A DNA stretch of 64,000 nucleotides from a bacterium (lineage in GTDB: Bacteria > Vulcanimicrobiota > Vulcanimicrobiia > Vulcanimicrobiales > Vulcanimicrobiaceae). The notes under the pieces were generated by a model. The model was not told where the DNA came from, ran no database searches, and saw nothing but the letters and a program-made list of their open reading frames with translations. Positions 1 to 64,000 of this stretch are shown here, in pieces (the first letter of the stretch is position 1; each line of letters begins with the position of its first letter). The DNA is taken from NCBI GenBank assembly GCA_021832345.1, contig JAKBKY010000006.1:1-64000 (forward strand). Direction: 5' to 3'. The position numbers and the translations under genes are program-made.

Positions 1-1
1 C

Positions 2-382
2 GCAGCGATCGTGCGCGAGGCCGCCGAGGGCGGCTACGGGGCGATCGCGATGGAGAACCTGACGAACATCCGCGACCGCATTGCGATGGGTAAGCGGATG
101 CGCACCCGGCTGCACCGCTGGGCGTGGTGGCAGTTGCAGCAGTTTGTCGAGTACAAGGCTGCCGACGCCGGGCTCGCGCTGGTGTACGTCGATCCGGCGT
201 ACACGTCGCAGACGTGCAGCGTGTGCGGTGAACTGGGCACACGATCGAGGCATCGGTTCTCCTGTAAGATATGTGGAATCTTTGCGCACAGCGACCGCAA
301 CGCGGCTCGGAATCTTGCGAAGATTGGAGCGAGTGCTCTTGCTCCAACGGGCGACGTAATGCGCCCGCATGTGGCGGCGTAA
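2..382 (+). CDS. tnpB: TnpB-type transposon-encoded nuclease (IS200/IS605 OrfB), C-terminal part
   Basis: Only the C-terminal part is present; the reading frame is open at the window edge. TnpB proteins are RuvC-like nucleases guided by an omega RNA transcribed from the right end of their own element. What remains shows the second RuvC acidic region (IAMENLTNIR), the typical YVDPAYTSQTCSVCG strand, a four-Cys zinc ribbon (CSVCG and CKICG) and the last RuvC aspartate in HSDRNAARN, so this portion looks catalytically intact. It ends with TAA, followed within 15 bases by the element's right-end hairpin. No TnpA is visible. Family assignment is firm; activity of the whole protein cannot be judged because the N-terminus is outside the window. 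Confidence 0.9.
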   Translation, partial: AAIVREAAEGGYGAIAMENLTNIRDRIAMGKRMRTRLHRWAWWQLQQFVEYKAADAGLALVYVDPAYTSQTCSVCGELGTRSRHRFSCKICGIFAHSDRNAARNLAKIGASALAPTGDVMRPHVAA

Positions 383-420
383 GCCGACCATAAGACCTCG
401 TCCTTTAGGGCGGGGATCCA
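383..420 (+). mobile_element. IS200/IS605-type right end with hairpin (likely omega-RNA 3' scaffold)
   Basis: Just after the tnpB stop is an 8-bp stem with a TTTA loop: CCTCGTCC (396-403) pairs with GGGCGGGG (408-415), using two G-T pairs. A hairpin of this form, with a CCTTTAGGGCGGGG core, is typical of the right end of IS605-family elements and lies at the 3' end of the omega-RNA scaffold. The host sequence directly downstream would then be the guide. It starts at about 416-421, exactly where the opposite-strand peptide-binding protein gene ends, so the hairpin may also terminate that gene. The exact element boundary is inferred. Confidence 0.7.
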
Positions 421-2085
421 TTACATCGAGTACTCCCAAGGGTCCCAGAACGGTGAGATGACAGGTGAGGGCGTGAAGCCCTTCAGATCGGTATTGTAAA
501 CGTAGGGTACGCGCTCAAAGTCCAAGATAATGGTCGGAACGTCTCTTGCCATCTGCTCCTGCACGATACGGTAATCGGCCTTGCGCGCAGCCCGGTTGAT
601 GGTGACGAGCGCCGCGTTCATCGCCGCCGTCGCACGAGGATCGTTCCAAAAGAGCGCGTTCTGCCCGTGTGGCGCCAGGTTATCGCCGGAGTAAATCTCG
701 CTGTCGTCCGGGTCCACTGAGGCGACCCAGGTGAAGATCGCCGCATCATAGTGACCGCCTTGCAGTACGCCGGTCGTGGAGTTGGAGAAGAACTCGTTGG
801 TCGGATAGTTCTTGACCGTCGCCTCCACGCCGATGTCGTGCCACTCGCGTTGCAGAAACGTTTGGATGGCGCGCCCAAGCGTGCTCTCCGTCTGCGTGCT
901 CAAGACGAACTGCAAGCGCCGTCCACCCTTCACGCGAATGCCTCCGGGGCCGGTGCGCCAGCCATCGGCCCTCAAAATGGCCCGCGCCTTGGCAGGGTCG
1001 TACGCATGGCGAGGGATCCCCTTCGCGTACGCCCATGAGAGGCGCGGGTTTTGATCCGTATACGCCGGGATAGCCGCACCATGCAGCAACTTGGCGATGA
1101 TCTCTTTGCGGTTCGTCGCATAAGCAAGCGCCAAACGCACCTGCCGGTCGCGCATGATCGGCTTACGCAGATTGAAGTCGACGTGGGTGTACGCGTACGA
1201 ATCCACCAACACGGCTTTCAGGCCGTTCTTCGGGTCGGCGGCCAAAGCTTGGTAGCGCGGCCAATTCAACCCGGTGCCCCGGGCCAGGAGATCGATCTCG
1301 TGCGTTTGCAGCGCGGTCCCCATCGTATTCTCATCCGGCATGATCTTAAAGACGACTTCGCGCAGCTTCGGTTTGCCCAGATAGAAGTTCGGATTGCGTT
1401 CGAGCCGAACTTCAGATCCTCGCTCCCATTGCACGACGCGAAACGGCCCGCTACCTATCGGCATCGAGTTATAAGGAGCCGTATTCAGCGAGCCTTTGTC
1501 GTCATTGTACTTGGCCAAGAGGTGAGCCGGAAGAATCGGCGCATTGCCGTTGGGAGCCCAGAGCTGCTGCAGGAACGGGGCATAGGGCTTCTTCATGTGG
1601 ATGATCGCCACATACGGGTTTGAACAATCGATACTCTTAATGTCCCGGTAGCCGTCGGTGGTCACCACGTTGTTATGGGGATTCATCACGGCTTGCCACG
1701 TGAATCGCAGGTCCTTACACGTGAGGGGCACCCCGTCTTGCCATTTGATGTTCCGTCGAAGTTTGTAGATCAGCGTCAGGCCGTTTTTGCTGACGTCCCC
1801 GTTGCGTCGTGTCGGAATCTGGGAGAGCGCATCAGGAAACGGGCGGCCGTGTTGATCGTAGCGAACTGCATACGAGTAGATAAACATGGATAGATCGCCC
1901 GAGACCGCGTTTGAGGCCAGCATGGGATTGAGCGAACCGGGATCGCCGTTCTCGGCGAAGCGCAAGACCCCGGGACGAGTCCATGGATTGGAACCGACCC
2001 CGGCAACCGTATGAGAGACCTTGGTGCAGCCGGCGAGCGCAAGGACGAGGAACGCGATCGGCAGCGCACGGCCGAACGTTTTCAC
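421..2085 (-). CDS. Peptide/oligopeptide ABC transporter substrate-binding lipoprotein (SBP_bac_5 family)
   Basis: This is a 554-residue extracytoplasmic solute-binding protein of the OppA/DppA type. The N-terminus is a lipoprotein signal with lipobox LALAGC, so it should be anchored after export. The body has family landmarks: the GDPGSLNPMLASN strand, the LTLIYKLRRNIKWQDG segment, GSGPFRVVQWERGSEVRLER, and a C-terminal region with VDPDDSEIYSGDN. The GTG start overlaps the TGA of the upstream gene (GTGA) and has a strong AAGGAG ribosome site. No permease or ATPase gene is nearby, so it is an orphan binding protein. A paralogue sharing the NPWT.PGVLR and IPTRRNG blocks lies at 35983-37605. 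The ligand is unknown. Confidence 0.92.
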   Translation of the reverse strand: MKTFGRALPIAFLVLALAGCTKVSHTVAGVGSNPWTRPGVLRFAENGDPGSLNPMLASNAVSGDLSMFIYSYAVRYDQHGRPFPDALSQIPTRRNGDVSKNGLTLIYKLRRNIKWQDGVPLTCKDLRFTWQAVMNPHNNVVTTDGYRDIKSIDCSNPYVAIIHMKKPYAPFLQQLWAPNGNAPILPAHLLAKYNDDKGSLNTAPYNSMPIGSGPFRVVQWERGSEVRLERNPNFYLGKPKLREVVFKIMPDENTMGTALQTHEIDLLARGTGLNWPRYQALAADPKNGLKAVLVDSYAYTHVDFNLRKPIMRDRQVRLALAYATNRKEIIAKLLHGAAIPAYTDQNPRLSWAYAKGIPRHAYDPAKARAILRADGWRTGPGGIRVKGGRRLQFVLSTQTESTLGRAIQTFLQREWHDIGVEATVKNYPTNEFFSNSTTGVLQGGHYDAAIFTWVASVDPDDSEIYSGDNLAPHGQNALFWNDPRATAAMNAALVTINRAARKADYRIVQEQMARDVPTIILDFERVPYVYNTDLKGFTPSPVISPFWDPWEYSM

Positions 2086-3263
2086 GGTTGCTCTCCTTCT
2101 CCGTTGTCGCGCATAGCTTCAGGATCGAGGCCGTTGCGTAAGCAGAACTCCCGGTAGGCAAACGGAGAGATCTCCGAGGGCTTGATCTCGCTGCGCCCGC
2201 CCCAGAAGACATTGGTATAGGAGACTCCAATGCCGGCCTCTCGCAGATGCTCGTCGATCGCGGCCTTATGGTTAAGGATCATTTGTTTGTCCAATCCATG
2301 CGCAACGGCCATCACGTTCACATTGCGAAACTCCGGCCCACCTTCGCGCCAATAGGCGTGAGTAATGACATAGTGCCGGCCGACTTCGCGGCCCGCATCG
2401 ATCTCGTGCCCGGGCTGCACCGCCCAGTGGAAGAGCGGGTTATAGCGAGTGACTCGCTCGCTGCCGGGCACCGCCTTTACATGTTCCAAAAACGTGGAGA
2501 AACGCCCGACAACCTTGCGTGTGTTGAGGTCTCGCGCAACCCGGTAGAACGTTTCGAGGTCAACGTCCGCCTCAGCCGCTCGCGCGCGCCACAGGTCGAC
2601 GACGAGCTCTTCGGGCGTAAACTCGCGCTTGAGCGCTACGAGTACGCGCCACTCAAGCTCCGAGAGCGTAACGATCGACATCTCTTGCTCTTGCGCATAG
2701 TCATCCGCACGAGCGCCGGGCTCCAGGCCGCGGCGGCGAACATGCCCGACGCCCAGCACAAAGAACTTCTTCGCCGGCATCAGGCGAAAGCGTTCGGCCT
2801 TCACTCTGCCGCATAGATACCGCGCATGTTTGAACAGCGAGTAGCCCTGCGGCACCTTCAGGGTCGTCCACAGGCGGTAGCTCGAACCCGGCGAGACGGC
2901 ATCGGTCGTACGAATCACGACGTGCCCGGAGAACGGATCATCGCGCACCATCGTCTCGAAGGCCGCGTCCAACCGGTCGTTGCCGACCTCCCACGCGCAG
3001 AGAGCACCGTGCGCGAGGTTGGTCGCCATCAGCGTCTGGCGCACGCGGCGAATCGTTCCGGCGCGCAACATCGCGATCACCCGCTCCAGAACGGTCGCAA
3101 TCGCAAGCCCGCTCTGCTGTGCAACCGCTCCGAACGGATCATGCTGAAAGCCGGAGAGCCGGTCTTCGGAGACCGCTAAGATCGCTGCGTTGATGGGATC
3201 GGAGATCGAGACGGGCACCGTTGGGTGGTCGAAAGGCATGCTCGGTGTTTCGGCCGGGGGCAC
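2082..3263 (-). CDS. Two-domain Lrp/AsnC-like protein, siroheme decarboxylase (AhbA/AhbB, NirDL)-like
   Basis: The protein has 393 residues with a duplicated plan: a winged-helix-like segment followed by an AsnC-like alpha/beta domain, twice (about 10-165 and 190-370). The phrase GTIRRVRQTLMATNLAH, and the later HAYWREGGPEF with VMAVAHGLDKQ, resemble the siroheme decarboxylases of the alternative heme and heme d1 pathways, which are often misannotated as Lrp regulators. In that family the two halves can be separate (AhbA, AhbB) or fused. No other heme gene lies in the window. The GTG start is chosen because GGAAGGGGG stands 7 bases upstream; an internal ATG at 3237-3239 is an alternative. A genuine Lrp-type regulator cannot be excluded. 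Confidence 0.5.
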   Translation of the reverse strand: MPPAETPSMPFDHPTVPVSISDPINAAILAVSEDRLSGFQHDPFGAVAQQSGLAIATVLERVIAMLRAGTIRRVRQTLMATNLAHGALCAWEVGNDRLDAAFETMVRDDPFSGHVVIRTTDAVSPGSSYRLWTTLKVPQGYSLFKHARYLCGRVKAERFRLMPAKKFFVLGVGHVRRRGLEPGARADDYAQEQEMSIVTLSELEWRVLVALKREFTPEELVVDLWRARAAEADVDLETFYRVARDLNTRKVVGRFSTFLEHVKAVPGSERVTRYNPLFHWAVQPGHEIDAGREVGRHYVITHAYWREGGPEFRNVNVMAVAHGLDKQMILNHKAAIDEHLREAGIGVSYTNVFWGGRSEIKPSEISPFAYREFCLRNGLDPEAMRDNGEGEQP

Positions 3264-3287
3264 CGAACGCCCCCTTCCGCGGATGCC

Positions 3288-4787
3288 CTACTTCACGCCG
3301 GCAGCCGACATGTTGGTCCCCAGCGCATACCGATACTGTTGCTCCGCGCGGCGCAGATTGTAGACGGCCTTGAGCAGAGCGGTCCGGCCGGTGGCGTCGT
3401 TCACCTGAGCGGTGACCAGATCGAGCAAGGTGGCAACGCCCACCTTATATTGAGCCTGCGCCGCCGCCAACGCCACCGAGGCGCTGCGCACCTCCGCCTG
3501 CGCCTGCTCGACCCCAGCCTGCGCCGACACCAGGTTTGCCAGCGCCGTCCGAACGTCGCTATAGACCCGCAAGCGCGTTTGGAGTAACGACGCCTTGGAT
3601 TGGTCAAGCTTGGCGGCTGCCAGCGCCACCTGGTAGTTGGTCTGCCCCTGATCGAAGATGGGGATCGTCAGCGTCGCGCCCAGGCTCTGCACGTTTCGTA
3701 GTTTGCTCCCATCCGGAAGCGTCGACTGATACCCTGTCGACGCGTTGGCCGTGAGCGACGGGAACTTTGCCAGCTTGGCATAGTGAAGATTGGCTTGCGC
3801 AGATTCCAGGGTCGACAGCGCGGAGAGATAGTCCGGCCGAAGCAAGAGCGCGCGAGCGATCGCCTTGCCATAGTCCAGCACCGGTGATCGCAAGAGCATC
3901 GCGGCCGGGTTCTTCGGAGTATTCTCCACCGGAACGACGCGGATCTGCGGATTGAGACCCAGCGTCGTGGCAAAGGCCGCCAAGGCTGCGATCTGCGCGC
4001 CCTGATCTGCGATGAGCGTGGCTCGAGCTTGATCGGTCTGAAACTTCTGCTGGTAGATATCCGAGGGAGCGGCCGAGCCCGCCCGAATCTGCGCCTGCAC
4101 CAACTTCTCTTGCTCTTCGTTTTGCAGCACGATACGCGCGTCGAGAGCGACTTGGCTGCGCGCCTGCAAGGCCCCATAGTAGTTGGTGGCGACCGTGAAG
4201 GCGAGCGTCTGCAAAGCCCGATCCAGCGTATCGCGACCGGCGACGCTCAGATATTGGGCAGAACGTATCCCGGCAATGACACGACCACCGTCGTAGATGA
4301 GCTGACTGAGCACGGCTTTGGCCCCGTCTTGCGTGTACATTCCGTTGGCGCCGACGGCGCCCGCGACTGACGAACCGCCGCCGATGCCGTTGGGCACGCC
4401 CAAGTTCGAGCCGTACGTACGACTCGCAGAGACGTTGGCACTAACATTGGGGAAGATCGCAGACTTGGCGACTGCATACCCTGCGCGCGTCTGCTCGTAA
4501 GTCGCGACGGCAGAGGCGAATACCGGTGATCGAGCAGCCGCAATCGCGATCGCTTGCGCCAGCGTGATCGACGGGGGAACGCCCGGAGCAACCCGTGTAC
4601 GGATGATATCCGGACGCGCGGCACCGTAGGCTGGATAGGGCAAGGGGCTGGCGCTCGGCATCGCGCTCGGCATCGGAGTGGCACCGGTACCGGCCGCGAG
4701 GGTCGTCGACGTCAGCGTAAAGAGCAGAGACAGGAACAGCATCGACGATGCAAAGACAAGCATGTGCGGCAACCGTTTATGGCGCAC
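3288..4787 (-). CDS. TolC-family outer membrane efflux channel
   Basis: This 499-residue protein has an N-terminal signal sequence (hydrophobic stretch about 9-31, MLVFASSMLFLSLLF) followed by a Pro/Ala/Ser-rich linker. It then has the two repeated alpha-helical hairpin regions of the outer membrane efflux family, rich in Ala, Gln and Leu heptads such as ALANLVSAQAGVEQAQAEV and YKVGVATLLDLVTAQ. It should form the trimeric outer membrane duct for a tripartite exporter or type I system. The GTG start has GGAGG 5 bases upstream and overlaps the end of the upstream adaptor gene by 11 bases, so translation is probably coupled. No inner-membrane pump gene is adjacent. This gene is evidence for a diderm host. 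Confidence 0.9.
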   Translation of the reverse strand: MRHKRLPHMLVFASSMLFLSLLFTLTSTTLAAGTGATPMPSAMPSASPLPYPAYGAARPDIIRTRVAPGVPPSITLAQAIAIAAARSPVFASAVATYEQTRAGYAVAKSAIFPNVSANVSASRTYGSNLGVPNGIGGGSSVAGAVGANGMYTQDGAKAVLSQLIYDGGRVIAGIRSAQYLSVAGRDTLDRALQTLAFTVATNYYGALQARSQVALDARIVLQNEEQEKLVQAQIRAGSAAPSDIYQQKFQTDQARATLIADQGAQIAALAAFATTLGLNPQIRVVPVENTPKNPAAMLLRSPVLDYGKAIARALLLRPDYLSALSTLESAQANLHYAKLAKFPSLTANASTGYQSTLPDGSKLRNVQSLGATLTIPIFDQGQTNYQVALAAAKLDQSKASLLQTRLRVYSDVRTALANLVSAQAGVEQAQAEVRSASVALAAAQAQYKVGVATLLDLVTAQVNDATGRTALLKAVYNLRRAEQQYRYALGTNMSAAGVK

Positions 4788-6012
4788 GATGACCTCCGGC
4801 GATCGTCACGATGCTTCCATTGCGCAGGGCATCGGGACGAGTGACGATCACAGGCGTACCGGACCGAACTTCGGGGCTGATCACCTGTGCGAGCGTTTCG
4901 GTCTCCAAGCCGACGCTTACCGGCACGGCAACGGCCTTCTTCTGTTGAACCACGTAGACGACGGCACCCTTCGCCGTCTGCGCGATCGCCGTCCGCGGTA
5001 CGATGACGACATCATTGCGACGCTCTTTGGTCACCCGAACGGTCACCAGCATGCCGCCACGCAGCGTCATATTCGGATTGGGAACGCGCAAACGAGCGCG
5101 GTAGGAGAGCGTACCCGCACTGGGAACCGCATTGACCGTATCGACGCGACCGTGGAAGACGCGTCCCGGAACAGAGCTGCTTTGGAACGAGACGCGGTTG
5201 CCGCGATGCACGTAAGCAAGATCTCCGTCGGGCACGTTGAGATTGATCCACACCGTGGCCAGACGCGAGACGCTCAAAATCGGTGTTGCGGGGCCGGCCA
5301 TCGCGCCGGGATCGAGAAACCGAGCCGTGACGATGCCGCTAAACGGAGCGTAGAGAACCGTCTGTCCGATCTCGGTGCGTAACACGGCGGCTTGAGCGGC
5401 CGCGGCGCGAGCGCTGGCTAAACTCGCCTGGACGCCTTGTGCGGATGCCGCGGTATTCTGCAGGCCGGCGAGCGCATCGTCGTAGTCGTTGCCGGCTTTG
5501 ACAAACGTCGAACGCGCCGCGGCGAGGGTCGTTTGAGAGAGGTAGCCCTGCTTAAAGAGCGCCGCATCCTGATGAAAGACCAGCTTGGCGTTCTCTAACG
5601 CTGCCTTCGCGGTCTGTACCGCCGCAGCGTTGGCCTGCTGCGTGACCGGAAGGCTGATCTGGCTTCCCTTCGCCTGCGCGCGGGCTTGCGCGGCGAGAGC
5701 CAGTTGCGTCGCATACTGAGCACGCAAGGTTGAAGCATCGATCCGCGCGAGGACCTCTCCCCGGCGCACGCGATTGCCCTCATTCACGTACACGGCCACG
5801 ATCGGACCCGACTGTTGGAACGAGAGCGTTGACTGCAGCAACGGGGCAACCTGCCCGTCGAGCGTGACGTGGGTCGAGAGGTTTCCACGGTGTGCAACGG
5901 CGACATCGACGTTGAGTGGAATCGGTCCCGGCTGCGGTTTCGACGCGGCGCAGCCGGCGAAGATCAGGACCGTTGCCAGCGCGTAGCCGGCTCGCAATCG
6001 CTTGGGGTACAT
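4777..6012 (-). CDS. Periplasmic adaptor (membrane fusion) lipoprotein of an RND/ABC efflux system
   Basis: The start at 6012 is chosen because ATG follows GAGGAGAAAC and begins a lipoprotein signal (MYPKRLRAGYALATVLIFAGC); the longer in-frame reading upstream has no such signal. About 411 residues show the HlyD/MdtA-type order. First comes a beta-barrel/lipoyl half (LDGQVAPLLQSTLSFQQSGP, GEVLARIDASTLRAQ), then a long Ala/Gln-rich coiled-coil hairpin, the second lipoyl half (VLYAPFSGIVTARFLDPGA) and a membrane-proximal domain. It should bridge an inner-membrane pump to the TolC-like channel encoded next. A TATAGT -10-like box lies upstream at about 6056-6061 on the minus strand. The cognate pump is missing from the window. 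Confidence 0.9.
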   Translation of the reverse strand: MYPKRLRAGYALATVLIFAGCAASKPQPGPIPLNVDVAVAHRGNLSTHVTLDGQVAPLLQSTLSFQQSGPIVAVYVNEGNRVRRGEVLARIDASTLRAQYATQLALAAQARAQAKGSQISLPVTQQANAAAVQTAKAALENAKLVFHQDAALFKQGYLSQTTLAAARSTFVKAGNDYDDALAGLQNTAASAQGVQASLASARAAAAQAAVLRTEIGQTVLYAPFSGIVTARFLDPGAMAGPATPILSVSRLATVWINLNVPDGDLAYVHRGNRVSFQSSSVPGRVFHGRVDTVNAVPSAGTLSYRARLRVPNPNMTLRGGMLVTVRVTKERRNDVVIVPRTAIAQTAKGAVVYVVQQKKAVAVPVSVGLETETLAQVISPEVRSGTPVIVTRPDALRNGSIVTIAGGHRAP

Positions 6013-6164
6013 GTTTCTCCTCGAAGACCCGTGCGAAGATCCGCACCGTCGCCCTACTATACGTCTGAACCTGCTCTCTGGATTCAATGCATACGTGACA
6101 TCCCTGAGAAGCGCCTGATGAGCCGGGCGGGAGGAGCGTCCCGAACGCCGTATTCTCATGCCGC

Positions 6165-6560
6165 ATGGGCGCGAAACTCGAAATCGGCCGGTCGCACAGC
6201 TTCCAGAGCCGTGTCGAGGAGTGGATGACGGCGGAACAGGCGGGCAACCGGGGAGCAGACGTCCTATCGACGCCGATGCTGATCCACCTCGTCGAGCAGG
6301 CGGCGATGGCCTGCGTCGCTCCTCTCCTGCGCGAGGGCGAGATCTCCCTGGGCACCCATGTGGACATCGAGCACCATCAACCCGTTCCCGTCGGGTTCAT
6401 CGTCCGCACGGAGGTCGAAATCGTGGCCATCGACGGCCCCCGGATCAACTTTGCCGTGCAGGTCTTCGACGAGCGCGAGGTCGTCGCGGAGGGGAGCCAC
6501 GAGCGCTATATTATCGAGCGCAGCAAGTTTCTCGCCAAGGTTGCCGAAAAGCTCAACTAA
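6165..6560 (+). CDS. Hotdog-fold thioesterase, fluoroacetyl-CoA thioesterase (FlK)-like
   Basis: This 131-residue single-domain protein matches the FlK type of hotdog thioesterase. The catalytic triad of FlK (Thr42, Glu50, His76) is reproduced with identical spacing as Thr36 in VLSTPML, Glu44 in LVEQAAM and His70 in DIEHHQPVP. The remainder is the usual strand-rich hotdog (GFIVRTEVEIVAIDG, INFAVQVFDEREVV). FlK itself hydrolyses fluoroacetyl-CoA, but most bacterial relatives lie far from fluorometabolite genes and their acyl-CoA substrate is unknown. It is divergent from the efflux adaptor gene and stands alone. Family assignment is solid; substrate is not. Confidence 0.85.
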   Translation: MGAKLEIGRSHSFQSRVEEWMTAEQAGNRGADVLSTPMLIHLVEQAAMACVAPLLREGEISLGTHVDIEHHQPVPVGFIVRTEVEIVAIDGPRINFAVQVFDEREVVAEGSHERYIIERSKFLAKVAEKLN

Positions 6561-6767
6561 CCATATCAATGCCGGCACTCCACGAGCGGCCGCCGGCTCG
6601 GACTATCTTGCAAGGGGGGCAAACGGGCCACCCCGAACAAGGGGAAGTTAGGATGTTTTTGGGTACACCTGCCGGGAATCGGACGTTCCTTTCCTTGCAG
6701 GCCCGAGTCAGGTTCTATCGGACTCACCCGAGGCACACTGAAGTCCACTCTTACTTAGGAGGCTAAC

Positions 6768-8111
6768 TTGAAGCGACTGAGCATCGGAGTCCTCACCGTG
6801 CTGCTTGCAGCCGGTCTGGGACTCAACGCAGTCGCCGCCCCGTCGAACCACGCATCGCAAGGCAACGTTGGACCCAATGCGATTGCGCAGGCCTCGGGCG
6901 GTACTGCGGCGGCTCCGCCGGCGAACTTCGGTTCCCCGCCGTCGGGCCGTTACCCCATCCTGTATAATAACCACCACGTCTACGCCAAGCCGGACACCCT
7001 TCGCAAAGGGCGCGTTCTGGCGGCATTAGTCCGTGGCACCACCGTCCTCATCCCTCTGCGCTCGATGTTCCAGCAGATGGGCGCCACGGTGAAGTACAAC
7101 CGGTCGACCAAGACCGTGACCATCAGCAAACCCGGCGCCTCCGTCAAGGTGACGCTCGGCAAGCCGGTGGTCATTATCAACGGCGAATCGCGTCCGCTGG
7201 ACGTCCCGCCGATGATGTACAAGGGCCACATCCTCGTTCCCATTCGCGTACTCTCGGAAGGCATGGGCGCGTACGTCCAGTGGGTGCCGCACCGTGAGAT
7301 CGTCGTCGTGCGGTATCTGCCGCCGACCCCGCCGCCGCCGCCGGCCACCGCTCCACCGCCGACCCCGGCACCTGTTGCCACGGTCGCCCCGACGCCGACC
7401 CCGGCGCCGATCGTGGCCCCGTACCAGGACCGTTTCATCGTCGGCGACTACATACTCAGCCCGAAGGTCTACAACGAGTTCAGCCCCGGGAACACCGGCA
7501 ACAACAAACGTGGCGGTTTCTCTTACGCCATCCGCGCAGCCAGTGAGTTCAACCTCTTTAAGCTGCCCTGGATGCTCGAAGGCGACTACCGTCAGTACAA
7601 CTACCCGCATAACTGCACCAGCCCCACCGATCCGCAGTGCATGGTCACCTCGATCGGCACCATGACACAGACTTATGTCCCCTCCTTCGTCGTGCGCGAC
7701 TACGACTTTGACGGCCGTCTCGGCCTGAAGGTCGCCAACCCGCGTATTTACGTCGGCGTGGGCTATCTGATGCGCACCAACAACGCGGGCTATCCGCGGC
7801 AGACCGGCTGGGGCTTCGGCGCAGAGAAACTGCCCGATCTCAATCGACCGGTCTCCGTGTATGGAAGCGTCTGGTACTACCCAACCGTCAAGGGAACGTG
7901 CGGTACCCTAACCTGCCCGACCGGTCCCTATCTGCTGAGCTACAGTGAAACGAAGTACCAGATCGGTGCGGACTTCACGTTCAGCAAGACGTCGCCGATC
8001 TTCCTCGACCTTGGCTTCCTTGGCGACAAGGGCACGGCCAAGCAGAACACCCCGGGTGGCATCGGTTACACCCATATGGGTCCCTACGTCGGTCTAGGCA
8101 TTAAGTTCTAG
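6768..8111 (+). CDS. Surface protein: copper amine oxidase N-terminal-like stalk domain, Pro-rich linker, C-terminal beta-barrel-like domain
   Basis: TTG start supported by AGGAGG 5 bases upstream. Residues 1-23 form a signal peptide. Residues about 65-185 contain paired repeats of the copper amine oxidase N-terminal (stalk) fold: VLIPLRSMFQQMGATVKYN, TVTISKPGASVKVTLG, and again HILVPIRVLSEGMGAYVQW. A Pro/Thr/Ala linker follows (about 186-222). The last ~220 residues alternate polar and hydrophobic residues, are rich in Tyr, Gly and Phe, and end in GPYVGLGIKF. A C-terminal Phe after amphipathic strands is the usual signature of outer membrane barrels. The joining of stalk and possible barrel in one chain is unusual. 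A strong hairpin terminator follows, so the gene is a single transcription unit. Confidence 0.7.
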   Translation: MKRLSIGVLTVLLAAGLGLNAVAAPSNHASQGNVGPNAIAQASGGTAAAPPANFGSPPSGRYPILYNNHHVYAKPDTLRKGRVLAALVRGTTVLIPLRSMFQQMGATVKYNRSTKTVTISKPGASVKVTLGKPVVIINGESRPLDVPPMMYKGHILVPIRVLSEGMGAYVQWVPHREIVVVRYLPPTPPPPPATAPPPTPAPVATVAPTPTPAPIVAPYQDRFIVGDYILSPKVYNEFSPGNTGNNKRGGFSYAIRAASEFNLFKLPWMLEGDYRQYNYPHNCTSPTDPQCMVTSIGTMTQTYVPSFVVRDYDFDGRLGLKVANPRIYVGVGYLMRTNNAGYPRQTGWGFGAEKLPDLNRPVSVYGSVWYYPTVKGTCGTLTCPTGPYLLSYSETKYQIGADFTFSKTSPIFLDLGFLGDKGTAKQNTPGGIGYTHMGPYVGLGIKF

Positions 8112-8145
8112 GCCACCCATCCAGCGTTCGAGAGCGAACGTGCAA

Positions 8146-8181
8146 GGAAGAGCCCCGGTCATACACGACCGGGGCTCTTCC
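8146..8181 (+). terminator. Perfect 15-bp stem-loop terminator after the stalk/barrel protein gene
   Basis: GGAAGAGCCCCGGTC (8146-8160) pairs perfectly with GACCGGGGCTCTTCC (8167-8181) around an ATACAC loop. It lies 34 bases past the stop of the upstream gene. The 3' side is TCTATCTC rather than a clean T-run. Because it stands between convergent genes it may work in both directions. Confidence 0.8.
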
Positions 8182-8219
8182 TCTATCTCACGCCGGCCTC
8201 AGCGCGCCATAACTTTCAG

Positions 8220-8996
8220 TTACGGCTTCGGCGAAGGCGTCGGTGACGCTACGGCCTTGCCGGCGGGGCTCGTCAGGCCGGCGGCTGCGGGAGTTGCACT
8301 GGCCGACGGTATCGGACTGGCCGACGGCATAGGGCTTGGCGAAGGCGGCACAATGCATGGCGGAGCAATGATATGAATCTTCGGACGACCGGGCATCGGG
8401 CTCGGCGTAGGACTCGGTACCGGTACCGCCACGACCGGCAACGCACCGGGCAACGGACAAGCCTTGGCGGCTGCGAACCAGTTCTCGGTAAAGCCGACCT
8501 TGAGGTCCTTCTTCACCACGCGACCGAAATACGTATCAGGGAAGCGGTTGACGAGCATCTGCATGTAGTGCCACGCGCGTTCTTGTGCCGGCTGTGTGTA
8601 GACTTTCTTGTATGCTAATGCCGCCAAGAAGTAGGCGCGCGCAAGCTCAACATCGTGCGGATACCTTGACGCCCACTGCTGCAAGGATTGATCGGCAAAG
8701 TGCAGACTCGAGATAATCCCCGAGTTGGTTGTATACTGACCGGCACGAATTGCCTGATCCCGAAAGGTGTTTTCAACGCCGAGATAGCTCATCTTCATCT
8801 GACCGAAGTATTGATCCCCGGGCGCTGACTTATGATACTCGCGGCATTGCAGGCGTTGCCATTTACTTGGTTTGCTCGCACATAAGCGGCGAACGGAAGC
8901 AAGTGCAACCTTACGACTTGGCGCTGCAGCCATCGTCGTCAAGACGAGTGCGCTCGTCAGCACCACGAAGCCCGCACGCAAGACCCTCTGTTTCAA
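8220..8996 (-). CDS. Secreted protein with helical-repeat (TPR-like) body and Pro/Ser-rich tail, unknown function
   Basis: The 258-residue product starts at TTG with a GAGAGG-type ribosome site. An N-terminal signal peptide (MKQRVLRAGFVVLTSALVL, cleavage near AAAPS) is followed by a short Cys-containing segment and a helical body (about 60-175) with TPR/YfiO-like phrases: LHFADQSLQQWASRYPHDV, ELARAYFLAALAYKKVY and WHYMQMLVNRFPDTYFGR. The last ~80 residues are low complexity (repeats of PSPTPSP and PSASP types), as in several other exported proteins of this window. The helical part may be a scaffold for envelope assembly. I do not recognise a specific family. It converges on the previous gene across the terminator. 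Confidence 0.6.
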   Translation of the reverse strand: MKQRVLRAGFVVLTSALVLTTMAAAPSRKVALASVRRLCASKPSKWQRLQCREYHKSAPGDQYFGQMKMSYLGVENTFRDQAIRAGQYTTNSGIISSLHFADQSLQQWASRYPHDVELARAYFLAALAYKKVYTQPAQERAWHYMQMLVNRFPDTYFGRVVKKDLKVGFTENWFAAAKACPLPGALPVVAVPVPSPTPSPMPGRPKIHIIAPPCIVPPSPSPMPSASPIPSASATPAAAGLTSPAGKAVASPTPSPKP

Positions 8997-9090
8997 CTCG
9001 ATATCCTCTCTGAAATCGCGCTCTCGGGAGCGATACCCACCGCTCCTCGTTAACGACTACTTCACGGCCGAAGGTTCCGCCTACTCTTTA

Positions 9091-9253
9091 GGGCACCTCG
9101 ATACATCCAGGTGCTCGGGTTGGACGCTCGGGAAATGCAGATGCGAGGAGGGTGCGAAGGAGCATATACAGCGTGATCTGTGACTGAGCACACGACGAAG
9201 CAGGTGCGTTCTCCGAGGGTTCAAGACGAGTGCCTGGATGTATCGAGGTGCCC
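9091..9253. repeat. 163-bp inverted-repeat element, copy 1
   Basis: Bounded by 27-base terminal inverted repeats: the left arm begins GGGCACCTCGATACATCCAG (9091-9117) and the right arm is its complement at 9227-9253, with 25 of 27 positions pairing. The interior contains GCGAGGAGGGTGCGAAGGAG, a small ACAG/CTGT stem and a TGAGCACACGACGAAG block, which resembles the core of the two other copies. It holds no convincing coding sequence. Copy 2 starts 37 bases later. With copy 2 it fills most of the 471-base gene-free stretch 8997-9467. Confidence 0.75.
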
Positions 9254-9290
9254 TTTGGGCGAGCGAAAGGAAGGCGCAGGACGTCCAGCT

Positions 9291-9454
9291 AGGAACCTGT
9301 CGGACTTGGGCCATTCTTGGATTCGGAGGCGATTTTTGTTCGAAGACGGGGCGCGAAGAGGGAGCGAAGCCGTAGCTTCGTGACCGATGAGCAACGAAGT
9401 ATTCGGCAAAAAGCGACCCGAAGACGAAAATGAGCCTACGTCCGACAGGTTCCT
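9291..9454. repeat. 164-bp inverted-repeat element, copy 2
   Basis: AGGAACCTGTCGGAC (9291-9305) and GTCCGACAGGTTCCT (9440-9454) form a perfect 15-bp terminal inverted repeat. Inside is a second pairing (TTCGG..CG.TTTTTG with CAAAAAGCGACCCGAA) and a central GAAGC/GCTTC hairpin (GAAGCCGTAGCTTC). Length and layout match the copies at 9091-9253 and 29790-29953, although the arms differ in sequence. The right end lies 13 bases before the start of the hydrolase gene, so the element occupies that gene's leader. An open reading frame running through it into the hydrolase is best regarded as spurious. Confidence 0.75.
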
Positions 9455-9467
9455 AAAAGAGCGCTCC

Positions 9468-10778
9468 ATGAGCCGAACACTCACCGTCGCCGCCGTGCAG
9501 CTCCCGGCTCACGATCCCGACGACTTCGCCGAAGTCTGGCCGGGGTTCGCCGAGCAGATCGCACATGTGGCGCAAGACGGTAGCCGCTTGGTCGTCCTGC
9601 CCGAGGGAACGATCCCAGGTTACGTCCTCGGTACCGAGCACGTCGATGATCGGTTGATCGAACGTGCGCTCTCCGACTTGCGCAGGCTCGCTGCTGCCTA
9701 TCATTGCGTCATCGTCTGCGGCGTCGTCCGGCACGCTGGCACGAGATTGTACAACGCAGCCGCCGTGATCGACCTCGACGGCTCGATTGCCGGGTTCGCA
9801 GACAAGACCTTCCTCTGGCACTTCGATCGCCGATGGTTTGCGCCATCGCAGCAGGTAGCCCCAATAGCCACGCGCATCGGCCGGATCGGAGCGCTCGTCT
9901 GCGCCGACGGTCGCATCCCAACCCTGGCGCGAGCCCTCGTCGATGCCGGTGCCGAGGTATTGGCGATGCCCACAGCCTGGGTGACCAGCGGACGTAATCC
10001 TAACTGTCTCGAGAATATCCAGGCCGATCTCCTCGCCGGCGTACGCGCCCAAGAGAACGGCGTACCTTTCATCGCTGCCAACAAAGCCGGCGTCGAACGC
10101 GGCATGGTCGCGTACTGCGGGAAGAGCCAGATCATTGGGGCTGACGGAACCATGCTCCAGATCGCATCCCAGGACCAAGCGCAGACGATCCGCGCAACGA
10201 TCGATTTGGACGGCCCGCCGCCGTACCGCATCGAGCCGCTTGAGGTTCCTCGACGCACCGCGACCATGCGCCCGGTGCGCATCGCGCTCTCCCCGTTTCC
10301 CACGACGCACGACGCGGAAAGAGCCCTTGAGTGGCTCGACGTTGAGGCATCGCTTGCACCACCGATCGAGCCTGCCGTCGGGCGCCTGGATGGACTCGTC
10401 CCCACGGCACTCGTGGAGGATGCGAGCATCCTCGACCCTGCGGGTCTCGTACCGTCACGCATCGCCGGGTACCAACTCTTCATTTGGCAACCGCGAGGCA
10501 TCAGCGCACCGTGGCAAGAACGAGTGGCTCGCGCACGTGCCGTCGAGTTGCGCTGCTTTCTCGTCGTCGTGGATCGTGCCGCAGAACGCGCCTACGCCAT
10601 CGACCCGGATGCGAATCTGATCTGCGGCACATACGGCAGCTATCGCATCGCCACGTGTACCCTGGATCTAGCGCGCACCGCGTTGACGCAAGTCGCTCCC
10701 GGCAGCGACATCCTGGCAGGCCTGGCGCAGGTCGCCACCTCTCTCGGAAAGGAGATGGGTAAACGTGGGGATGCATAA
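9468..10778 (+). CDS. Carbon-nitrogen hydrolase (nitrilase superfamily) with C-terminal extension
   Basis: The start is placed at ATG 9468 because the in-frame sequence upstream belongs to the inverted-repeat element and the family fold begins immediately (TLTVAAVQLPAHDP). The Glu-Lys-Cys triad of the superfamily is visible: Glu in VVLPEGTIPGYV, Lys in DKTFLWHFDRRWF and Cys in IGALVCADGRIP. About 280 residues make the hydrolase domain; a further ~150 residues look like a second, weaker domain of similar kind (FIWQPRGISAPWQERVARAR). It probably hydrolyses an amide or nitrile in the cytoplasm; the substrate is unknown. It overlaps the DUF4337 gene downstream by 14 bases. Confidence 0.85.
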   Translation: MSRTLTVAAVQLPAHDPDDFAEVWPGFAEQIAHVAQDGSRLVVLPEGTIPGYVLGTEHVDDRLIERALSDLRRLAAAYHCVIVCGVVRHAGTRLYNAAAVIDLDGSIAGFADKTFLWHFDRRWFAPSQQVAPIATRIGRIGALVCADGRIPTLARALVDAGAEVLAMPTAWVTSGRNPNCLENIQADLLAGVRAQENGVPFIAANKAGVERGMVAYCGKSQIIGADGTMLQIASQDQAQTIRATIDLDGPPPYRIEPLEVPRRTATMRPVRIALSPFPTTHDAERALEWLDVEASLAPPIEPAVGRLDGLVPTALVEDASILDPAGLVPSRIAGYQLFIWQPRGISAPWQERVARARAVELRCFLVVVDRAAERAYAIDPDANLICGTYGSYRIATCTLDLARTALTQVAPGSDILAGLAQVATSLGKEMGKRGDA

Positions 10779-11316
10779 GGCCATGCATGGGGTCACCGAG
10801 CGTCACGAACAGACGGGCAACGTCTCGGTAGCCGTCATCGCTTCAACCGTTGCGGTCTTGGCAGCGATCGGCACGCTGCTCTCTGCGCACCGCTCGATTC
10901 ACGCGCTGTCGATCAAAAACCAAGCCGTGCTCTCGTTCGTGCGTGCATCCGACCGCTATGCCCACTATCAAGCCAAGCGCGTCAAGGTCCATATCTACGC
11001 GGCGTTCGCCGCCACGTCGCCCGGTCGGCAAGCCGCGCGCTTCACGTTGATTGCCGACAAGGAACGTCAATCGGCAACGCCCATTCTCGCACAAGCCAAG
11101 GCCCTCGATGCCAAAGCGAGCCGCGAAGAACGCGCCTCCGAACGGCTTCTTTCATCGTTTGAAACCATCGGAGTTGGGACGACTCTCCTCGAGATTTCGA
11201 TCGTTCTCGTTTCGATTTCAGCGCTGGGAGCACAGCGCGTACTCATGTGGTCGGGTTGCGCTCTAGCGACCGTCGGCGTGGCGTTCCTCATCATCGGATT
11301 CTTGTCGGGAACGTAG
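10765..11316 (+). CDS. DUF4337-family membrane protein
   Basis: This 183-residue protein has one N-terminal hydrophobic helix (VAVIASTVAVLAAIGTLLSA) and two near the C-terminus (LLEISIVLVSISALG and LMWSGCALATVGVAFLIIGF), with a polar helical middle region containing YAHYQAKRVKVHIY. This layout matches DUF4337, a family of small membrane proteins of unknown role. The GTG start is preferred because AGGAG lies 10 bases upstream; ATG at 10771 is possible. It overlaps the hydrolase gene and is followed after 2 bases by the propeller gene, suggesting one operon through TldE. Confidence 0.75.
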   Translation: MGMHKAMHGVTERHEQTGNVSVAVIASTVAVLAAIGTLLSAHRSIHALSIKNQAVLSFVRASDRYAHYQAKRVKVHIYAAFAATSPGRQAARFTLIADKERQSATPILAQAKALDAKASREERASERLLSSFETIGVGTTLLEISIVLVSISALGAQRVLMWSGCALATVGVAFLIIGFLSGT

Positions 11317-11318
11317 CG

Positions 11319-12599
11319 TTGCGAATAGGCCGTCTGGGGAGCCTCCTCTGCAGCGCCGTCGCGTGTAGCGCCGTCGCGCTCCTAGCCGCGACGCCACACC
11401 TGCGCCATTTAGCCGACATCACCGGCGAGGCTCCGAGCGCCCTGCGCATCCCGCTGCTGCCCGGCAGCCGTCTCAAGTTGCCTGCGCGCACGTCTGCAGC
11501 TCATCCGCCGGCGATGCTTGGGCCCGGCCGTATTCATCGCGGTTTCTATATCGCGCCGGCCGTCATGCACCCGAGTCACGTCACTTTCGTCGCCGGGCAC
11601 CATGGGGTCGTCTCGCTTCAGCGAGTGGGCTTGGTCGCGCAACCGCCGCGTTCCCAGTCGTTCTTAGCGGTTGCCTCCTATGACAGCGGCATCGTCCTGC
11701 ATAATCCGCAATCGTTTGCCCCCCTAGGGTTGCTTGCCATCGGCGGCGCACCGAGCGACGTTGCGATCGGCGGCAACGGTGAGATCGTTGCCGGGAACAC
11801 CGACGGCAGCACCCTGACCCTCGTTCGTCGTTCTCCTTGGCGCGTCAGGAGAATCGCCGGTGTGCCGCTGACCGACGAAGTCGTGCTCACCCCCAATGGA
11901 ACGATCTTTGCCAGCCTGCGAAACGCGAGCGACGGACAGGGCATGCTGATCTCGATCGCCCCCAATGGGCAACGCCGAAGGATCGAAACCGGGGCGACCG
12001 CCGAAGGGCTCGCTTACGACCCGGCGCGACACATCGTCTACGTCGGCAACGTCAATGACGGCACGGTGCTGGCTGTGAACGCGCGCACCCTGACGCCGTT
12101 GCGGCGCATTCGCGCGGTGCCGCGGGTCTTTGGGCTCGCACTCTCACCGCACGGCAATCTCCTCTACGCCGTTGCAAACCAGAGCCGTCAGCAGTTCGAC
12201 CATCGTGGTTACGTCGTTGCCATCGATCTGCGAGCTCGCCATCCGCGCATCGTCGCGCGAAGCCGGCCAATGACCTTCCCGGTGGATGTCGCCGTGAGCC
12301 CGAAGGGGCGGCGCATCTTCGTTACGGACGAACAGCGCGACATCGTCAACGTGCTCAACGCTGCGACCCTGATCGCAGTGCACGCGCCTCTATCGACCTG
12401 TCGCATTCCGTGGAAGCCGGCGGTCGACGCGCTACGAGGACGCCTCTACATTCCATGTGCCGGTGCCGATCGCATCGATGTCTTCAGCCTGCGCACGCTG
12501 CGGCGCGTCCCCGGTGCGCCCTTTCGCACCGGCGGCTATCCCTTGGCTGTAGCGATCTGGAACGCACCGAAGCCCTTGCGCACTGCTCACGCCCGATGA
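11319..12599 (+). CDS. Secreted YVTN/NHL-like beta-propeller protein
   Basis: The TTG at 11319, two bases after the upstream stop, gives a protein beginning with a hydrophobic export signal (LGSLLCSAVACSAVALLAA). About 426 residues carry repeated blade-like phrases: GNGEIVAGNTDGSTLTLVR, GLAYDPARHIVYVGNVNDG, FGLALSPHGNLLYAVANQ, DVAVSPKGRRIFVTDEQRD and GRLYIPCAGADRIDVFSLR. These are typical of YVTN-type beta-propellers exposed outside the cytoplasmic membrane. No catalytic residues are evident; a binding or scaffolding role is likely. It overlaps the glycosidase gene by ATGA, so the two products may act together in the envelope. Confidence 0.75.
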   Translation: MRIGRLGSLLCSAVACSAVALLAATPHLRHLADITGEAPSALRIPLLPGSRLKLPARTSAAHPPAMLGPGRIHRGFYIAPAVMHPSHVTFVAGHHGVVSLQRVGLVAQPPRSQSFLAVASYDSGIVLHNPQSFAPLGLLAIGGAPSDVAIGGNGEIVAGNTDGSTLTLVRRSPWRVRRIAGVPLTDEVVLTPNGTIFASLRNASDGQGMLISIAPNGQRRRIETGATAEGLAYDPARHIVYVGNVNDGTVLAVNARTLTPLRRIRAVPRVFGLALSPHGNLLYAVANQSRQQFDHRGYVVAIDLRARHPRIVARSRPMTFPVDVAVSPKGRRIFVTDEQRDIVNVLNAATLIAVHAPLSTCRIPWKPAVDALRGRLYIPCAGADRIDVFSLRTLRRVPGAPFRTGGYPLAVAIWNAPKPLRTAHAR

Positions 12600-14740
12600 A
12601 CCGCCTGCTGTGCAGCGTCGCGCTTGCCCTCTGCGCCGACACCGTTGCAAAGGCCGTCTCTCTGCCCGTCCGGCTGGCACCGCCGCCGCCGTTCCCAAAG
12701 ATATTGGCTCAAGCGCCAACCATCTTTCCAATCGCACCCGGCATACGCTACGGAGATTACGACCTGCTGACCGCAGCGGGTCCGGTCGTCATTCACATTG
12801 TCGCCGCAAATCTCCACAACCCGACGGTGCGCCTCACCACGGCCCTAGCCGACGGGCAGATCATCTCCTCCGGTGAGACGGTCTCCTCGATGGCACAGCA
12901 CACCGGCGCGGTCGCCGGCATCAACGGCGACTACTTCGACATCGGACAAACCAATCAACCACTCAACGTGCTCGTGCATAACGGTGCCCTCCTGCGAACG
13001 CCGCGTAAGCGGGCGGCGCTGGCCATCCTGCGCGATGGACGCGTTGCCTTCACGGTCATGTCGTTTAGCGGCAGCGTCTCCATCGGTGGCAGCGCGGTGG
13101 CACCGATCGACGGCATCGACCAATACCCACCTCCGGGTGACGGCATCTCGATTCTGACTCCGGCCTACGGCGGCGTCCCACCGAACGACGACACGACGCT
13201 GATTGCATTGACGCCGCTGGCCGGCACCCCGCCCCTGGCGAGCTACTCGGTCGCACGCGTGGTCGATAACACCAGGGCTCAACCACCGGGCTACTATCTG
13301 GCTGCAGGATTCAATGATATCGGAACGGTCGGAGATCCCCCAGCCGGTACGCCCGTCGTCGCAGAAGGCGACCTCTCGCCCGATTCCCTCACACGGCTGC
13401 GCGCGGCGATCGGCGGCGGCCCTATCATCCTGCGGGACGGCCTTCCGTATAAAGACCCGGATGGCCCCAACGGGCCCGGTTACACCGGCTTGATACCGAC
13501 GACCGGCGTCGCTCTCGCGCCGAACGGAACGCTCTATTTGATTGAAGTTGATGGACGCCGGCCCTATCGCAGCATCGGGTTGACTCGCCTCCAGCTTACG
13601 GCCCTGATGCAGGCGCTCGGCGCCACGGATGGGATGGCATTCGACGGCGGCGGCTCCTCGACGCTGGTTGCGCGGGAACCGGGTGCGGCCGATGCAACCG
13701 TGCAGGGGCATCCCTCCGACGGGAGAGAACGGCGGGTGGCAGACGCGCTGCTCATCGAAAGCACGGCGCCGGTGGGGCCACCCTCGAAGCTCGCCGTCAT
13801 GCCGATGGTCGTGCGAGCGCTCCCGGGCAGCCGCATTCCCGTACATATCGCCGCCACGGACGCGGCCGGCCACCCACTGGCGCTCGATACACTGCCCAGC
13901 GTGAGCGTCGAGCCGAGCGACCTCGGCAGGTACCAAGATGGGATATTCATCGCCGACCGGCCGGGTCTGGGCCGGATGCGCGTACAAGAGGGCGGCCTGC
14001 GCGCGTCCATCCCCGTGGATATCCCCGCGAGACCCGGACGGCTGCTGCTCCGGCCGCCGGTCGCCAACCTGCTCTCGCCGAGCAACGTCCGGTTTATCGC
14101 CCGAGCCTATACACGTGCCGGCTACGCTCTGCCGCTCCCAAGCGTGCTGCCTTGGCGGGCCAGTTCCGGCCGAATCGATCCCTCCGGTCTCTACCGGCCG
14201 CTCGCCGACCAAGCCATGGTGAGTTTGAATCTCGGGGGAGCAGTCGCCCGGGCCCTCGTCACGGTCGGCAGTCATGCGGTCCCACTCACATTGACGCAGA
14301 CGCCTTCGCTCGTCACCGTTCCCCATGACGCAGGTGGAGCGGTCCTGCCGCTGCCCGATGGAGTGAGGCTGGGCTACGACTTCACGAAGTTCGAACGCGC
14401 CGCCTACGCGATCCTCGATCTGCCGCTACCGAGTGGAACTTTCGGCCTACGTTTCGACGTCGACAGCGACGGGAGCGGCGGTCTCCTGCGGCTGGCCATC
14501 GGCGACGGCCACGGCGACCGTACACTGTTGGCTGCGACCGCGCTGCAGCGTGCGGGGCGCCGGCAGATCGTCGTCCACTTTCCCGCCAACCTTCCCCAAG
14601 AACGCACACTCCATGCGGTGTACGTCCTCTCGGGCTTCGGCACGCACCGCTCCCGAGCAAACGGCACGGTGACCGTGACGCATCTCGCGGCGCTCCTGCC
14701 GGGCGGCGCCCCAGGTACGCCCACGACCGAACCAAAATAG
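12596..14740 (+). CDS. Exported phosphodiester glycosidase (NAGPA)-domain protein with Ig-like C-terminal region
   Basis: The start at ATG 12596 overlaps the preceding stop (ATGA) and opens a signal peptide (MNRLLCSVALALCADTVAKA). The 714-residue product contains an NAGPA domain at about 75-400. Its landmarks are AVAGINGDYFDIGQTNQPLN, RAAIGGGPIILRDGLPYKD, LYLIEVDGRRP and the near-invariant MAFDGGGSSTLVAREPG. NAGPA-domain proteins cleave sugar-phosphodiester links, for example in exopolysaccharides or mannose-6-phosphate diesters. The remaining ~300 residues look like two beta-sandwich domains (PSKLAVMPMVVRALPG; GLRFDVDSDGSGGLLRLAIG). It likely acts on cell-surface polysaccharide; substrate unknown. 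Confidence 0.85.
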   Translation: MNRLLCSVALALCADTVAKAVSLPVRLAPPPPFPKILAQAPTIFPIAPGIRYGDYDLLTAAGPVVIHIVAANLHNPTVRLTTALADGQIISSGETVSSMAQHTGAVAGINGDYFDIGQTNQPLNVLVHNGALLRTPRKRAALAILRDGRVAFTVMSFSGSVSIGGSAVAPIDGIDQYPPPGDGISILTPAYGGVPPNDDTTLIALTPLAGTPPLASYSVARVVDNTRAQPPGYYLAAGFNDIGTVGDPPAGTPVVAEGDLSPDSLTRLRAAIGGGPIILRDGLPYKDPDGPNGPGYTGLIPTTGVALAPNGTLYLIEVDGRRPYRSIGLTRLQLTALMQALGATDGMAFDGGGSSTLVAREPGAADATVQGHPSDGRERRVADALLIESTAPVGPPSKLAVMPMVVRALPGSRIPVHIAATDAAGHPLALDTLPSVSVEPSDLGRYQDGIFIADRPGLGRMRVQEGGLRASIPVDIPARPGRLLLRPPVANLLSPSNVRFIARAYTRAGYALPLPSVLPWRASSGRIDPSGLYRPLADQAMVSLNLGGAVARALVTVGSHAVPLTLTQTPSLVTVPHDAGGAVLPLPDGVRLGYDFTKFERAAYAILDLPLPSGTFGLRFDVDSDGSGGLLRLAIGDGHGDRTLLAATALQRAGRRQIVVHFPANLPQERTLHAVYVLSGFGTHRSRANGTVTVTHLAALLPGGAPGTPTTEPK

Positions 14741-14748
14741 CGCAGTCT

Positions 14749-16200
14749 ATGGACTTCGAAGACCTTGCCGCACGAGCACTGAACACGGCCTCGGTTCGCG
14801 GGGCAGTCTACGCCGACGTTCGCTTCGAGCGAAATCACACCGAACGCATCGAGGTGCGTGACGGCGTCGTCGCTGCGCTCGGTGATGACGCCAGCAGCGG
14901 CTACGGCATCCGCACTCTCATCGATGGATCGTGGGGATTCGCTGCCAGCAGTGACGCCACGACCCTGGGCATCGACACCTGCGCCGCACGCGCGGTGGAG
15001 ATCGCAAAGGCCGGCGCCGGCGCCGCGAAGCGCCGCATCGGCGCGCCGCCGGACCGGGCCTACGACGACACGTTCGTCACGACGGTACTCCAAGAACCAA
15101 GCGACGTTTCCGTCGGAACGCGTGTCGCCCTGCTGCTCGCAGCCGAACGTGCCCTCCATGTCGATCCGCGCATCGCCGTAGGGCGCGCATGGATCGACCT
15201 CTGGCAGACGGAGAAGTTCTTCTACAGCACCATAGGATCTCGCATCGCGCAGCGCATTCTGCAGAGCGGCAGCGGTCTCCAGGCGATGGCCGTCGACGGA
15301 ACAGACGTACAAACGCGAACCTACCCCGGCGATATCGGCCTCTACAAATCCGGAGGCTGGGAGGTGATCCAAGAAGCGCGCCTCCTCGAGACCGCCGCTC
15401 GCATCGGCGAAGAGGCGGTGGCCCTACTCGGCGCGGCGCAGTGTCCGAGCGGCACCTTCGATATCGTCCTCGGCGGCTCGCAAGTCTCGCTGCAACTGCA
15501 CGAATCGTGTGGGCATCCGGCGGAGCTCGACCGCGTGATGGGCTGGGAAGCAAACTTTTCCGGCACGAGCTTTCTGGATATCTCTCACCTGGGCACGTTG
15601 CGCTACGGCTCCGATATCGTACACATCGAGATCGACAACACGCTGCCGGGCGGCATGGCAACCTGCGGTTACGACGACGAGGGAACGGCTAGCTCCCGCA
15701 GCGACATCGTAGCGCAAGGCACCCTCGTCGGCTACGAGACCAGCAATGACACAGCCCGTGCCATCGGCCGAAAGAGCAACGCGTGTGTCCGCGCGCAGTC
15801 GTGGGAGTACGTCCCGATGATTCGTATGTGCAATCTCAACCTTGCACCCGGAAACATTCCGTTCGATCATCTCTTCGATGACATTCGTGACGGAGTCTAC
15901 ATGGAGAGCAACCGATCCTGGTCCATCGACGATCGCCGTCTGAACTTTCAATTTGGATGTGAAATCGGCTGGGAGGTCAAGAATGGGAAGCGCGGACGGA
16001 TGCTCAAGAATCCCACCTATGGCGGCATGACCCCGCAGTTCTGGGGCTCGTGCGATGCGATCGCAGACAAGGCATCGTGGATGGCTTGGGGTTCGCCGAA
16101 CTGCGGCAAAGGTGAGCCGATGCAAGTCGGACGCACCACGCAGGCGGCAGCACCGGCGCGCTTCCGCAACGTAGCGGTGGGAGTCGGCTACGATGCGTAG
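14749..16200 (+). CDS. tldD: TldD metalloprotease subunit
   Basis: TldD and TldE form a heterodimeric protease that trims unfolded peptides and, in several bacteria, the leaders of modified peptides such as microcin B17. The zinc site of TldD is visible as HESCGH (His251-Glu252-His256), the HExxxH motif. The surrounding QLHESCGHPAELDRVMGWE and the C-terminal WGSCDAIADKASW are typical of the family. Length (483) is normal. The partner gene overlaps by 8 bases. No precursor peptide gene was recognised next to the pair, so a general role in peptide turnover is the safe reading. Confidence 0.95.
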   Translation: MDFEDLAARALNTASVRGAVYADVRFERNHTERIEVRDGVVAALGDDASSGYGIRTLIDGSWGFAASSDATTLGIDTCAARAVEIAKAGAGAAKRRIGAPPDRAYDDTFVTTVLQEPSDVSVGTRVALLLAAERALHVDPRIAVGRAWIDLWQTEKFFYSTIGSRIAQRILQSGSGLQAMAVDGTDVQTRTYPGDIGLYKSGGWEVIQEARLLETAARIGEEAVALLGAAQCPSGTFDIVLGGSQVSLQLHESCGHPAELDRVMGWEANFSGTSFLDISHLGTLRYGSDIVHIEIDNTLPGGMATCGYDDEGTASSRSDIVAQGTLVGYETSNDTARAIGRKSNACVRAQSWEYVPMIRMCNLNLAPGNIPFDHLFDDIRDGVYMESNRSWSIDDRRLNFQFGCEIGWEVKNGKRGRMLKNPTYGGMTPQFWGSCDAIADKASWMAWGSPNCGKGEPMQVGRTTQAAAPARFRNVAVGVGYDA

Positions 16201-17524
16201 CTCGGAACGCGAAACATTGGCCCGTCACATTCTGAAGGCCTCTAGCGCCGACGCCACCTCGGTCTTGGTCTCGACACGCGATGCGGCTCTCGCGCGCTTC
16301 TCACGCGCGGCCATCCACCAGCATGTCGCCGGAAAAGACACCTCGGTTTCCGTGCGAGCGGTCATCGGCAAGCGCTCGGGTGTCGCAGGCACCAACCGGC
16401 TCGACGACACGTCTTTAGCGTCGCTGGTGCGACGAGCCACAGATCTGGCGCGTTTCGCTCCGGAAGATCCGAGGCTTGCACCCCTTCCGTGCGGGTCTCC
16501 TACCAGCGCTCCACAAGGCTCCTACGTTGCCGCTACGGCGCAGGCGGACCCGCGTCTACGCACGCAAGCTCTTGAGGCGATCTTCTCGGTGGCCGAGGAG
16601 CGCGGGCAGTGGTGCGCGGGATTCGCGGCAACCGGTTCCAGCGGATACACCGTTGCCAACGATGCGGGCGCGCTCGCCTCGTTTGACGGCACTGATGCCG
16701 CCATCAATGTAAAGATGAATGCGACCGACTCGACCGGATTCGCTGAAGGATACAGCACCGATATTCACGGGCTCGATGGGCGACAGATCGCCGAGCGTGC
16801 GGCCACAAAGGCCACGCAGACCGCCGCGCCGCGCAGCGTGGATCCCGGCGTATGGACGGTCATCCTCGAGCCGGCCGCTCTGGGCGAGTTGCTGGTCTAT
16901 CTGGCCGGTCACTTCTCGGCCCAGACCTACGATGAAGGGGCGTCGTTTTTCTCCGGCGCACTGGGAACGTTCCAGCTCGATGAGCGACTGACCATCCAGG
17001 ACGACTACGCCCACCCACTCAATCCCGGGATGCCGTTTGATTTTGAGGGGCAGCCTACGCAGCGACTCGCGTTGGTCGACCATGGCACGGTATCCAATAT
17101 CGTCACCGACAGCTATTGGGCTCAGAGACTCGCGCGGGAGAATACCGGCCACGCCCTCCCCGCCCCGAATGCCTGGGGCCCGCACGCCCGTCACATGGTC
17201 GTCGCCGTCGGCACACAGACGACGGACGAGCTCATCGCGCAGACCGAGCGCGGTCTGCTCGTCAGCCGCTTCTGGTATATCCGAACCGTCGATCGCAAGC
17301 GTGCGATCGTGACGGGCATGACGCGCGATGGAACCTACCTGATAGAGAACGGGAAGCTGGCCGGCGGCGTACGCAACCTTCGGTTCAATCAGAGCATCGT
17401 CGACGCGTTGCGCTCGTGTGAGTTTTCGAGCGAACAGCAACGCACCGGGGGGTACTCATACTCGTGCGTCGTGCCGTCCGCCAAGTTGCAACAGTTCCGC
17501 TTCACCAGCACCACCGAGTTCTAA
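16193..17524 (+). CDS. tldE: TldE/PmbA subunit of the TldD-TldE protease
   Basis: This 443-residue partner of TldD lacks the HExxxH zinc motif, as expected for TldE/PmbA. It carries the domain phrases GAASFFSGALGTFQ-like (here EGASFFSGALGTFQLDERL), DDYAHPLNPGMPFDFEG, and the C-terminal TGMTRDGTYLIENGKLAGG, NLRFNQSIVDALRS. In the complex TldE completes the substrate channel. The ATG start lies inside the end of tldD. It ends in a 4-base convergent overlap with the membrane protein gene on the other strand. Confidence 0.93.
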   Translation: MRSSERETLARHILKASSADATSVLVSTRDAALARFSRAAIHQHVAGKDTSVSVRAVIGKRSGVAGTNRLDDTSLASLVRRATDLARFAPEDPRLAPLPCGSPTSAPQGSYVAATAQADPRLRTQALEAIFSVAEERGQWCAGFAATGSSGYTVANDAGALASFDGTDAAINVKMNATDSTGFAEGYSTDIHGLDGRQIAERAATKATQTAAPRSVDPGVWTVILEPAALGELLVYLAGHFSAQTYDEGASFFSGALGTFQLDERLTIQDDYAHPLNPGMPFDFEGQPTQRLALVDHGTVSNIVTDSYWAQRLARENTGHALPAPNAWGPHARHMVVAVGTQTTDELIAQTERGLLVSRFWYIRTVDRKRAIVTGMTRDGTYLIENGKLAGGVRNLRFNQSIVDALRSCEFSSEQQRTGGYSYSCVVPSAKLQQFRFTSTTEF

Positions 17525-18450
17525 GCGGTTTCGACCGGCTCCACGGAGCGCAGAAAGAAGAGCCCGGCACCGACCATGATGAGCCCGATCAAGAGCGCGG
17601 GCAAGTAGGGAACGGCGACGACTTCCAACGCCGGGTACATGGTAACGGATCCGCGGAGGCGCACGCCGGCCAAGAGTATCGATCGGCCGCTGCGCACGGT
17701 ACCGATGCCGTTCGGAATTGGTCGATCGTTCTGATCGTCCACCGCGAAGAGAACGACCGGACCGCCGGCGGCATCCAACCCGCGCAAGGCAGCCGCCTGA
17801 TGTGGCCCAAAGAGCACGACGCGAACGATCCGGTGCAACGCGGGAACGGCGAAGGTATCGAAGGGCAGCGAAAGCCCCGCCACGCGCTGACGAAAGCGCA
17901 TGGTGAGAACCGGTGAGAGAAACGTGGTGCCGCTGGGCTGCGTCACCGTCAAGGGCGCACCGCTCGGATTGCGCGCTGCAACGACCACGACCCGGCGAGG
18001 AATCTGCCAGGCAAGTGCTTCCCCCGCGTAACCGGCTCGCCCAGGGCCAATCGCGACGTCACCGCCAAACCTGCGGTGCAGCGTCAGCACTACCGGTTGA
18101 GAGTTCCCAGCGTGAACGTTTCGCAAGCCAAAGGCAACGGTTCCACCAAGCTCCGGAACGGGAACGCGCGCACCCGGTACGGCGATGACGCGACGCGGTC
18201 CGGGGGCAAAGAGCCCGCTCTGGGCGAGCGCAAGCGCAAGAATGAACGCTCCAGCAACCAGCAATCGCAACGTCAGGACACGCTGCGGGAGACGCCGTGC
18301 CAGACGCCGGGCACCCACGACGACACCTATCGCCAGTGCCACGGCTAAAGCATTAAACCAGCCGACTTGATACAGCGGTCGACCGGGCAAGATGTACTCC
18401 GCGACGGCGGCCGCTGCGAGCACCAGATCGAGAGCGATGATCCACTTCAT
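17521..18450 (-). CDS. Membrane protein with three N-terminal and one C-terminal helices, unknown function
   Basis: The 309-residue product has hydrophobic helices at about 3-20, 31-47 and 63-83, a long extracytoplasmic region of ~185 residues with beta-rich phrases (GTVAFGLRNVHAGNSQPVV; ITMYPALEVV-like end), and a last helix (LPALLIGLIMVGAGLFFLR). The layout, and the neighbouring thioredoxin-like lipoprotein gene that overlaps its start by ATGA, recall ResB-type cytochrome c maturation partners. The sequence itself does not establish that. No heme-ligand His pattern is clear. I would call it a conserved-looking membrane protein of unknown role, probably co-expressed with the thioredoxin-like gene. 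Confidence 0.55.
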   Translation of the reverse strand: MKWIIALDLVLAAAAVAEYILPGRPLYQVGWFNALAVALAIGVVVGARRLARRLPQRVLTLRLLVAGAFILALALAQSGLFAPGPRRVIAVPGARVPVPELGGTVAFGLRNVHAGNSQPVVLTLHRRFGGDVAIGPGRAGYAGEALAWQIPRRVVVVAARNPSGAPLTVTQPSGTTFLSPVLTMRFRQRVAGLSLPFDTFAVPALHRIVRVVLFGPHQAAALRGLDAAGGPVVLFAVDDQNDRPIPNGIGTVRSGRSILLAGVRLRGSVTMYPALEVVAVPYLPALLIGLIMVGAGLFFLRSVEPVETA

Positions 18451-18980
18451 CGGACAGCCAGGACCGGATCGACGGCCGCGCGCATCTGCGAGTAGGTCAA
18501 CGCCCCATCGAAGGCCCGAACGACCCTGCCGCTACGATCGACGATCAGGGTCGTCGGCAACCCGAGCGCCCCCACCGCACGACCATAGCGCTGGCGTTGA
18601 TCGAGCAAAACCGGGTAGGTCACATCCAACGATCGCGCAAATTCGGCGACGCGTTTGGTGCCCTCGCCCTGGTCTACGCCGAGCACGACCAGACCGCGCG
18701 CGCGATCGACAAGCCAGAGCCGCTCCAAATCGGGCATCTCTGCCCGACACGGCGGACACCATGTCGCCCACAGGTTTAGGACGACCACCCGGCCGCGATA
18801 CGCTCGCAGAGAGCGCCTGGCTCCGTGCGTCGTCATCAACGCATAGCTCGGCGCCATTCGCCCCACCATTCCGGAGGGACCGGCTTGGGTGCTGGGGGCG
18901 CTGCACCCCGCCAACAGAGCGAGAAGCACCAGCAGGAGAGCGGAACGCATACGAGTCACACTGTGTAGCATACTTGGCAT
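18447..18980 (-). CDS. TlpA/ResA-type thioredoxin-like lipoprotein
   Basis: A lipoprotein signal with lipobox LLAGC precedes a TlpA/ResA-like thioredoxin domain. The redox motif is WCPPC in VVLNLWATWCPPCRAEMP, and the cis-Pro loop is LGLPTTLIVDRSGRV. Such proteins reduce disulfides on the outer side of the membrane, often for cytochrome c maturation. The start at 18980 gives 177 residues; the ATG at 18950, directly before the signal sequence, is equally plausible and neither has a clear ribosome site. It overlaps the membrane protein gene downstream (ATGA). A di-heme peroxidase at 57164-58288 shows that c-type cytochromes are made. Confidence 0.88.
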   Translation of the reverse strand: MPSMLHSVTRMRSALLLVLLALLAGCSAPSTQAGPSGMVGRMAPSYALMTTHGARRSLRAYRGRVVVLNLWATWCPPCRAEMPDLERLWLVDRARGLVVLGVDQGEGTKRVAEFARSLDVTYPVLLDQRQRYGRAVGALGLPTTLIVDRSGRVVRAFDGALTYSQMRAAVDPVLAVR

Positions 18981-19021
18981 CTAGCGGTCTCCCATGCGAT
19001 CTTCGTCAACCTCGCCCTCAA

Positions 19022-19033
19022 GGACGATCGTCC
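19022..19033. promoter_or_regulatory. Perfect 12-bp palindrome between divergent genes
   Basis: GGACGATCGTCC is an uninterrupted palindrome in the 159-base region between the thioredoxin-like gene and folD, which are transcribed away from each other. A second hairpin, CGCTGCG (19064-19070) with CGCAGCG (19084-19090), follows. A dimeric regulator site is possible but no regulator can be named. Confidence 0.3.
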
Positions 19034-19139
19034 CCGGTGCCGGTATCCCCGCCACAAGCGGCACGCTGCGTGTACATGCGGAGCGCAGCGGTGAACGCAT
19101 TCCAGGGGAGCCCCTTTCCTCAGACGAATCGCCGACCTC

Positions 19140-20003
19140 GTGCCCGCACGAATTCTCGATGGACGCGCGCTTGCGAGCGACTTACGCCACGACCTTCTTG
19201 CGCGTGCCACCGCGCTGCGCAGCGTCGGGGTGCGACCGCGCTTAGCCATCCTCTTCGTCGGTCACAACGACTCCAGTTTCGCCTACGTACGAAATCTGAC
19301 CAAGACGGCCGACCGCGTCGGCATCGATGTCTTCGTTGACGACGTTCCCGACGACGCGACTGCCGAGATGGTTCGCGCACGCCTTGAGCGCCTCGGAGAG
19401 GACCCGGCAGTCCACGGAGTCCTCCTGCAACAACCACTTCCCGCTCACCTCTCTATACGCGAGATCGCAGAATCGATCCCCGTCCATAAGGATGTCGATG
19501 GAGCGCATCCCGTCAACCAGGGGCACCTTGCGTTTGGTTCCGGAACGCGATTCGTGCCGGCGACCCCGGCAGCCGTCATGTTGCTCCTCGAGCGCAGCCC
19601 CGCCTGGCCGTTGCGAGGCCGTACGGTGGCGGTGGTCGGCCGATCGATCGTCGTCGGCGCACCCGTCGCGATGCTCCTCATGGCCCAGGATGCCAGCGTC
19701 ACCGTCCTCCATAAGGAGTCACGCAGCCTACAACCATACGTCTCCATGGCCGAAGTGGTCGTCGTTGCAACGGGAGTCCCGGGATTGCTTCGCGGGGTCG
19801 ACTTTATGCCCGGCGCAACCGTGATCGACGTCGGCACGACCATCGTCGACGGCGTGCTGCGCGGCGACGTCGACTTCGATTCGGCCTTGGAGGTCGTCGC
19901 GGCGATCACGCCCGTACCCGGCGGCGTCGGACCCGTGACCAACGTCGCGTTACTGCGCAACGTTATTGAGTCGGCCGAACACCGATTCGAGCTTACGCCA
20001 TGA
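19140..20003 (+). CDS. folD: FolD-like methylene-tetrahydrofolate dehydrogenase (cyclohydrolase Lys replaced)
   Basis: FolD interconverts 5,10-methylene-, methenyl- and 10-formyl-tetrahydrofolate in one-carbon metabolism. The 287-residue product has normal length and family blocks: GVLLQQPLPAHL, PVHKDVDGAHPVNQG, the Rossmann motif VVGRSIVVGAPVA, and PVPGGVGPVTNVALLRN. The segment that normally reads Y-x-x-x-K-x-K and carries the general catalytic lysine (Lys56 of E. coli FolD) reads YVRNLTKTADRVGI here, so the key position (residue 53) is Leu. Lys55 remains. The dehydrogenase half should work; cyclohydrolase activity is doubtful. GTG start, no strong ribosome site. Confidence 0.88.
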   Translation: MPARILDGRALASDLRHDLLARATALRSVGVRPRLAILFVGHNDSSFAYVRNLTKTADRVGIDVFVDDVPDDATAEMVRARLERLGEDPAVHGVLLQQPLPAHLSIREIAESIPVHKDVDGAHPVNQGHLAFGSGTRFVPATPAAVMLLLERSPAWPLRGRTVAVVGRSIVVGAPVAMLLMAQDASVTVLHKESRSLQPYVSMAEVVVVATGVPGLLRGVDFMPGATVIDVGTTIVDGVLRGDVDFDSALEVVAAITPVPGGVGPVTNVALLRNVIESAEHRFELTP

Positions 20004-20046
20004 CGCCCGGCAGGTTGCCCCGACCCTGCCGCCAACACCACCGGCG

Positions 20047-20676
20047 ATGGACGATGTGCTCGCATATCTGGACGCCGAGCATCCGGAGCCGCATCCCTTA
20101 ATACTGGAACTCGAACAGCATGGTCGCAAGGACGGCGTCTCCAACGTCGCGCGAGCCACCGCTCGTCTTCTTGCTACCCTCGTGGTATGTATGCAAGCGA
20201 ATCGCATTCTTGAGATCGGTACCGCCTACGGTTATGCCACGCTCTGGATGACGCTCGCCCAACCACCGGCGGGGAAGATATGGACCATCGATCCCGACAT
20301 CGAGCGTACGACCGTCGCACTCTCGTACTTCCAACGTGCCGGCGAAGCCGACGATATCGTCATATCGAACCAGTCGGCGCTTGAACTGCTCCCCATGTTC
20401 CCGCATCGCAACCTCGACATCGTCTTTATCGACGCGGCAAAAACCGAGTACCGCGCCTATCTGGATCTCGTTCTGCCGATGCTCAAGCGCTCGGGCGTCA
20501 TTGTCGTCGACAACTGTCTGTTGGGCGGTCGCGTCGCCCAAGCACCACGCAAGGACGATCCGCCCGAGGTCGTCGCCATGCGCGATTTTAACTCCTATTT
20601 CTTGCAGCATCCGGACCTCGACTCGACGATCCTACCCGTCGGTGACGGGACCGGCATCGGTGCGCGAGTTCGGTGA
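20047..20676 (+). CDS. SAM-dependent O-methyltransferase (class I, caffeoyl-CoA OMT-like)
   Basis: About 209 residues match the O-methyltransferase family that includes catechol and caffeoyl-CoA methyltransferases. The SAM site is ILEIGTAYGYATLWM, the acidic loop IWTIDPDIER, and the metal/substrate region DIVFIDAAKTEYRAYLDL followed by GVIVVDNCLLGGRV. The substrate is unknown. ATG 20047 is preferred because it begins just before the usual N-terminal helix; a TTG at 19966 would overlap folD by 38 bases. Its stop overlaps the flavin reductase start (GTGA), so the two are translated together. Confidence 0.85.
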   Translation: MDDVLAYLDAEHPEPHPLILELEQHGRKDGVSNVARATARLLATLVVCMQANRILEIGTAYGYATLWMTLAQPPAGKIWTIDPDIERTTVALSYFQRAGEADDIVISNQSALELLPMFPHRNLDIVFIDAAKTEYRAYLDLVLPMLKRSGVIVVDNCLLGGRVAQAPRKDDPPEVVAMRDFNSYFLQHPDLDSTILPVGDGTGIGARVR

Positions 20677-21161
20677 GTCAGGTCGACCCGGCGAGCTTTA
20701 CGCGTGCCATGCGTCGCTTCCCAACCGGTGTCGCCGTTGTTACCAGCCGCAAAGACGGCCGGCCGCGAGGCATGACGCTCAATTCGTTCACGAGCGTTGC
20801 CGCCCAGCCTCCGATGGTCTTGATCTGCGTCAACCGCGAAGCCCGCAGCTATCTCTACATCGCAACCTCGGCGGCTTTCTGCGTGAATCTGCTCGCGGTA
20901 GAACAACGCGACCTGGCGGAGCACTTCTCCGGTCGCGTCCGCGATCGACAGTTCGAACACATTCCTTATGTTACGGCTGCTACCGGCGCGCCGGTTCTAC
21001 CTGGCGCGCTTGCCTTCTTCGACTGCACGGTTATCGACGAACGCATCGTCGCATCCCATTCGATCTTCGTAGGACAGGTTGCCGCATGTGACACCCGCGA
21101 TGGGACGCCGCTGGGATATCTGAACGGTGCCGCACGTGACTTTGGAGTCACGGTAGAGTAG
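20673..21161 (+). CDS. Flavin reductase-like FMN-binding split-barrel protein
   Basis: This 162-residue protein has the flavin reductase-like fold: FTRAMRRFPTGVAVVTSR at the N-terminus, GMTLNSFTSVAAQPPMVLIC forming the FMN pocket, and FCVNLLAVEQRDLAEHFSG. Such proteins supply reduced flavin to two-component monooxygenases or act as stand-alone reductases. It starts with GTG overlapping the methyltransferase stop and is followed 2 bases later by the metallo-hydrolase gene. No monooxygenase is adjacent, so its partner is unknown. Confidence 0.87.
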   Translation: MSQVDPASFTRAMRRFPTGVAVVTSRKDGRPRGMTLNSFTSVAAQPPMVLICVNREARSYLYIATSAAFCVNLLAVEQRDLAEHFSGRVRDRQFEHIPYVTAATGAPVLPGALAFFDCTVIDERIVASHSIFVGQVAACDTRDGTPLGYLNGAARDFGVTVE

Positions 21162-21163
21162 CC

Positions 21164-21823
21164 ATGGGAATCACGATGGAAACCTTTGCCGTCGGAGCGC
21201 TGGGATGCAACTGCACGATCGTTGCAGACGCTGAGAGCGGCGATGCGCTCGTGGTGGACGGCGGCGACGGCGTGGATGAGGTTCTAGGACGACTCCAGCG
21301 GCACGGCAGGCGAGCTCGCTACTTACTTCACACCCATGCGCACATCGACCACATCGCGTGGGTCGGAAGGCTACGCGATCACACCGGCGCCGCAGCCCTG
21401 CTTCATCCCGCAGACCTGCCGCTCTATCGCGCAATGGCGCTCCAAGCACAGTGGATCGGCTTGACGGATGCACCGACGGTGGTTGCCCTCGACGGCGACC
21501 TTGAGGATGCACAAGAGCTACGCCTAGGCGATGCCCACGTCACCGTCCTCCACACCCCGGGGCATACGCCGGGCAGCGTCTGCTTCGCCGTAGCGAATGA
21601 GGGTAGCCGGGCGACCCTCCTCACGGGCGATACGCTCTTTGCGGGATCGATCGGCCGCTGGGATATGGGCGGCACCTCGATGGAAGAGATCGTCGCCTCG
21701 ATCCGCAGGCAGCTCCTGGTCTATCCGGACGCGACGCCGGTGATTCCAGGGCACGGACCGATGAGTACGATCGGCACCGAGCGCCACAGCAACCCGTATC
21801 TGCTCCCGGTCAGTGCAGTTTGA
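21164..21823 (+). CDS. Metallo-beta-lactamase-fold hydrolase (glyoxalase II-like)
   Basis: A 219-residue single-domain MBL-fold hydrolase. The metal motif HTHAHIDHIAWV (HxHxDH) is intact, followed by the third His in VLHTPGHTPGSVCF, the bridging Asp in LLTGDTLFAGSIGR and the last His in VIPGHGPMSTIG. This is the pattern of the glyoxalase II/YcbL group, which hydrolyses thioesters such as S-lactoylglutathione analogues. A second ATG 12 bases in is an alternative start. It converges with the NifU-like gene, the two overlapping by 14 bases. Confidence 0.88.
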   Translation: MGITMETFAVGALGCNCTIVADAESGDALVVDGGDGVDEVLGRLQRHGRRARYLLHTHAHIDHIAWVGRLRDHTGAAALLHPADLPLYRAMALQAQWIGLTDAPTVVALDGDLEDAQELRLGDAHVTVLHTPGHTPGSVCFAVANEGSRATLLTGDTLFAGSIGRWDMGGTSMEEIVASIRRQLLVYPDATPVIPGHGPMSTIGTERHSNPYLLPVSAV

Positions 21824-22298
21824 TCAGCAGTTTGCCGCCTCGATCGGTCTGGGCAGCAGGCACAACGGTGGGCGGCTCGCGATGCACTCCGGCCGGCGCC
21901 ATGGCGGCATAGTCGGGGACGGCACCGCTCGCCACCTTGGTCCGATAGTCCTCGATGGCTATGCGTAAGGCCTCAAGCGCTCGCTGCGGATAGTCGCGCT
22001 TCTTCTCGGGATAGCCGCCCAGCGCAGCGTCAATCTCCGACTCGTTCAGAGCGGCCGCTTCATCCACGGTGCGCCCACGCGCCAGGTCGACGACGAGGCT
22101 ACAGGTCGCGGTCCCGAAGCCACAGCCGGTCGTAAAGTACGAAATGTCCTCGATCACCGCGCCGGGACCGACTTTGAGAAAGAAACTGTACATATCGCCG
22201 CACGAATCGCTAAAATACTCGCCGCTGGCCGTTGCGTCCGGCATCGTGCGGAAACCGGTGCGCTCTTCGACTAACCGCGTAAACTTCTGGAAGTCCAT
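21810..22298 (-). CDS. NifU/IscU N-terminal-like Fe-S scaffold protein lacking the third cysteine
   Basis: The 162-residue protein resembles the IscU/NifU N-terminal scaffold on which Fe-S clusters are built. The first ligand motif is SDSCGDMYSF (Cys with the conserved Asp) and the second TTGCGFGTATCSLVVD. The third ligand, normally a Cys before the helix A-E-A-L, is absent: the segment reads KKRDYPQRALEALRIAIEDY. There is an extra Cys in TATCS that could compensate. A C-terminal tail of ~35 residues is Pro/Ala-rich. It lies next to the SufR-like gene on the same strand and divergent from the suf operon, so a modified scaffold or carrier role is likely. Confidence 0.7.
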   Translation of the reverse strand: MDFQKFTRLVEERTGFRTMPDATASGEYFSDSCGDMYSFFLKVGPGAVIEDISYFTTGCGFGTATCSLVVDLARGRTVDEAAALNESEIDAALGGYPEKKRDYPQRALEALRIAIEDYRTKVASGAVPDYAAMAPAGVHREPPTVVPAAQTDRGGKLLIKLH

Positions 22299-22320
22299 CG
22301 GTTACCTTCTCTCGTCATCC

Positions 22321-22962
22321 TCAGATGTTCGGATGGCGAAACTCAAAGCGACACTCACGCCCGCCCTGCGCCAGCGACTCCGTCTGTTCGTGCGTGCCCT
22401 CAAACGTCTCGTCGAAGACTCGGTGAATGACGCCGCAGACTTCGGGATTCTCCTTGGCGACGCTCAGGTACGGACAGTTATGTTCGTGAACGGCAAACCC
22501 GCCGTCGATAAGACTATAATCTGCCATGACGCCGCCCTGGCGCAAGACTCGGGTGAGCTGTTCAACCTGTCCCTCGGGCTGTGTCGCAGTCATGTGTCGC
22601 TGGGTCTTCTCAATCGCCCGTCGTGAAATGCCGTCAAAGATCGCCTCGACACCGTCGTCGCCATGCTGTTCGCGGACCTCGCGCAGGACCGCCGCGAGCA
22701 TCCGGTCGTAGTTCTGCGGGAAGAGTTTCTCGGCGTCAGGGCAGAGGGAGAACTCCAAGGTCGGCTTGGTCGGACCGCGGCGCACGGAGCGTTCGGCGAC
22801 CAAACCATCGCGTTCCAGCATGACTAGCTGCTGGCGCACGGCGTTGGGCGAGAGCCCGAAGGCCTCGGCCAAATCAGTGGCGGAGGCCGACCCGCGAACG
22901 CGAAGCTCCGCCACGATCCGTCCTCGGGTGGTCTGGAAAAACCGTTCGCTGGTGCTACTCAT
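22321..22962 (-). CDS. sufR: SufR-like Fe-S-sensing winged-helix repressor
   Basis: SufR-type regulators bind a Fe-S cluster and control suf operons. The N-terminus is a winged helix (RGRIVAELRVRGSASATDL, LSPNAVRQQLVMLERDGLV). The C-terminal domain has the cysteine cluster expected for the cluster site: Cys in HEHNCPYLS, Cys 12 residues later in PEVCGVIHRV, and a last Cys in GGRECRFEF. ATG 22962 is preferred over GTG 22980. It is divergent from sufC, and the shared intergenic region holds a likely promoter plus inverted repeat, fitting autoregulation and control of the suf operon. Activity of the cluster site is inferred from family knowledge. Confidence 0.85.
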   Translation of the reverse strand: MSSTSERFFQTTRGRIVAELRVRGSASATDLAEAFGLSPNAVRQQLVMLERDGLVAERSVRRGPTKPTLEFSLCPDAEKLFPQNYDRMLAAVLREVREQHGDDGVEAIFDGISRRAIEKTQRHMTATQPEGQVEQLTRVLRQGGVMADYSLIDGGFAVHEHNCPYLSVAKENPEVCGVIHRVFDETFEGTHEQTESLAQGGRECRFEFRHPNI

Positions 22963-22989
22963 CCGAGCCGATCCTACCACGCATCGCCC

Positions 22990-23038
22990 AGGATAGTAAA
23001 GTTTATCCTTGACTTTCTCCTGAGCGAGCGGGTACGAT
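22990..23038 (+). promoter_or_regulatory. Putative suf promoter with overlapping operator-like inverted repeat
   Basis: TTGACT (23009-23014) and TACGAT (23033-23038) are separated by 18 bases and resemble -35 and -10 boxes, 54 bases before sufC. Directly upstream and touching the -35 is AGGATA (22990-22995), 8 bases, TATCCT (23004-23009), an inverted repeat where a SufR-like dimer could block polymerase. This differs from published cyanobacterial SufR sites, so the operator is a proposal. Confidence 0.45.
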
Positions 23039-23091
23039 AAACAAGGAAACTAAGGAATCCACGCGCTGCCGATCACCACGAGGAGTCGATC

Positions 23092-23862
23092 GTGTCCCAC
23101 TCCGCCCTTATCGTAGCCGACCTCTACGCCGAGGTTGAAGGTAAACGCATTCTCAAGGGGATCGATCTGCGCGTCGAACCGGGCAAGGTCAGCGCCCTCA
23201 TGGGCCCCAACGGAAGCGGGAAGTCCACCCTCGCGTACACGCTGGCCGGCCATCCGAAGTACATCGTCGAGAGCGGCACCGCGACCCTCGACGGCATCGA
23301 CTTGCTTGCGCTCTCGCCCGATAAGCGAGCCCGGCTCGGCCTCTATCTCTCCTTTCAGTACCCGGCAGCGATACCGGGAGTCAAAGTCGCAAATTTTATC
23401 TATGCGGCGCGCCAAGCATTGCGTCCGGGCGACCTCCCACCCGCAAAGTTCCGGGCACTGCTCATGGACCGGCTCCAGGTCTTGGATATGGACCCGAGTT
23501 TGCTTGGACGCTACGTTAACGACGGCTTCTCCGGCGGCGAAAAGAAACGTCTTGAGGTGCTGCAACTGGCGATGCTGGCACCCAAATACGCGATTCTCGA
23601 CGAGACGGACTCGGGTCTCGACGTCGATGCGCTGCGGGCCGTCGGCGACTCCATCACGGCGTTGCGAGCCGACGACGAGGGGCGGCAGACCGGATTCCTC
23701 ATCATCACGCACTATCCGCGCATCCTGGAACACATCCGCCCCGACGTGGTCCACATCATGCTCGACGGTCGTATCGTTAAGACCGGCGGCGCGGATCTAG
23801 CCGATCGCATCGAGCGCGAGGGCTACGATACCATTCGCGAAGAGACCACTTCGGTTGCCTAG
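23092..23862 (+). CDS. sufC: SufC, Fe-S cluster assembly ATPase
   Basis: SufC is the ABC-type ATPase of the SufBCD complex that builds Fe-S clusters. The 256-residue product has Walker A GPNGSGKST, the SufC-specific signature region FSGGEKKRLEVLQLAML, and Walker B YAILDETDSGLDVDALR. GTG start with GAGGAG about 7 bases upstream. It is the first gene of the suf operon here, overlapping sufD by 8 bases, and is placed directly behind the SufR-type control region. Confidence 0.95.
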   Translation: MSHSALIVADLYAEVEGKRILKGIDLRVEPGKVSALMGPNGSGKSTLAYTLAGHPKYIVESGTATLDGIDLLALSPDKRARLGLYLSFQYPAAIPGVKVANFIYAARQALRPGDLPPAKFRALLMDRLQVLDMDPSLLGRYVNDGFSGGEKKRLEVLQLAMLAPKYAILDETDSGLDVDALRAVGDSITALRADDEGRQTGFLIITHYPRILEHIRPDVVHIMLDGRIVKTGGADLADRIEREGYDTIREETTSVA

Positions 23863-25009
23863 CACACTGGCGTCCGTCGCGGACTCAATGCTTTCGGAGA
23901 CTGCTCGCACGAACGCGCTCGCCGAATTTCGCCGTGCTCCAGGAGAACACGAGCGCCCCGGCCGCTATTGGAAGATCGATCTCGATGGCCTTGAGATTCC
24001 CTTCGAAGCGCTCGTGCAGGGATCAGTGGAGATATCGTTCTCAGGGGAACTTCCCGACGGTGTCATTGCCTGCGATCTCGCGACGGCAGAACGCGAACAC
24101 GGAGAGTTACTGCGTCAAGTCTTCGGCTGCACCGAAGCTGCGAGCCGGAAGTTCGGCACACTTGCCCGCGCCTACCTGACCGGTGGCGCCTTTATCTACA
24201 TCCCAGACGGCGTCGAGCTTCCTCATCTGACCGTGACGCACAGGCTAGTTGGCCACGCCGGAGTCGCCTCCACAAGCGTCCTAGCCGGCAACGGAGCGCG
24301 TGGCACGATCGTCGAGCGCATCGAGGCCCCTGCCGGCGCGTTCGTCTGCCAAACGTCAGAGATCGTGACGGGCGAACGAGCAGAGATCACATCGGCCGCA
24401 ATCCAGCAGCTTCCTCTCGACGCTCGCATCCTCGCATCCCGCGGAGCACGCCCCGGTCGTTCGTCGCGCATCGCGTTCGCTCTGGCGGACCTCGGCGCGA
24501 GCTTGGCCGCAGGTTCGCTGGACGTAACCATCGCGCAACCTGGGGTCGAGAGTCGAGTGAGTGCGCTCTTCTTTCCGACGAGCACACAGCATGTCGATCT
24601 GGTCACCAGAGTCCACCATGATGTCGGCGATGCCGTCTCTCGTACCCTCGTGAAGGGTGCGGCGGCGGGCGCCGGACAGGCGCGCTATGTGGGGAGTATC
24701 CGCATCGCGGCCCACGCTCAGCGTTCGGACGCAAGCCTACGCGATGATACGCTCCTGCTCTCGGAGCACGCCCATATCGACTCGATCCCTGCGCTTGAGA
24801 TCGCGGCCAACGACGTCAAGGCGTACCACGGCGCAACCGTCGGCGCTATCGATGAAGACGAGCGGTTCTACATCGAAACGCGCGGAATCTCACGCACGCA
24901 GGCCGAGCGCATGATTGCGCTTGGTTTCTTTGAGTCCGTCGTCGACTGCTTCCCGACGGAGACGCTGCGCGAGCAACTGCGTGAAGCCCTCGCGGCGAAG
25001 ATAGGATAG
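23855..25009 (+). CDS. sufD: SufD-like component of the SufBCD Fe-S assembly complex
   Basis: The 384-residue product has the SufB/SufD right-handed beta-helix core. Landmarks are GGAFIYIPDGVELPHLTVTH, TIVERIEAPAGAF, GAGQARYVGSIRIAAHAQRS, and the C-terminal ETRGISRTQAERMIALGFF. Its length and the C-terminal half fit SufD better than SufB (usually ~470). No sufB gene is in the window. TTG 23855 overlaps sufC; ATG 23888 is an alternative. If no SufB exists elsewhere, this protein might have to serve both roles. Confidence 0.88.
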   Translation: MPSTLASVADSMLSETARTNALAEFRRAPGEHERPGRYWKIDLDGLEIPFEALVQGSVEISFSGELPDGVIACDLATAEREHGELLRQVFGCTEAASRKFGTLARAYLTGGAFIYIPDGVELPHLTVTHRLVGHAGVASTSVLAGNGARGTIVERIEAPAGAFVCQTSEIVTGERAEITSAAIQQLPLDARILASRGARPGRSSRIAFALADLGASLAAGSLDVTIAQPGVESRVSALFFPTSTQHVDLVTRVHHDVGDAVSRTLVKGAAAGAGQARYVGSIRIAAHAQRSDASLRDDTLLLSEHAHIDSIPALEIAANDVKAYHGATVGAIDEDERFYIETRGISRTQAERMIALGFFESVVDCFPTETLREQLREALAAKIG

Positions 25010-25010
25010 G

Positions 25011-26264
25011 GTGATGGCACTTTCCGCACCAAGCGATGTAAAGCTCGCTCGCCTTCGAGCCGATTTCCCCATCTTCGCGCAACGCACCTCACGCGGAAAA
25101 CCGCTCATCTATCTCGACTCCGCTGCGACGTCGCAAAAACCGAGGGTTGTGATCGATGCCCTTGCCGATTACTATGCAACGTCCAATGCAAATGCGCACC
25201 GTGGCGTATACGAACTCGCCGAACGTTCCACCGAAGCCTTCGAAGCGGCCCGAGAGAACGTAGCGCGATTCATCGGCGCACAGCCTCGCGAACTGATTTG
25301 GACCAGGAACGCCACCGAGGCCATCAATCTCGTGGCAAATGCCTGGGGGAGAGCCAATCTCCGTCGCGGCGACGCAATTCTGCTCACGCAGATCGAGCAT
25401 CATTCAAACTTGGTGCCGTGGCAGCGTATCGCGCAGGAAGTCGGCGCTCAACTGCGCTTCATTCCAATCGACGGCATGGGCGAGCATGTCCTTGACGATC
25501 TCGATGCGTTACTCGACGGCGTACGAATGGTAGCTCTTGCTCATGTCAGCAATACGCTCGGAACCATCGCGCCGCTGGAGACGATCGTCAAGCGTGCGCA
25601 CGCACATGGGGCGCTCGTGCTTGCCGACGGAGCCCAGGCCGCACCCCACCTCGCAGTCAACGTCGCGGAACTCGGTGTAGATTTTTATGCGATCAGCGGC
25701 CATAAGATGCTGGCTCCGACCGGCATCGGCGCCCTCTACGGCAAGCGCACGCTGCTCGAAGAGATGCCGCCCTTCCTCTCCGGCGGCGATATGATCAAGT
25801 CCGTCAGTTACGAGCAGACATCGTACGACGATCCCCCGTGGAAGTTTGAAGCCGGAACGAGCAGCATTGCCGATGCGATTGCCTTCGGAGTCGCCGTCGA
25901 CTATCTGCGCGCCGTAGATATGTCATGGGTGCGCGAACACGAGCGAAGACTCGTCGCATACGCTCTTGCTCGCCTCGATCCGCTCCGTTCGCGCGGCCTA
26001 GTCATCTACGGCCCAAAGAATCCCGATCGCATCTCGGGAGTCCTCTCGTTTAATCTTGGTGATATCCACGCACACGATCTAGCTTCCATTCTCGACACCG
26101 ACGGTATTTGCATCCGGGCCGGCCATCACTGCACGATGCCGTTAATGAACCTAATGGGTTGGAGCGCTACGGCACGTGCATCGTTCTATCTCTACAACAA
26201 CGAAGACGACGTCGACGCGCTGTACCGCAGCCTCGAACGGGCCGCCGGCATCTTTAAATTATAG
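25011..26264 (+). CDS. sufS: SufS cysteine desulfurase
   Basis: SufS is a PLP enzyme that takes sulfur from cysteine for Fe-S clusters. The 417-residue sequence shows the PLP lysine in FYAISGHKMLAPTGIGALYG, the substrate and PLP contacts RNATEAINLVANAW and LTQIEHHSNLVPWQ, and the catalytic persulfide Cys in CIRAGHHCTMPLMN. GTG 25011 or the adjoining ATG 25014 may start it, one base after sufD. It is followed by the sulfur acceptor SufU. Confidence 0.95.
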   Translation: MMALSAPSDVKLARLRADFPIFAQRTSRGKPLIYLDSAATSQKPRVVIDALADYYATSNANAHRGVYELAERSTEAFEAARENVARFIGAQPRELIWTRNATEAINLVANAWGRANLRRGDAILLTQIEHHSNLVPWQRIAQEVGAQLRFIPIDGMGEHVLDDLDALLDGVRMVALAHVSNTLGTIAPLETIVKRAHAHGALVLADGAQAAPHLAVNVAELGVDFYAISGHKMLAPTGIGALYGKRTLLEEMPPFLSGGDMIKSVSYEQTSYDDPPWKFEAGTSSIADAIAFGVAVDYLRAVDMSWVREHERRLVAYALARLDPLRSRGLVIYGPKNPDRISGVLSFNLGDIHAHDLASILDTDGICIRAGHHCTMPLMNLMGWSATARASFYLYNNEDDVDALYRSLERAAGIFKL

Positions 26265-26272
26265 GCTTGCAG

Positions 26273-26665
26273 ATGGATGATTTCTATCGAGATTACATCT
26301 TAGATCACTACCGGCATCCGCGTAATTTCGGACATCTTGATCGCGTCGACGTGCAGGCCGAGGACTCTAATCCGCTCTGCGGGGACCGGCTGCGCATCGA
26401 ACTCGCTCTCGACGAAACCGGCAGGGTACAAGACGTACGCTTTTGGGGACAAGGCTGCGCGATTAGCCAAGCCTCGACCTCGATGCTGACCGAACGCGTC
26501 AAAGGCCTAACGCTGGAAGAGGTCGCTCGGCTTTCCAAAGACATCGTGCTCGAGAACATGGGGATCGGCATCAGCCCAACGCGCATGAAATGCGCGTTGC
26601 TGGGCCTGCGGGTCCTCAAGAGCGCGGCCATCGGCGAAATCGCCGAATGGCCTGACGAGAGCTAA
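26273..26665 (+). CDS. sufU: SufU sulfur-transfer/Fe-S scaffold protein
   Basis: SufU accepts sulfur from SufS through a zinc-dependent persulfide relay. The short product (130 residues from ATG 26273; TTG 26267 possible) has all three conserved cysteines: NPLCGDRLRIE, WGQGCAISQASTSML and TRMKCALLGLRVL, with the Asp after the first Cys. This contrasts with the NifU-like protein at 21810-22298, which lacks the third. It is the last gene of the operon and converges with the next gene after 1 base. Confidence 0.93.
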   Translation: MDDFYRDYILDHYRHPRNFGHLDRVDVQAEDSNPLCGDRLRIELALDETGRVQDVRFWGQGCAISQASTSMLTERVKGLTLEEVARLSKDIVLENMGIGISPTRMKCALLGLRVLKSAAIGEIAEWPDES

Positions 26666-26666
26666 T

Positions 26667-27476
26667 CTAACGTGTCTTGATCGAAAAGTGGCGGATGATC
26701 TTCATCCCGCCCGGGCCCGGTTCGAGCGTAAAGGTGATGTAGTACTCGCCGCTGCTTGTCGTCACATCCGCGTTGACGGTAAACGTGCCGTTATCGTGCG
26801 CGCGGGCCGGTAGTGACTGGATCACGGCACTCGAGTTCATAAACGCCGCCTCTTTGGCGGTCGTCCCGCCTGCGAGATAGGCCTGTGCGGCACTCGTATC
26901 GCCCCTCGCGAGCGCGTCGAGATAGCTTCGGACGACGGCCTTTGCGCGGTCGATGTTGTTCGCCAGAATCGATACCGGCGTTGGGTTGACCTGCGGCGTG
27001 ACGATCGGGGACGGCGTCGGCGCGCTCTGCGTGGCGGCCGGCTGCGGCGTCACGGGCGGACGGCGAGAATGTGTGGGTCGTGAAGACGGCAAGGTGGAGA
27101 TCGCCGATCGCGGGTGTGGCGTTGGAGACGGACGAGGACCCGGCGATGCAGTGGGGCTCGGTTTGGGCGTCGGTGTTGCTTTGGGACTCGCGCTCGGCTT
27201 GGGGGTGGGCGTGTGCTTCGGCGTTGGTTTTGGTTTCGGTGTCGGCGTGCTTGCAGGCGAAGGCGTAGGGGCGAGCGTCGGCGCGGGCGCCGGCGTGAAG
27301 ATGGCGGTCGGCATGGGCACCGGGCGCTTGAGCGTTCGCAGGGGCGAGCGCCAGAAATGCGCGATCAATCCGCCGAGCAGTAATCCTGAGAGGACCACGA
27401 CGATGAAGAGAGGGAGAATGGGCAGACCATCGGAGTCATCATCGTCATCGCGCCGGCGTCGACGTGGAGATCGCAC
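26667..27476 (-). CDS. Single-pass membrane protein with long Pro/Thr-rich linker and NTF2-like C-terminal domain
   Basis: The GTG at 27476 is chosen because GGAGG stands 7 bases upstream and it overlaps the preceding stop (TAGTG). The 269-residue product begins with a basic/acidic cytoplasmic head, one helix (LPILPLFIVVVLSGLLLGGL), then ~110 residues of TPKPKPTPKHTPTPKPS-type repeats spanning a wall-like distance, then a globular domain (about 165-269). That domain has phrases typical of NTF2-like folds: AVVRSYLDALARGDTSAAQ and GEYYITFTLEPGPGGMKIIR. Function unknown; it may position the domain in the periplasm. Confidence 0.65.
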   Translation of the reverse strand: MRSPRRRRRDDDDDSDGLPILPLFIVVVLSGLLLGGLIAHFWRSPLRTLKRPVPMPTAIFTPAPAPTLAPTPSPASTPTPKPKPTPKHTPTPKPSASPKATPTPKPSPTASPGPRPSPTPHPRSAISTLPSSRPTHSRRPPVTPQPAATQSAPTPSPIVTPQVNPTPVSILANNIDRAKAVVRSYLDALARGDTSAAQAYLAGGTTAKEAAFMNSSAVIQSLPARAHDNGTFTVNADVTTSSGEYYITFTLEPGPGGMKIIRHFSIKTR

Positions 27477-27874
27477 TATTTTGCCTCCATGAGAGCTGCC
27501 TCGATGCACTCATACAACCGGGTCGGCAGAAGATTCGAACGAGTCGGCTCTCGCTCGAGCAGGCCCGCCACCGCCAGTTCAAGCAAGCCGGCGCTTCGCG
27601 CAGCATACGCCAACAACGCAACCAAGGTAGAGGCAGGGTCGGTATCCTCCGACCACGGCGTCGGCAAGCCGGCCTCCTCCGCCACATCGTCAGACGATTC
27701 GCCGCGCTCGGCAAACGCTTGGAGTATCGCCTCGATGATGATCCGGCTCTCCGCCGGCAGCAAGGTGTGTGCCCGCTCCAGAAAGTCCGTCACCAAGAGA
27801 GCGTCGCCCATCGATGCGACACACTTCTCGGCGGCGGCCACAAGTTCTTCGCGAGGTCTCCCTGGAAGCGGCAT
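27476..27874 (-). CDS. Small helical protein of unknown function
   Basis: A 132-residue product from ATG 27874. The in-frame extension further upstream lies antisense to the neighbouring gene and looks non-coding. It is strongly helical and acidic (REELVAAAEKCVASMGDALL, ESRIIIEAILQAFAERGES, STLVALLAYAARSAGLLELA) with no recognised motif. It is translationally coupled to the membrane protein gene that follows (TAGTG overlap), suggesting a shared role. I do not recognise the family. Confidence 0.5.
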   Translation of the reverse strand: MPLPGRPREELVAAAEKCVASMGDALLVTDFLERAHTLLPAESRIIIEAILQAFAERGESSDDVAEEAGLPTPWSEDTDPASTLVALLAYAARSAGLLELAVAGLLEREPTRSNLLPTRLYECIEAALMEAK

Positions 27875-27932
27875 GACGTCAGACGGTACTCCCCACCGGC
27901 AGGCAGCTCCTCGAAGTTTGCCAAAACTCGTC

Positions 27933-28268
27933 GTGGTGATCCGTGTCAGGGTACCGCTCGATCTCCACGCCGTCGCCACGGCCGGCTCGGCTGCGTTTGC
28001 GATGGCCACGCCGCTACGCGTCCGAGAACTCCTGGCCTTTGCGGTGCGCGAGGCGATCGGGTTGCGGGCTCCGATCGACAAACTCGAACGCAGCTTGCGA
28101 CGAACGCTGGCCGGGCTCGAGCGCGGGGACTACCTTCTCACCGTCGACGGCCGCCCCTACTATGACGGCGAAGATGTCGTCGTGTGCAGCAACCCGGCTG
28201 ATGTGCGGTTCTTCCTCGCCGCGCCCGCGGGCCCGCGCCGAGCGCAACGCTCCCGCGTCGATCACTGA
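27933..28268 (+). CDS. Small protein of unknown function
   Basis: About 111 residues, probably from GTG 27933 or 27936 (TTG 27918 also possible). The sequence has a helical part (LRVRELLAFAVREAIGLRAP, IDKLERSLRRTLAGLERGD) and a strand-like part (YLLTVDGRPYYDGEDVVV), and ends in a basic tail. It is divergent from the small helical gene and followed by a membrane protein gene. No family recognised. Codon pattern (GC-rich third positions) supports coding. Confidence 0.45.
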   Translation: MVIRVRVPLDLHAVATAGSAAFAMATPLRVRELLAFAVREAIGLRAPIDKLERSLRRTLAGLERGDYLLTVDGRPYYDGEDVVVCSNPADVRFFLAAPAGPRRAQRSRVDH

Positions 28269-28285
28269 GGCACACGCACAGACGC

Positions 28286-28996
28286 GTGACCCCACCGGCA
28301 TCGTTTCTAACGCTGTGCAAGCAAGCGGCGGCGCTCTGCGCTCGCCGCGCGCCGCTCTACGGCATCGTAACCTTGGCAGCCCTCGGCATACAGGCGGCCC
28401 TCTCGTTCGGGTTTCATTTCCCGCATGCGCTCCTGATCGGCTCGGAGATCACGCTACCGCCGATCGCGACCATCGCCTACGTCACCACCGCCGTTGACGC
28501 CGGAGCGCTGCAGCTGCTCCCAAAGCAACGATGGGAACGCATCCTGGAAAGGACATGGGCCGTCATCGTCATCGATTTCGCGCTCACGCTAGCCTTCGCG
28601 ATAAGCCTCTCTGCGGCCGCCGAAAGCGACCTTGGCGCGGTCCTGATGGGGACGCTGGCACTCCTGCTCGTAGCCACGCTCGGCCTAGCGGAGCCGATCG
28701 CAAGCGTCGAAGACGGGGTGCCGGCTTGGATGCTGGTTCCTCGCTCGTTTGCGCGTTCGATCTCCTTGACGTGGTCCTCCGGCAACCTCTCGCGCGTCTT
28801 AGCGCTCTTTGCCGTTCAGCTCGCGATCGAAGCTGCGGCGCTAATCCTCCAGCAGCAACTGCTCGCCCTACGCCTTGAGGCGGCAATTTTCTGGGCAAAC
28901 GCGCCGCTCGACGCGCTCCTGACGATCCCCTTTGCAGCCCTTTCGATGGTCGTCTACTTGGACTGCCGCCGTCGAGCGGACGACCGGGACCGTTGA
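28286..28996 (+). CDS. Multi-pass membrane protein of unknown function
   Basis: The 236-residue product from GTG 28286 contains about six hydrophobic helices (for example LYGIVTLAALGIQAALSFGF, AVIVIDFALTLAFAISLSAA, LMGTLALLLVATLGLAEPI, ALFAVQLAIEAAALILQQ). The pattern, with SVEDGVPAWMLVPRSF between helices 4 and 5, resembles uncharacterised glycerophosphoryl-diester-phosphodiesterase-type membrane domains. I cannot establish this. No catalytic motif. It ends 93 bases before the next gene. Confidence 0.5.
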   Translation: MTPPASFLTLCKQAAALCARRAPLYGIVTLAALGIQAALSFGFHFPHALLIGSEITLPPIATIAYVTTAVDAGALQLLPKQRWERILERTWAVIVIDFALTLAFAISLSAAAESDLGAVLMGTLALLLVATLGLAEPIASVEDGVPAWMLVPRSFARSISLTWSSGNLSRVLALFAVQLAIEAAALILQQQLLALRLEAAIFWANAPLDALLTIPFAALSMVVYLDCRRRADDRDR

Positions 28997-29089
28997 CTCT
29001 CTTGCAACGGATGGTACTGTGGTGGAAGTAACCTCTTTGCACGATGGAGTTCGATCATCCCATCCCTACGCCTCGCCTGTATCGCCGTC

Positions 29090-29791
29090 TTGACCGCCGC
29101 GCTCGTCGCAACGGCCCCAAAAATCGCAAGCGTTCGCCGCTACACGATTAGCGGTAGCGATATCTTCACGGTGGGTCGCCAACCCGCCGAGCGCGTCACG
29201 TACCGCGGAACGCAACGACTGCGCATCACTCAGGTCGACCGGACGATACGATTTGAAGCGACGGCACGATACGTACGCAACGACGGCGCCGGCGACATCC
29301 CGGGAACGGCCCGCTTCGTCCAGCTCTTGCTCCCGGGCGATAACTTCGCGGATCGCAGCAACCACGATCCGGAGGATCTCACCATCCTCAACCAACCGTT
29401 CTCAATCCAGCTCGATCGCGCAACCTTGGCGCAGCTCTATGCACTAAAGGGCTCCGCCCCTTTCGCACTCGCCTCCCCGATGGCCGGCGGAACGCTGCAC
29501 GGCACCCTCACACGCGGCTCGGTCGCAAGGCTAGCGGGACAACGGGTGCTGGAGGTCACTTTTGCAGCCACGGGCCGCATGCACGGGCCGCTGCCCTCTC
29601 ACCCGTCGATGGATATCGATGGGCGGATGCAGATGCACGGCACGGCGGACTACGCACTCTGGGGGGGATGGCTCGTCGCTTTCTCCGCGCGCTTGAACAT
29701 CGCGGGAGCGATCGCGGACCTCGATCACGCCGTACCGGTCAAGATCGTTTACCACCGCTCCATGCGCCAGTTGGCCGGTGCAGCCCCTTAA
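29090..29791 (+). CDS. Exported beta-rich protein of unknown function (start uncertain)
   Basis: From the first usable start (TTG 29090) the product has 233 residues rich in beta strands (QVDRTIRFEATARYVRN, LSIQLDRATLAQLYAL-like, TLHGTLTRGSVARLAGQRVL, GTADYALWGGWLVAFSARL). In frame upstream the sequence would read as a good signal peptide (LRLACIAVLTAALVATA), yet no ATG, GTG or TTG precedes it before the stop at 28994. An ATG at 29044 is out of frame. Either a non-canonical start or a frameshift is involved. Its TAA is shared with the left end of the inverted-repeat element. Family not recognised. Confidence 0.55.
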   Translation: MTAALVATAPKIASVRRYTISGSDIFTVGRQPAERVTYRGTQRLRITQVDRTIRFEATARYVRNDGAGDIPGTARFVQLLLPGDNFADRSNHDPEDLTILNQPFSIQLDRATLAQLYALKGSAPFALASPMAGGTLHGTLTRGSVARLAGQRVLEVTFAATGRMHGPLPSHPSMDIDGRMQMHGTADYALWGGWLVAFSARLNIAGAIADLDHAVPVKIVYHRSMRQLAGAAP

Positions 29792-29953
29792 CAGGTCGCG
29801 GGGAAAGGCTGGTGCGGCTATCGCGCCGTGGTTTTGAGGCGGTTTCGAGGAGCGAGGAGCGCAGAATGACCGCGTCATTTCAGCAACGGGCGACGACGAA
29901 AGCGACCCAAAGCGGGGTGCGAGAGCTGTGCGGGCCTTCCCCCGCAACCTGTT
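29790..29953. repeat. 164-bp inverted-repeat element, copy 3
   Basis: AACAGGTCGCGGGGAAAGGC (29790-29809) pairs with GCCTTCCCCCGCAACCTGTT (29934-29953), 18 of 20 positions. The interior has a second pairing, GGTTTTGAGGCGGTTTCG with CGAAAGCGACCCAAA, and a central AATGAC/GTCATT hairpin. Copy 2 shares the internal blocks GAGGCG and AAGCGACCC and the GAGC/CAACG flanks of the central hairpin. The element starts inside the TAA stop of the upstream gene and ends 76 bases before the ECF sigma gene, so that gene's promoter must lie within it or just after it. Confidence 0.78.
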
Positions 29954-29998
29954 CAGGGCGCCTTCTTTAAGGAGTTCGGGCGACGCATGTGAAACCAA

Positions 29999-30015
29999 CC
30001 TCCGACGAGCGGAGG
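29999..30015 (+). promoter_or_regulatory. Leader hairpin before the ECF sigma gene
   Basis: CCTCCG (29999-30004) and CGGAGG (30010-30015) form a 6-bp GC-rich stem with loop ACGAG. It sits two bases before the AAGGAG ribosome site of the sigma factor gene and hides an alternative GGAGG. It could modulate initiation, but this is a proposal. The preceding TGAAACC (29990-29996) resembles some ECF -35 boxes, without a convincing -10. Confidence 0.35.
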
Positions 30016-30029
30016 TCAAGGAGCGTCGT

Positions 30030-30686
30030 ATGAGCGCGCTCGCCCCACTGCTCCTGAGGGAGTATACCGTGCCAGAAGCGGCCCGGCCGGCGAAGAGTTC
30101 GGCAGGCGCAGCGCCAAGCGTCGAAGGCTTCGACCGGATCGTCGACGATTACCAGCGCCGTCTCTACGGCTTCGCGCTCCGAATGACGGGCAATCGCGAA
30201 GATGCCGAAGAGATCGTGCAAGATGCCTTCGTGCGCGCCTATCGAGCTCTCGGCAAGATGGCCCTCGCCCAGCGGGCTGAACTGCGCCTTCAGCCGTGGC
30301 TCTACACGATCACGCTCAACGTTACACGCAACCGCCTGCGCAGCAAACGCCCCACAAGCGTTGCGCTGGATGCGCTTGCCGACCCCGATGCGTTATTACG
30401 CGGCTCTCTCGAAGAACCCTTACGCCCGGAGACGATCGTCGAACATAATAGCGATGTCGCCTTGGTGGAACGTGCGCTCTTAGCCCTGCCGATGCATCTG
30501 CGCGCGGCGGCCACTCTGCGCTTCATCGAAGGTCGCAGCCACCCGGAGATTGCCGAAATCCTGCATCAGCCGATCGGCACGGTCAAGTCACACGTACACC
30601 GTGCCGTGCGCATCCTACGCCGCATTCTGGGTCCGCAGGTCGGCCGAATCGTTTGCGAAGGGGAACATGCCAATGCGTTGTTGTGA
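30030..30686 (+). CDS. ECF-type RNA polymerase sigma factor
   Basis: The start at ATG 30030 has AAGGAG 6 bases upstream; the longer in-frame reading would run into the repeat element. The 218-residue product has sigma region 2 (RIVDDYQRRLYGFALRMTG, NREDAEEIVQDAFVRAYRAL, LQPWLYTITLNVTRNRLRS) and region 4 (VERALLALPMHLRAAATLRF, HPEIAEILHQPIGTVKSHVH). There is no region 1.1 or 3, so it is an extracytoplasmic-function-type alternative sigma factor. Its last 20 bases overlap the next gene, a zinc-finger anti-sigma fused to a DNA methyltransferase. The signal it answers is therefore plausibly DNA or protein alkylation. Confidence 0.93.
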   Translation: MSALAPLLLREYTVPEAARPAKSSAGAAPSVEGFDRIVDDYQRRLYGFALRMTGNREDAEEIVQDAFVRAYRALGKMALAQRAELRLQPWLYTITLNVTRNRLRSKRPTSVALDALADPDALLRGSLEEPLRPETIVEHNSDVALVERALLALPMHLRAAATLRFIEGRSHPEIAEILHQPIGTVKSHVHRAVRILRRILGPQVGRIVCEGEHANALL

Positions 30687-31413
30687 GATTGAGGTACTCT
30701 GGGACGAGATTCGGGGTGACTGCACGGCCTCACTCAAGCAGGCGGTCGTGGCGCATCTGGAAGCCTGCCCACCCTGCCAAGAACTCTACGAGCAATACGA
30801 AGGCGTCGCCTACCGACTCTCCAACCTCCCCAAACCAGAGCCCTCCTGCAACCTATCCGCGCGCGTCCTGCAGCACATCGCGCACCTGCGCAACAAGTTT
30901 CGCTCCACGCCGGTGACCTTGGCACACGCACCGACTCCGATCGGTCGCGTCTACGTCGGCTTACGGGAGGACCGCATCGTCTACTTGGGGATCGACACCG
31001 GCCAGTCGCTCGAACGCGTGCGCGAGCACGTCGAAGCTCGCCTGCGCCGACCCGTGATCGTGGGTGACGCCCCAGCCTGGCTTCACGACACGCTGGACGC
31101 CTACTTCGCGACCTGGCAGATCGACGACCAGCGAGTGGACTTAAGCGATCTGACGCCCTTCGAACAAGCCGCCCTGCGTGCCACGGCAACGATCCCGCCG
31201 GGCGAAGTTCGCTCCTACGGATGGGTTGCCACAACCATCGGCCGACCGAAGGCGGCTCGCGCCGTAGGCCGTGTGATGGCGCGCAATCCGCTGCCCCTCC
31301 TCTTTCCGTGTCACCGCGTGGTCGACTCAACCGGTGATCTCCACGACTACGGGTACGGGCTCGATCTCAAAGCCCGCCTGCTGCAGATGGAAGGCTACCG
31401 CCCGCCTGGGTAA
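30667..31413 (+). CDS. Fusion of anti-sigma zinc finger with O6-alkylguanine-DNA methyltransferase
   Basis: ATG 30667 follows AAGGGGA within the end of the sigma gene. Residues 1-45 carry the zinc-binding anti-sigma pattern: Cys5, then His30-Cys34-Cys37 in AHLEACPPCQEL (C-x24-HxxxCxxC). Residues about 88-248 form a complete MGMT/Ogt domain. It has IPPGEVRSYGWVATTIG, the Arg finger in KAARAVGRV (Arg198), Asn207, and the acceptor Cys215 in FPCHRVVDSTG, followed by LLQMEG. All residues needed for alkyl transfer are present. There is no membrane helix, so this is a soluble sigma-binding protein. Ada links repair to transcription by another fold; this arrangement would join an MGMT domain to ECF sigma control. 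I know of no characterised example. Confidence 0.88.
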   Translation: MPMRCCEIEVLWDEIRGDCTASLKQAVVAHLEACPPCQELYEQYEGVAYRLSNLPKPEPSCNLSARVLQHIAHLRNKFRSTPVTLAHAPTPIGRVYVGLREDRIVYLGIDTGQSLERVREHVEARLRRPVIVGDAPAWLHDTLDAYFATWQIDDQRVDLSDLTPFEQAALRATATIPPGEVRSYGWVATTIGRPKAARAVGRVMARNPLPLLFPCHRVVDSTGDLHDYGYGLDLKARLLQMEGYRPPG

Positions 31414-31464
31414 TGGTACACATCTCACAGGGGAACGAGAGAGCCAACGCTAACCTTATCGAAG

Positions 31465-32172
31465 GTGGCTAAGCGTGTCCTGATCACCGGCTTCGAGCCG
31501 TTCGGCGAAGAGCGGGTAAATCCAAGCGAACTTGTGGTCCGCAGCCTTGAAGGCCGCGTGATCGCGGGTAGTCCTGTCTCGACGCGCATCCTGCCCGTTG
31601 AGACGCGTTCGCTCCACGATCGTCTTGAGACGCTCTTCCTCGAAGAGCAGCCCGATATCGTCCTTGGGACGGGACTGGCCGGCGGCCGTACGTCGCTGGC
31701 GTTAGAACGCATCGCCGTCAATGTGCTCGACTTCGAACAGCCGGACAATGTCGGGGTGATGCGCAAGAATGACCAAATCGTGCGCGGCGGCCCCGACGCG
31801 CGTCTGTCGAACTTTCCGTTCGAACGCATCCTGGATGCCTGGCACGAAAATGGGGTTCCCGGTTACGTTTCAAACTCGGCAGGGACGTTTCTGTGTAACC
31901 AGCTGCTCTACGAATCGGTCGCCCTGACGGAAGGATCGCCGTCGCCTATTTTGGCGGGATTCGTGCATATGCCGTACCTGCCCGCGCAGGCGATCGCAGC
32001 CGGGGCCCAAGCAAACCCTTCCATGTCCTTTGAACTCATGAAGCGCGGCATCGAACTGTTAATCGAAACGTTGGTCCCTTGGGTGGAGCATCGTACGCCC
32101 GAAGCGAGCCGCGAACGCTCCAAGGGACGAGTCATGTGGATCCCACGCGGTGTAAAGGAAGTAGAACGCTGA
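31465..32172 (+). CDS. pcp: Pyroglutamyl-peptidase I (C15 family)
   Basis: The enzyme removes N-terminal pyroglutamate from peptides in the cytoplasm. The 235-residue product begins with RVLITGFEPFGEERVNPSE and has the full Glu-Cys-His triad. Glu is in ALERIAVNVLD, Cys in VSNSAGTFLCNQLLY and His in AGFVHMPYLPAQA. GTG start; the ribosome site is weak. The stop TGA overlaps the probable CTG start of the PHP gene. Length is slightly longer than usual (~215) because of a C-terminal basic tail. Confidence 0.92.
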   Translation: MAKRVLITGFEPFGEERVNPSELVVRSLEGRVIAGSPVSTRILPVETRSLHDRLETLFLEEQPDIVLGTGLAGGRTSLALERIAVNVLDFEQPDNVGVMRKNDQIVRGGPDARLSNFPFERILDAWHENGVPGYVSNSAGTFLCNQLLYESVALTEGSPSPILAGFVHMPYLPAQAIAAGAQANPSMSFELMKRGIELLIETLVPWVEHRTPEASRERSKGRVMWIPRGVKEVER

Positions 32173-33905
32173 GCGACGCACGTATCGCAGCCATTCCGGA
32201 CGTTCACGGTCACGCTAAAGGCGAGCACCGTCCGTTTTCCGAGGAACGGCCTATCGCCTACTCTGCACGCATGTTGTTCTTGTGGTTCTATCATGCATGC
32301 AAGCGCGGCTCGCCTCGCTTCCTGATGGTTGCCGACCACGTCAACTACCTGACGTTCGAGGACCCCGGCGCGGTGAACACGGTCCGCAGAGCGCTCAAGC
32401 TCGCACACGCCGGCGACCTTCATGGCGCCGCAGAAGTTGCAGGCGTCGACGTAGCTCACGCCGCAGTCGTCTCCGAAGGTTTACGCCGCGGCATGCGCTT
32501 CTCCATCGGCGCCGAACTCGACAACGATCCTCGTTCTCGCCCGGATGCCCAAAATATCGTTGATGCCATGCGCCCAGACGGCCTGATTCGTTCCGTCCAC
32601 TTTCTGCCGATCGAGCATCCCGAGAAGGGTGCCGACTGGATGTGGCCCTTCGATAACGCCGAGTTCGCGCAGTTCTTTGACGTGGTCGGTGTGGAGCCCA
32701 CCTGGGAACTCTATATGAGGCGATTGCTCGAGGATATCGAGAAGCTCCCGGGGCACGTGGTTGGACACTTCTACGCGCCCGCGAGCTTCGGGCACTGGCC
32801 GGATCTCAAAACGCTTGAGGCCCATGAAGATCGCTTGATCGCCGCCTGCCTGGCCCGGGGCATGGCCGTCGAACTCAACCTGAGATTTCTCTATCGCGAC
32901 CATCCCGATGACCAGAAACAGCGGTATCGCCAGGCCAATCTGCGGCTTCTTAAGAAGGCGGCCGCTGCCGGTGTGGGCATTGCGATCGGCTCGGGCGCGC
33001 ATAGCCCGAAAGACCAAGGCGCGGCCTTCGACGTTGCGCTGGCAATGCTCGACGAATGTGAGGTCAACGAGTTGGTTTTCCCCGTGAACGGACGACTAGC
33101 TCGCGTAGCGCTGCGTGCCACGAAGGAGCATCTGGAGCGTCACGCGCGCAAGGAGACGGTCGCTGCGCCCGGCAGCAGCATCTCCGGGTACGGTCGAGCT
33201 GAACTCGGTCTTCCCGAGCACGGCCCGGCGGCTTCGCCCGCCCGCGCACAGCGCGATGTGGGTCCGAAGAAGCGCAGCGCCGGCCCAGAGCGCACCTCCC
33301 GCATCGCGACGGCGCGCGGGACTTCGAAAACAACCCCGGCGGAGAAGCTCAACCTCGAACAGGCGAAGGCGGCGAAAGTCGCCGCGGCCAAACGCGCGCC
33401 CACTGCGGGGAAGGCGGCGACGAGGAAGGCGGCCGCACTCAAAGCGGCGGCGAAGAAGGGCGCAGCCAAGCCTGCTGCGACCAAGTCTGTCGCAAAGAAG
33501 GCGCCGTCGGCGAAAGCGGCGGCCGCGAAGGCGCACGCCGTCAAACCCGGAGCGTCCGCCGGTAAAGCGGTGAAAGGCAAAGCGGCTTCGACTAAAGCCC
33601 CCAGCAAAACGACGCCCAAAGCGGTCGCCCTCAAGGGGACGGCGAGCAAACCCGCCGGCACACGCAAGAGTACCCCACGCAAGGCGACACCCAAGCTACC
33701 AACCAAAGCAGTGAAAGCAAACGTACGCGCGCCGAAACCGCTCGCCGCCAAGAAATCCTCCGCACGCCACGTTCCCGCCAAGCCCAAGGCCACAAAAGCG
33801 AAGGCAAAACCTGCAGCGAAACCCGCAAAACCCGCAACGAAGTCCAAAGCGGCCAAAGCGAGCAAAACGGCGCATCGCAAGAAGCCATCCACGAAGCGTC
33901 GCTAA
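32169..33905 (+). CDS. PHP-domain phosphoesterase with histone-H1-like Lys/Ala/Pro-rich tail
   Basis: The proposed start is CTG 32169, overlapping the upstream stop (CTGA), because AAGGAAG lies 7 bases before it and the first PHP metal motif (DVHGHAKGEH) comes only 10 residues later. ATG 32271 would remove that motif; TTG 32079 would overlap pcp by 94 bases. Residues 1-330 form a PHP domain: HGH, VADHVNY, IGAELD, VGHFYAPASFGHW, AVELNLRF, GSGAHSPKD, as in PolX/histidinol-phosphatase relatives. Residues ~335-578 are a basic low-complexity tail of AAKKAAAKP-type repeats like bacterial H1 homologues, probably binding DNA or RNA. The enzyme-tail fusion is unusual. Confidence 0.8.
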   Translation: MSDARIAAIPDVHGHAKGEHRPFSEERPIAYSARMLFLWFYHACKRGSPRFLMVADHVNYLTFEDPGAVNTVRRALKLAHAGDLHGAAEVAGVDVAHAAVVSEGLRRGMRFSIGAELDNDPRSRPDAQNIVDAMRPDGLIRSVHFLPIEHPEKGADWMWPFDNAEFAQFFDVVGVEPTWELYMRRLLEDIEKLPGHVVGHFYAPASFGHWPDLKTLEAHEDRLIAACLARGMAVELNLRFLYRDHPDDQKQRYRQANLRLLKKAAAAGVGIAIGSGAHSPKDQGAAFDVALAMLDECEVNELVFPVNGRLARVALRATKEHLERHARKETVAAPGSSISGYGRAELGLPEHGPAASPARAQRDVGPKKRSAGPERTSRIATARGTSKTTPAEKLNLEQAKAAKVAAAKRAPTAGKAATRKAAALKAAAKKGAAKPAATKSVAKKAPSAKAAAAKAHAVKPGASAGKAVKGKAASTKAPSKTTPKAVALKGTASKPAGTRKSTPRKATPKLPTKAVKANVRAPKPLAAKKSSARHVPAKPKATKAKAKPAAKPAKPATKSKAAKASKTAHRKKPSTKRR

Positions 33906-33919
33906 GCAAGGAGGTCGTC

Positions 33920-35956
33920 ATGGCCGAGATTTCCGGTCTGCGCAACGTCGCAATCGTCGGGACCCATCATTCCGGCAAGACCACGCTGATGGAGGCGATC
34001 CTAGCTCACTGCGGCGCGATCGGCCGCCGCGGGTCGGTCCTTGACGGCACCACGATGACGGACTACGAGCCGGAGTGCGTCGCGCACGGAGAGTCCACGA
34101 CCGTGGGTTTTGCGCATGCAGAACGCGACGGGATTGCGTTCACTTTCGTCGACTGTCCGGGATTCATCGAGTTCTTCGAAGAGACGAAAGACATCTTAGC
34201 GGGGGTCGATGCCGCCGTCATCGTCTTGGACGGCGACCCCGCGCGCGTCGTGCAGACCCAGGCGCTCCTCTCGCAACTCAATGCGCGTCGTCTTCCCCAC
34301 CTCTTTGTCGTGAATAAACTCGACCGCTCGGGAGCCGATTTTCCCGGGACGCTGGCTCAACTTCAGGCTGCCTATGGGCGTCACGTCGTTGCGGAGCAAT
34401 GGCCGATCATCGCAAGCGACAACTTCATCGGCTACGTTGACCTGGGATCGGAGTGCGCCTACCGTTTTGAGAGCGGCGGTGAAACGCCGATCCCGATACC
34501 CGAGGCCCTCGGCGAACAGGTGCGGCGAGCTCGTGGTACGCTCCTTGAAGCGATGGCGGACTTCGACGACCACCTGTTGGAAGAGCTGCTCGACGGCACT
34601 CCACCGCCGCTGGACGAAGTCGAGCGCGACTTGCGTCAGGAATGCGCGCACGACCAGATCGTGCCGGTACTGGGCACGTCGGGATCGCTCGGCAACGGCG
34701 TTCGCGCATTGGTCGAAGCGATGGCAACATGGTTTCCCGCTCCAACGGACGTCACGGTCGTCGACCGGGATGGCCGAGACGTCGTGCCCGATCCGAAGGC
34801 ACCGATCGTCGCTCGAGTCATCAAGACGACGCTCCATCCACAATCCGGCAAGCTTTCGGTCGTACGAATCTTTTCAGGGACGCTTCGCGGCGACACCCCG
34901 CTCGTCAATACGTCGGTCGACCACGAACGCGTACGGTCTGCCGGCCTCTATGTGCTTCAAGGCAAGAAACAAGAGCCGATCCAGGAGGCGGGGCCCGGCC
35001 GGATTGTGGCTATCGCTCGCTTGGACTCGGTCTCGACGGGAGACACTCTGACGAGCAACGGTTGCTCGACGCAGCTCGAAGCCCCGGTACGTGCCGAACC
35101 GGTCTTTGCATTGGCGGTCCGCCCCAAGGAGCGCATCGACGAAGCGAAGATATCACAGATGCTTAGCCGCATCGTCGATGAGGATCCGGCGCTCCGTTTG
35201 CAGCGGGCCGAACTGACAAACGAGCTGCTCTTACTTGGAAGCGGCGAACAACACGTCACGATCGCGGTGGAGCGACTCACGCGAAAGTACAAAGTCGACG
35301 TTGAGACCAGCGCGCCCATGATTCCGTATCAAGAGACGATCACTGCAGCTACCGACATTCACTCGCGCTACAAGCATCAGACCGGCGGCCACGGGCAGTT
35401 CGCGGATGTAACGCTGCGCTTCGAGCCGCGCGGGCGCGGACACGGCGTTAGCTTTGAGGAGAAGATCGTCGGCGGCGTCGTGCCGCGACAGTTCATCCCC
35501 GCCGTGGAGAAAGGCGTCAAGGAGGCCTTGCTTCGCGGCAGCATCGGCGGGTATCCGGTGACCGACATCCACGTGGTACTCTTCGACGGCGCCTATCACG
35601 ACGTCGATTCGAGCGAGCAAGCCTTCAAGACGGCGGCCGGAATGGCGGTGCGCGAGGCGCTCCCTAAATGCGGCCCCGTGGTTCTCGAGCCGATCGCCTA
35701 TGTGTGCGTGGAGGTGCCCTCCATCTACACCTCGGCCGTCATCCAACAACTCACCGGCAAGCGCGGGCAGATTCTTGGCATGGCCTCGGCCAACCGGGCG
35801 GGTCACGACATCGTCGAAGCCCACGTGCCGCACGTCGAGCTTGCGCGCTACATTACCGAACTGCGCACGGCCACGCAGGGTTTGGGAACCTACTCCTGGC
35901 GCCATGAGCGCTACGACATCGCGCCGGCACACCGTCCGGCGCACGCCGCCACCTAA
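33920..35956 (+). CDS. Elongation factor G-like translational GTPase
   Basis: The 678-residue product has the EF-G domain order. The G domain has P-loop GTHHSGKTTLMEAI, G3 DCPGFIEFFEE and G4 VVNKLDRSG. Domain II (ARVIKTTLHPQSGKLSVVRI) follows, then III, IV (TGGHGQFADVTLRFEPRG, VPRQFIPAVEKGVKEAL) and V (EPIAYVCVEVPSIYTSAVI). The P-loop differs from canonical AHIDAGKTT, and the protein is shorter than housekeeping EF-G. It therefore belongs to the EF-G-like (FusA2-type) paralogues whose function is poorly known. A strong AAGGAGG site precedes the ATG. It is unlikely to be the only EF-G in the genome. Confidence 0.9.
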   Translation: MAEISGLRNVAIVGTHHSGKTTLMEAILAHCGAIGRRGSVLDGTTMTDYEPECVAHGESTTVGFAHAERDGIAFTFVDCPGFIEFFEETKDILAGVDAAVIVLDGDPARVVQTQALLSQLNARRLPHLFVVNKLDRSGADFPGTLAQLQAAYGRHVVAEQWPIIASDNFIGYVDLGSECAYRFESGGETPIPIPEALGEQVRRARGTLLEAMADFDDHLLEELLDGTPPPLDEVERDLRQECAHDQIVPVLGTSGSLGNGVRALVEAMATWFPAPTDVTVVDRDGRDVVPDPKAPIVARVIKTTLHPQSGKLSVVRIFSGTLRGDTPLVNTSVDHERVRSAGLYVLQGKKQEPIQEAGPGRIVAIARLDSVSTGDTLTSNGCSTQLEAPVRAEPVFALAVRPKERIDEAKISQMLSRIVDEDPALRLQRAELTNELLLLGSGEQHVTIAVERLTRKYKVDVETSAPMIPYQETITAATDIHSRYKHQTGGHGQFADVTLRFEPRGRGHGVSFEEKIVGGVVPRQFIPAVEKGVKEALLRGSIGGYPVTDIHVVLFDGAYHDVDSSEQAFKTAAGMAVREALPKCGPVVLEPIAYVCVEVPSIYTSAVIQQLTGKRGQILGMASANRAGHDIVEAHVPHVELARYITELRTATQGLGTYSWRHERYDIAPAHRPAHAAT

Positions 35957-35982
35957 CATTTTTTCACAGGAAGGCCCGTCTC

Positions 35983-37605
35983 GTGAAACGCTGGACCGCT
36001 CTCATCGTCCTAGCTGCCGCACTCGCCGGATGCAGCAAAGCCTCTACCACGGGGACCGGACAGAACCCATGGACGAAACCCGGCGTTCTGCGTATCGCCG
36101 TCCAAGCCGAGCCGAAGAGTCTCGATCCGCTGCTGGCCTCCGACACGACCGACAACATGATCACGCGCTTGATGTTCGAACCGCTCATCTCCGCCAACGC
36201 GGCGGGTGATCCCGTACCGATTCTGGTCAAAACGATCCCAACCCGTCGCAACGGTGGGATCAGCAACGATGGCCTCACCATCACCTACCACCTGCGCAAA
36301 GGCATCACCTGGAGCGACGGCGTCCCGCTCACCAGCGCCGACGTGAAGTTTACCTGGCAGGCAATCATGAATCCCAACAATGACGTGATCTCGCGCCACG
36401 GCTACGGCAATATCGCCTCTATTGATACGCCGAATCCACTCACCGTGATCGTTCATCTCAAGAAGCGCTTCTCGCCGTTTGTCAATACGTTCTTTGCCGA
36501 GAGCGACAGCCCGTATACGATCGTGCCCAAGCACATTCTCGATAAGTATCCCAACGTCAATCAGATTCCATTTAACAGCGAGCCGGTCGGCGCAGGCCCG
36601 TTTCGCTTGGCGGAATGGGTGAAGGGCGACCACTTGACGCTCGTTCCGAACAAGCACTTCTTCCTCGGTGCTCCAAAGCTCAAACGCATCATTATTCACT
36701 TTATCCCAGATGAAAACACTTCGTTGACGCTGTTGCGAACCCATAACATCGACTGGATGTTCGAGCCGTCCTACGAAACCTATGCGACACTGAAGACCAT
36801 TCCGGGAATCGTTGTTCGGCACAATAACATCAACGGCTACGAGGGAATGCAAATCAATACTGCGCATCCCCCGCTCAATAATGTCTTGGTGCGCCGGGCG
36901 CTCGCCTACGGAATCGACAAGAAGGAACTGTTGCAGACACTGACCTTCGGCGAAGAGACGATGGCCACCGAGGACCTGCCCAACTGGATGTGGGCCTATA
37001 ATCCACACGTCACGGTCTACCCCTACGATCCGACCAAGGCCCAGGCGCTCCTTGCGCGTGCGGGCTGGCTCCCGGGCCCCGGCGGTATTCGCACGAAGAA
37101 CGGCAAGCGGCTTTCGCTCTTGCTCGTCACCAACAGCAGCAACGCCACGCGTTACAAGGAAGCGCAACTCATCCAACGGATGCTTAAGCACATCGGCATC
37201 GCGGTACAGATAAAGCTCTTCAACACCAGCCTGCTCTTCGCGCCCGCCGGCATGGGGGGCATCCTGCAGAAGGGCACCTACGATCTGGCTCTGGACGGCT
37301 GGTTTTCCGGAATCGATCCGGATGACTCCTCAAACTACGAATGCAAAAATATTCCGCCGGGTGGCTATAACTACACCCGCTACTGCTCGAAAGCGATGGA
37401 TGCTGCACAGAGAGACGCATTGAGCCACTATAGCCGGGCGGCGCGCAAGGTCGCCTATGCAAAGGTCGAAGACCTTCTCTCGCGAGACGTCCCGCAGATA
37501 TTCTTCTGGTGGGACCGTCAAGCGCAAGCCGTCAATCCGGACTTCAAAGGATTCCACCCCAATCCGGTCACCGAATCATGGAATGCGTGGCAATGGAGCA
37601 TCTAG
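35983..37605 (+). CDS. Peptide ABC transporter substrate-binding lipoprotein (SBP_bac_5 family)
   Basis: A 540-residue OppA/DppA-type binding protein with lipobox LAGC in AALAGCSKAS. Family blocks include PKSLDPLLASDTTDNMITR, LTITYHLRKGITWSDGVPLT, VGAGPFRLAEWVKGDHLTLV and IDPDDSSNYECKN. GTG start with AGGAAGG. It is a paralogue of the protein at 421-2085 and, like it, has no neighbouring permease or ATPase. Its end overlaps the pyrE gene by 13 bases. Ligand unknown. Confidence 0.92.
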   Translation: MKRWTALIVLAAALAGCSKASTTGTGQNPWTKPGVLRIAVQAEPKSLDPLLASDTTDNMITRLMFEPLISANAAGDPVPILVKTIPTRRNGGISNDGLTITYHLRKGITWSDGVPLTSADVKFTWQAIMNPNNDVISRHGYGNIASIDTPNPLTVIVHLKKRFSPFVNTFFAESDSPYTIVPKHILDKYPNVNQIPFNSEPVGAGPFRLAEWVKGDHLTLVPNKHFFLGAPKLKRIIIHFIPDENTSLTLLRTHNIDWMFEPSYETYATLKTIPGIVVRHNNINGYEGMQINTAHPPLNNVLVRRALAYGIDKKELLQTLTFGEETMATEDLPNWMWAYNPHVTVYPYDPTKAQALLARAGWLPGPGGIRTKNGKRLSLLLVTNSSNATRYKEAQLIQRMLKHIGIAVQIKLFNTSLLFAPAGMGGILQKGTYDLALDGWFSGIDPDDSSNYECKNIPPGGYNYTRYCSKAMDAAQRDALSHYSRAARKVAYAKVEDLLSRDVPQIFFWWDRQAQAVNPDFKGFHPNPVTESWNAWQWSI

Positions 37606-38147
37606 GTTTCCCAGGCGAGCCGGTTGGGCCGCTTCCGGAGCTGGCATGGTTGCGCAAGACGATCGTCGAGCGAGCGTTGCGGCGAGGCGACTACGTTCTC
37701 TCAGGTGGGATTCGTAGCGACTACTATATCGATAAGTTTCGCCTCTTCTCCGATCCGCACGTTCTGCGACGCATCGCACGGCTCTTCACGCCGCTTATTG
37801 CCGAGACCAATCCGGACCTCATCGGCGGCACCGAACTTGGCGGCGTGATCATCGCCACGGCCGTCTCGGCGCATTGTGGGGTGCCGATGATCGCCGTGCG
37901 TAAACAGCCGAAAGGATATGGGGCGTTCCCGGATGAGTACGTCGAAGGGCCCTGGGAACCCGGACAGCATGTGCTCTTAGTGGAGGACATCATCACCAAC
38001 GGGCGAGAGCTCCTTACTGCAGCAGCCAGACTCGAAGAGCTTGGCTTAAGGGTCACGCCATGTGCCGTCGTCAGTCGCGGCCTCGCTCCGATCCGGGCCC
38101 TGATTCAACTGTCTCTCCCACGCGGCGAGGCGCGGACCGAAAACTAA
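37593..38147 (+). CDS. pyrE: Orotate phosphoribosyltransferase
   Basis: PyrE adds ribose-phosphate to orotate in pyrimidine synthesis. The product (184 residues from ATG 37593, or 189 from ATG 37578) shows ALRRGDYVLSGGIRSDYYID, GGTELGGVIIATAVSAHCG, RKQPKGYG and the PRPP-binding loop VLLVEDIITNGRELL. Both starts lie within the end of the preceding binding-protein gene. No other pyrimidine gene is nearby. It converges with the RNase Z-like gene. Confidence 0.9.
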   Translation: MEHLGFPGEPVGPLPELAWLRKTIVERALRRGDYVLSGGIRSDYYIDKFRLFSDPHVLRRIARLFTPLIAETNPDLIGGTELGGVIIATAVSAHCGVPMIAVRKQPKGYGAFPDEYVEGPWEPGQHVLLVEDIITNGRELLTAAARLEELGLRVTPCAVVSRGLAPIRALIQLSLPRGEARTEN

Positions 38148-38157
38148 AGGGCGCCCT

Positions 38158-38931
38158 TCACGTCACCGCAACCATCCCATCGTCTGCCAACAGACACGGT
38201 CCGGCGTAGCGACTGCCCGCTGCGGTCAGCAGATCATCCGGCTGATACCGGCTGCTGTAATGCGTGAGCATTAAGCGACTGACCGCAGCGCTACATGCCA
38301 TTTCGCCGGCCTCGTACGCAGAGAGATGACCGCGGGGCTCGCCTTCGCCGCCCGTCCCAAGGGTCGCTTCGCAGAGGAAGAGATCGCTGCCGCGAGCCAG
38401 GTCCACAACCTCAAGACAGGGGGCGGTATCTGCCGAATATGTGATCGACGTCTGGGTTCCATCGAGCCGTATCGCATAGGTTTCGATATAGTGCCTTGCC
38501 GGCACGAATGAAGCGTGGAGCTCTCCCAGTTGCAAGCCGCGAGCCGGATCGTACTCCTTAACGTCAAAGACGTCATCCAGAAAGTCTCCACCCTCGGAGG
38601 CGAAGACCGCGCAAAGGCTTCTGAGCATCGCTCTCCCCGAAGGCGGCAGGTAGAGCGGCAACGGCCGAGCGCGTTGAGTGGATCCATACTTTAAAGCGTA
38701 ACGCAACGGAATCAGGTCGATAAAATGATCCGCATGCATGTGCGAAATCAGCAACGCCTGCAACTCCGCAGGATCGTAATGCCGAAGAAACTGAGCGAAG
38801 GAGCCCGTTCCGAAATCAAGCCCCACCGCCGTCGAACCGGATTGCACGACGTAGCCGCTACACGCACGCCCCGGGCGGGGAATCGACGAGCTCGATCCCA
38901 GGACGCGAACGCACAGCCGATCCGACGTCAC
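38158..38931 (-). CDS. RNase Z/ElaC-like metallo-beta-lactamase-fold hydrolase
   Basis: The 257-residue product begins with LCVRVLGSSSSIPRPGRACS, has the metal motif LISHMHADHFIDLIPLRYAL (HxHxDH), and later SADTAPC, DLFLCEATLG and the final MLTHYS. The pattern is the tRNase Z/ElaC and phosphodiesterase branch of MBL-fold enzymes. The exosite for tRNA is not obvious and length is shorter than tRNase Z (~300), so a related phosphodiesterase is also possible. GTG start overlaps the channel gene stop (GTGA), suggesting co-translation with it. Confidence 0.82.
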   Translation of the reverse strand: MTSDRLCVRVLGSSSSIPRPGRACSGYVVQSGSTAVGLDFGTGSFAQFLRHYDPAELQALLISHMHADHFIDLIPLRYALKYGSTQRARPLPLYLPPSGRAMLRSLCAVFASEGGDFLDDVFDVKEYDPARGLQLGELHASFVPARHYIETYAIRLDGTQTSITYSADTAPCLEVVDLARGSDLFLCEATLGTGGEGEPRGHLSAYEAGEMACSAAVSRLMLTHYSSRYQPDDLLTAAGSRYAGPCLLADDGMVAVT

Positions 38932-40859
38932 GGGATCGACGCCTCGAGTTTCGTAAACTGCTCCAGGGGCACTAAGAACAGGAGCCGATCGCCGGGTCGT
39001 ACTCCGAAGAACTTGTGAATCGGCACGGCACTTCCCTGGTTCTGCTCTTCTTCACGCCAGACATAGAGCGGGATCCAGGCGATCTTTCCGCCCGGCAACT
39101 CCGGCGGCGCGGGAGGCGGGGCAGGCGTCTCTTCCACAACGCGCTCGGCAAGCTGAAAGGCGGCTTCTCCTGCGGTGCCACGGAAGAGCGACACTCGCCC
39201 GCGAGTGCTCTCAAAGCGCGCCAAACCGGCAATCGTCGGCGCGCTCAGCTCGCTCGTAGAAAAGGACCGAATCCCGAAGTGGCGTTCGATCGAAGCGCCG
39301 AATGCTGGTTCGTCGATACGCAGAACGACATTGAGCTCCATACTAGCACGCGCACGTACGCGACTGCGAGCTCCAAGTGCCGCCTCTAAGTTTGCGGTAT
39401 CGCTATTGGTGACACCAACGAGGCTCCTCGCATACTCCGGCGTACAGTAGGCAATCGTTTCATCACTCGTCGCATCACCGGTCAACAGATCGATCTTTCT
39501 ATCTCGTGCAAGTTCGATCAACAGGGCATCTGGGTTTTTCTCTACGACCACGACATGCTCGCCCAACTCACGCAGGTAGTCAATGACGAGCGATCCGACG
39601 TTCCCAGCCCCGCAGACGATAATATGGCCACGGCGACGAATGTGCCTCAGTCCGCGAACCAAGCGCGTCTGAGCCGCGTTGAGGGCTGACGTGATCGTCG
39701 CCGTCACGATCGCAAGAGCACAGACTCCGGCCAGCATGGCGGCCATGGCTACTATCAACGTCACTTCACGCGACACGGCAATGGAGCGCACCTGGCAGCC
39801 GGCACACGGTGCTATATCTCCGTAGCCTACGGTGGTCATCGTGGTGGTCACAAAGTACATGGCTTCGATCCAGTTTAGGTGAAGCGCAAAAGCAAAATAC
39901 ACCACAAATGCAAGGTAGAGCATGGCGCTGACAGCGATCACCATGCGGAGAACCGGCTCAACACGGCGCACACCTCGTTTCATGGCAGCAGCAGTCCACC
40001 GAAAGTTTTCAAACCGTTCGGATTGACTCCAATGGACACCGTCAACGCGAGCGTCGCGCAGTTCCCGCACCGGACCGAAGGCCACCACGGTGTCTTCTTC
40101 TCGTAGGCGGCGTGATAACAACTCATCGTCCGTAATCGAAGCATCGTCAACGCAGGTGTAAGGCATACGTCCATTGACGGCCACCACGCGAACCCGCAAC
40201 CGGCGCTCAGCATCAGGCACGGTCATGCCGGCGATTCCAAAGCCGACGGCGCTCCGAGCGGAGAATCCGTAGAGATTCGTCGCCGTAACCTGAGCCAGCG
40301 ACTCGGTAACGTCGTCCACGTCAAAGCGATGGGTGATGCGTGCTACCATAGTTTCGAGCGTGGGGAAAGGCAGTGCGTAAAAGCACGTTGGATCGGCGGC
40401 CGCTCCGGCATACGTCGCCGCTGCCTGTGCGGCCGGAGAGACCGCGGTACAGTTCCCTCGCAACCCCTCTTGAATCTTATAGCCGAGGAACGGGTTGAAC
40501 TGGCGCAAGGTTATCCGAACCTCTGCGTTGATATCGCGTACCGCCAGGGCCACGCGCAGATTCAGCCGGTCGTCCTGCGCAACGGCAACCAAACAGCACT
40601 CACTCTCGCTGGAATCGTGACGCAGTCCCGCGCGCGCAAGGATGCCGGGCCCCGTCGGATCCTCGTGATGGAAGATGAACCGCTCGCGAAAGCGGGTCTG
40701 TAAGGCCGCCGTTTCGCGCAGGAGCGCCCGATCTCGCCGAGGGTCGTCATGCTTCCAGATAAGCGCCACACGATGGCCCGCGGTCTTCAAGATTTCGGCA
40801 CAAATCTCGAGTGCGAGGGAGTCGCCGCCCACGACGATAATCAGGGTTTGGGGTACCAT
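38928..40859 (-). CDS. Two-helix potassium channel with TrkA-N (RCK) domains on both sides of the pore
   Basis: The 643-residue protein has a first Rossmann/TrkA-N-like domain (1-150, IIVVGGDSLALEIC), a linker domain (170-270) and a pore unit. The pore unit comprises helix about 303-325, selectivity filter TTVGYGD at 342-348 and helix about 367-392. A second TrkA-N domain follows (411-545, GHIIVCGAGNVGSLVIDYL; VVVEKNPDAL), then a TrkA-C-like end (575-643). It should conduct K+ and be gated by nucleotide or ion binding to the cytoplasmic ring. Most bacterial channels of this group have RCK domains only after the pore. Its start lies 2 bases from the divergent methyltransferase start. Confidence 0.9.
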   Translation of the reverse strand: MVPQTLIIVVGGDSLALEICAEILKTAGHRVALIWKHDDPRRDRALLRETAALQTRFRERFIFHHEDPTGPGILARAGLRHDSSESECCLVAVAQDDRLNLRVALAVRDINAEVRITLRQFNPFLGYKIQEGLRGNCTAVSPAAQAAATYAGAAADPTCFYALPFPTLETMVARITHRFDVDDVTESLAQVTATNLYGFSARSAVGFGIAGMTVPDAERRLRVRVVAVNGRMPYTCVDDASITDDELLSRRLREEDTVVAFGPVRELRDARVDGVHWSQSERFENFRWTAAAMKRGVRRVEPVLRMVIAVSAMLYLAFVVYFAFALHLNWIEAMYFVTTTMTTVGYGDIAPCAGCQVRSIAVSREVTLIVAMAAMLAGVCALAIVTATITSALNAAQTRLVRGLRHIRRRGHIIVCGAGNVGSLVIDYLRELGEHVVVVEKNPDALLIELARDRKIDLLTGDATSDETIAYCTPEYARSLVGVTNSDTANLEAALGARSRVRARASMELNVVLRIDEPAFGASIERHFGIRSFSTSELSAPTIAGLARFESTRGRVSLFRGTAGEAAFQLAERVVEETPAPPPAPPELPGGKIAWIPLYVWREEEQNQGSAVPIHKFFGVRPGDRLLFLVPLEQFTKLEASIP

Positions 40860-40861
40860 CT

Positions 40862-41446
40862 ATGACTGACTCTTCGCCATCGGCAACCGGCTCCATGCGA
40901 AGCGCTCATCCGCTGGCGGTCGAACTCTGCACACGTCTGGCGGCCAACCCGAAGAGCCGCATCCTTGAGATCGGATGCGGCCGCGGGCGCAACACCCGGG
41001 CACTGGCCGCAGCGGGCTTCGAGGTGCGCCCGCTACCGGACGGTGCGCCGATCCTGCCGAGCTATCGCAACTACACCGCTGCCCTCTCAACGCACGCGCT
41101 CTTACACGGGACGCCCGACACGCTCGCGGTGCTGCTCGCCGCCGTGCGGGCGGCCTTATGCCGCGGCGGCCTGCTCTATGCAACGTTCGGGTCGATCTCC
41201 GACGCTCGCCATGGCCGGGGCATCGCCCTTGCGCCCGGCGTCTTCGCACCCAGCGAGGGCGCGGAGCGCGGTGTACCTCACAGCTACTTCGATGAGGCCC
41301 GCCTGCGCACACTCCTCTCGCCCTCGTTTGCCGTCGAGTCGCTAAGCGAGCACTGCGTCGAAAGGATTGCCGGGGATTGGGCACACCCGCAAGGCCACCC
41401 CGGAGCCGTGCATTGGTTTGTTATTGCGCGCTCACGTGGACTCTGA
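40862..41446 (+). CDS. SAM-dependent methyltransferase (class I)
   Basis: The 194-residue protein has SAM-binding motif [20 protein letters not shown], a motif IV-like [13 protein letters not shown] and [13 protein letters not shown]. The fold corresponds to small class I methyltransferases of the type-11 kind, but the acidic motif II residue after the second strand is not clear ([12 protein letters not shown]). Substrate unknown. Only 2 bases separate its start from that of the divergent K+ channel gene, so its promoter must lie inside the channel gene. It overlaps the end of thiG by 15 bases, tail to tail. Confidence 0.8.
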
Positions 41447-42235
41447 GGCAGGAGCGATCAGATCTTGCATGGGACTCGAGGCATTGGCGTAGAGGCGCTT
41501 CTCCATGCGGCCCGCCTCGTACGCCGCTCGACCGGCCAACACCGCATGGCGCATGGCGTGCGCCATCAGTACCGGATTGCGCGCTGCGGCGATCCCGGTA
41601 TTCATCAACAGGCCATCGATGCCCAGTTCCATCGCGAGAGCAGCATCCGATGCCGTCCCAACACCCGCGTCCACGATGACGGGGATGCCTGCGCGCTCCA
41701 CAATGATCCGAATCGAATAGGGATTGCACAGGCCAAGACCGCTGCCGATCGGCGCAGCGAGCGGCATGACGGCAGCACAACCCAACTCTTCGAGCTGCTT
41801 GCAGGCTACCGGGTCATCACCGATATACGGCAGTACCGTAAACCCGTCGTCGACCAGCGTCTGCGCAGCGATCAGCGTTTCGCGGACATCGGGATGCAAG
41901 GTCTGTGTATCACCGATCACTTCAAGCTTGATGAGATCGGTCTCCAAGAGCTCTCGTGCCAAATGAGCGGTTAGGACCGCATCCTTTGCCGTAAAGCACC
42001 CGGCCGTGTTCGGCAAGATGGTGTACCGCTCGCGATCGATATAATCCAGCAGCGTCTTGCCGTCGGGATCACCCAAATCGATGCGGCGAATCGCGACCGT
42101 CACCATGTGAGCGCCACTCGCCGAGTGCGCAGCCTGCATCGTCTCAAGCGACGGATACTTCCCCGTGCCGAGAATCAAACGAGAAGAGAACTCGTAGCTG
42201 CCGATGCGCAGCCTGTCGTCAATCGAACCGTTCAC
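41432..42235 (-). CDS. thiG: ThiG, thiazole synthase
   Basis: ThiG forms the thiazole phosphate of thiamine from deoxyxylulose phosphate, dehydroglycine and ThiS thiocarboxylate. GTG 42235 with GGAGG 5 bases upstream is the start; the longer in-frame reading is antisense-like shadow. The 267-residue product has [17 protein letters not shown], the Schiff-base Lys in [35 protein letters not shown], and [20 protein letters not shown]. The ThiS gene ends one base before it. No thiamine enzymes besides thiS are in the window. Confidence 0.95.
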
Positions 42236-42236
42236 G

Positions 42237-42437
42237 TTACCCTCCAGCCACCGCTCGAATAATCTCGAGGCGATCTTCCTCTTCAAGCTGATGCGTTGCG
42301 TAGTCGGCGCGCCGAATGACATGCTCGTTGCAGGCCACGGCGATCCCTTGCGGTGACGCGCCAAGCTCATCGAGAAGCTGCCCGATGGTCGCGCCCTCGG
42401 GCAGTTGACGAGAGGTTCCATTGACGATCACCTTCAC
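42237..42437 (-). CDS. thiS: ThiS, thiamine sulfur carrier protein
   Basis: A 66-residue ubiquitin-fold sulfur carrier that begins [20 protein letters not shown] and ends in the required Gly-Gly (AVAGG), which becomes the thiocarboxylate used by ThiG. GTG 42437 is preferred (GGAG 5 bases upstream); GTG 42443 is possible. It lies directly before thiG. A 185-base leader separates it from the ETF-quinone oxidoreductase gene. Confidence 0.9.
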
Positions 42438-42518
42438 CCGCACTCCATTCTCGCCATCGTAGAGACCTCCGCCCCCGTCAGGTTGGTCCTGCCGAGAATC
42501 GGGCACTCGTCGGGCGTT

Positions 42519-42535
42519 GCCGGTCATAGACCGGC
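42519..42535 (-). promoter_or_regulatory. Hairpin in the 185-base thiS leader; class unknown
   Basis: GCCGGTC/GACCGGC with a 3-base loop forms a 7-bp perfect stem inside the thiSG leader (42438-42622). On the minus strand it is flanked by GCCCCGACG and CGCCCGACG segments that could extend the fold. I looked for a TPP riboswitch: the CTGAGA and ACCTGAT boxes are not found in the expected arrangement. The leader may hold another structured regulator or only a terminator plus promoter. Confidence 0.35.
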
Positions 42536-42622
42536 CCACGTCGGGGCAGCCTCCGCGCCTGCACACCGGCATCCGTCACGCTCGCATGGGAAGGCCCGAT
42601 GGGGCGCCCGATCACGACCACG

Positions 42623-44296
42623 TTACATCCCCGTGTACACGGGCCCCTCGCCCCCTTGTGGAGGCACCCAGGTAATAATCTGGTATGGGTCGGCGATGTC
42701 GCAGGTCTTACAGTGCACGCAGTTGGTGAAGTTGATCTGCAAACGTCCTTCGACATGCCTGTTCGTCTTCTCGAAGAGCGGTTCATAGACCGCGGCAGGG
42801 CAGAAATAACCGCAAGGGTTTCCATACTCAACCGTGCACCGATCGCGACAGACGTTCGTATCGGCGATCAACAGGTGGCAGGGCTGATCCTCTTCGTGCA
42901 TCGTGCCGCTCTTGTAGACATCCGTAAGTTTGTCGAACGTCACGACGTTGTCGATGGCCGCACGCGGCGACTCCTTCGGCCGGTACCCGCGCTTCTCCAT
43001 CCGCAGATAGCCGGCCTCACCCGGCAGCTTATCGGCGATGCCGAAGCCACGACCACCGGTCACCATGCCGAGGCCGACGTTGAGCATGCCGGCAACCAGC
43101 CCGCCGTTGAAGCCCTGGTGAAAGTTCCGCGCTCCGCGCAGTTCATCGAAGGCCCATGACCGCTCGAACGTGGTTCGATACGCGGCCAACTGGGCTGCGT
43201 CGAACCTCTCTGCCTGCAAGGCCTCCCATGCCGTCTCGGCCGCGAGCATGCCGGACTTCATCGCCAGGTGAATCCCCTTCAGGCGCATCCCGTTGAGAAA
43301 TCCGCCGCTATCGCCGATCAACAGAAGTCCGTCGGCATACCCTCGCGGCATCGCCCAGAGACCGCCTTCCGGGATCGCCTTCGCACCGTAACGCAGCAGC
43401 TTCGCGCCTTCGAGCATCGGCCGAACGGCAGGATGCAACTTGAAGCGTTGGAGTTGATTATGGGGATCCATCGTCGGGTCTTTCGCATCGAGTCCGGTGA
43501 CAAAGCCAATGTCGAGGATGTCGGAGGACATGCTGTAGATCCACCCGCCGCCGAAGGTATCGAAATCATTGGGATACCCGAGCGTATGAATCACGTTGCC
43601 GGCCTGTAACGTCCCGGCGGGGCACTGCCACAACTCCTTGACTCCGGTTGCATAGACCTGCGGCTCGCTCTGTGCATCTAAGTCCAACTTCGCGATGGCT
43701 TGCTTGGCAAGCGTTCCACGCGGACCCTCACCGAGGATGACGATCTTCGCCAGGATGTCCGCACCGGGCTCGTAGTTCGACTTCGGCTGACCGTCTTTAT
43801 CTCGTCCCTTGTCACCGGTTCGCACGCCGACGACGCGCTCGCCTTCCCAGAGCAGCTCCTGCCCCGGAAACGCCGGAAAAACTTGGGCGCCGGACCGCTC
43901 TGCGCGCGCGGCGAGCCACGTCACGATCCGCTGCAGCGAAGTGACGTAGTTGCCGTGGTTGTTCATCATCGGCGGGGTGACCGGTGCCTTGATCTTGCCC
44001 CCTTGCGTGAGAAACCAGAGCTGGTCTCCGCCGACCGGCGCATCGACGGGGCTCTGCGCATCGTCTCGCCAGTCGGGCACGAGTTCATCCAACGCGCGCG
44101 GATCCAGCACGGCTCCCGAGAAGGCATGGTTGCCGATCTCGCCACCCTTCTCGATCACGAGAATCTCAAGCGGTCGACCCGCATCGCGTGCTCGTTGCGC
44201 CAGGAGCATCGCCCCGGCTAAGCTTGCGGGGCCTGCTCCGACGAAGAGGACATCAACTTCGAGTTGATCGCGTTGCGGCATCGACGTATGCTCCAT
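42623..44296 (-). CDS. Electron transfer flavoprotein-quinone oxidoreductase
   Basis: This 557-residue enzyme passes electrons from ETF to the membrane quinone pool. It has the FAD dinucleotide motif VDVLFVGAGPASLAGAMLLA, GEIGNHAFSGAVLDPRALDE and the FAD-proximal GYADGLLLIGDSGGFLNGM. The C-terminal 4Fe-4S domain has its Cys ligands in NTCV-like NFTNCVHCKTCDIADP plus GYFCPAAVYE. An extra Cys-containing loop, DTNVCRDRCTVEYGNPCG, precedes it. No etfAB genes are adjacent. Menaquinone is the likely acceptor given the futalosine genes at 54415-55886. Confidence 0.94.
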   Translation of the reverse strand: MEHTSMPQRDQLEVDVLFVGAGPASLAGAMLLAQRARDAGRPLEILVIEKGGEIGNHAFSGAVLDPRALDELVPDWRDDAQSPVDAPVGGDQLWFLTQGGKIKAPVTPPMMNNHGNYVTSLQRIVTWLAARAERSGAQVFPAFPGQELLWEGERVVGVRTGDKGRDKDGQPKSNYEPGADILAKIVILGEGPRGTLAKQAIAKLDLDAQSEPQVYATGVKELWQCPAGTLQAGNVIHTLGYPNDFDTFGGGWIYSMSSDILDIGFVTGLDAKDPTMDPHNQLQRFKLHPAVRPMLEGAKLLRYGAKAIPEGGLWAMPRGYADGLLLIGDSGGFLNGMRLKGIHLAMKSGMLAAETAWEALQAERFDAAQLAAYRTTFERSWAFDELRGARNFHQGFNGGLVAGMLNVGLGMVTGGRGFGIADKLPGEAGYLRMEKRGYRPKESPRAAIDNVVTFDKLTDVYKSGTMHEEDQPCHLLIADTNVCRDRCTVEYGNPCGYFCPAAVYEPLFEKTNRHVEGRLQINFTNCVHCKTCDIADPYQIITWVPPQGGEGPVYTGM

Positions 44297-44344
44297 TTCG
44301 ACGAACGGTTGAGCGGCGATTTCGCCTCGGCGGCGCCGGAAACC

Positions 44345-45127
44345 TTAATCGGTGACCGGCGACAGGTCGTCGAGGTGCAGCCGCGCCAGAACCGTGAGCA
44401 CCGCCTCGCGGAGCATCCTGCGGCGCTGCTCCGGCGATGCAAGGCCGGCGGCCTCCAAGGTCAGCACATGCGGCACACCTCTGCGCAGCATCGCAAGCGA
44501 GTAGGAGAAACCGCTCAGCGCCTCGCCTTCACGCACTGGATCGACCCGTACGCATCCGCGCTCGAGCTGCATCGCCTCCGCCGGAAGTGGAACACCCAGG
44601 TCGTACTCCCGCTCCAACGCTTGCACGGGAAGCGCGCGTCGATCCAACGCCTCGATGATCGCCTTGGCCAAGGTGCCGGTTCCATACTCGTACGCATAGA
44701 AACCGGCGGCATCGCGATCTTCGTGCAGGTCGAGTGAGGCCAGGAACTTGCGGTCACGATTCGCCGTCAGAATCGCGCGCGCTTCCGGCGAGGTTCCCCC
44801 ACGCCCAAACGTTCGATTGAGGTCGACGCCTTCGGCGCTAGCACGCGTGCCGGAGACGAGGCCCGTCGGGTTCGTACAGGGCCAGAGGCGGTAGGAGAAA
44901 CGCGTATCGAGTTCGCCCTGTTCGACCAAATCGAGCAAGGTCCAGATGCCGGCGGGTTCGTCACCGTGAATGCCGGCAGAGAGCGCGACGGCCGGGGCGT
45001 CGATCGGCCCAAGCTCCACGCAGAGCAGCGTCCGCGCCACGCCCACGCAGGCGACCTCCCGCACTTGCAGGTCGGCTCGACCGCGTAGCGCTTTCCATCG
45101 GCCCTCCAGTTCCTGGTACGGATCCAT
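44345..45127 (-). CDS. M14-like succinylglutamate desuccinylase/aspartoacylase family protein
   Basis: ATG 45127 is chosen because the fold begins there; upstream sequence is antisense to the next gene's leader. The 260-residue product has zinc-binding SAGIHGDEPAGIWTLLDL (HxxE), PCTNPTGLVSGTRAS, GVDLNRTFGRGG and LASLDLHEDRDAAGFYAYE, followed by the C-terminal catalytic region with TLEAAG. This is the desuccinylase/aspartoacylase/carboxypeptidase branch acting on N-acylated amino acids or peptides. Substrate unknown. Same strand as the ETF-QO gene, 48 bases apart. Confidence 0.85.
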   Translation of the reverse strand: MDPYQELEGRWKALRGRADLQVREVACVGVARTLLCVELGPIDAPAVALSAGIHGDEPAGIWTLLDLVEQGELDTRFSYRLWPCTNPTGLVSGTRASAEGVDLNRTFGRGGTSPEARAILTANRDRKFLASLDLHEDRDAAGFYAYEYGTGTLAKAIIEALDRRALPVQALEREYDLGVPLPAEAMQLERGCVRVDPVREGEALSGFSYSLAMLRRGVPHVLTLEAAGLASPEQRRRMLREAVLTVLARLHLDDLSPVTD

Positions 45128-45291
45128 GGACTCACTAAAACGCTCCGATGCGTGAAGGTTCGGTTCAAGGGTCAGCGTGGGTACAAGCAGAGAGGACGAC
45201 TCGACGTATCGACGGCTGCAGCGTAGCCTACGCGAACTCGACCGGTATGATCGAGCCCTCCGCTGGGTACTTCCCGTCACGGAGAATATCG

Positions 45292-45648
45292 ATGAACGAT
45301 GACCCGATAGAACGAGCCCTGGCACAAGCCCGTGCCCTCCAAGCGCGCTTCGCCGAGGCCGCTAAGCATGGGCAGGAGCAACTTGCGCCGCTGCTTGACG
45401 ACTCACTCAAGCAGGCGCAGGCGTTGCGCGCGACGCTCGCCGAGCATTTCAGCAAAGGCACCGACGAGACCACGACGCAACTCCAGACGACGCTCGATGC
45501 CCTCGATAAGCATCTTGCGTCGACCAAACGCGACCTGGCGGCGGCGGCGGAACGCATAAAGCCGCAGATGACCGCCATCTTCGAACAGATGCAGCGCGCG
45601 ACCGACGAGGTCGTGGCCACGCTGGTCAAGCGTACGGGCGGCAAGTAG
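45292..45648 (+). CDS. Small coiled-coil protein (phasin/apolipoprotein-like)
   Basis: ATG 45292 has GGAG 8 bases upstream. The 118-residue product is almost entirely helical with Ala/Gln/Leu heptads (RALAQARALQARFAEAAKHG, LQTTLDALDKHLASTKRDLA, MTAIFEQMQRATDEVVATL), no membrane helix and no signal. This composition is shared by phasins and other small amphipathic helical proteins, but it is not diagnostic. The in-frame extension upstream to 45148 lies in the divergent promoter region and is discarded. A hairpin terminator follows. Confidence 0.6.
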   Translation: MNDDPIERALAQARALQARFAEAAKHGQEQLAPLLDDSLKQAQALRATLAEHFSKGTDETTTQLQTTLDALDKHLASTKRDLAAAAERIKPQMTAIFEQMQRATDEVVATLVKRTGGK

Positions 45649-45673
45649 CGCGACACGCCGCTGCTTGCCCGCC
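45637..45673. terminator. Bidirectional hairpin between convergent genes
   Basis: GGCGGCAAGTAGCG (45637-45650) pairs with CGCTGCTTGCCCGCC (45659-45673) with one bulged base and one G-T pair. It overlaps the stop of the coiled-coil gene and reaches to 2 bases from the end of the opposite amidohydrolase gene. No long T-run is present on either side. Confidence 0.5.
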
Positions 45674-45674
45674 T

Positions 45675-46835
45675 CTAGCCGTGCAGCGCGATCCCCGTCA
45701 TCATGCCGAAGCCGATCGCGAGCGCTGCCTCGTCGATGTCGTAGTGGGCGCTATGTTGTGGGAGTGCCCCAAGCTGCGGACCGCGCGTACCGACGATAAA
45801 GTACGAGCCGGGGCGCTCTTCGAGCATGTAGGCCATGTCCTCCGACCACATCACGATGTCGTGCGGGTCGTCCGCCTGCCCTGCCCCGACAACCTGCCTC
45901 GCTACCGCACGAACGATGTCGTTCGTGACGGCGTCGTTGACCGTTGGCGGATACCCCCAGAGATACTCAAACTCAAACTCCATCCGCATGGCGGCACAGA
46001 AGCCCTGCACCATTCGCTCGATACGCTCCGGCATGGCGCTGCGCACGGCGGCATCGAGGGCGCGCACCGTTCCAAGCATCTCGACGGAATCGGGGATGAC
46101 GTTGTAGGTCGTGCCGCTCTCAATCTTGCCGATGCTCAGAACGACAGGGTCCTTCGGCGCGATCTCACGACTCACTAAGCTTTGAAAGATCGTGACCAGA
46201 TGGGCGGCGGCGACGATCGGATCGACCGAACGCTCGGGCATCCCGCCGTGGCCGCCTTTGCCGCGAAGGCGCAAAATAAAGCGGTCGGACGACGCGAAGA
46301 ACGCGCCGTCCCGAATCCCGATGCGGCCGACATCCAGCCCGCTGAAGAGGTGCAACGCGAAGACGCGATCGACGTGCGGATCCTCAAGCGCCCCTTCCTG
46401 CACCATCGCTTTGGCGCCGGCCGGCCCCTCTTCGGCAGGCTGAAAACAGAAGACGAGCGTGCCGGCGATCTCGGAGCGGCGGGCTGCCAGGGCCCGCGCC
46501 GAGGCGAGCAGGATCGCCATGTGGCCGTCGTGTCCGCACGCATGCATGACCCCCTGCCGGGTCGACCGATAGGGCACGTCGTTGAGTTCGCTGATGGGCA
46601 GCGCGTCCATATCGGCGCGCAGCAGCGTCGTCGGCCCCGAGCGTCCCCCGCGCAAGGTCGCCAGGATCCCCGTCTTGGCGATACCCGTGCGCAGCTCATC
46701 GATGCCCCCTGCGCGCAGTTCACGTTCGATGTACGCGGCGGTTTCGAACTCCTGGTACGAGAGCTCCGGATGCGCATGAAAGTGGCGCCGATAGCGAACG
46801 AGTTCGTCGATCGGCAGCATTAACGATGTTGGCAT
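45675..46835 (-). CDS. M20D amidohydrolase (hippurate hydrolase/IAA-amino acid hydrolase-like)
   Basis: The 386-residue enzyme belongs to the M20D peptidase group that hydrolyses N-acylated amino acids. The metal ligands are visible: Cys and His in MHACGHDGHMA, Glu pair in FQPAEEGPAGAKAM, the His in FALHLFSGLDVG and the last His in LPQHSAHYDIDEAAL. The dimerisation lid region contains LRGKGGHGGMPERSVDPI. Length and domain order are normal. It is a stand-alone gene; substrate unknown. Confidence 0.92.
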   Translation of the reverse strand: MPTSLMLPIDELVRYRRHFHAHPELSYQEFETAAYIERELRAGGIDELRTGIAKTGILATLRGGRSGPTTLLRADMDALPISELNDVPYRSTRQGVMHACGHDGHMAILLASARALAARRSEIAGTLVFCFQPAEEGPAGAKAMVQEGALEDPHVDRVFALHLFSGLDVGRIGIRDGAFFASSDRFILRLRGKGGHGGMPERSVDPIVAAAHLVTIFQSLVSREIAPKDPVVLSIGKIESGTTYNVIPDSVEMLGTVRALDAAVRSAMPERIERMVQGFCAAMRMEFEFEYLWGYPPTVNDAVTNDIVRAVARQVVGAGQADDPHDIVMWSEDMAYMLEERPGSYFIVGTRGPQLGALPQHSAHYDIDEAALAIGFGMMTGIALHG

Positions 46836-46895
46836 AGGCGTCCTAGGTACGGCTCACCGCCAAGGCGTTCCCGCAGCAATCCGGTGGCGCGCTCC

Positions 46896-47801
46896 CTAGG
46901 ATTGCGGCCGGGGCAGAAATTGGGACACAAAGAGGTAGCTACCGGCCACCGGACGGCAGAAGGCGGTTCCCGGCTGGTACCGCGACGCTCGCGCCGCATC
47001 TACTGCGGCATCGTCAAAGGCCGCGACACCCGATGACCCCCAAACCGAGGTCCCGAGCAACTTCCCTGTGTGATCGATGCTCACGCGCACAAGCACCAAG
47101 AGTGGCGCGCTCATGTTTCGATATCCCATCGGGAAGCGTGGCGCCACTGCTTTGAGAGCCTTCGTCGGGCGAAACGGGATCCGGCAATGAGTCTTCTCCA
47201 GGGCTGCCGTCGATTGGCCGGCCACGACCGGATCACCCTTCTTCGGACGCATCGCCAAGCGCTTGTCGATGGCCATGACCGTCTTCGGCGACCAACCGAA
47301 ACCAGAGTGCTGGGGAGCACTCGCAACCGCAACGATTGATGTCGGATCGCAGGCGACGCGTCCTTCGGCGGCCCAACCGGCACCACCGCCGAGCGCCGGA
47401 TAGGCGCGCGCCTCACCGACCCAGACCCGCTCGATGTGAATGGCATGCGCAAAGCGCGCATAGAGCACCGGGGAGAGAAACGTTGGACGCTTCCATGATG
47501 CATAAGCATCGGCATAGGCAAGCTCGCGCGGCGCCAGCACCACCTTCGGGAACGGAATCTGAAACCAGCCCTCCTTCGCCTGAACGTCGAGCGCGCCGTC
47601 GACGGCGCGCGGCGCCTCGCCGCTCAACATGAAGCTATACAGCGAGGCGGCGCCGCTCTTGGTCGGAGCGAATGCGTGGAGCCCGGCCGCGACGCGCGCG
47701 GGGCAGAACTCCACCCCGGCTCGCGCCGGCGCGCCGAGCGCCCCGCATGCGGCAGCCGCGACCACGGCAACCAGGAGATAACGCGGCACGCTCTTCTTCA
47801 A
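46896..47801 (-). CDS. Exported protein with TonB C-terminal-like domain
   Basis: The 301-residue product has a signal peptide (YLLVAVVAAAACGALGAPARA) and a first region of ~170 residues without recognised motif. Its last ~85 residues look like the TonB/TolA C-terminal fold: LVLVRVSIDHTGKLLGTSVW, GVAAFDDAAVDAARASRYQPG and a terminal strand. The start lacks the transmembrane anchor plus Pro-rich spacer of real TonB, so energy transduction is unlikely. Similar periplasmic proteins are common and uncharacterised. It is divergent from the E1-alpha gene. Confidence 0.65.
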   Translation of the reverse strand: MKKSVPRYLLVAVVAAAACGALGAPARAGVEFCPARVAAGLHAFAPTKSGAASLYSFMLSGEAPRAVDGALDVQAKEGWFQIPFPKVVLAPRELAYADAYASWKRPTFLSPVLYARFAHAIHIERVWVGEARAYPALGGGAGWAAEGRVACDPTSIVAVASAPQHSGFGWSPKTVMAIDKRLAMRPKKGDPVVAGQSTAALEKTHCRIPFRPTKALKAVAPRFPMGYRNMSAPLLVLVRVSIDHTGKLLGTSVWGSSGVAAFDDAAVDAARASRYQPGTAFCRPVAGSYLFVSQFLPRPQS

Positions 47802-47856
47802 AGGTCACCCTCTTCCAGCAACGACGCGCAACGACACGCGAGATCAGGACGAACGA

Positions 47857-47878
47857 CCCGGCCTCGTCAGGGGCCGGG
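47857..47878 (+). promoter_or_regulatory. GC-rich hairpin in the leader of the 2-oxoacid dehydrogenase cluster
   Basis: CCCGGCC (47857-47863) and GGCCGGG (47872-47878) form a 7-bp stem with an 8-base loop in the 183-base divergent region before the first E1-alpha gene. It could be an attenuator or simply a GC-rich accident; no T-run follows. Confidence 0.25.
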
Positions 47879-47984
47879 CACTCGCAAACGCCCTATGACA
47901 TCGCGCAACGGTACGCCGAATCCTTTCACCCGAACTCCACTCCCGCGCAGGATTTCGCTCCCTGAGCGGGCGATACCGAGAGCC

Positions 47985-49010
47985 GTGCCCTCTTCGCATA
48001 CGACACCGTCAACCTTCGACCGAGCCGGGCTCTCCGGCGAGCAGCTCGTGGCGATGCTGCGCACGATGCTCATGCAGCGCACGCTTGAAAGCCGCGGATT
48101 CCAACTCAACCGCCAAGGCAAGATTCCGTTCGCGTCGGCAAGCGAAGGCCACGAAGCCGTCCAGGCCGGCGCCGCCATGGCCTTCGTTGCGGGCAGCGAC
48201 ATCCTGGTGCCCTACTACCGCGATCTGGGCTTGGACCTGGGCATCGGACTCTCGCCCTACGAAGTGCTCCTCTCGCTCTTCGCCCGGGCCGCCGATCAGA
48301 GCGCCGGGCGCCAGTTTCCCCACCACTATGCAAGCAAGCGCCTGGGGCTTCACACGATCTCCTCGGTCATTGCAGCCCAACTACCGCATGCGGTCGGCGC
48401 GGCCTACGCTCTTGCGTACCGCAAGGAGTCCGGACGAGCGGTGCTCGTGACCTTCGGCGACGGCGCGACGAGCGAGGGCGAGTGGCATGAGTCGCTCAAC
48501 TTCTCCGCCGTCCATCGTCTGCCGATCGTCTTTCTCTGCGAGAACAACGAGTGGGCGATCTCGACCCCGCTGGACCGTCAGATGGGTCAGCCGGATCTCT
48601 GGCGGCGCGCCGCAGGGTACGGGATGCCCGGGATCGTCGTCAACGGGATGGATCCGGTCGCTTGCTACGTGGCGGTGCGCGATGCGCTGGACCGGGCACG
48701 CTCGGGCGGCGGGGCGTCCTTGATCGAGGCCAAGTGCTACCGCTTTCTCTCGCATACGACCGACGACGACGACCGCACCTATCGCTCGCCTCAGGAGGTC
48801 GCGCAGCGCCGCAAGGATGATCCGGTCCCTCGATTCGAAGAGTCGCTGGTTGCCGCCGGGATCCTGACGAGCGCGGAACTCGCCTCGCTCAAGGCCACGA
48901 TTCTGGCCGAAACCAACGAAGCGACCGACCGGGCGGAAGCGATGGCCTACCCCAAGAGCGAAGAGATCACCACCAACGTCTACGCCGGCTCCCACGAGCC
49001 CTGGCGATAG
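47985..49010 (+). CDS. 2-oxoacid (pyruvate/branched-chain) dehydrogenase E1 alpha subunit, copy 1
   Basis: GTG 47985 is chosen because it gives exactly 341 residues and an N-terminus parallel to copy 2 (both reach the GL(S/T).(E/K)QL helix at the same position). E1 alpha binds thiamine diphosphate and decarboxylates the 2-oxoacid. The TPP motif is FGDGATSEGEWHESLNF and the following ENNEWAISTPLDRQMG. The phosphorylation-loop-like region HTTDDDDRTYRS and PVPRFEESLV are present. It is about two-thirds identical by eye to the next gene. The N-terminus of ~90 codons in frame upstream is a shadow. Confidence 0.9.
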   Translation: MPSSHTTPSTFDRAGLSGEQLVAMLRTMLMQRTLESRGFQLNRQGKIPFASASEGHEAVQAGAAMAFVAGSDILVPYYRDLGLDLGIGLSPYEVLLSLFARAADQSAGRQFPHHYASKRLGLHTISSVIAAQLPHAVGAAYALAYRKESGRAVLVTFGDGATSEGEWHESLNFSAVHRLPIVFLCENNEWAISTPLDRQMGQPDLWRRAAGYGMPGIVVNGMDPVACYVAVRDALDRARSGGGASLIEAKCYRFLSHTTDDDDRTYRSPQEVAQRRKDDPVPRFEESLVAAGILTSAELASLKATILAETNEATDRAEAMAYPKSEEITTNVYAGSHEPWR

Positions 49011-49043
49011 CCTCACTCCCACCTTCGAGGACGACGAACGAGG

Positions 49044-50069
49044 ATGCCCAAGACCGACACCGCGACCTCGAAACTTGAGCGTCACGGACTTACCGACAAG
49101 CAACTGCGCGCGATCTTCCGCAATATGCTGTCGCAGCGTGATCTCGACAATCGCGGCTTTCAACTCAACCGGCAGGGCAAGGTGCCCTTTGCACTGGGCA
49201 GCGAGGGCCACGAAGCCTTGCAAGCCGGTGCGGCGATGGCGTTTGCTCGCGGCAAAGACCTGCTCGCGCCCTACTATCGCGATCTCGGTCTCGCACTCGG
49301 GATCGGCCTGAGCCCCTACGAGATCATGCTCTCGATCTTCGCGCGCGCTGCGGATCACAACGGCGGGCGCCAGTTTCCCAACCATTACTCCTCCAAGAAG
49401 GCGGGGTTGCTCTCGTTCTCATCGATCCTCGCGGCGCACATTCCGCATGCGGTGGGCGTTGCCTACGCGTTCAAGTACCGCCACGAGGGCGACCGCGCGG
49501 TGCTGGTCACCTGCGGCGACGGCACCACGAGCGAAGGCGAATGGCACGAATCGATCAACTTTGCCGCTATCCACAAGCTGCCGATCGTCTTTCTCGTCGA
49601 GAATAACGAGTGGGCGATCTCGACCCCCTTGGGCAAGCAGATGGCACAACCCGAGATTTGGAAACGAGCAGCGGGATACGGCCTGCCGGGCAAGCGTTTC
49701 AACGGCTTCGACCCGATCGAAACCTATGCAGCCGTGCATGATGCGATGCAACGCGCACGTTCCGGCGAAGGCCCGACGCTGCTCGAAGGCATGTGTTACC
49801 GCTTCCTGGCACACTCCACGGATGACAACGATATGACCTACCGCACCAAGGAAGAGGTCGTTGCGCACCGCAAGAACGACCCGGTGCCGCGCTTTGAAGC
49901 GTTGCTCGTTGCGCACGGCATCCTCTCACCTGCCGAGGTCGAAGCCCTGAAGAAGGATGTCATGCGCGAGTGCAACGACGCGACCGATGCCGCCGAAGCA
50001 CAGCCGTACCCGCAAGCATCGGATCTCTACACCCATGTTTACGAAGGAGCCTGGCAGCCGTGGCAGTGA
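49044..50069 (+). CDS. 2-oxoacid (pyruvate/branched-chain) dehydrogenase E1 alpha subunit, copy 2
   Basis: A 341-residue paralogue of the preceding gene, starting 33 bases after its stop. It keeps the TPP site (CGDGTTSEGEWHESINFAA, VENNEWAISTPLGKQM) and the same C-terminal PVPRFEALLVAHGIL. Differences are spread through the chain, including Val for Cys before ENNEW and KRFNGFDPIE for IVVNGMDPVA in the substrate-facing region. Both copies look catalytically intact, and only one E1-beta gene follows. The product may pair with that beta subunit to give a different substrate range. Confidence 0.92.
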   Translation: MPKTDTATSKLERHGLTDKQLRAIFRNMLSQRDLDNRGFQLNRQGKVPFALGSEGHEALQAGAAMAFARGKDLLAPYYRDLGLALGIGLSPYEIMLSIFARAADHNGGRQFPNHYSSKKAGLLSFSSILAAHIPHAVGVAYAFKYRHEGDRAVLVTCGDGTTSEGEWHESINFAAIHKLPIVFLVENNEWAISTPLGKQMAQPEIWKRAAGYGLPGKRFNGFDPIETYAAVHDAMQRARSGEGPTLLEGMCYRFLAHSTDDNDMTYRTKEEVVAHRKNDPVPRFEALLVAHGILSPAEVEALKKDVMRECNDATDAAEAQPYPQASDLYTHVYEGAWQPWQ

Positions 50070-51043
50070 TGAACAACGTCGAAGCGGTCCGCGCGACCCT
50101 CCATGATGCGCTCGCGACCGACGACCGTACGCTGATCCTCGGTGAAGATGTCGGCAACCGCGGCAACGTCTTCTTGATCACGAAGGACTTCATCAACGAG
50201 TTCGGTCCCGAGCGAATCATCGACACGCCGATCGCTGAAGCCTCGATCGTGGGCATCGCCGTCGGCATGGCGATGGAAGGGCTGCGCCCGATCGCCGAGA
50301 TTCAGTTTGCGGACTTCATCTACCCTGCGTTCAACCAGATCGTCGGTGAAGCTGCCAAGACGCGCTACCGCAGTAACGGCGAGTATACGTGCCCTCTGGT
50401 CATTCGCACACCATACGGAGGCGGTGTGCGCGGCGCGCTCTCACACTCGGTTTCGATCGAAGCGCTCTTCTACCACGTGCCGGGCTTAAAGATCGTCGCA
50501 CCGGCATTCCCCGCCGACGTCAAGGGCCTGCTCAACACGGCCATCGACGATCCCGATCCCGTACTCTTCCTCGAGCACAAGAAGACGTACCGTTTGATCA
50601 AGGGCGAGGTCCCGGAGGGACACTACACGATTCCCTTGGGCAAAGCCAACGTGCTCAAAGAAGGCTCGCAGCTCACCGTCGTTTCGTACGGACTCTACGT
50701 TCATTGGGCGCTTGAAGCCGCGCAGATGCTCAACGACGATGGGCTCTCGGTCGAAGTGATCGACCTGCGGTCGATTCGTCCGATGGATCGCGGCACGATC
50801 TTAGCGAGCGTGCGTAAGACGCGCAAGCTCTTGATCGTTCACGAAGATAACAAGTTCGGGGGCATCGGTGCGGAGATCTCGGCGATGGTCGCCGAAGAGG
50901 CGCTCTTCGACCTCGACGCGCCCATTCGCCGCCACTGTGCGCCGGACGTTCCGGCGATGGGCTATGCCCTGCCCCTTGAGGAAGAGTATCTCTCTTCCCC
51001 CGCTAAGATGGCCGACGCGATGCGCGAGATGGTGCGCTTCTAG
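50060..51043 (+). CDS. 2-oxoacid dehydrogenase E1 beta subunit
   Basis: GTG 50060 has AAGGAG 9 bases upstream and overlaps the end of the second E1-alpha gene; ATG 50069 is also possible. About 327 residues match the E1-beta family: ILGEDVGNRGNVFLITKDF, EASIVGIAVGMAMEGLRPI, QFADFIYPAFNQIVGEAAK, TPYGGGVRGALSHSVSIEA, and the C-terminal transketolase part EVIDLRSIRPMDRGTI. It completes the E1 heterotetramer with one or both alpha subunits. Confidence 0.94.
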   Translation: MAVMNNVEAVRATLHDALATDDRTLILGEDVGNRGNVFLITKDFINEFGPERIIDTPIAEASIVGIAVGMAMEGLRPIAEIQFADFIYPAFNQIVGEAAKTRYRSNGEYTCPLVIRTPYGGGVRGALSHSVSIEALFYHVPGLKIVAPAFPADVKGLLNTAIDDPDPVLFLEHKKTYRLIKGEVPEGHYTIPLGKANVLKEGSQLTVVSYGLYVHWALEAAQMLNDDGLSVEVIDLRSIRPMDRGTILASVRKTRKLLIVHEDNKFGGIGAEISAMVAEEALFDLDAPIRRHCAPDVPAMGYALPLEEEYLSSPAKMADAMREMVRF

Positions 51044-51105
51044 TGTTCTTCCCGGCTGCCCACCGCCGCATTCGTTCTTTTAAGAAGTAGGATAGGATCG
51101 CTACC

Positions 51106-52458
51106 ATGGCAACCACGATTACGATGCCGCAACTTGGCGAAACGGTGACCGAAGGCACCGTCGCGCAGTGGCTCAAGAAGCCCGGCGACGCCGTTGAGAA
51201 GTACGAGGCGTTTGTCGAAGTTTCGACCGACAAAGTCAACGCCGAGGTACCGTCACCCGTCACGGGGACGATTCGCGAACTGCTCGTCAAAGAAGGCGAC
51301 ACCGTCGCCATCGGCACGCCGATCGCCATGATCGACGAAGTCGGCGCGGCAACGAGCACCAACGCCGCGGGAGCCGAGCCGGCGCAACAGGTCGCCGGCG
51401 CGACCGGAACGCCTCCTCAGACATCCGCAGTGCCGGCACCCGTCGCCTCGACCAACGGGCACAGCGCTCCGGTCCCGGCGGGCCTACCGCTCGATGCAGT
51501 CGGCTCGGAGACGGCTTTACGGGGCGCCTCGCCGGCAGTCCGCAAACTCGCCCGCGAGCACCACATCGATATTCGTGCGCTGCACGGGAGCGGAGCGAAC
51601 GGCCGCGTCACCGCACAGGATGTCCTGAGCGCCTCGCGCCTCGAACCGGCGGCGGTCGGGCAAGCCATCACGCCCGGCACCAACGTAGCGGCCACCGGCG
51701 CACCGGCCGCGATGCCGGGCAAGCCACCGGCCGAAGGCACATCGAGCTACGCCCAGCCGATCCCGGGCACCGTCATTCCGCTCAATCAGGCCCGGCGCAT
51801 CATCGCCGAACGCATGGTCGAGAGTAAACATACCGCTCCGCATGCGTGGTCGATGGTCGAAGTCGACGTCACCAAAGTATGGGCATGGCGCACACGCGAA
51901 AAGGACCGCTTCGAACGAGAGAACGGCTACAAACTCACGCTGCTGCCGTTCTTTATTCGAGCGGTCGTCGAATCGCTGGCCACCTTCCCGCTGATGAACG
52001 CGAAGTTTACTCCGGACGGAATCCTCGTCCATCGAGAAGTCAACATTGGGATCGCCATCGGATTGCCGGCAACGCTCGTCGTTCCGGTCATTCGAGAGGC
52101 CGACAAGCGTTCGATAAAGGGACTAGCGATCGCGGCCGGTGAGTTGATCGATGCGGCACGACGCGGCAAGCTCGGTGCCGATCATCTTGCGGGCGGCACG
52201 TTCACCGTCAACAACAACGGCGCCAACGGTTCGTATGCCTCGGCACCGATCATCAACGCCGGCCAGGCGGCTATCGTCACGATGGAGGCCGTCGTCAAGA
52301 AGCCGGTCGTCACCGCCGACGACGCCATCGCCATCCGGCAGATGATGAACGTCTGCTTGTCGCTCGACCACCGCGTCGTCGACGGCTACGTTGCCAGCGG
52401 TTTCTTAGCGGATCTGAAGAAGCGGCTTGAAGCGATGGGACCAGGCGACGTCCTCTAA
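51106..52458 (+). CDS. 2-oxoacid dehydrogenase E2 (dihydrolipoyl acyltransferase)
   Basis: The 450-residue product has one lipoyl domain (1-78) with lipoyl-Lys43 in EVSTDKVNAEVPSP, an Ala/Pro linker, an E1/E3-binding domain (about 143-175, ASPAVRKLAREHHIDIRAL), a second linker, and the acyltransferase domain (about 222-450). That domain ends in the catalytic LDHRVVDGYVASGFLADL. It transfers the acyl group to CoA. An E3 (lipoamide dehydrogenase) gene is not adjacent. The ribosome site is an imperfect AGGATAGGAT. A hairpin follows the gene. Confidence 0.95.
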   Translation: MATTITMPQLGETVTEGTVAQWLKKPGDAVEKYEAFVEVSTDKVNAEVPSPVTGTIRELLVKEGDTVAIGTPIAMIDEVGAATSTNAAGAEPAQQVAGATGTPPQTSAVPAPVASTNGHSAPVPAGLPLDAVGSETALRGASPAVRKLAREHHIDIRALHGSGANGRVTAQDVLSASRLEPAAVGQAITPGTNVAATGAPAAMPGKPPAEGTSSYAQPIPGTVIPLNQARRIIAERMVESKHTAPHAWSMVEVDVTKVWAWRTREKDRFERENGYKLTLLPFFIRAVVESLATFPLMNAKFTPDGILVHREVNIGIAIGLPATLVVPVIREADKRSIKGLAIAAGELIDAARRGKLGADHLAGGTFTVNNNGANGSYASAPIINAGQAAIVTMEAVVKKPVVTADDAIAIRQMMNVCLSLDHRVVDGYVASGFLADLKKRLEAMGPGDVL

Positions 52459-52468
52459 GCCATAGCCC

Positions 52469-52492
52469 TTTACGCTGCCAGGCTAGCGTAAA
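52469..52492. terminator. Bidirectional hairpin between the E2 gene and the DUF4438 gene
   Basis: TTTACGCT (52469-52476) and AGCGTAAA (52485-52492) form an 8-bp perfect stem around GCCAGGCT. The right arm overlaps the end of the opposite-strand gene. The AAA/TTT flanks give short T-runs in both directions, consistent with a two-way terminator. Confidence 0.6.
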
Positions 52493-53349
52493 CCGAGCAA
52501 CGAGGCCAAGTTGGCGGAGGGGTCGACCTCGACATCGATCTCACCCTGAGCCGACGTCAGCAGCGTGGTGACGCCGGGGCCGTGCCCGGCCAGAAACGAC
52601 CACCCATGAACGACGACGCCGACGGAGATCGCGCCGGTGCGATAGATTCGCCCAAACGAATGATCCGCGTCGACGATCGCCACGATGTCTCCCAGACGCA
52701 ACTCGCGCAAACCGTAGCGCTGGGCCATCGTATCGTCGAAGGTTTGGATGTCGTAGTCGCCGCGGACGACGGTCGCGCGCCCCAGCCCCGAACCCATCAC
52801 TGCAGCGGGAACCATCCTCGCCACGCGTGCGTGCAGACGCTGACCTTCCAGCCTCACGCCCCACGCATCGAGCAGATCCGGGTCAAGATTAAACGCACGC
52901 ACCCCAGGCGCGTCTACGAGACGCAAGCCCAGGCCGCAGCCCCAGACTTGGATCTTATCTCCGATCGCCATCTGGCGCATCGTCTCAGGCGGGAAGTCGA
53001 TCATCACGTGTTCGATCCCACCGTGCTTACCGGTCACGCGCCCTCGCGCGCCCTTGGCGTCTCCGGAGATGACCACCGCTTCGTTGCCGATGCACGAGAG
53101 CACGTTGTATGACAGGTTGCACTGCTCGTCGGGGTGTCGAGTGCTCACCCCGGGCTCGATATGATCGGCGATGTACGCGAATGCCGAATCGCCGACGCGA
53201 ACGTTCGGAGTAATGCCGCCAACGCTCGGGACGATCAGCGGCTCACCCTCGAAGCTGACTTCGTAGAGGCCGGAGTTGATCCGCGAGGGCGCAACCTCTC
53301 CCACCACGGCGGTGATGACGAGTTCGCTGCGATTCGTGCGCAAGGCCAT
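52483..53349 (-). CDS. DUF4438 family protein
   Basis: ATG 53349 with GGAGGAGGAG upstream gives 288 residues. The sequence has DUF4438 phrases: RINSGLYEVSFEGEPLIVPS, GGITPNVRVGDSAFAYIADH, VVISGDAKGARGRVTGKHGG and LGDIVAIVDADHSFGRIYR. The family occurs in scattered bacteria and archaea, is strand-rich and has no established function. It stands alone, converging with the dehydrogenase cluster and divergent from queD. Confidence 0.8.
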   Translation of the reverse strand: MALRTNRSELVITAVVGEVAPSRINSGLYEVSFEGEPLIVPSVGGITPNVRVGDSAFAYIADHIEPGVSTRHPDEQCNLSYNVLSCIGNEAVVISGDAKGARGRVTGKHGGIEHVMIDFPPETMRQMAIGDKIQVWGCGLGLRLVDAPGVRAFNLDPDLLDAWGVRLEGQRLHARVARMVPAAVMGSGLGRATVVRGDYDIQTFDDTMAQRYGLRELRLGDIVAIVDADHSFGRIYRTGAISVGVVVHGWSFLAGHGPGVTTLLTSAQGEIDVEVDPSANLASLLGLR

Positions 53350-53435
53350 GACGGGTCTTCTCCTCCTCCGGCCGAAAAACGGCCTACGCAAACGGACTCG
53401 CCCTCACCGGCCACGAATCCTCCTACACAACATCC

Positions 53436-53804
53436 ATGCAGATACGTAAGCTTTTTCACTTCGAGGCAGCCCACCTACTGCCGTTTCATCCCGGCAAGTG
53501 TGCGAGTATGCACGGGCACTCCTATCGGCTGGAGGTCGCGCTTCGTGGCCCAATCCAGAGCGAGGGCCCGACCCGCGGCATGATCGAGGACTTCGATACG
53601 ATTGCGAGCGTCGTCCGCGCCGGCATCATTGACGCACTCGATCACCAGACCCTCAACGACCTGATCGAGAACCCCACCGCCGAACGCATCATCCTGTGGA
53701 TCTGGCGCCGGCTAGAACCCGACCTGCCCTCCTTGGACGAACTCGTCTTATGGGAGACGGCAACCTCCTGTGCAAGGTTGCGGCGGGAAGATCTCGGCCC
53801 GTGA
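53436..53804 (+). CDS. queD: QueD, 6-carboxy-5,6,7,8-tetrahydropterin synthase
   Basis: QueD makes the pterin precursor of 7-deazaguanine nucleosides (queuosine). The 122-residue protein has the zinc histidines in HFEAAHLLPF and MHGHSYRLEV, the catalytic Cys in PGKCASMHG and GMIEDFDTIASVV. Length is normal. It overlaps queE by 4 bases (GTGA). Confidence 0.93.
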   Translation: MQIRKLFHFEAAHLLPFHPGKCASMHGHSYRLEVALRGPIQSEGPTRGMIEDFDTIASVVRAGIIDALDHQTLNDLIENPTAERIILWIWRRLEPDLPSLDELVLWETATSCARLRREDLGP

Positions 53805-54412
53805 CGGACCTGCCGCTCACAGACGGCACCCCGGCCATGCTGCAGCTCGTCGACATCTTCTACACCATACAAGGTGAAGGGATATGGAGTGGAACGCCGG
53901 CCGTCTTCGTTCGCTTAGCAGGATGCAACCTGGCGTGCGAGTTCTGCGACACCGACTATGCGTTAAAGTTCTTCGCATCGATCGAAGATGTGGTGCAGCG
54001 CGTGCGAGAGCTGAGCGGGAGCTGCCCGATGGTCGTCCTGACCGGAGGCGAGCCGCTCGCGCAGGGAGCGACGCCGGCCCTGATCGCGGCGTTGCGTGAG
54101 GATGGCCGCCGCGTCCACATCGAATCCAACGGCACCGTGTTTTGCCACCTCCCCGACGACGTGTGGCTCTGCGTCTCACCGAAGGAACGTGTTGACCCAC
54201 GCATGGCAGAGCGCGCAAACGAGGTGAAGTTGATCGTCGACGGCCGGGTTCCCGAGGAGCATCTCCCGCTCTTCGCAGGTCAACCGCTCATCTTGCTGCA
54301 GCCCGAAGGCAACCGTCCGCAGAACGTGACGATCGCCCTGGACTACGCCAAAGCACATCCGAAACGCTTTCGCATGTCGCTCCAACTCCACAAGTTCATC
54401 GGGGTTTCATAA
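53801..54412 (+). CDS. queE: QueE, 7-carboxy-7-deazaguanine synthase (radical SAM)
   Basis: QueE converts carboxy-tetrahydropterin to 7-carboxy-7-deazaguanine. GTG 53801 overlaps the queD stop. The 203-residue product has the radical-SAM cluster motif AGCNLACEFCDTDYAL (CxxxCxxC), SAM-binding VVLTGGEPLAQ and FYTIQGEGIWSGTPAVFVRL at the N-terminus. It is followed 2 bases later by the futalosine hydrolase gene. QueC and QueF are not in the window. Confidence 0.93.
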   Translation: MTDLPLTDGTPAMLQLVDIFYTIQGEGIWSGTPAVFVRLAGCNLACEFCDTDYALKFFASIEDVVQRVRELSGSCPMVVLTGGEPLAQGATPALIAALREDGRRVHIESNGTVFCHLPDDVWLCVSPKERVDPRMAERANEVKLIVDGRVPEEHLPLFAGQPLILLQPEGNRPQNVTIALDYAKAHPKRFRMSLQLHKFIGVS

Positions 54413-54414
54413 GC

Positions 54415-55056
54415 GTGATTCTCCTGGCCGCTGCCTGCGCGCAGGAGTTGGCGTTCTGGGAGAGCCGCCCGGATGTGGAACTGCTGGTGACCGGCGTCGG
54501 TCCGGTCGAAGCGGCCTGCGCCGTGACGCATGCGCTCTCTCAAAACCGTTACCGACTGGTCATCAGCGCCGGCATCGCCGGAGCCTTTGAAGGGATCGCG
54601 CAGATCGGTGCGGGCGTGGTCGTCGCGCAAGAACGTTTCGCCCTCACTCTTGAGAGCGACGTAGCGCTCGCGCTGCCGGCAGGCGAGCGCACCCATGAGG
54701 TCACCTCGTCCGATGCGCACTTGGTGGAAGCGATGCGACGTCGAGGCTGCCCCATCGTCTGCGGCGTGACGGTCGCGCGCGTCACGGCGACGGAACGCAC
54801 GGCGCAGCGCCTGCAGAAAACGGGGGCGCAGGTTGAAACCATGGAGGGCTTTGCCGTTCTGCGCGCCGCAGAGCGCGCCGGCGTTCCGGCGATCGAACTG
54901 CGAGGCATCTCCAATCGGGTCGGCGACCGAGAACGCAACGAATGGGACTTCTCAGCCGGCGTTGCGGGTTTAGCGCATGTTCTTCATCAGTTCTTTGCGC
55001 TGGCCGGAACAACCGGCGATCCCCTCCATGCGCAGGCACGCAACCTGCTCCCATGA
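54415..55056 (+). CDS. mqnB: MqnB, futalosine hydrolase
   Basis: MqnB cleaves futalosine to dehypoxanthine futalosine and hypoxanthine in the alternative menaquinone pathway. The 213-residue product of the nucleoside phosphorylase fold has LLVTGVGPVEAACAVTHAL, SAGIAGAFEGIAQIGAGVV, AQVETMEGFAVLRAAERAG and IELRGISNRVGDRERNEW. GTG start. The pairing with mqnD downstream (ATGA overlap) supports the call over other nucleosidases. The presence of MqnB rather than direct deaminase-type routes suggests the futalosine branch. Confidence 0.92.
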   Translation: MILLAAACAQELAFWESRPDVELLVTGVGPVEAACAVTHALSQNRYRLVISAGIAGAFEGIAQIGAGVVVAQERFALTLESDVALALPAGERTHEVTSSDAHLVEAMRRRGCPIVCGVTVARVTATERTAQRLQKTGAQVETMEGFAVLRAAERAGVPAIELRGISNRVGDRERNEWDFSAGVAGLAHVLHQFFALAGTTGDPLHAQARNLLP

Positions 55057-55886
55057 CCGCTTATCGATTCGCCTACTCACCCTGCCCAAACGACACCTAT
55101 ATCTTCGCCGCGCTCACGCACGGACTCGTTGCGGACGCCCCTGCCGTCAAGGTTCTCCTCGAGGATATCGACGACCTCAATATCCACGCGCAACGAGGTG
55201 CCTATGAGCTCAGCAAGGTCAGCTACGGAGCGATCCCTTGGCTCATGGACCGCTATCGCATCCTGCGCAGCGGGGGTGCGCTCGGACGCGGATGCGGTCC
55301 GTTGCTCGTAGCCCGCGCGGATACCGGCCGCACGCTAAAAGATTTTTCCGGGCTGCGTATCGCGATCCCGGGCGAACGCACGACCGCATTCCTCCTGCTG
55401 CAACTGGCGCTGGGCCTGCGCCCACAGACCACCGTCATGCGCTTTGACGCGATCGTCGACGCCGTCGCCAAGGGTCATGTGGACGCAGGGTTGATCATCC
55501 ATGAATCTCGCTTTACCTATGCCGAGCAGGGTTTGATCGCGATTGCCGACCTCGGCGCGTGGTGGGAGAGTGCGAGTGGTTGCCCGATTCCTCTTGGCGC
55601 GATCGTCGTTCGCGATGACGTTGCCGTAGGGCAGGCCGCTCGAATCGACCAGGCGATCCGCGCAAGTCTGCACTTTGCACGCAACCACGAGGCGCAGATC
55701 ATGCCCTACGTCCGCGCCCATGCCTTTGAGATGAGCGACGACGTGATGCGCAAACACATTGAACTCTACGTCAACGACTACTCGGACGATCTCGGCGCAG
55801 ACGGCTTGGCCGCAGTCCGTGAACTCTTTGCCCGTGGCCGAGCGGCGGGCATCTTTGAGCCGCACGCCGAAGCGCGAATGTTGTGA
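55053..55886 (+). CDS. mqnD: MqnD, 1,4-dihydroxy-6-naphthoate synthase
   Basis: ATG 55053 overlaps mqnB. The 277-residue protein folds like a periplasmic binding protein but acts in the cytoplasm, turning cyclic dehypoxanthine futalosine into dihydroxynaphthoate. Landmarks: FAYSPCPNDTYIFAALTHG, LSKVSYGAIPWLMDRYRIL, IAIPGERTTAFLLLQLAL, GLIIHESRFTYAEQGL. MqnA and MqnC are not in the window. Its stop overlaps the next gene (GTGA). Confidence 0.94.
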   Translation: MTAYRFAYSPCPNDTYIFAALTHGLVADAPAVKVLLEDIDDLNIHAQRGAYELSKVSYGAIPWLMDRYRILRSGGALGRGCGPLLVARADTGRTLKDFSGLRIAIPGERTTAFLLLQLALGLRPQTTVMRFDAIVDAVAKGHVDAGLIIHESRFTYAEQGLIAIADLGAWWESASGCPIPLGAIVVRDDVAVGQAARIDQAIRASLHFARNHEAQIMPYVRAHAFEMSDDVMRKHIELYVNDYSDDLGADGLAAVRELFARGRAAGIFEPHAEARML

Positions 55887-57100
55887 AACGCGCAAGTTTC
55901 CTCGCGGCCGCCGGCGCAGCCGCGCTTGCCCCGGCGGTACGAGCCGGAACACTGCCGCAGGCGTCGATCAAGCTGGGAGACGACGTGCTCCTGCGCAGCG
56001 CGTGGCATGCGCTGCGCGGTCGGCGAGTCGGTATCATCGCCAATCAAGCCAGCGTCACCTCGCGCTTGGTCAACATTGTGGACGCGCTCCACGACCATCC
56101 CGGCATCCACCTCACCGGCATCTATGCTCCGGAGCACGGTTTCCGCGGCGGGCATACCGCCGGCACGACTTTTGGGAGCTATCGCGATCCACGCACGGGG
56201 CTGCCGGTCTACAGCCTCTACGGCGCAGATAAGGAACCCAGCCCAGCGATGCTGCGCGACGTCGACGTCATGCTCTTCGATATCCAAGACGTCGGCGCGC
56301 GCGCCTATACGTTCGTTTCAACGATGGCCTATGCGATGCGCGGGGTTGCCGGCGCCCGTAAAGAGTTCTGGGTCCTCGACCGCCCCAACCCCATCGGCGG
56401 CGAACTCGTCGAAGGGCCGGTCCTTGAACCTGCCTATGAATCGTTCATCGGGCTCTACCCGATCGCCATGCGTCACGGCATGACGATCGGAGAGCTGGCG
56501 CAACTCTTCAACGATGCCTTCGGCATCGGCGCGCGCTTGCATGTCGTGCGAATGGACGGGTGGAAGCGTTCGATGCTCTGGCCGCAGACGGGACTGCAGT
56601 GGGTGCAGACCTCTCCGAACATCCCCGATTGGAAGACGACCGTCGTCTATCCGTGCACCGGGCCCATCAGCAATGCCGGGATCAACAACGGCGTGGGAAC
56701 GACGCGGCCGTTTCGCTTCGCCGGAGCCTACGAACTCGATCCGTATCCGCTGGCGCGAGCACTGCAGGCATACGCAAGTCCCGGCGTCTACTTCCGCCCG
56801 GCATACTGGTCCCCGCTCTTCGGCTTCTGGCGCGGTAAGACGTTAGCCGGAGTAGAACTCGACGTCTACGCACCGCAACGCTTCCTCTCGATACGCAGCG
56901 CTGTGACGATCCTCGCAGCCATCCGCGACGTCGCGCCGCATTTCCTGCGCTTCGATCCGCACCCATTTGCGCTGGATTGGGGCACCGACAGCCTACGCGT
57001 GATGCTTGAGCGAGGCGATTCGGTCGACACCATCGAGCGCGCGTGGCAACCTCGCTTGGAGGCCTTCCGGCGGCAACGCGAACGCTCCCTTTTGTACTAA
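55883..57100 (+). CDS. NamZ-like exo-beta-N-acetylmuramidase (DUF1343)
   Basis: The 405-residue product begins with a signal peptide (MKRASFLAAAGAAALAPAV) and is a full-length DUF1343 protein. It has GRRVGIIANQASVTSR, GIYAPEHGFRGGHTAG, MLFDIQDVGARAYTFVSTM, VLDRPNPIGGELVEGPVL and the C-terminal LDWGTDSLRVMLERGDSV. The family founder NamZ removes MurNAc from peptidoglycan fragments during wall turnover. GTG start overlapping mqnD. Its TAA stop is shared with the solo repeat end. Confidence 0.88.
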   Translation: MKRASFLAAAGAAALAPAVRAGTLPQASIKLGDDVLLRSAWHALRGRRVGIIANQASVTSRLVNIVDALHDHPGIHLTGIYAPEHGFRGGHTAGTTFGSYRDPRTGLPVYSLYGADKEPSPAMLRDVDVMLFDIQDVGARAYTFVSTMAYAMRGVAGARKEFWVLDRPNPIGGELVEGPVLEPAYESFIGLYPIAMRHGMTIGELAQLFNDAFGIGARLHVVRMDGWKRSMLWPQTGLQWVQTSPNIPDWKTTVVYPCTGPISNAGINNGVGTTRPFRFAGAYELDPYPLARALQAYASPGVYFRPAYWSPLFGFWRGKTLAGVELDVYAPQRFLSIRSAVTILAAIRDVAPHFLRFDPHPFALDWGTDSLRVMLERGDSVDTIERAWQPRLEAFRRQRERSLLY

Positions 57101-57118
57101 CAGGTTGCGGGAAAAGCC
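57099..57118. repeat. Solo terminal repeat (truncated copy of the ~164-bp element)
   Basis: AACAGGTTGCGGGAAAAGCC matches the terminal repeat of copy 3 (17 of 20 positions against the complement of its right arm). As in copy 3 it starts inside the TAA of the upstream gene. No partner arm lies 164 bases on. A weak match, GCGCAACCTG at 58685-58694, stands on the far side of the cytochrome peroxidase gene. A small GAGCG/CGCTC hairpin follows the solo arm. Confidence 0.5.
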
Positions 57119-57163
57119 GCGCGTGCTTGGCCGGGAGCGATTACGCTCAGGGCTTGGTAAGAT

Positions 57164-58288
57164 TCACTTATGCTTGGTTTTATGTGTCGCTTTTTGAAAC
57201 CGCGAAACACTCATCATCATAGTGCTGTTCGGCGTCTCCGGAAGGCGCGGCATGTTCTCGTTGGGAAATTTGCCGGTGAGGTCGTCCAAAAAGGAAACAA
57301 TACCGCCCACCTGCTTATCCGTGAGCGTCTTGCCCAACTGACAGGCAGCCATAACCCGTACTGCGGTCGGCAAGGTCCGCACGGAGCCGTTTTGGAAATA
57401 TGGCGCTTCTAGTGCAACATTGCGCCAACTTGGAACCTTGAACAAGTGCTTGTCCGCCGGATTGTGGGTCACGTCAAAACGGCCTGGATCGTTCATAAAC
57501 TGATACTCCTGTACATATTTGGCACAGACCGGATTGTGTGGTAACACAGGGAATTTCTGGAACCATCCAGTTCCCATGGGTGTGCCGGGGTTGTCGAACA
57601 TCGGACCCGCGTGGCACGACTCACATCCAAGCGCTCTGATTGTGCTCATGCCTGCGATGGCGCTGCTCCCAAGCGCCTTCTTGTCGCCTTTCACGTAACG
57701 GTCATACGGACTGTCCGGCGTCACCAGGGTACGTTCGTAAGTGGCGATGGCCTGTACAACGTGATCGAACGTGATAGGATCCGTGCCGCCGAATACCTTG
57801 TGAAATTCAGCACGATAGCCAGGTATTTCGCGCAATCGTTTCACCACATCCTCGGAATTCGGCATCCCCATCTCTACCGGGTTGGTGATGGGACCTTTAG
57901 CCTGAGCCTCCAGACTCTTGGCTCGCCCATCCCAAAACTGCACGGTATTGAAGGCGGCATTAAAGACCGATGGTGGATGGCGAGGTGTGTCCACTCGGCC
58001 AAGCACCCCGAACGCAAGTGGTAAGCCGTCGCTGCCGTTGCCCATCACGTTGTGACAGGTTTCACAGGACACGTCACCAGTGAGGGATAGCCGTGGATCG
58101 AAGAACAACTTTTTACCGAGGGAGATTTTCCGGGGCGTCATAGGATTGTTGGCCGGTATAGGGACCTTCGATGGGAACTCGCGGGCTGGGGGAGTGCCAT
58201 TACCGCCGCCCCCACACGCCGTGGCGAGAGCGAGCAGCCCAAGCGCCGTTGCGATCCACAACGACATGCGAGCCGAACGTAGATGCAT
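57164..58288 (-). CDS. Di-heme cytochrome c peroxidase (CcpA/MauG family) lipoprotein
   Basis: The 374-residue product has a lipoprotein signal (LALATAC) and two c-type heme sites, SCETCHNVMG and GCESCHAGPM, as in bacterial di-heme peroxidases that reduce hydrogen peroxide with electrons from the respiratory chain. Other family blocks: GKKLFFDPRLSLTGDVSCE, FWDGRAKSLEAQAKGPI, VQAIATYERTLVTPDSPYD, FKVPSWRNVALEAPYFQNG. A GGGAGG site precedes the ATG. Two 60-base stretches counted in this gene are 47% and 53% GC, against 63% in one counted in the NamZ gene. Acquisition by transfer is therefore likely. Confidence 0.93.
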   Translation of the reverse strand: MHLRSARMSLWIATALGLLALATACGGGGNGTPPAREFPSKVPIPANNPMTPRKISLGKKLFFDPRLSLTGDVSCETCHNVMGNGSDGLPLAFGVLGRVDTPRHPPSVFNAAFNTVQFWDGRAKSLEAQAKGPITNPVEMGMPNSEDVVKRLREIPGYRAEFHKVFGGTDPITFDHVVQAIATYERTLVTPDSPYDRYVKGDKKALGSSAIAGMSTIRALGCESCHAGPMFDNPGTPMGTGWFQKFPVLPHNPVCAKYVQEYQFMNDPGRFDVTHNPADKHLFKVPSWRNVALEAPYFQNGSVRTLPTAVRVMAACQLGKTLTDKQVGGIVSFLDDLTGKFPNENMPRLPETPNSTMMMSVSRFQKATHKTKHK

Positions 58289-58354
58289 CGCGAAACTACC
58301 TCCCTAGGCTGGATCGAACAAGGCCTCTTCCGCGTCAGCCGTTTGGGTTTCGGC

Positions 58355-58468
58355 GGCGCAAAAAGCGCCCCTTCCCTCCAGCCGGGGTTTTCCGGTTCTT
58401 CTGCAACGTTTATGGGGACCTCGATCGAACGGGTTTAAGCCATGCATCTACGTCGCATGCCTAAACCC
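58355..58468. other. Gene-free stretch 58289-58694 with two hairpins
   Basis: This 406-base region between the peroxidase start and the PilZ gene end holds GGCGC-AAAAA-GCGCC (58355-58369) and a larger imperfect hairpin, GGGTTTAAGCCATGC (58431-58445) with GCATGCCTAAACCC (58455-58468). The promoter and ribosome site of the peroxidase gene lie in its left part. The right part contains a possible gene remnant, listed separately. No tRNA or known small RNA was recognised. Confidence 0.5.
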
Positions 58469-58690
58469 CGCTGACGGCCCCAACGATCCGTGGCTCGCTA
58501 TTGTATGCGTGCAGTTGAACCAGCTCGCCTACGCAACGCAGTACCTCGACGTTCGCGAGGTAGCTCTCGATGCGAAGAAAGCCTTCTTGGCGCGGGCACG
58601 GAACGGCAACGAAGCGGCTGGCACAAAGAGGCCATCCTGAGGCTTGCTGATGCGATCGCCAAGCGTGATCCCAGCAAACGGCTCGCGCAA
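58428..58690 (+). pseudogene. Possible frameshifted gene remnant
   Basis: One frame reads protein-like from about 58437 (CIYVACLNPADGPNDPWLAI, then LNQLAYATQYLDVREVALDA and KKAFLARARNGNEAAG) and stops at TGA 58638. A second frame continues in the same style (SGWHKEAILRLADAIAKRDP, SKRLAQPANR). A single frameshift near 58610-58625 would join them into one helical protein. Neither part has a good start. I recognise no family. It could also be chance reading in GC-rich DNA. Confidence 0.3.
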
Positions 58691-58694
58691 CCTG

Positions 58695-59213
58695 CTAATC
58701 GACGATGCTGCGACGCGTACGAATGTCGTTGAGCTGCCAGAGATGGATAAAACGCTGCAACTCTTCTTGCGACTTTTCGTCGATGTCGAAAAACGTTGTC
58801 CCATGGCCAAACGAGTGCGTCTCCAGGTCGTAGAAAGTCACCAAGACTCTCGCGCGGAGGTGCATCGGAGCAAACCCCGGAGGTTGTACGCGCATGGTCT
58901 CGGGACGAAGGCCGAAGGGGGTCTGCTCGTAGACCTCTTTTTCGATCGTCATCGTATCGAGGAAGTCGGCGGGCAACGAAAACTCGAGTTCCAGCTCTGA
59001 ACCTTTGAGGAAGTCCTCGTCGGTTGCCAAGCGCACCCCGCCCGCCGAGAGATCGGCGGCCCGGCCACGTCTGCGGCCGCGGCGTCCGTCCAGGGTATAG
59101 AGGACGTCGAACTCCACCGGCATCCGGAACATGGAGCGTTTCTGCCCCGCCTCCGGTGTCGGTTTGCCGCCTCTAGACGCCGGCGCCTTACGTTTGCGCC
59201 CGAAGTTAAACAT
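58695..59213 (-). CDS. PilZ-domain protein
   Basis: The 172-residue product has a basic N-terminus and a PilZ domain. The c-di-GMP contact region shows RGRAADLSAGGVRLATDEDF (the D/NxSxxG motif) with Arg-rich sequence before it, and the domain closes with HGTTFFDIDEKSQEELQRFI. It should bind cyclic di-GMP and relay it to an unknown target. It stands alone and is divergent from the glycolate oxidase genes. Confidence 0.85.
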   Translation of the reverse strand: MFNFGRKRKAPASRGGKPTPEAGQKRSMFRMPVEFDVLYTLDGRRGRRRGRAADLSAGGVRLATDEDFLKGSELELEFSLPADFLDTMTIEKEVYEQTPFGLRPETMRVQPPGFAPMHLRARVLVTFYDLETHSFGHGTTFFDIDEKSQEELQRFIHLWQLNDIRTRRSIVD

Positions 59214-59273
59214 CGTCCGTTCCGATTTGAGGCAGGGCAGGCCTTACTTCCTGCTCGACCTAACCTCTGACCC

Positions 59274-60653
59274 GTGCTACGCGAACGCTTGGTCGACGCG
59301 CTCGGAGCCGATGCGGTGAAGACCTCCCCGGAAGACCTTGCCGTTTATGCCTTCGACGCCTACTCAGAGAGCGCCCCACCCGATGCCGTCGTGCTGCCCA
59401 CATCGAGCCGGCAGGTCTGTGCCACCGTCGCCATCGCACGCGCTTGCGGCGTGCCGGTCGTCGGTAGAGGCGCGGGCACCGGGCTCTGCGGCGGGGCCGT
59501 CCCAACGGCAGGCGGGATCGTCGTCTCGTTTGCGCGGATGAATCGCTTGCTCCAACTCGATCTTCCAAACCGGCGCGCGCGAGTCCAACCGGGCTTGATC
59601 AACCTCGCCCTCTCCGAGGCCGTCGCCGGCGCCGGACTCTTCTACGCGCCGGACCCGGCATCGCAGAGGGCGTCGACGCTCGGCGGCAACATCGCTACCA
59701 ATGCGGGCGGTCCTCATTGCCTGGGGTACGGCGTCACCGCGAACCACGTGCTGGAGCTTGAAGTCGTCGACGACCGGGGTGAGGTTTTCAGTTGTTCGAT
59801 CGACGACATTGGATACGATCTCACGGGCGTCCTCGTCGGCAGTGAAGGCACGCTGGGTCTGGTGACGAGTGCCTGGGTACGACTGCTGCGCATGCCCGAG
59901 TCGGTGCGGGTCTGGCTTGCCGGATTCGCCGACATCGAATCAGCGTCGGCCGCCGTCTCGCAGACGATTGCCGCCGGGATCGTTCCAAGCGCGATGGAGA
60001 TCATGGATGCCGTCATCACGCAAGCGGTCGAAGCGGCCTTTCATGCCGGTTACCCAACCGATGTCGGTGCGATACTGCTGATCGAGAACGCCGGCTTCGA
60101 AGAGGATATGCAGGCCGGCGAAGCCGCGATCTCGCGGATCTGCCGCGATGCCGGTGCGCTCTTCTGGCGCAGTGCCAAGAGCACGGCAGAGCGCGCAGCG
60201 CTTTGGGCTGGGCGCAAAGGTGCGGCCGCGGCAACGGGCCGCATCGCACCAAACTACTACACGCAAGACGTCTGCGTCCCGCGCAGCAAGCTGCCGCAGG
60301 CCATCGCCGTCGTCCGGGAGGCGGCTGCCGACCACGGCGTGACGGTCGGCAACGTCTTTCACGCGGGGGACGGAAACCTCCATCCGTTGCTGATGTACGA
60401 TAAGCGTGATCGCAAGCAAGTCGCAGGCGTGATCGGTGCGGGCAATGTGATCCTGGATGCGGCCATCGCGCTCGGGGGCACCATCTCCGGCGAACATGGG
60501 ATCGGACACGAGAAACGCGAGGCGATGACGCGCGTCTACACCACCGAGGACTTGGCCACCATGGCAAAGGTTCGGGAGGTCTTCGATCCGGCACGAAGTT
60601 TGAACCCTGAAAAGATCTTCCCGCGCGGTGTCGGCTGCCCCGAGGTGCGATGA
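59274..60653 (+). CDS. glcD: FAD-linked oxidase, glycolate/D-lactate oxidase subunit GlcD-like
   Basis: The 459-residue flavoprotein has the PCMH-type FAD domain (PVVGRGAGTGLCGGAVPTAG, SQRASTLGGNIATNAGGPHC, GVLVGSEGTLGLVTSAWVRL) and the C-terminal cap with metal/substrate histidines in GNVFHAGDGNLHPLLMYD and GTISGEHGIGHEKREAMT. It oxidises glycolate or another 2-hydroxyacid. GTG start. It overlaps the GlcE-like gene (ATGA). The iron-sulfur subunit GlcF is not present downstream. Confidence 0.92.
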   Translation: MLRERLVDALGADAVKTSPEDLAVYAFDAYSESAPPDAVVLPTSSRQVCATVAIARACGVPVVGRGAGTGLCGGAVPTAGGIVVSFARMNRLLQLDLPNRRARVQPGLINLALSEAVAGAGLFYAPDPASQRASTLGGNIATNAGGPHCLGYGVTANHVLELEVVDDRGEVFSCSIDDIGYDLTGVLVGSEGTLGLVTSAWVRLLRMPESVRVWLAGFADIESASAAVSQTIAAGIVPSAMEIMDAVITQAVEAAFHAGYPTDVGAILLIENAGFEEDMQAGEAAISRICRDAGALFWRSAKSTAERAALWAGRKGAAAATGRIAPNYYTQDVCVPRSKLPQAIAVVREAAADHGVTVGNVFHAGDGNLHPLLMYDKRDRKQVAGVIGAGNVILDAAIALGGTISGEHGIGHEKREAMTRVYTTEDLATMAKVREVFDPARSLNPEKIFPRGVGCPEVR

Positions 60654-61879
60654 CGCCGCCGATCGTCGCGCAGCGCGTGACCCCGGGCAATGCCGAGGCC
60701 GTGGCCGAGTTGCTGGCCACCTGCGATCGAACCGGACGCGCCGTGATCGTCGAGGGCGGCCGGACGCTCGACGGGATGGGCGGCGCGCCGACCCGCGCGG
60801 ATGTCGCGCTGTGCACCTGCGCTCTAGACCGCATCCTCACCTACGAACCTCGCGACCTCACCGTCGCGGTCGAAGCCGGCATGACGCTGGCTGCCCTTGC
60901 CGGGCAGCTCCAGCGAGAACGCCAGTTCGTGCCCCTCGATGCGCCGTTGCGCAAACGCGCCACCGTGGGTGGAACCCTCGCCGCCGGCTGGCTTGGCCCG
61001 CGTCGCCATCGCTACGGGCGTCCGCGCGATCTCATCATCGGCTCGCGCGTAGCGCTGGCGGACGGAACGCTGGCGCGCGCGGGCGGTATGGTCGTCAAGA
61101 ACGTCTCCGGCTACGATATGAGCAAACTCTACGTAGGATCCTTCGGGACGCTTGCCGTCATCGTCGAAGCGCACTTCAAGACGTTACCGCTGCCCGAGCG
61201 TAGACGCGCGATCCTCGCCCGCCTACCGAGCGGCAGCGCCGAACGGGCCGTGGCACACCTCCAAGCCCTAGCGGTACCACCAAGTGCGGCCTGGCGGGTC
61301 ACCGGTTTTCACCGAGAGGTTCCAGGCGACGATGGTGACGACGGGCGACTGGTGGTGTTCCTCGAATCGACCGAAACGCTGATGGAACGCGCGACGCGCG
61401 ATCTCCGGTCGGTCTTGGGTCGAGCCGGAGTTCCCGCAGCCACAATCATCGATGACGGGGCCTACGACTCTTTCGAACGCGTCTGTGACGCGCTGATCGC
61501 GCCGCTGGGAGAACGCTCGGTCACCTACCGAGAGCTGGGCTCCCCAGAGAACGCGCTCCCACGTTGCACGGCGTTGATGGCCCTGGCAGAGCGCCGGCAA
61601 CTCATTCCCGAAAGCATCACCGACATCATGAACGGCGATCGCTACCTCCGCGTCTCCGACCGCGATGCCCTAGCCTTCAATACCAAGATCGACGCCTTCG
61701 ACGACGAGCTCCACACCGAGGCGCCGGACGCCATCGTCGTTGCCGGCCAGACGGCGATGCGCGCGGATCTGGCGGTCTGGGGAGAGCCGCCAAGGACCCT
61801 GGCGCGCATGCACGCATTAAAGGACCGGTTCGATCCGCGTCACACGCTCAATCCCGGCCGCTTCATAGGCGGCATCTAA
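60650..61879 (+). CDS. FAD-binding GlcE-like subunit
   Basis: The 409-residue product has a second PCMH-type FAD domain (VIVEGGRTLDGMGGAPTRAD, RKRATVGGTLAAGWLGPRRH, GGMVVKNVSGYDMSKLYVGS) and ends in FDPRHTLNPGRFIGG, as in GlcE of glycolate oxidase. It should form a complex with GlcD. Compared with E. coli GlcE (~350) it is somewhat longer in the middle. A third subunit carrying Fe-S clusters is absent; instead a terpene-synthase-like gene follows 8 bases later. Confidence 0.88.
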   Translation: MTPPIVAQRVTPGNAEAVAELLATCDRTGRAVIVEGGRTLDGMGGAPTRADVALCTCALDRILTYEPRDLTVAVEAGMTLAALAGQLQRERQFVPLDAPLRKRATVGGTLAAGWLGPRRHRYGRPRDLIIGSRVALADGTLARAGGMVVKNVSGYDMSKLYVGSFGTLAVIVEAHFKTLPLPERRRAILARLPSGSAERAVAHLQALAVPPSAAWRVTGFHREVPGDDGDDGRLVVFLESTETLMERATRDLRSVLGRAGVPAATIIDDGAYDSFERVCDALIAPLGERSVTYRELGSPENALPRCTALMALAERRQLIPESITDIMNGDRYLRVSDRDALAFNTKIDAFDDELHTEAPDAIVVAGQTAMRADLAVWGEPPRTLARMHALKDRFDPRHTLNPGRFIGGI

Positions 61880-61887
61880 CAAAACCG

Positions 61888-62964
61888 GTGCTCGATGAAA
61901 TTCGTGCCGTCGCGCGTGGGGTGCTGTGCAGTCCCACGCGCCTGCGCCTTCTCTTCGCAGACGGTCCGGCGACGCCGTGGTACCTCGCTGCCTTCCTGCG
62001 CAGGGTGCTCCCGCTCGTGCGTACGCAGCTCGCGCAGATCGAGCAGCACGCCCAGCGGATCCCCGACGGCCGCTTACGCACACAAGCCCTGGCGAGCTTA
62101 CACCATAAGGCTTTCCACGTTGCAGGCGGCGCTATCCTAGCAACATTTCTTCCGGCGAGCCAAGCGCGAGAGTACGTCGGCGTGATCGCTCCGCTCGAAA
62201 CGATCTACGACTATCTCGACAATCTCTGCGACCGCCACCCGGAGGTCGCGGCGCAGGCCTACCCGGTCTTGCATCAGGCGATCATCGACGCGCTCGATCC
62301 GGACGCGCCGCTCCATGACTACCAGGCTCTAGGCCCGCCCGGCGATGACGGTGGCTACTTGGCCTATCTCGTCACCTGCGTACAAGATCGCTTGCGCCAG
62401 ATCCCCGGGCATGCGTCGTTACGCCCGATCTTTGCCGAGGCGGCGACATTCTACGTTCGCATGCAAACCGTCGCCCATCTCGCGCCGGGCGAGCGCGAGT
62501 CTGCCTGCCGGCGATGGTACGAGGCGCACCGCGAACGCTTTGCACACCTCACTTGGTTCGAGTTTGCCGCAGCCTCCGGCTCGCAGTGGCAGGTCTACGC
62601 GCCGCTCTATCTCGCGATGTCGGGGCATCCGGAGTGCGCAAACGACGGATACAATGCCTACTTCCCCGATGCCGGCGCCATCCACGTGCTTCTGGACTCC
62701 TTCATCGACCAGCGCGAAGATCGCGAGCACGACGACTTCAACTTTACGACCTGCTATCCGGATGCAGCGACACTGCGCACGCGAATGGCCGTGCTGGCGG
62801 AGCGCGCAACCCAAGCCTTCGCGCATCTGCCGCACCCGCAGGAACACGGCTTCCTCTTGCGCATCATGGCCCTGTTCTACCTGACGCATCCCAAGGTCCG
62901 CGCACAGCATCTCGATGCGCAGGCAAAATCGCTCCTGAAGGCCATCGGCGGGGGCCGCCCATGA
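61888..62964 (+). CDS. YtpB/DUF2600 family protein (tetraprenyl-beta-curcumene synthase-like)
   Basis: GTG 61888 begins the product (358 residues); the longer in-frame reading is antisense-like shadow of GlcE. It resembles Bacillus YtpB, which cyclises tetraprenyl diphosphate to tetraprenyl-beta-curcumene. The Asp-rich metal sites are PLETIYDYLDNLCDRHPEVA and HVLLDSFIDQREDREHDDF, with KAFHVAGGAILATFLP and HLTWFEFAAASGSQWQVYAP typical of the family. The product in this host is unknown. It overlaps the next gene by ATGA. Confidence 0.87.
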   Translation: MLDEIRAVARGVLCSPTRLRLLFADGPATPWYLAAFLRRVLPLVRTQLAQIEQHAQRIPDGRLRTQALASLHHKAFHVAGGAILATFLPASQAREYVGVIAPLETIYDYLDNLCDRHPEVAAQAYPVLHQAIIDALDPDAPLHDYQALGPPGDDGGYLAYLVTCVQDRLRQIPGHASLRPIFAEAATFYVRMQTVAHLAPGERESACRRWYEAHRERFAHLTWFEFAAASGSQWQVYAPLYLAMSGHPECANDGYNAYFPDAGAIHVLLDSFIDQREDREHDDFNFTTCYPDAATLRTRMAVLAERATQAFAHLPHPQEHGFLLRIMALFYLTHPKVRAQHLDAQAKSLLKAIGGGRP

Positions 62965-64000
62965 TGCGACCGAAGGTCCTCGGCATGCGTATCGCCCGTC
63001 GTCGATGCATCGCACTTCTCGTTCTGGCGACGATGGGTCTGCGGAGCAGCGCTCCGGCCGACGCAGCGCTCACCGCCCTCGAACGCACGATGCTCGATAT
63101 TCCAAGTGCCGCGGGAGCGCTGGCCGACAGCCGGGTCCTCGCCAAGACCGTCCACTTTGCCGGTTCACCGGGTGACCACGCCGTCGCACGTTGGATGCGC
63201 GATCAGCTCTCAACCTACGGCTTCACCGCGCGCCTAGAACCGTTCCCGGCGCAGCTCTCGACACCGACGATCCGCTCGCTCACGCTGCTTGGACCCCGGC
63301 CTATCGCCTTGGATGTCAACGAAGCGGGGCTCAAGAACGCGCGATTACCGAACGCCGGGACGGCGTTTGCTGCCGGTAGCGGTAGCGGAACGGTGAGCGC
63401 GCCGGTTGTTTATGCAGATCGCGGACTCACCAGCGACTACCGCGTCCTTCACGCAGCGGGCGTCGTGGTGCGCGGAAAGATCGTCCTGGTGCGCTACGGC
63501 TCACAGTTTCGCGGCCGGCTCGCACGACGGGCACAGGCCCACGGCGCAGCCGGTGTCCTGTTCTATACCGATCCTGCCGATCTGCCGGCGCCACCCGGTG
63601 CGATTCAAAGTGGATACCTCGGTCGGCCGACCCTCTCGATCCCCGTTCTGCCGATCAGCGCTGCCGTGGCACAGCAGATCATGCGCCGGCTGCAGGGCAC
63701 ACCCGCGCCGCTGATCTGGCGCGGGGCACTGGCCGCGCCCTACCTGCTCGGGCAGACAGATGTGCCGCTACGCCTGGTCGTCAGCATGCAACGGCACAAT
63801 GTTACGTTGTGGAATACCGTCGCCGTCATTCGCGGCCGCACTCCGGAATCGGTGGTCCTCGGGGTACGACGAGATGCCTGGGTCTCCGGCGTGACGGATA
63901 GCGGATCAGGCATTTCGGCCCTCCTGGAAGCGGCGAGAGCGCTCGGATTCCTCCATCGCTCGGGATGGGTGCCCCGGCGCTCAATCATCGTCATCGGCTT
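62961..64000 (+). CDS. M28-like (glutamate carboxypeptidase II/transferrin receptor-like) protein, truncated by window end
   Basis: ATG 62961 overlaps the preceding stop. The visible 346 residues show a signal sequence (RRRCIALLVLATMGL), the N-terminal helical part, and an inserted PA domain (APVVYADRGLTSDYRVLHA, GKIVLVRYGSQFRGRLARRA). The start of the M28 domain follows (WNTVAVIRGRTPESVVLGVR). In active M28B enzymes the next motif is GxHRDAW, whose His binds zinc. Here it reads GVRRDAWVSGVTDSGSGISA: the His is Arg while the Asp is kept. This recalls the transferrin receptor, which has lost catalysis. The rest of the active site lies beyond the window. Confidence 0.82.
   Translation, partial: MMRPKVLGMRIARRRCIALLVLATMGLRSSAPADAALTALERTMLDIPSAAGALADSRVLAKTVHFAGSPGDHAVARWMRDQLSTYGFTARLEPFPAQLSTPTIRSLTLLGPRPIALDVNEAGLKNARLPNAGTAFAAGSGSGTVSAPVVYADRGLTSDYRVLHAAGVVVRGKIVLVRYGSQFRGRLARRAQAHGAAGVLFYTDPADLPAPPGAIQSGYLGRPTLSIPVLPISAAVAQQIMRRLQGTPAPLIWRGALAAPYLLGQTDVPLRLVVSMQRHNVTLWNTVAVIRGRTPESVVLGVRRDAWVSGVTDSGSGISALLEAARALGFLHRSGWVPRRSIIVIG

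Follow-up and report, generated by a model that had tools for sequence, protein, structure and literature searches.

A conserved ECF sigma factor and an anti-sigma/O6-alkylguanine transferase fusion: a candidate switch for thiol-reactive stress

We describe a gene pair in which an ECF sigma factor is encoded next to a protein joining a predicted zinc-type anti-sigma domain to an O6-alkylguanine transferase. The pair lies in the window, by which we mean the whole stretch of 64,000 nucleotides analysed, and is kept throughout the order. From its sequence, we consider it somewhat better than an even bet (about 0.55) that the locus is a two-gene, self-regulated, cytoplasmic switch for thiol-reactive stress, whether oxidising or alkylating, in which the anti-sigma factor carries the cell's alkyltransferase. 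The sigma factor would, we infer, transcribe the operon that encodes it and, order-wide, trxA, trxB, and the gene for an HtrA-like protease.

Results

Layout of the operon and domains of the fusion protein

The features of the locus are listed in Table 1. In Pfam, the open reading frame from 30030 to 30686 matches sigma-70 region 2 (E 1.9e-14) and region 4 (E 7.8e-12). For the downstream gene, an in-frame ATG further upstream, at 30667, would give a fusion of 248 residues. The 17 aligned homologues, without exception, begin at the ATG equivalent to 30673 (MRC...). Hence, the protein probably has 246 residues and its gene overlaps the sigma gene by 14 bp. Note that only 12 nt separate the -10 element from the sigma ATG, so the operon mRNA is likely leaderless. 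Just 5' of the operon promoter, positions 29800-29960 of the window have a near-identical copy elsewhere in the genome (contig C11, about 297 kb; L054 near 1500-1700). This stretch, translated as RRGFEAVSRSEERRMTASFQQRATTKATQSGVRE, has the look of an interspersed repeat, as its copying suggests.

Table 1. Coordinates of predicted features of the sigma/fusion operon in the window.
Feature	Position	Strand	Basis or remark
-35 element GTGAAACC of predicted ECF promoter of operon	29989..29996	+	motif conservation ahead of sigma gene
-10 element GGTC of same predicted promoter	30014..30017	+	12 nt ahead of sigma ATG
ECF sigma factor, regions 2 and 4	30030..30686	+	Pfam
Alternative sigma start, GTG	30069	+	conserved GGAG a few bases ahead
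Anti-sigma domain/O6-alkylguanine transferase fusion, 246 residues	30673..31413	+	start from aligned homologues
Zinc-type anti-sigma domain, residues 1-76	30673..30900	+	Pfam, alignment, model
Zinc ligands C3, H28, C32, C35	30679-30681, 30754-30756, 30766-30768, 30775-30777	+	predicted zinc site
Helix 4 of anti-sigma domain, residues 60-76		+	predicted
N-terminal ribonuclease-like domain of alkyltransferase, residues 80-158	30910..31146	+	AlphaFold model, fold match
Catalytic DNA-binding domain: Y182, R196, N205, acceptor C213 (31309-31311), H214, E240	31156..31395	+	Pfam, alignment

The N-terminal part of the fusion reads C3-x24-H28-x3-C32-x2-C35. This is the Hx3Cx2C signature, with an upstream Cys/His ligand, of class I (ASDI/ZAS) anti-sigma factors. 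The corresponding ligands of RsrA are Cys11, His37, Cys41, and Cys44 (PMC3961337). The zf-HC2 family is matched at E 2.9e-5 (24.5 bits, cut-off 22.2), and the four ligands are unvarying across 52 distinct fusion proteins. An NCBIfam anti-sigma profile finds 16 of 18 family members with scores below its cut-off, the window protein's included. When a profile of the domain was compared with the PDB, the best matches were RsiW (E 0.11) and RslA (E 0.66), both weak. Note that, in RsiW, a zinc site of this type can be purely structural (PMC7406223). Class I factors fold as a three-helix bundle followed by a linker and a fourth helix; the AlphaFold model places helices at residues 3-15, 21-31, 33-43, and 60-76, at low confidence (pLDDT about 57). 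No membrane helix was found in the fusion, where the 19-residue hydropathy maximum is 0.63. At fusion residues 48-51 (window 30814-30825), the window protein has Arg at residue 48 and Asn at residue 51. Cys48, missing here, is present in 49 of the 52 relatives, and Cys51 too in most of the aligned set.

The remainder of the protein is an alkyltransferase. PF01035, the 6-O-methylguanine methyltransferase DNA-binding domain, is matched at E 1e-28 in the reading frame ending at 31413. Compared with solved structures, the AlphaFold model matches alkyltransferases along ~170 residues (best E 2.4e-12), with a fold match to M. tuberculosis OGT. The match takes in the alkyltransferase N-terminal domain, missed by Pfam, and both domains are modelled with confidence. 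All of Y182, N205, C213, H214, and E240 occur in 52 of 52 distinct fusions; R196 occurs in 51. The fold, PCHRV acceptor site, Tyr, Arg finger, Asn hinge, and Glu are those of an O6-alkylguanine transferase. Neither an Ada zinc domain nor an AraC-type helix-turn-helix was found in the window protein by Pfam.

A preliminary description of this DNA had proposed a sigma factor with regions 2 and 4, a C-x24-HxxxCxxC zinc pattern of anti-sigma type, a complete O6-alkylguanine-DNA methyltransferase with Arg finger, Asn hinge, and PCHRV site, and a cytoplasmic fusion free of membrane helices. Our results agree on each point. The overlap of the two genes also stands, with its extent and the protein's length, given there as 20 bp and 248 residues, revised by the homologue starts.

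In the window genome, we found no alkyltransferase with an acceptor Cys other than the fusion. In several near-complete relatives, it is the sole match to the alkyltransferase family. Hence, the fusion has probably kept its function in DNA repair. A second protein of the family, in the window genome (contig C7, L002:1456-1962), has PAHR rather than PCHR, the acceptor Cys being replaced by Ala. It can be likened to alkyltransferase-like proteins, but has an N-terminal domain.

The sigma factor and fusion are conserved as a pair

We searched 149 genomes of the phylum for the fusion, counting by hand from the resulting table. The full-length protein is encoded in 93 of 103 genomes of the order, including every genome at least 90% complete. 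These are 89 of the 99 genomes in the window's family, and all four in the sister family of the same order. Five more genomes of the order have fragments and five have none, the latter all less than 90% complete. No other family of the phylum, among the 149 genomes, has a fusion. Named public records of its relatives are mostly Candidatus Eremiobacterota. In a plasmid collection, none of the matches listed covered the zinc domain plus the enzyme.

An ECF sigma gene lies directly upstream of the fusion in 68 of 68 loci, the two genes being at most 5 bases apart and in some loci overlapping slightly. Class I anti-sigma factors are likewise encoded with an ECF sigma factor. With 93 genomes encoding the fusion in full, and a sigma gene adjoining it in each of the 68 loci, the association is not due to chance. 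In the preliminary description, homologues with the zinc finger lacking a sigma partner were to count against its reading; no such homologue was seen in the 68 loci. A PHP-like gene is downstream in 63 of 67 loci, and this synteny points to vertical inheritance. In other families, the sigma factor had no counterpart at E 1e-30 among 24 genomes, a set that included no positive control genome. In another sister family, f3, alkyltransferases are stand-alone or AraC-linked, with no ECF gene seen alongside. A further family of the phylum has an alkyltransferase in one reading frame with an apparent AlkA-type glycosylase (L295, G007).

The conserved pairing bears on the role of the zinc domain. Conceivably, this domain could serve the repair enzyme by binding DNA or protein, rather than being an anti-sigma domain, with the sigma gene a mere neighbour. 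The modest profile scores are in keeping with such a role, zf-HC2 passing its cut-off narrowly here and being matched in 7 of 18 family members. However, the invariable upstream sigma gene, the matches of 16 members to the anti-sigma profile, sub-threshold as they are, and the autoregulatory promoter shared by both genes make it very improbable.

A shared promoter motif predicts a regulon of thiol and protein-quality genes

The sequence G[AC]AACY-N15-18-GGTY recurs ahead of the sigma gene and three others. For the operon, counted with the -10 element as [GT]GTY, the motif is present in 45 of 51 distinct upstream regions. Dinucleotide shuffles gave an expectation of 0.17, and the reversed motif occurs in none of these upstreams. 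The motif also precedes 12 of 12 htrA orthologues (0.07 expected), trxA in 15 of 20 upstreams (0.08 expected), and trxB in 22 of 32 (0.11 expected). Two neighbouring control genes have it in none of 65 distinct upstreams. In family f3, where no fusion was found, nor the sigma factor in those genomes searched, trxB lacked the motif in each of the 12 genomes read. The window genome has about five ECF sigma genes, and the motif marks the promoter of just one, the gene linked to the fusion.

The trxB gene of the window genome lies just outside the window (contig 67575-68516) and has the motif 11 nt ahead of its ATG. A quinone-oxidoreductase-like gene also carries a site. No htrA orthologue was found in the window genome at E 1e-50, so this target rests on relatives. 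The HtrA-like protease has no signal peptide. In most trxB and htrA cases (L208-L231, L149-L161), the -10 element stops 11-16 nt short of the start codon; the trxA leader is longer. Hence, most mRNAs of the predicted regulon may be leaderless. Genes for DUF5069 proteins, in two genera (L170, G000; L175, G077), have the motif 34-42 nt upstream and are possible further members.

Ahead of the operon and htrA, some genomes have GAAACC and others GCAACC. That the same gene can show either form argues for a single sigma factor serving both. Alternatively, a second sigma factor, with an overlapping promoter preference, may be involved. Allowing GCAAC, in addition to GAAAC, raised the trxA count from 3 of 22 to 15 of 20. 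Because the GCAAC form came from trxB upstreams, htrA and the operon are better tests of the motif than trxA. As a genome-wide regulon finder, the strict motif GTGAAACC-N-GKTY gave little enrichment over the reversed pattern in the window genome. Hence, we compared orthologous upstream regions instead.

The predicted regulon looks like the SigR/RsrA thiol-stress regulon, where thioredoxin genes and the sigma operon are under one motif, rather than a DNA-repair regulon. It contains no repair gene but the fusion itself. Might the locus then be a plain disulfide-stress switch, like RsrA/SigR, with the alkyltransferase a co-expressed passenger that takes no part in signalling? The regulon content, the C-H-C-C zinc site, and a match, albeit weak, to the RsrA profile (18.3 bits, cut-off 62.5) are as such a switch predicts. 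Yet co-expression needs no fusion, and the fusion is kept order-wide. Furthermore, alkyltransferases are tied to ECF sigma factors a second time, as described below. We therefore judge a passenger role unlikely.

A second arrangement links ECF sigma factors and alkyltransferases

In relatives from both families, another ECF sigma gene overlaps the gene for an alkyltransferase with a C-terminal Ada zinc domain (L075-L109, e.g. L099:1462-2253 and L101:1459-2277). The protein consists of a short, two-helix-like N-terminus, the alkyltransferase, and the Ada zinc domain, whose four Cys are invariant. By eye, in an alignment, the N-terminal APxxFTxKVFxxIGL looks like helix 4 of RsiW. The arrangement is full length in 14 genomes; in one, the sigma gene has an in-frame stop. 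In three genomes, it is beside a gene for a PF09859 oxygenase, a protein whose described substrate is damaged DNA. Similar loci occur in Actinomycetota (Streptomyces, Nonomuraea, and Rubrobacter; records L323, L325, and L327); in Tsukamurella, alkyltransferase genes flank a sigma gene on both sides, with a 2OG oxygenase and AlkB coming next. In a tree, each arrangement has its alkyltransferases in a clade of its own, and both clades are supported. The alkyltransferase-linked sigma factors group against four others, in a tree with long branches and a thinly sampled outgroup. With this second arrangement, the link between ECF sigma factors and alkylation no longer looks like a lone accident.

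Such a link invites the reading that DNA alkylation itself is the signal. Once Cys213 has taken up the alkyl group of an O6-alkylguanine, the fusion would be altered or destroyed and the sigma factor freed, giving a sigma-factor version of the Ada response. The catalytic residues are retained in the 52 distinct proteins, and alkylated alkyltransferases unfold and are then degraded (PMC4605297), which would supply a route from Cys213 alkylation to a signal. The Ada zinc domain of the separate ECF pair, the oxygenase beside it, and its occurrence in Actinomycetota fit too. However, the predicted regulon comprises thiol and protein-quality genes, and the fusion has no Ada zinc domain. With this balance, alkylation as the signal is doubtful.

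Discussion

How might a switch for thiol-reactive stress work? From knowledge of the family, the anti-sigma domain would hold the sigma factor at rest. Oxidants, or alkylating electrophiles, would attack the zinc-bound cysteines, so that zinc is lost and the sigma factor freed. Because the predicted regulon is of the SigR/RsrA class, attack on the zinc thiolates by oxidation or general electrophiles is at least as likely a release signal as alkylation, the one proposed in the preliminary description. The freed sigma factor would raise thiol-reducing capacity and levels of the protease and alkyltransferase, whose own domain would repair DNA. This domain is also a possible second input; alkylation of the acceptor Cys would destabilise the fusion and so remove the anti-sigma factor. 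The consumed repair protein would thereby trigger its own replacement. More tentatively, the sigma factor could read DNA alkylation directly, with each O6-alkylguanine repaired inactivating one anti-sigma molecule. Repair events would then govern sigma activity and renew the enzyme supply, in step with the thioredoxin and protease defences.

The closest known systems are SigR/RsrA of Streptomyces and SigH/RshA of Mycobacterium and Corynebacterium. These share an ECF sigma factor, a soluble C-H-C-C zinc anti-sigma factor and, here as predictions, autoregulation, thioredoxin and protease genes in the regulon, and a similar class of promoter. Unlike them, the fusion bears a full alkyltransferase, falls short of the RsrA profile, and is associated with G[AC]AACY-GGTY, not GGAAYR-GTT. 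For SigH of M. tuberculosis, the sequence recognised is GGAAYR-N17-GTT (PMC4803200). In Corynebacterium, thioredoxin genes, among them trxB, and an alkyltransferase gene belong to the SigH network, which is triggered when thiols are depleted through oxidation or alkylation (PMC3489674).

Known adaptive responses to alkylation rely on a transcription factor, Ada in E. coli or Cada2 in Caulobacter. The fusion resembles these proteins in being an alkyltransferase that probably also regulates its own synthesis. In contrast, the window protein lacks the AraC-type DNA-binding domain and Ada zinc domain, and its output would be sigma release. ECF sigma factors adjoining alkyltransferase genes, as here, are already listed in a review as ECF122, with 6-O-methylguanine methyltransferase neighbours, uncharacterised and with no mechanism (PMC8999054). 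ECF122 is described as having no anti-sigma factor, and this description sets it apart from the locus here, whose enzyme carries a zinc anti-sigma domain. The second arrangement may belong to ECF122. Full-text literature searches, whose coverage misses many journals, returned no description of an anti-sigma/alkyltransferase fusion. The preliminary statement that no described system of this kind was known needs tempering as regards the gene neighbourhood.

We conclude that, throughout an order of soil bacteria, a predicted sigma inhibitor and a suicide DNA-repair enzyme are retained as one polypeptide. The predicted regulon ties repair of DNA alkylation to thiol and protein defence, all of which appear wired into one switch. 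The locus offers a way to test whether using up a repair enzyme can serve as a signal; if alkylation is read directly, the suicide enzyme would double as a suicide inhibitor. It also hints at what an uncharacterised class of ECF-alkyltransferase loci, found in Actinomycetota too, may do.
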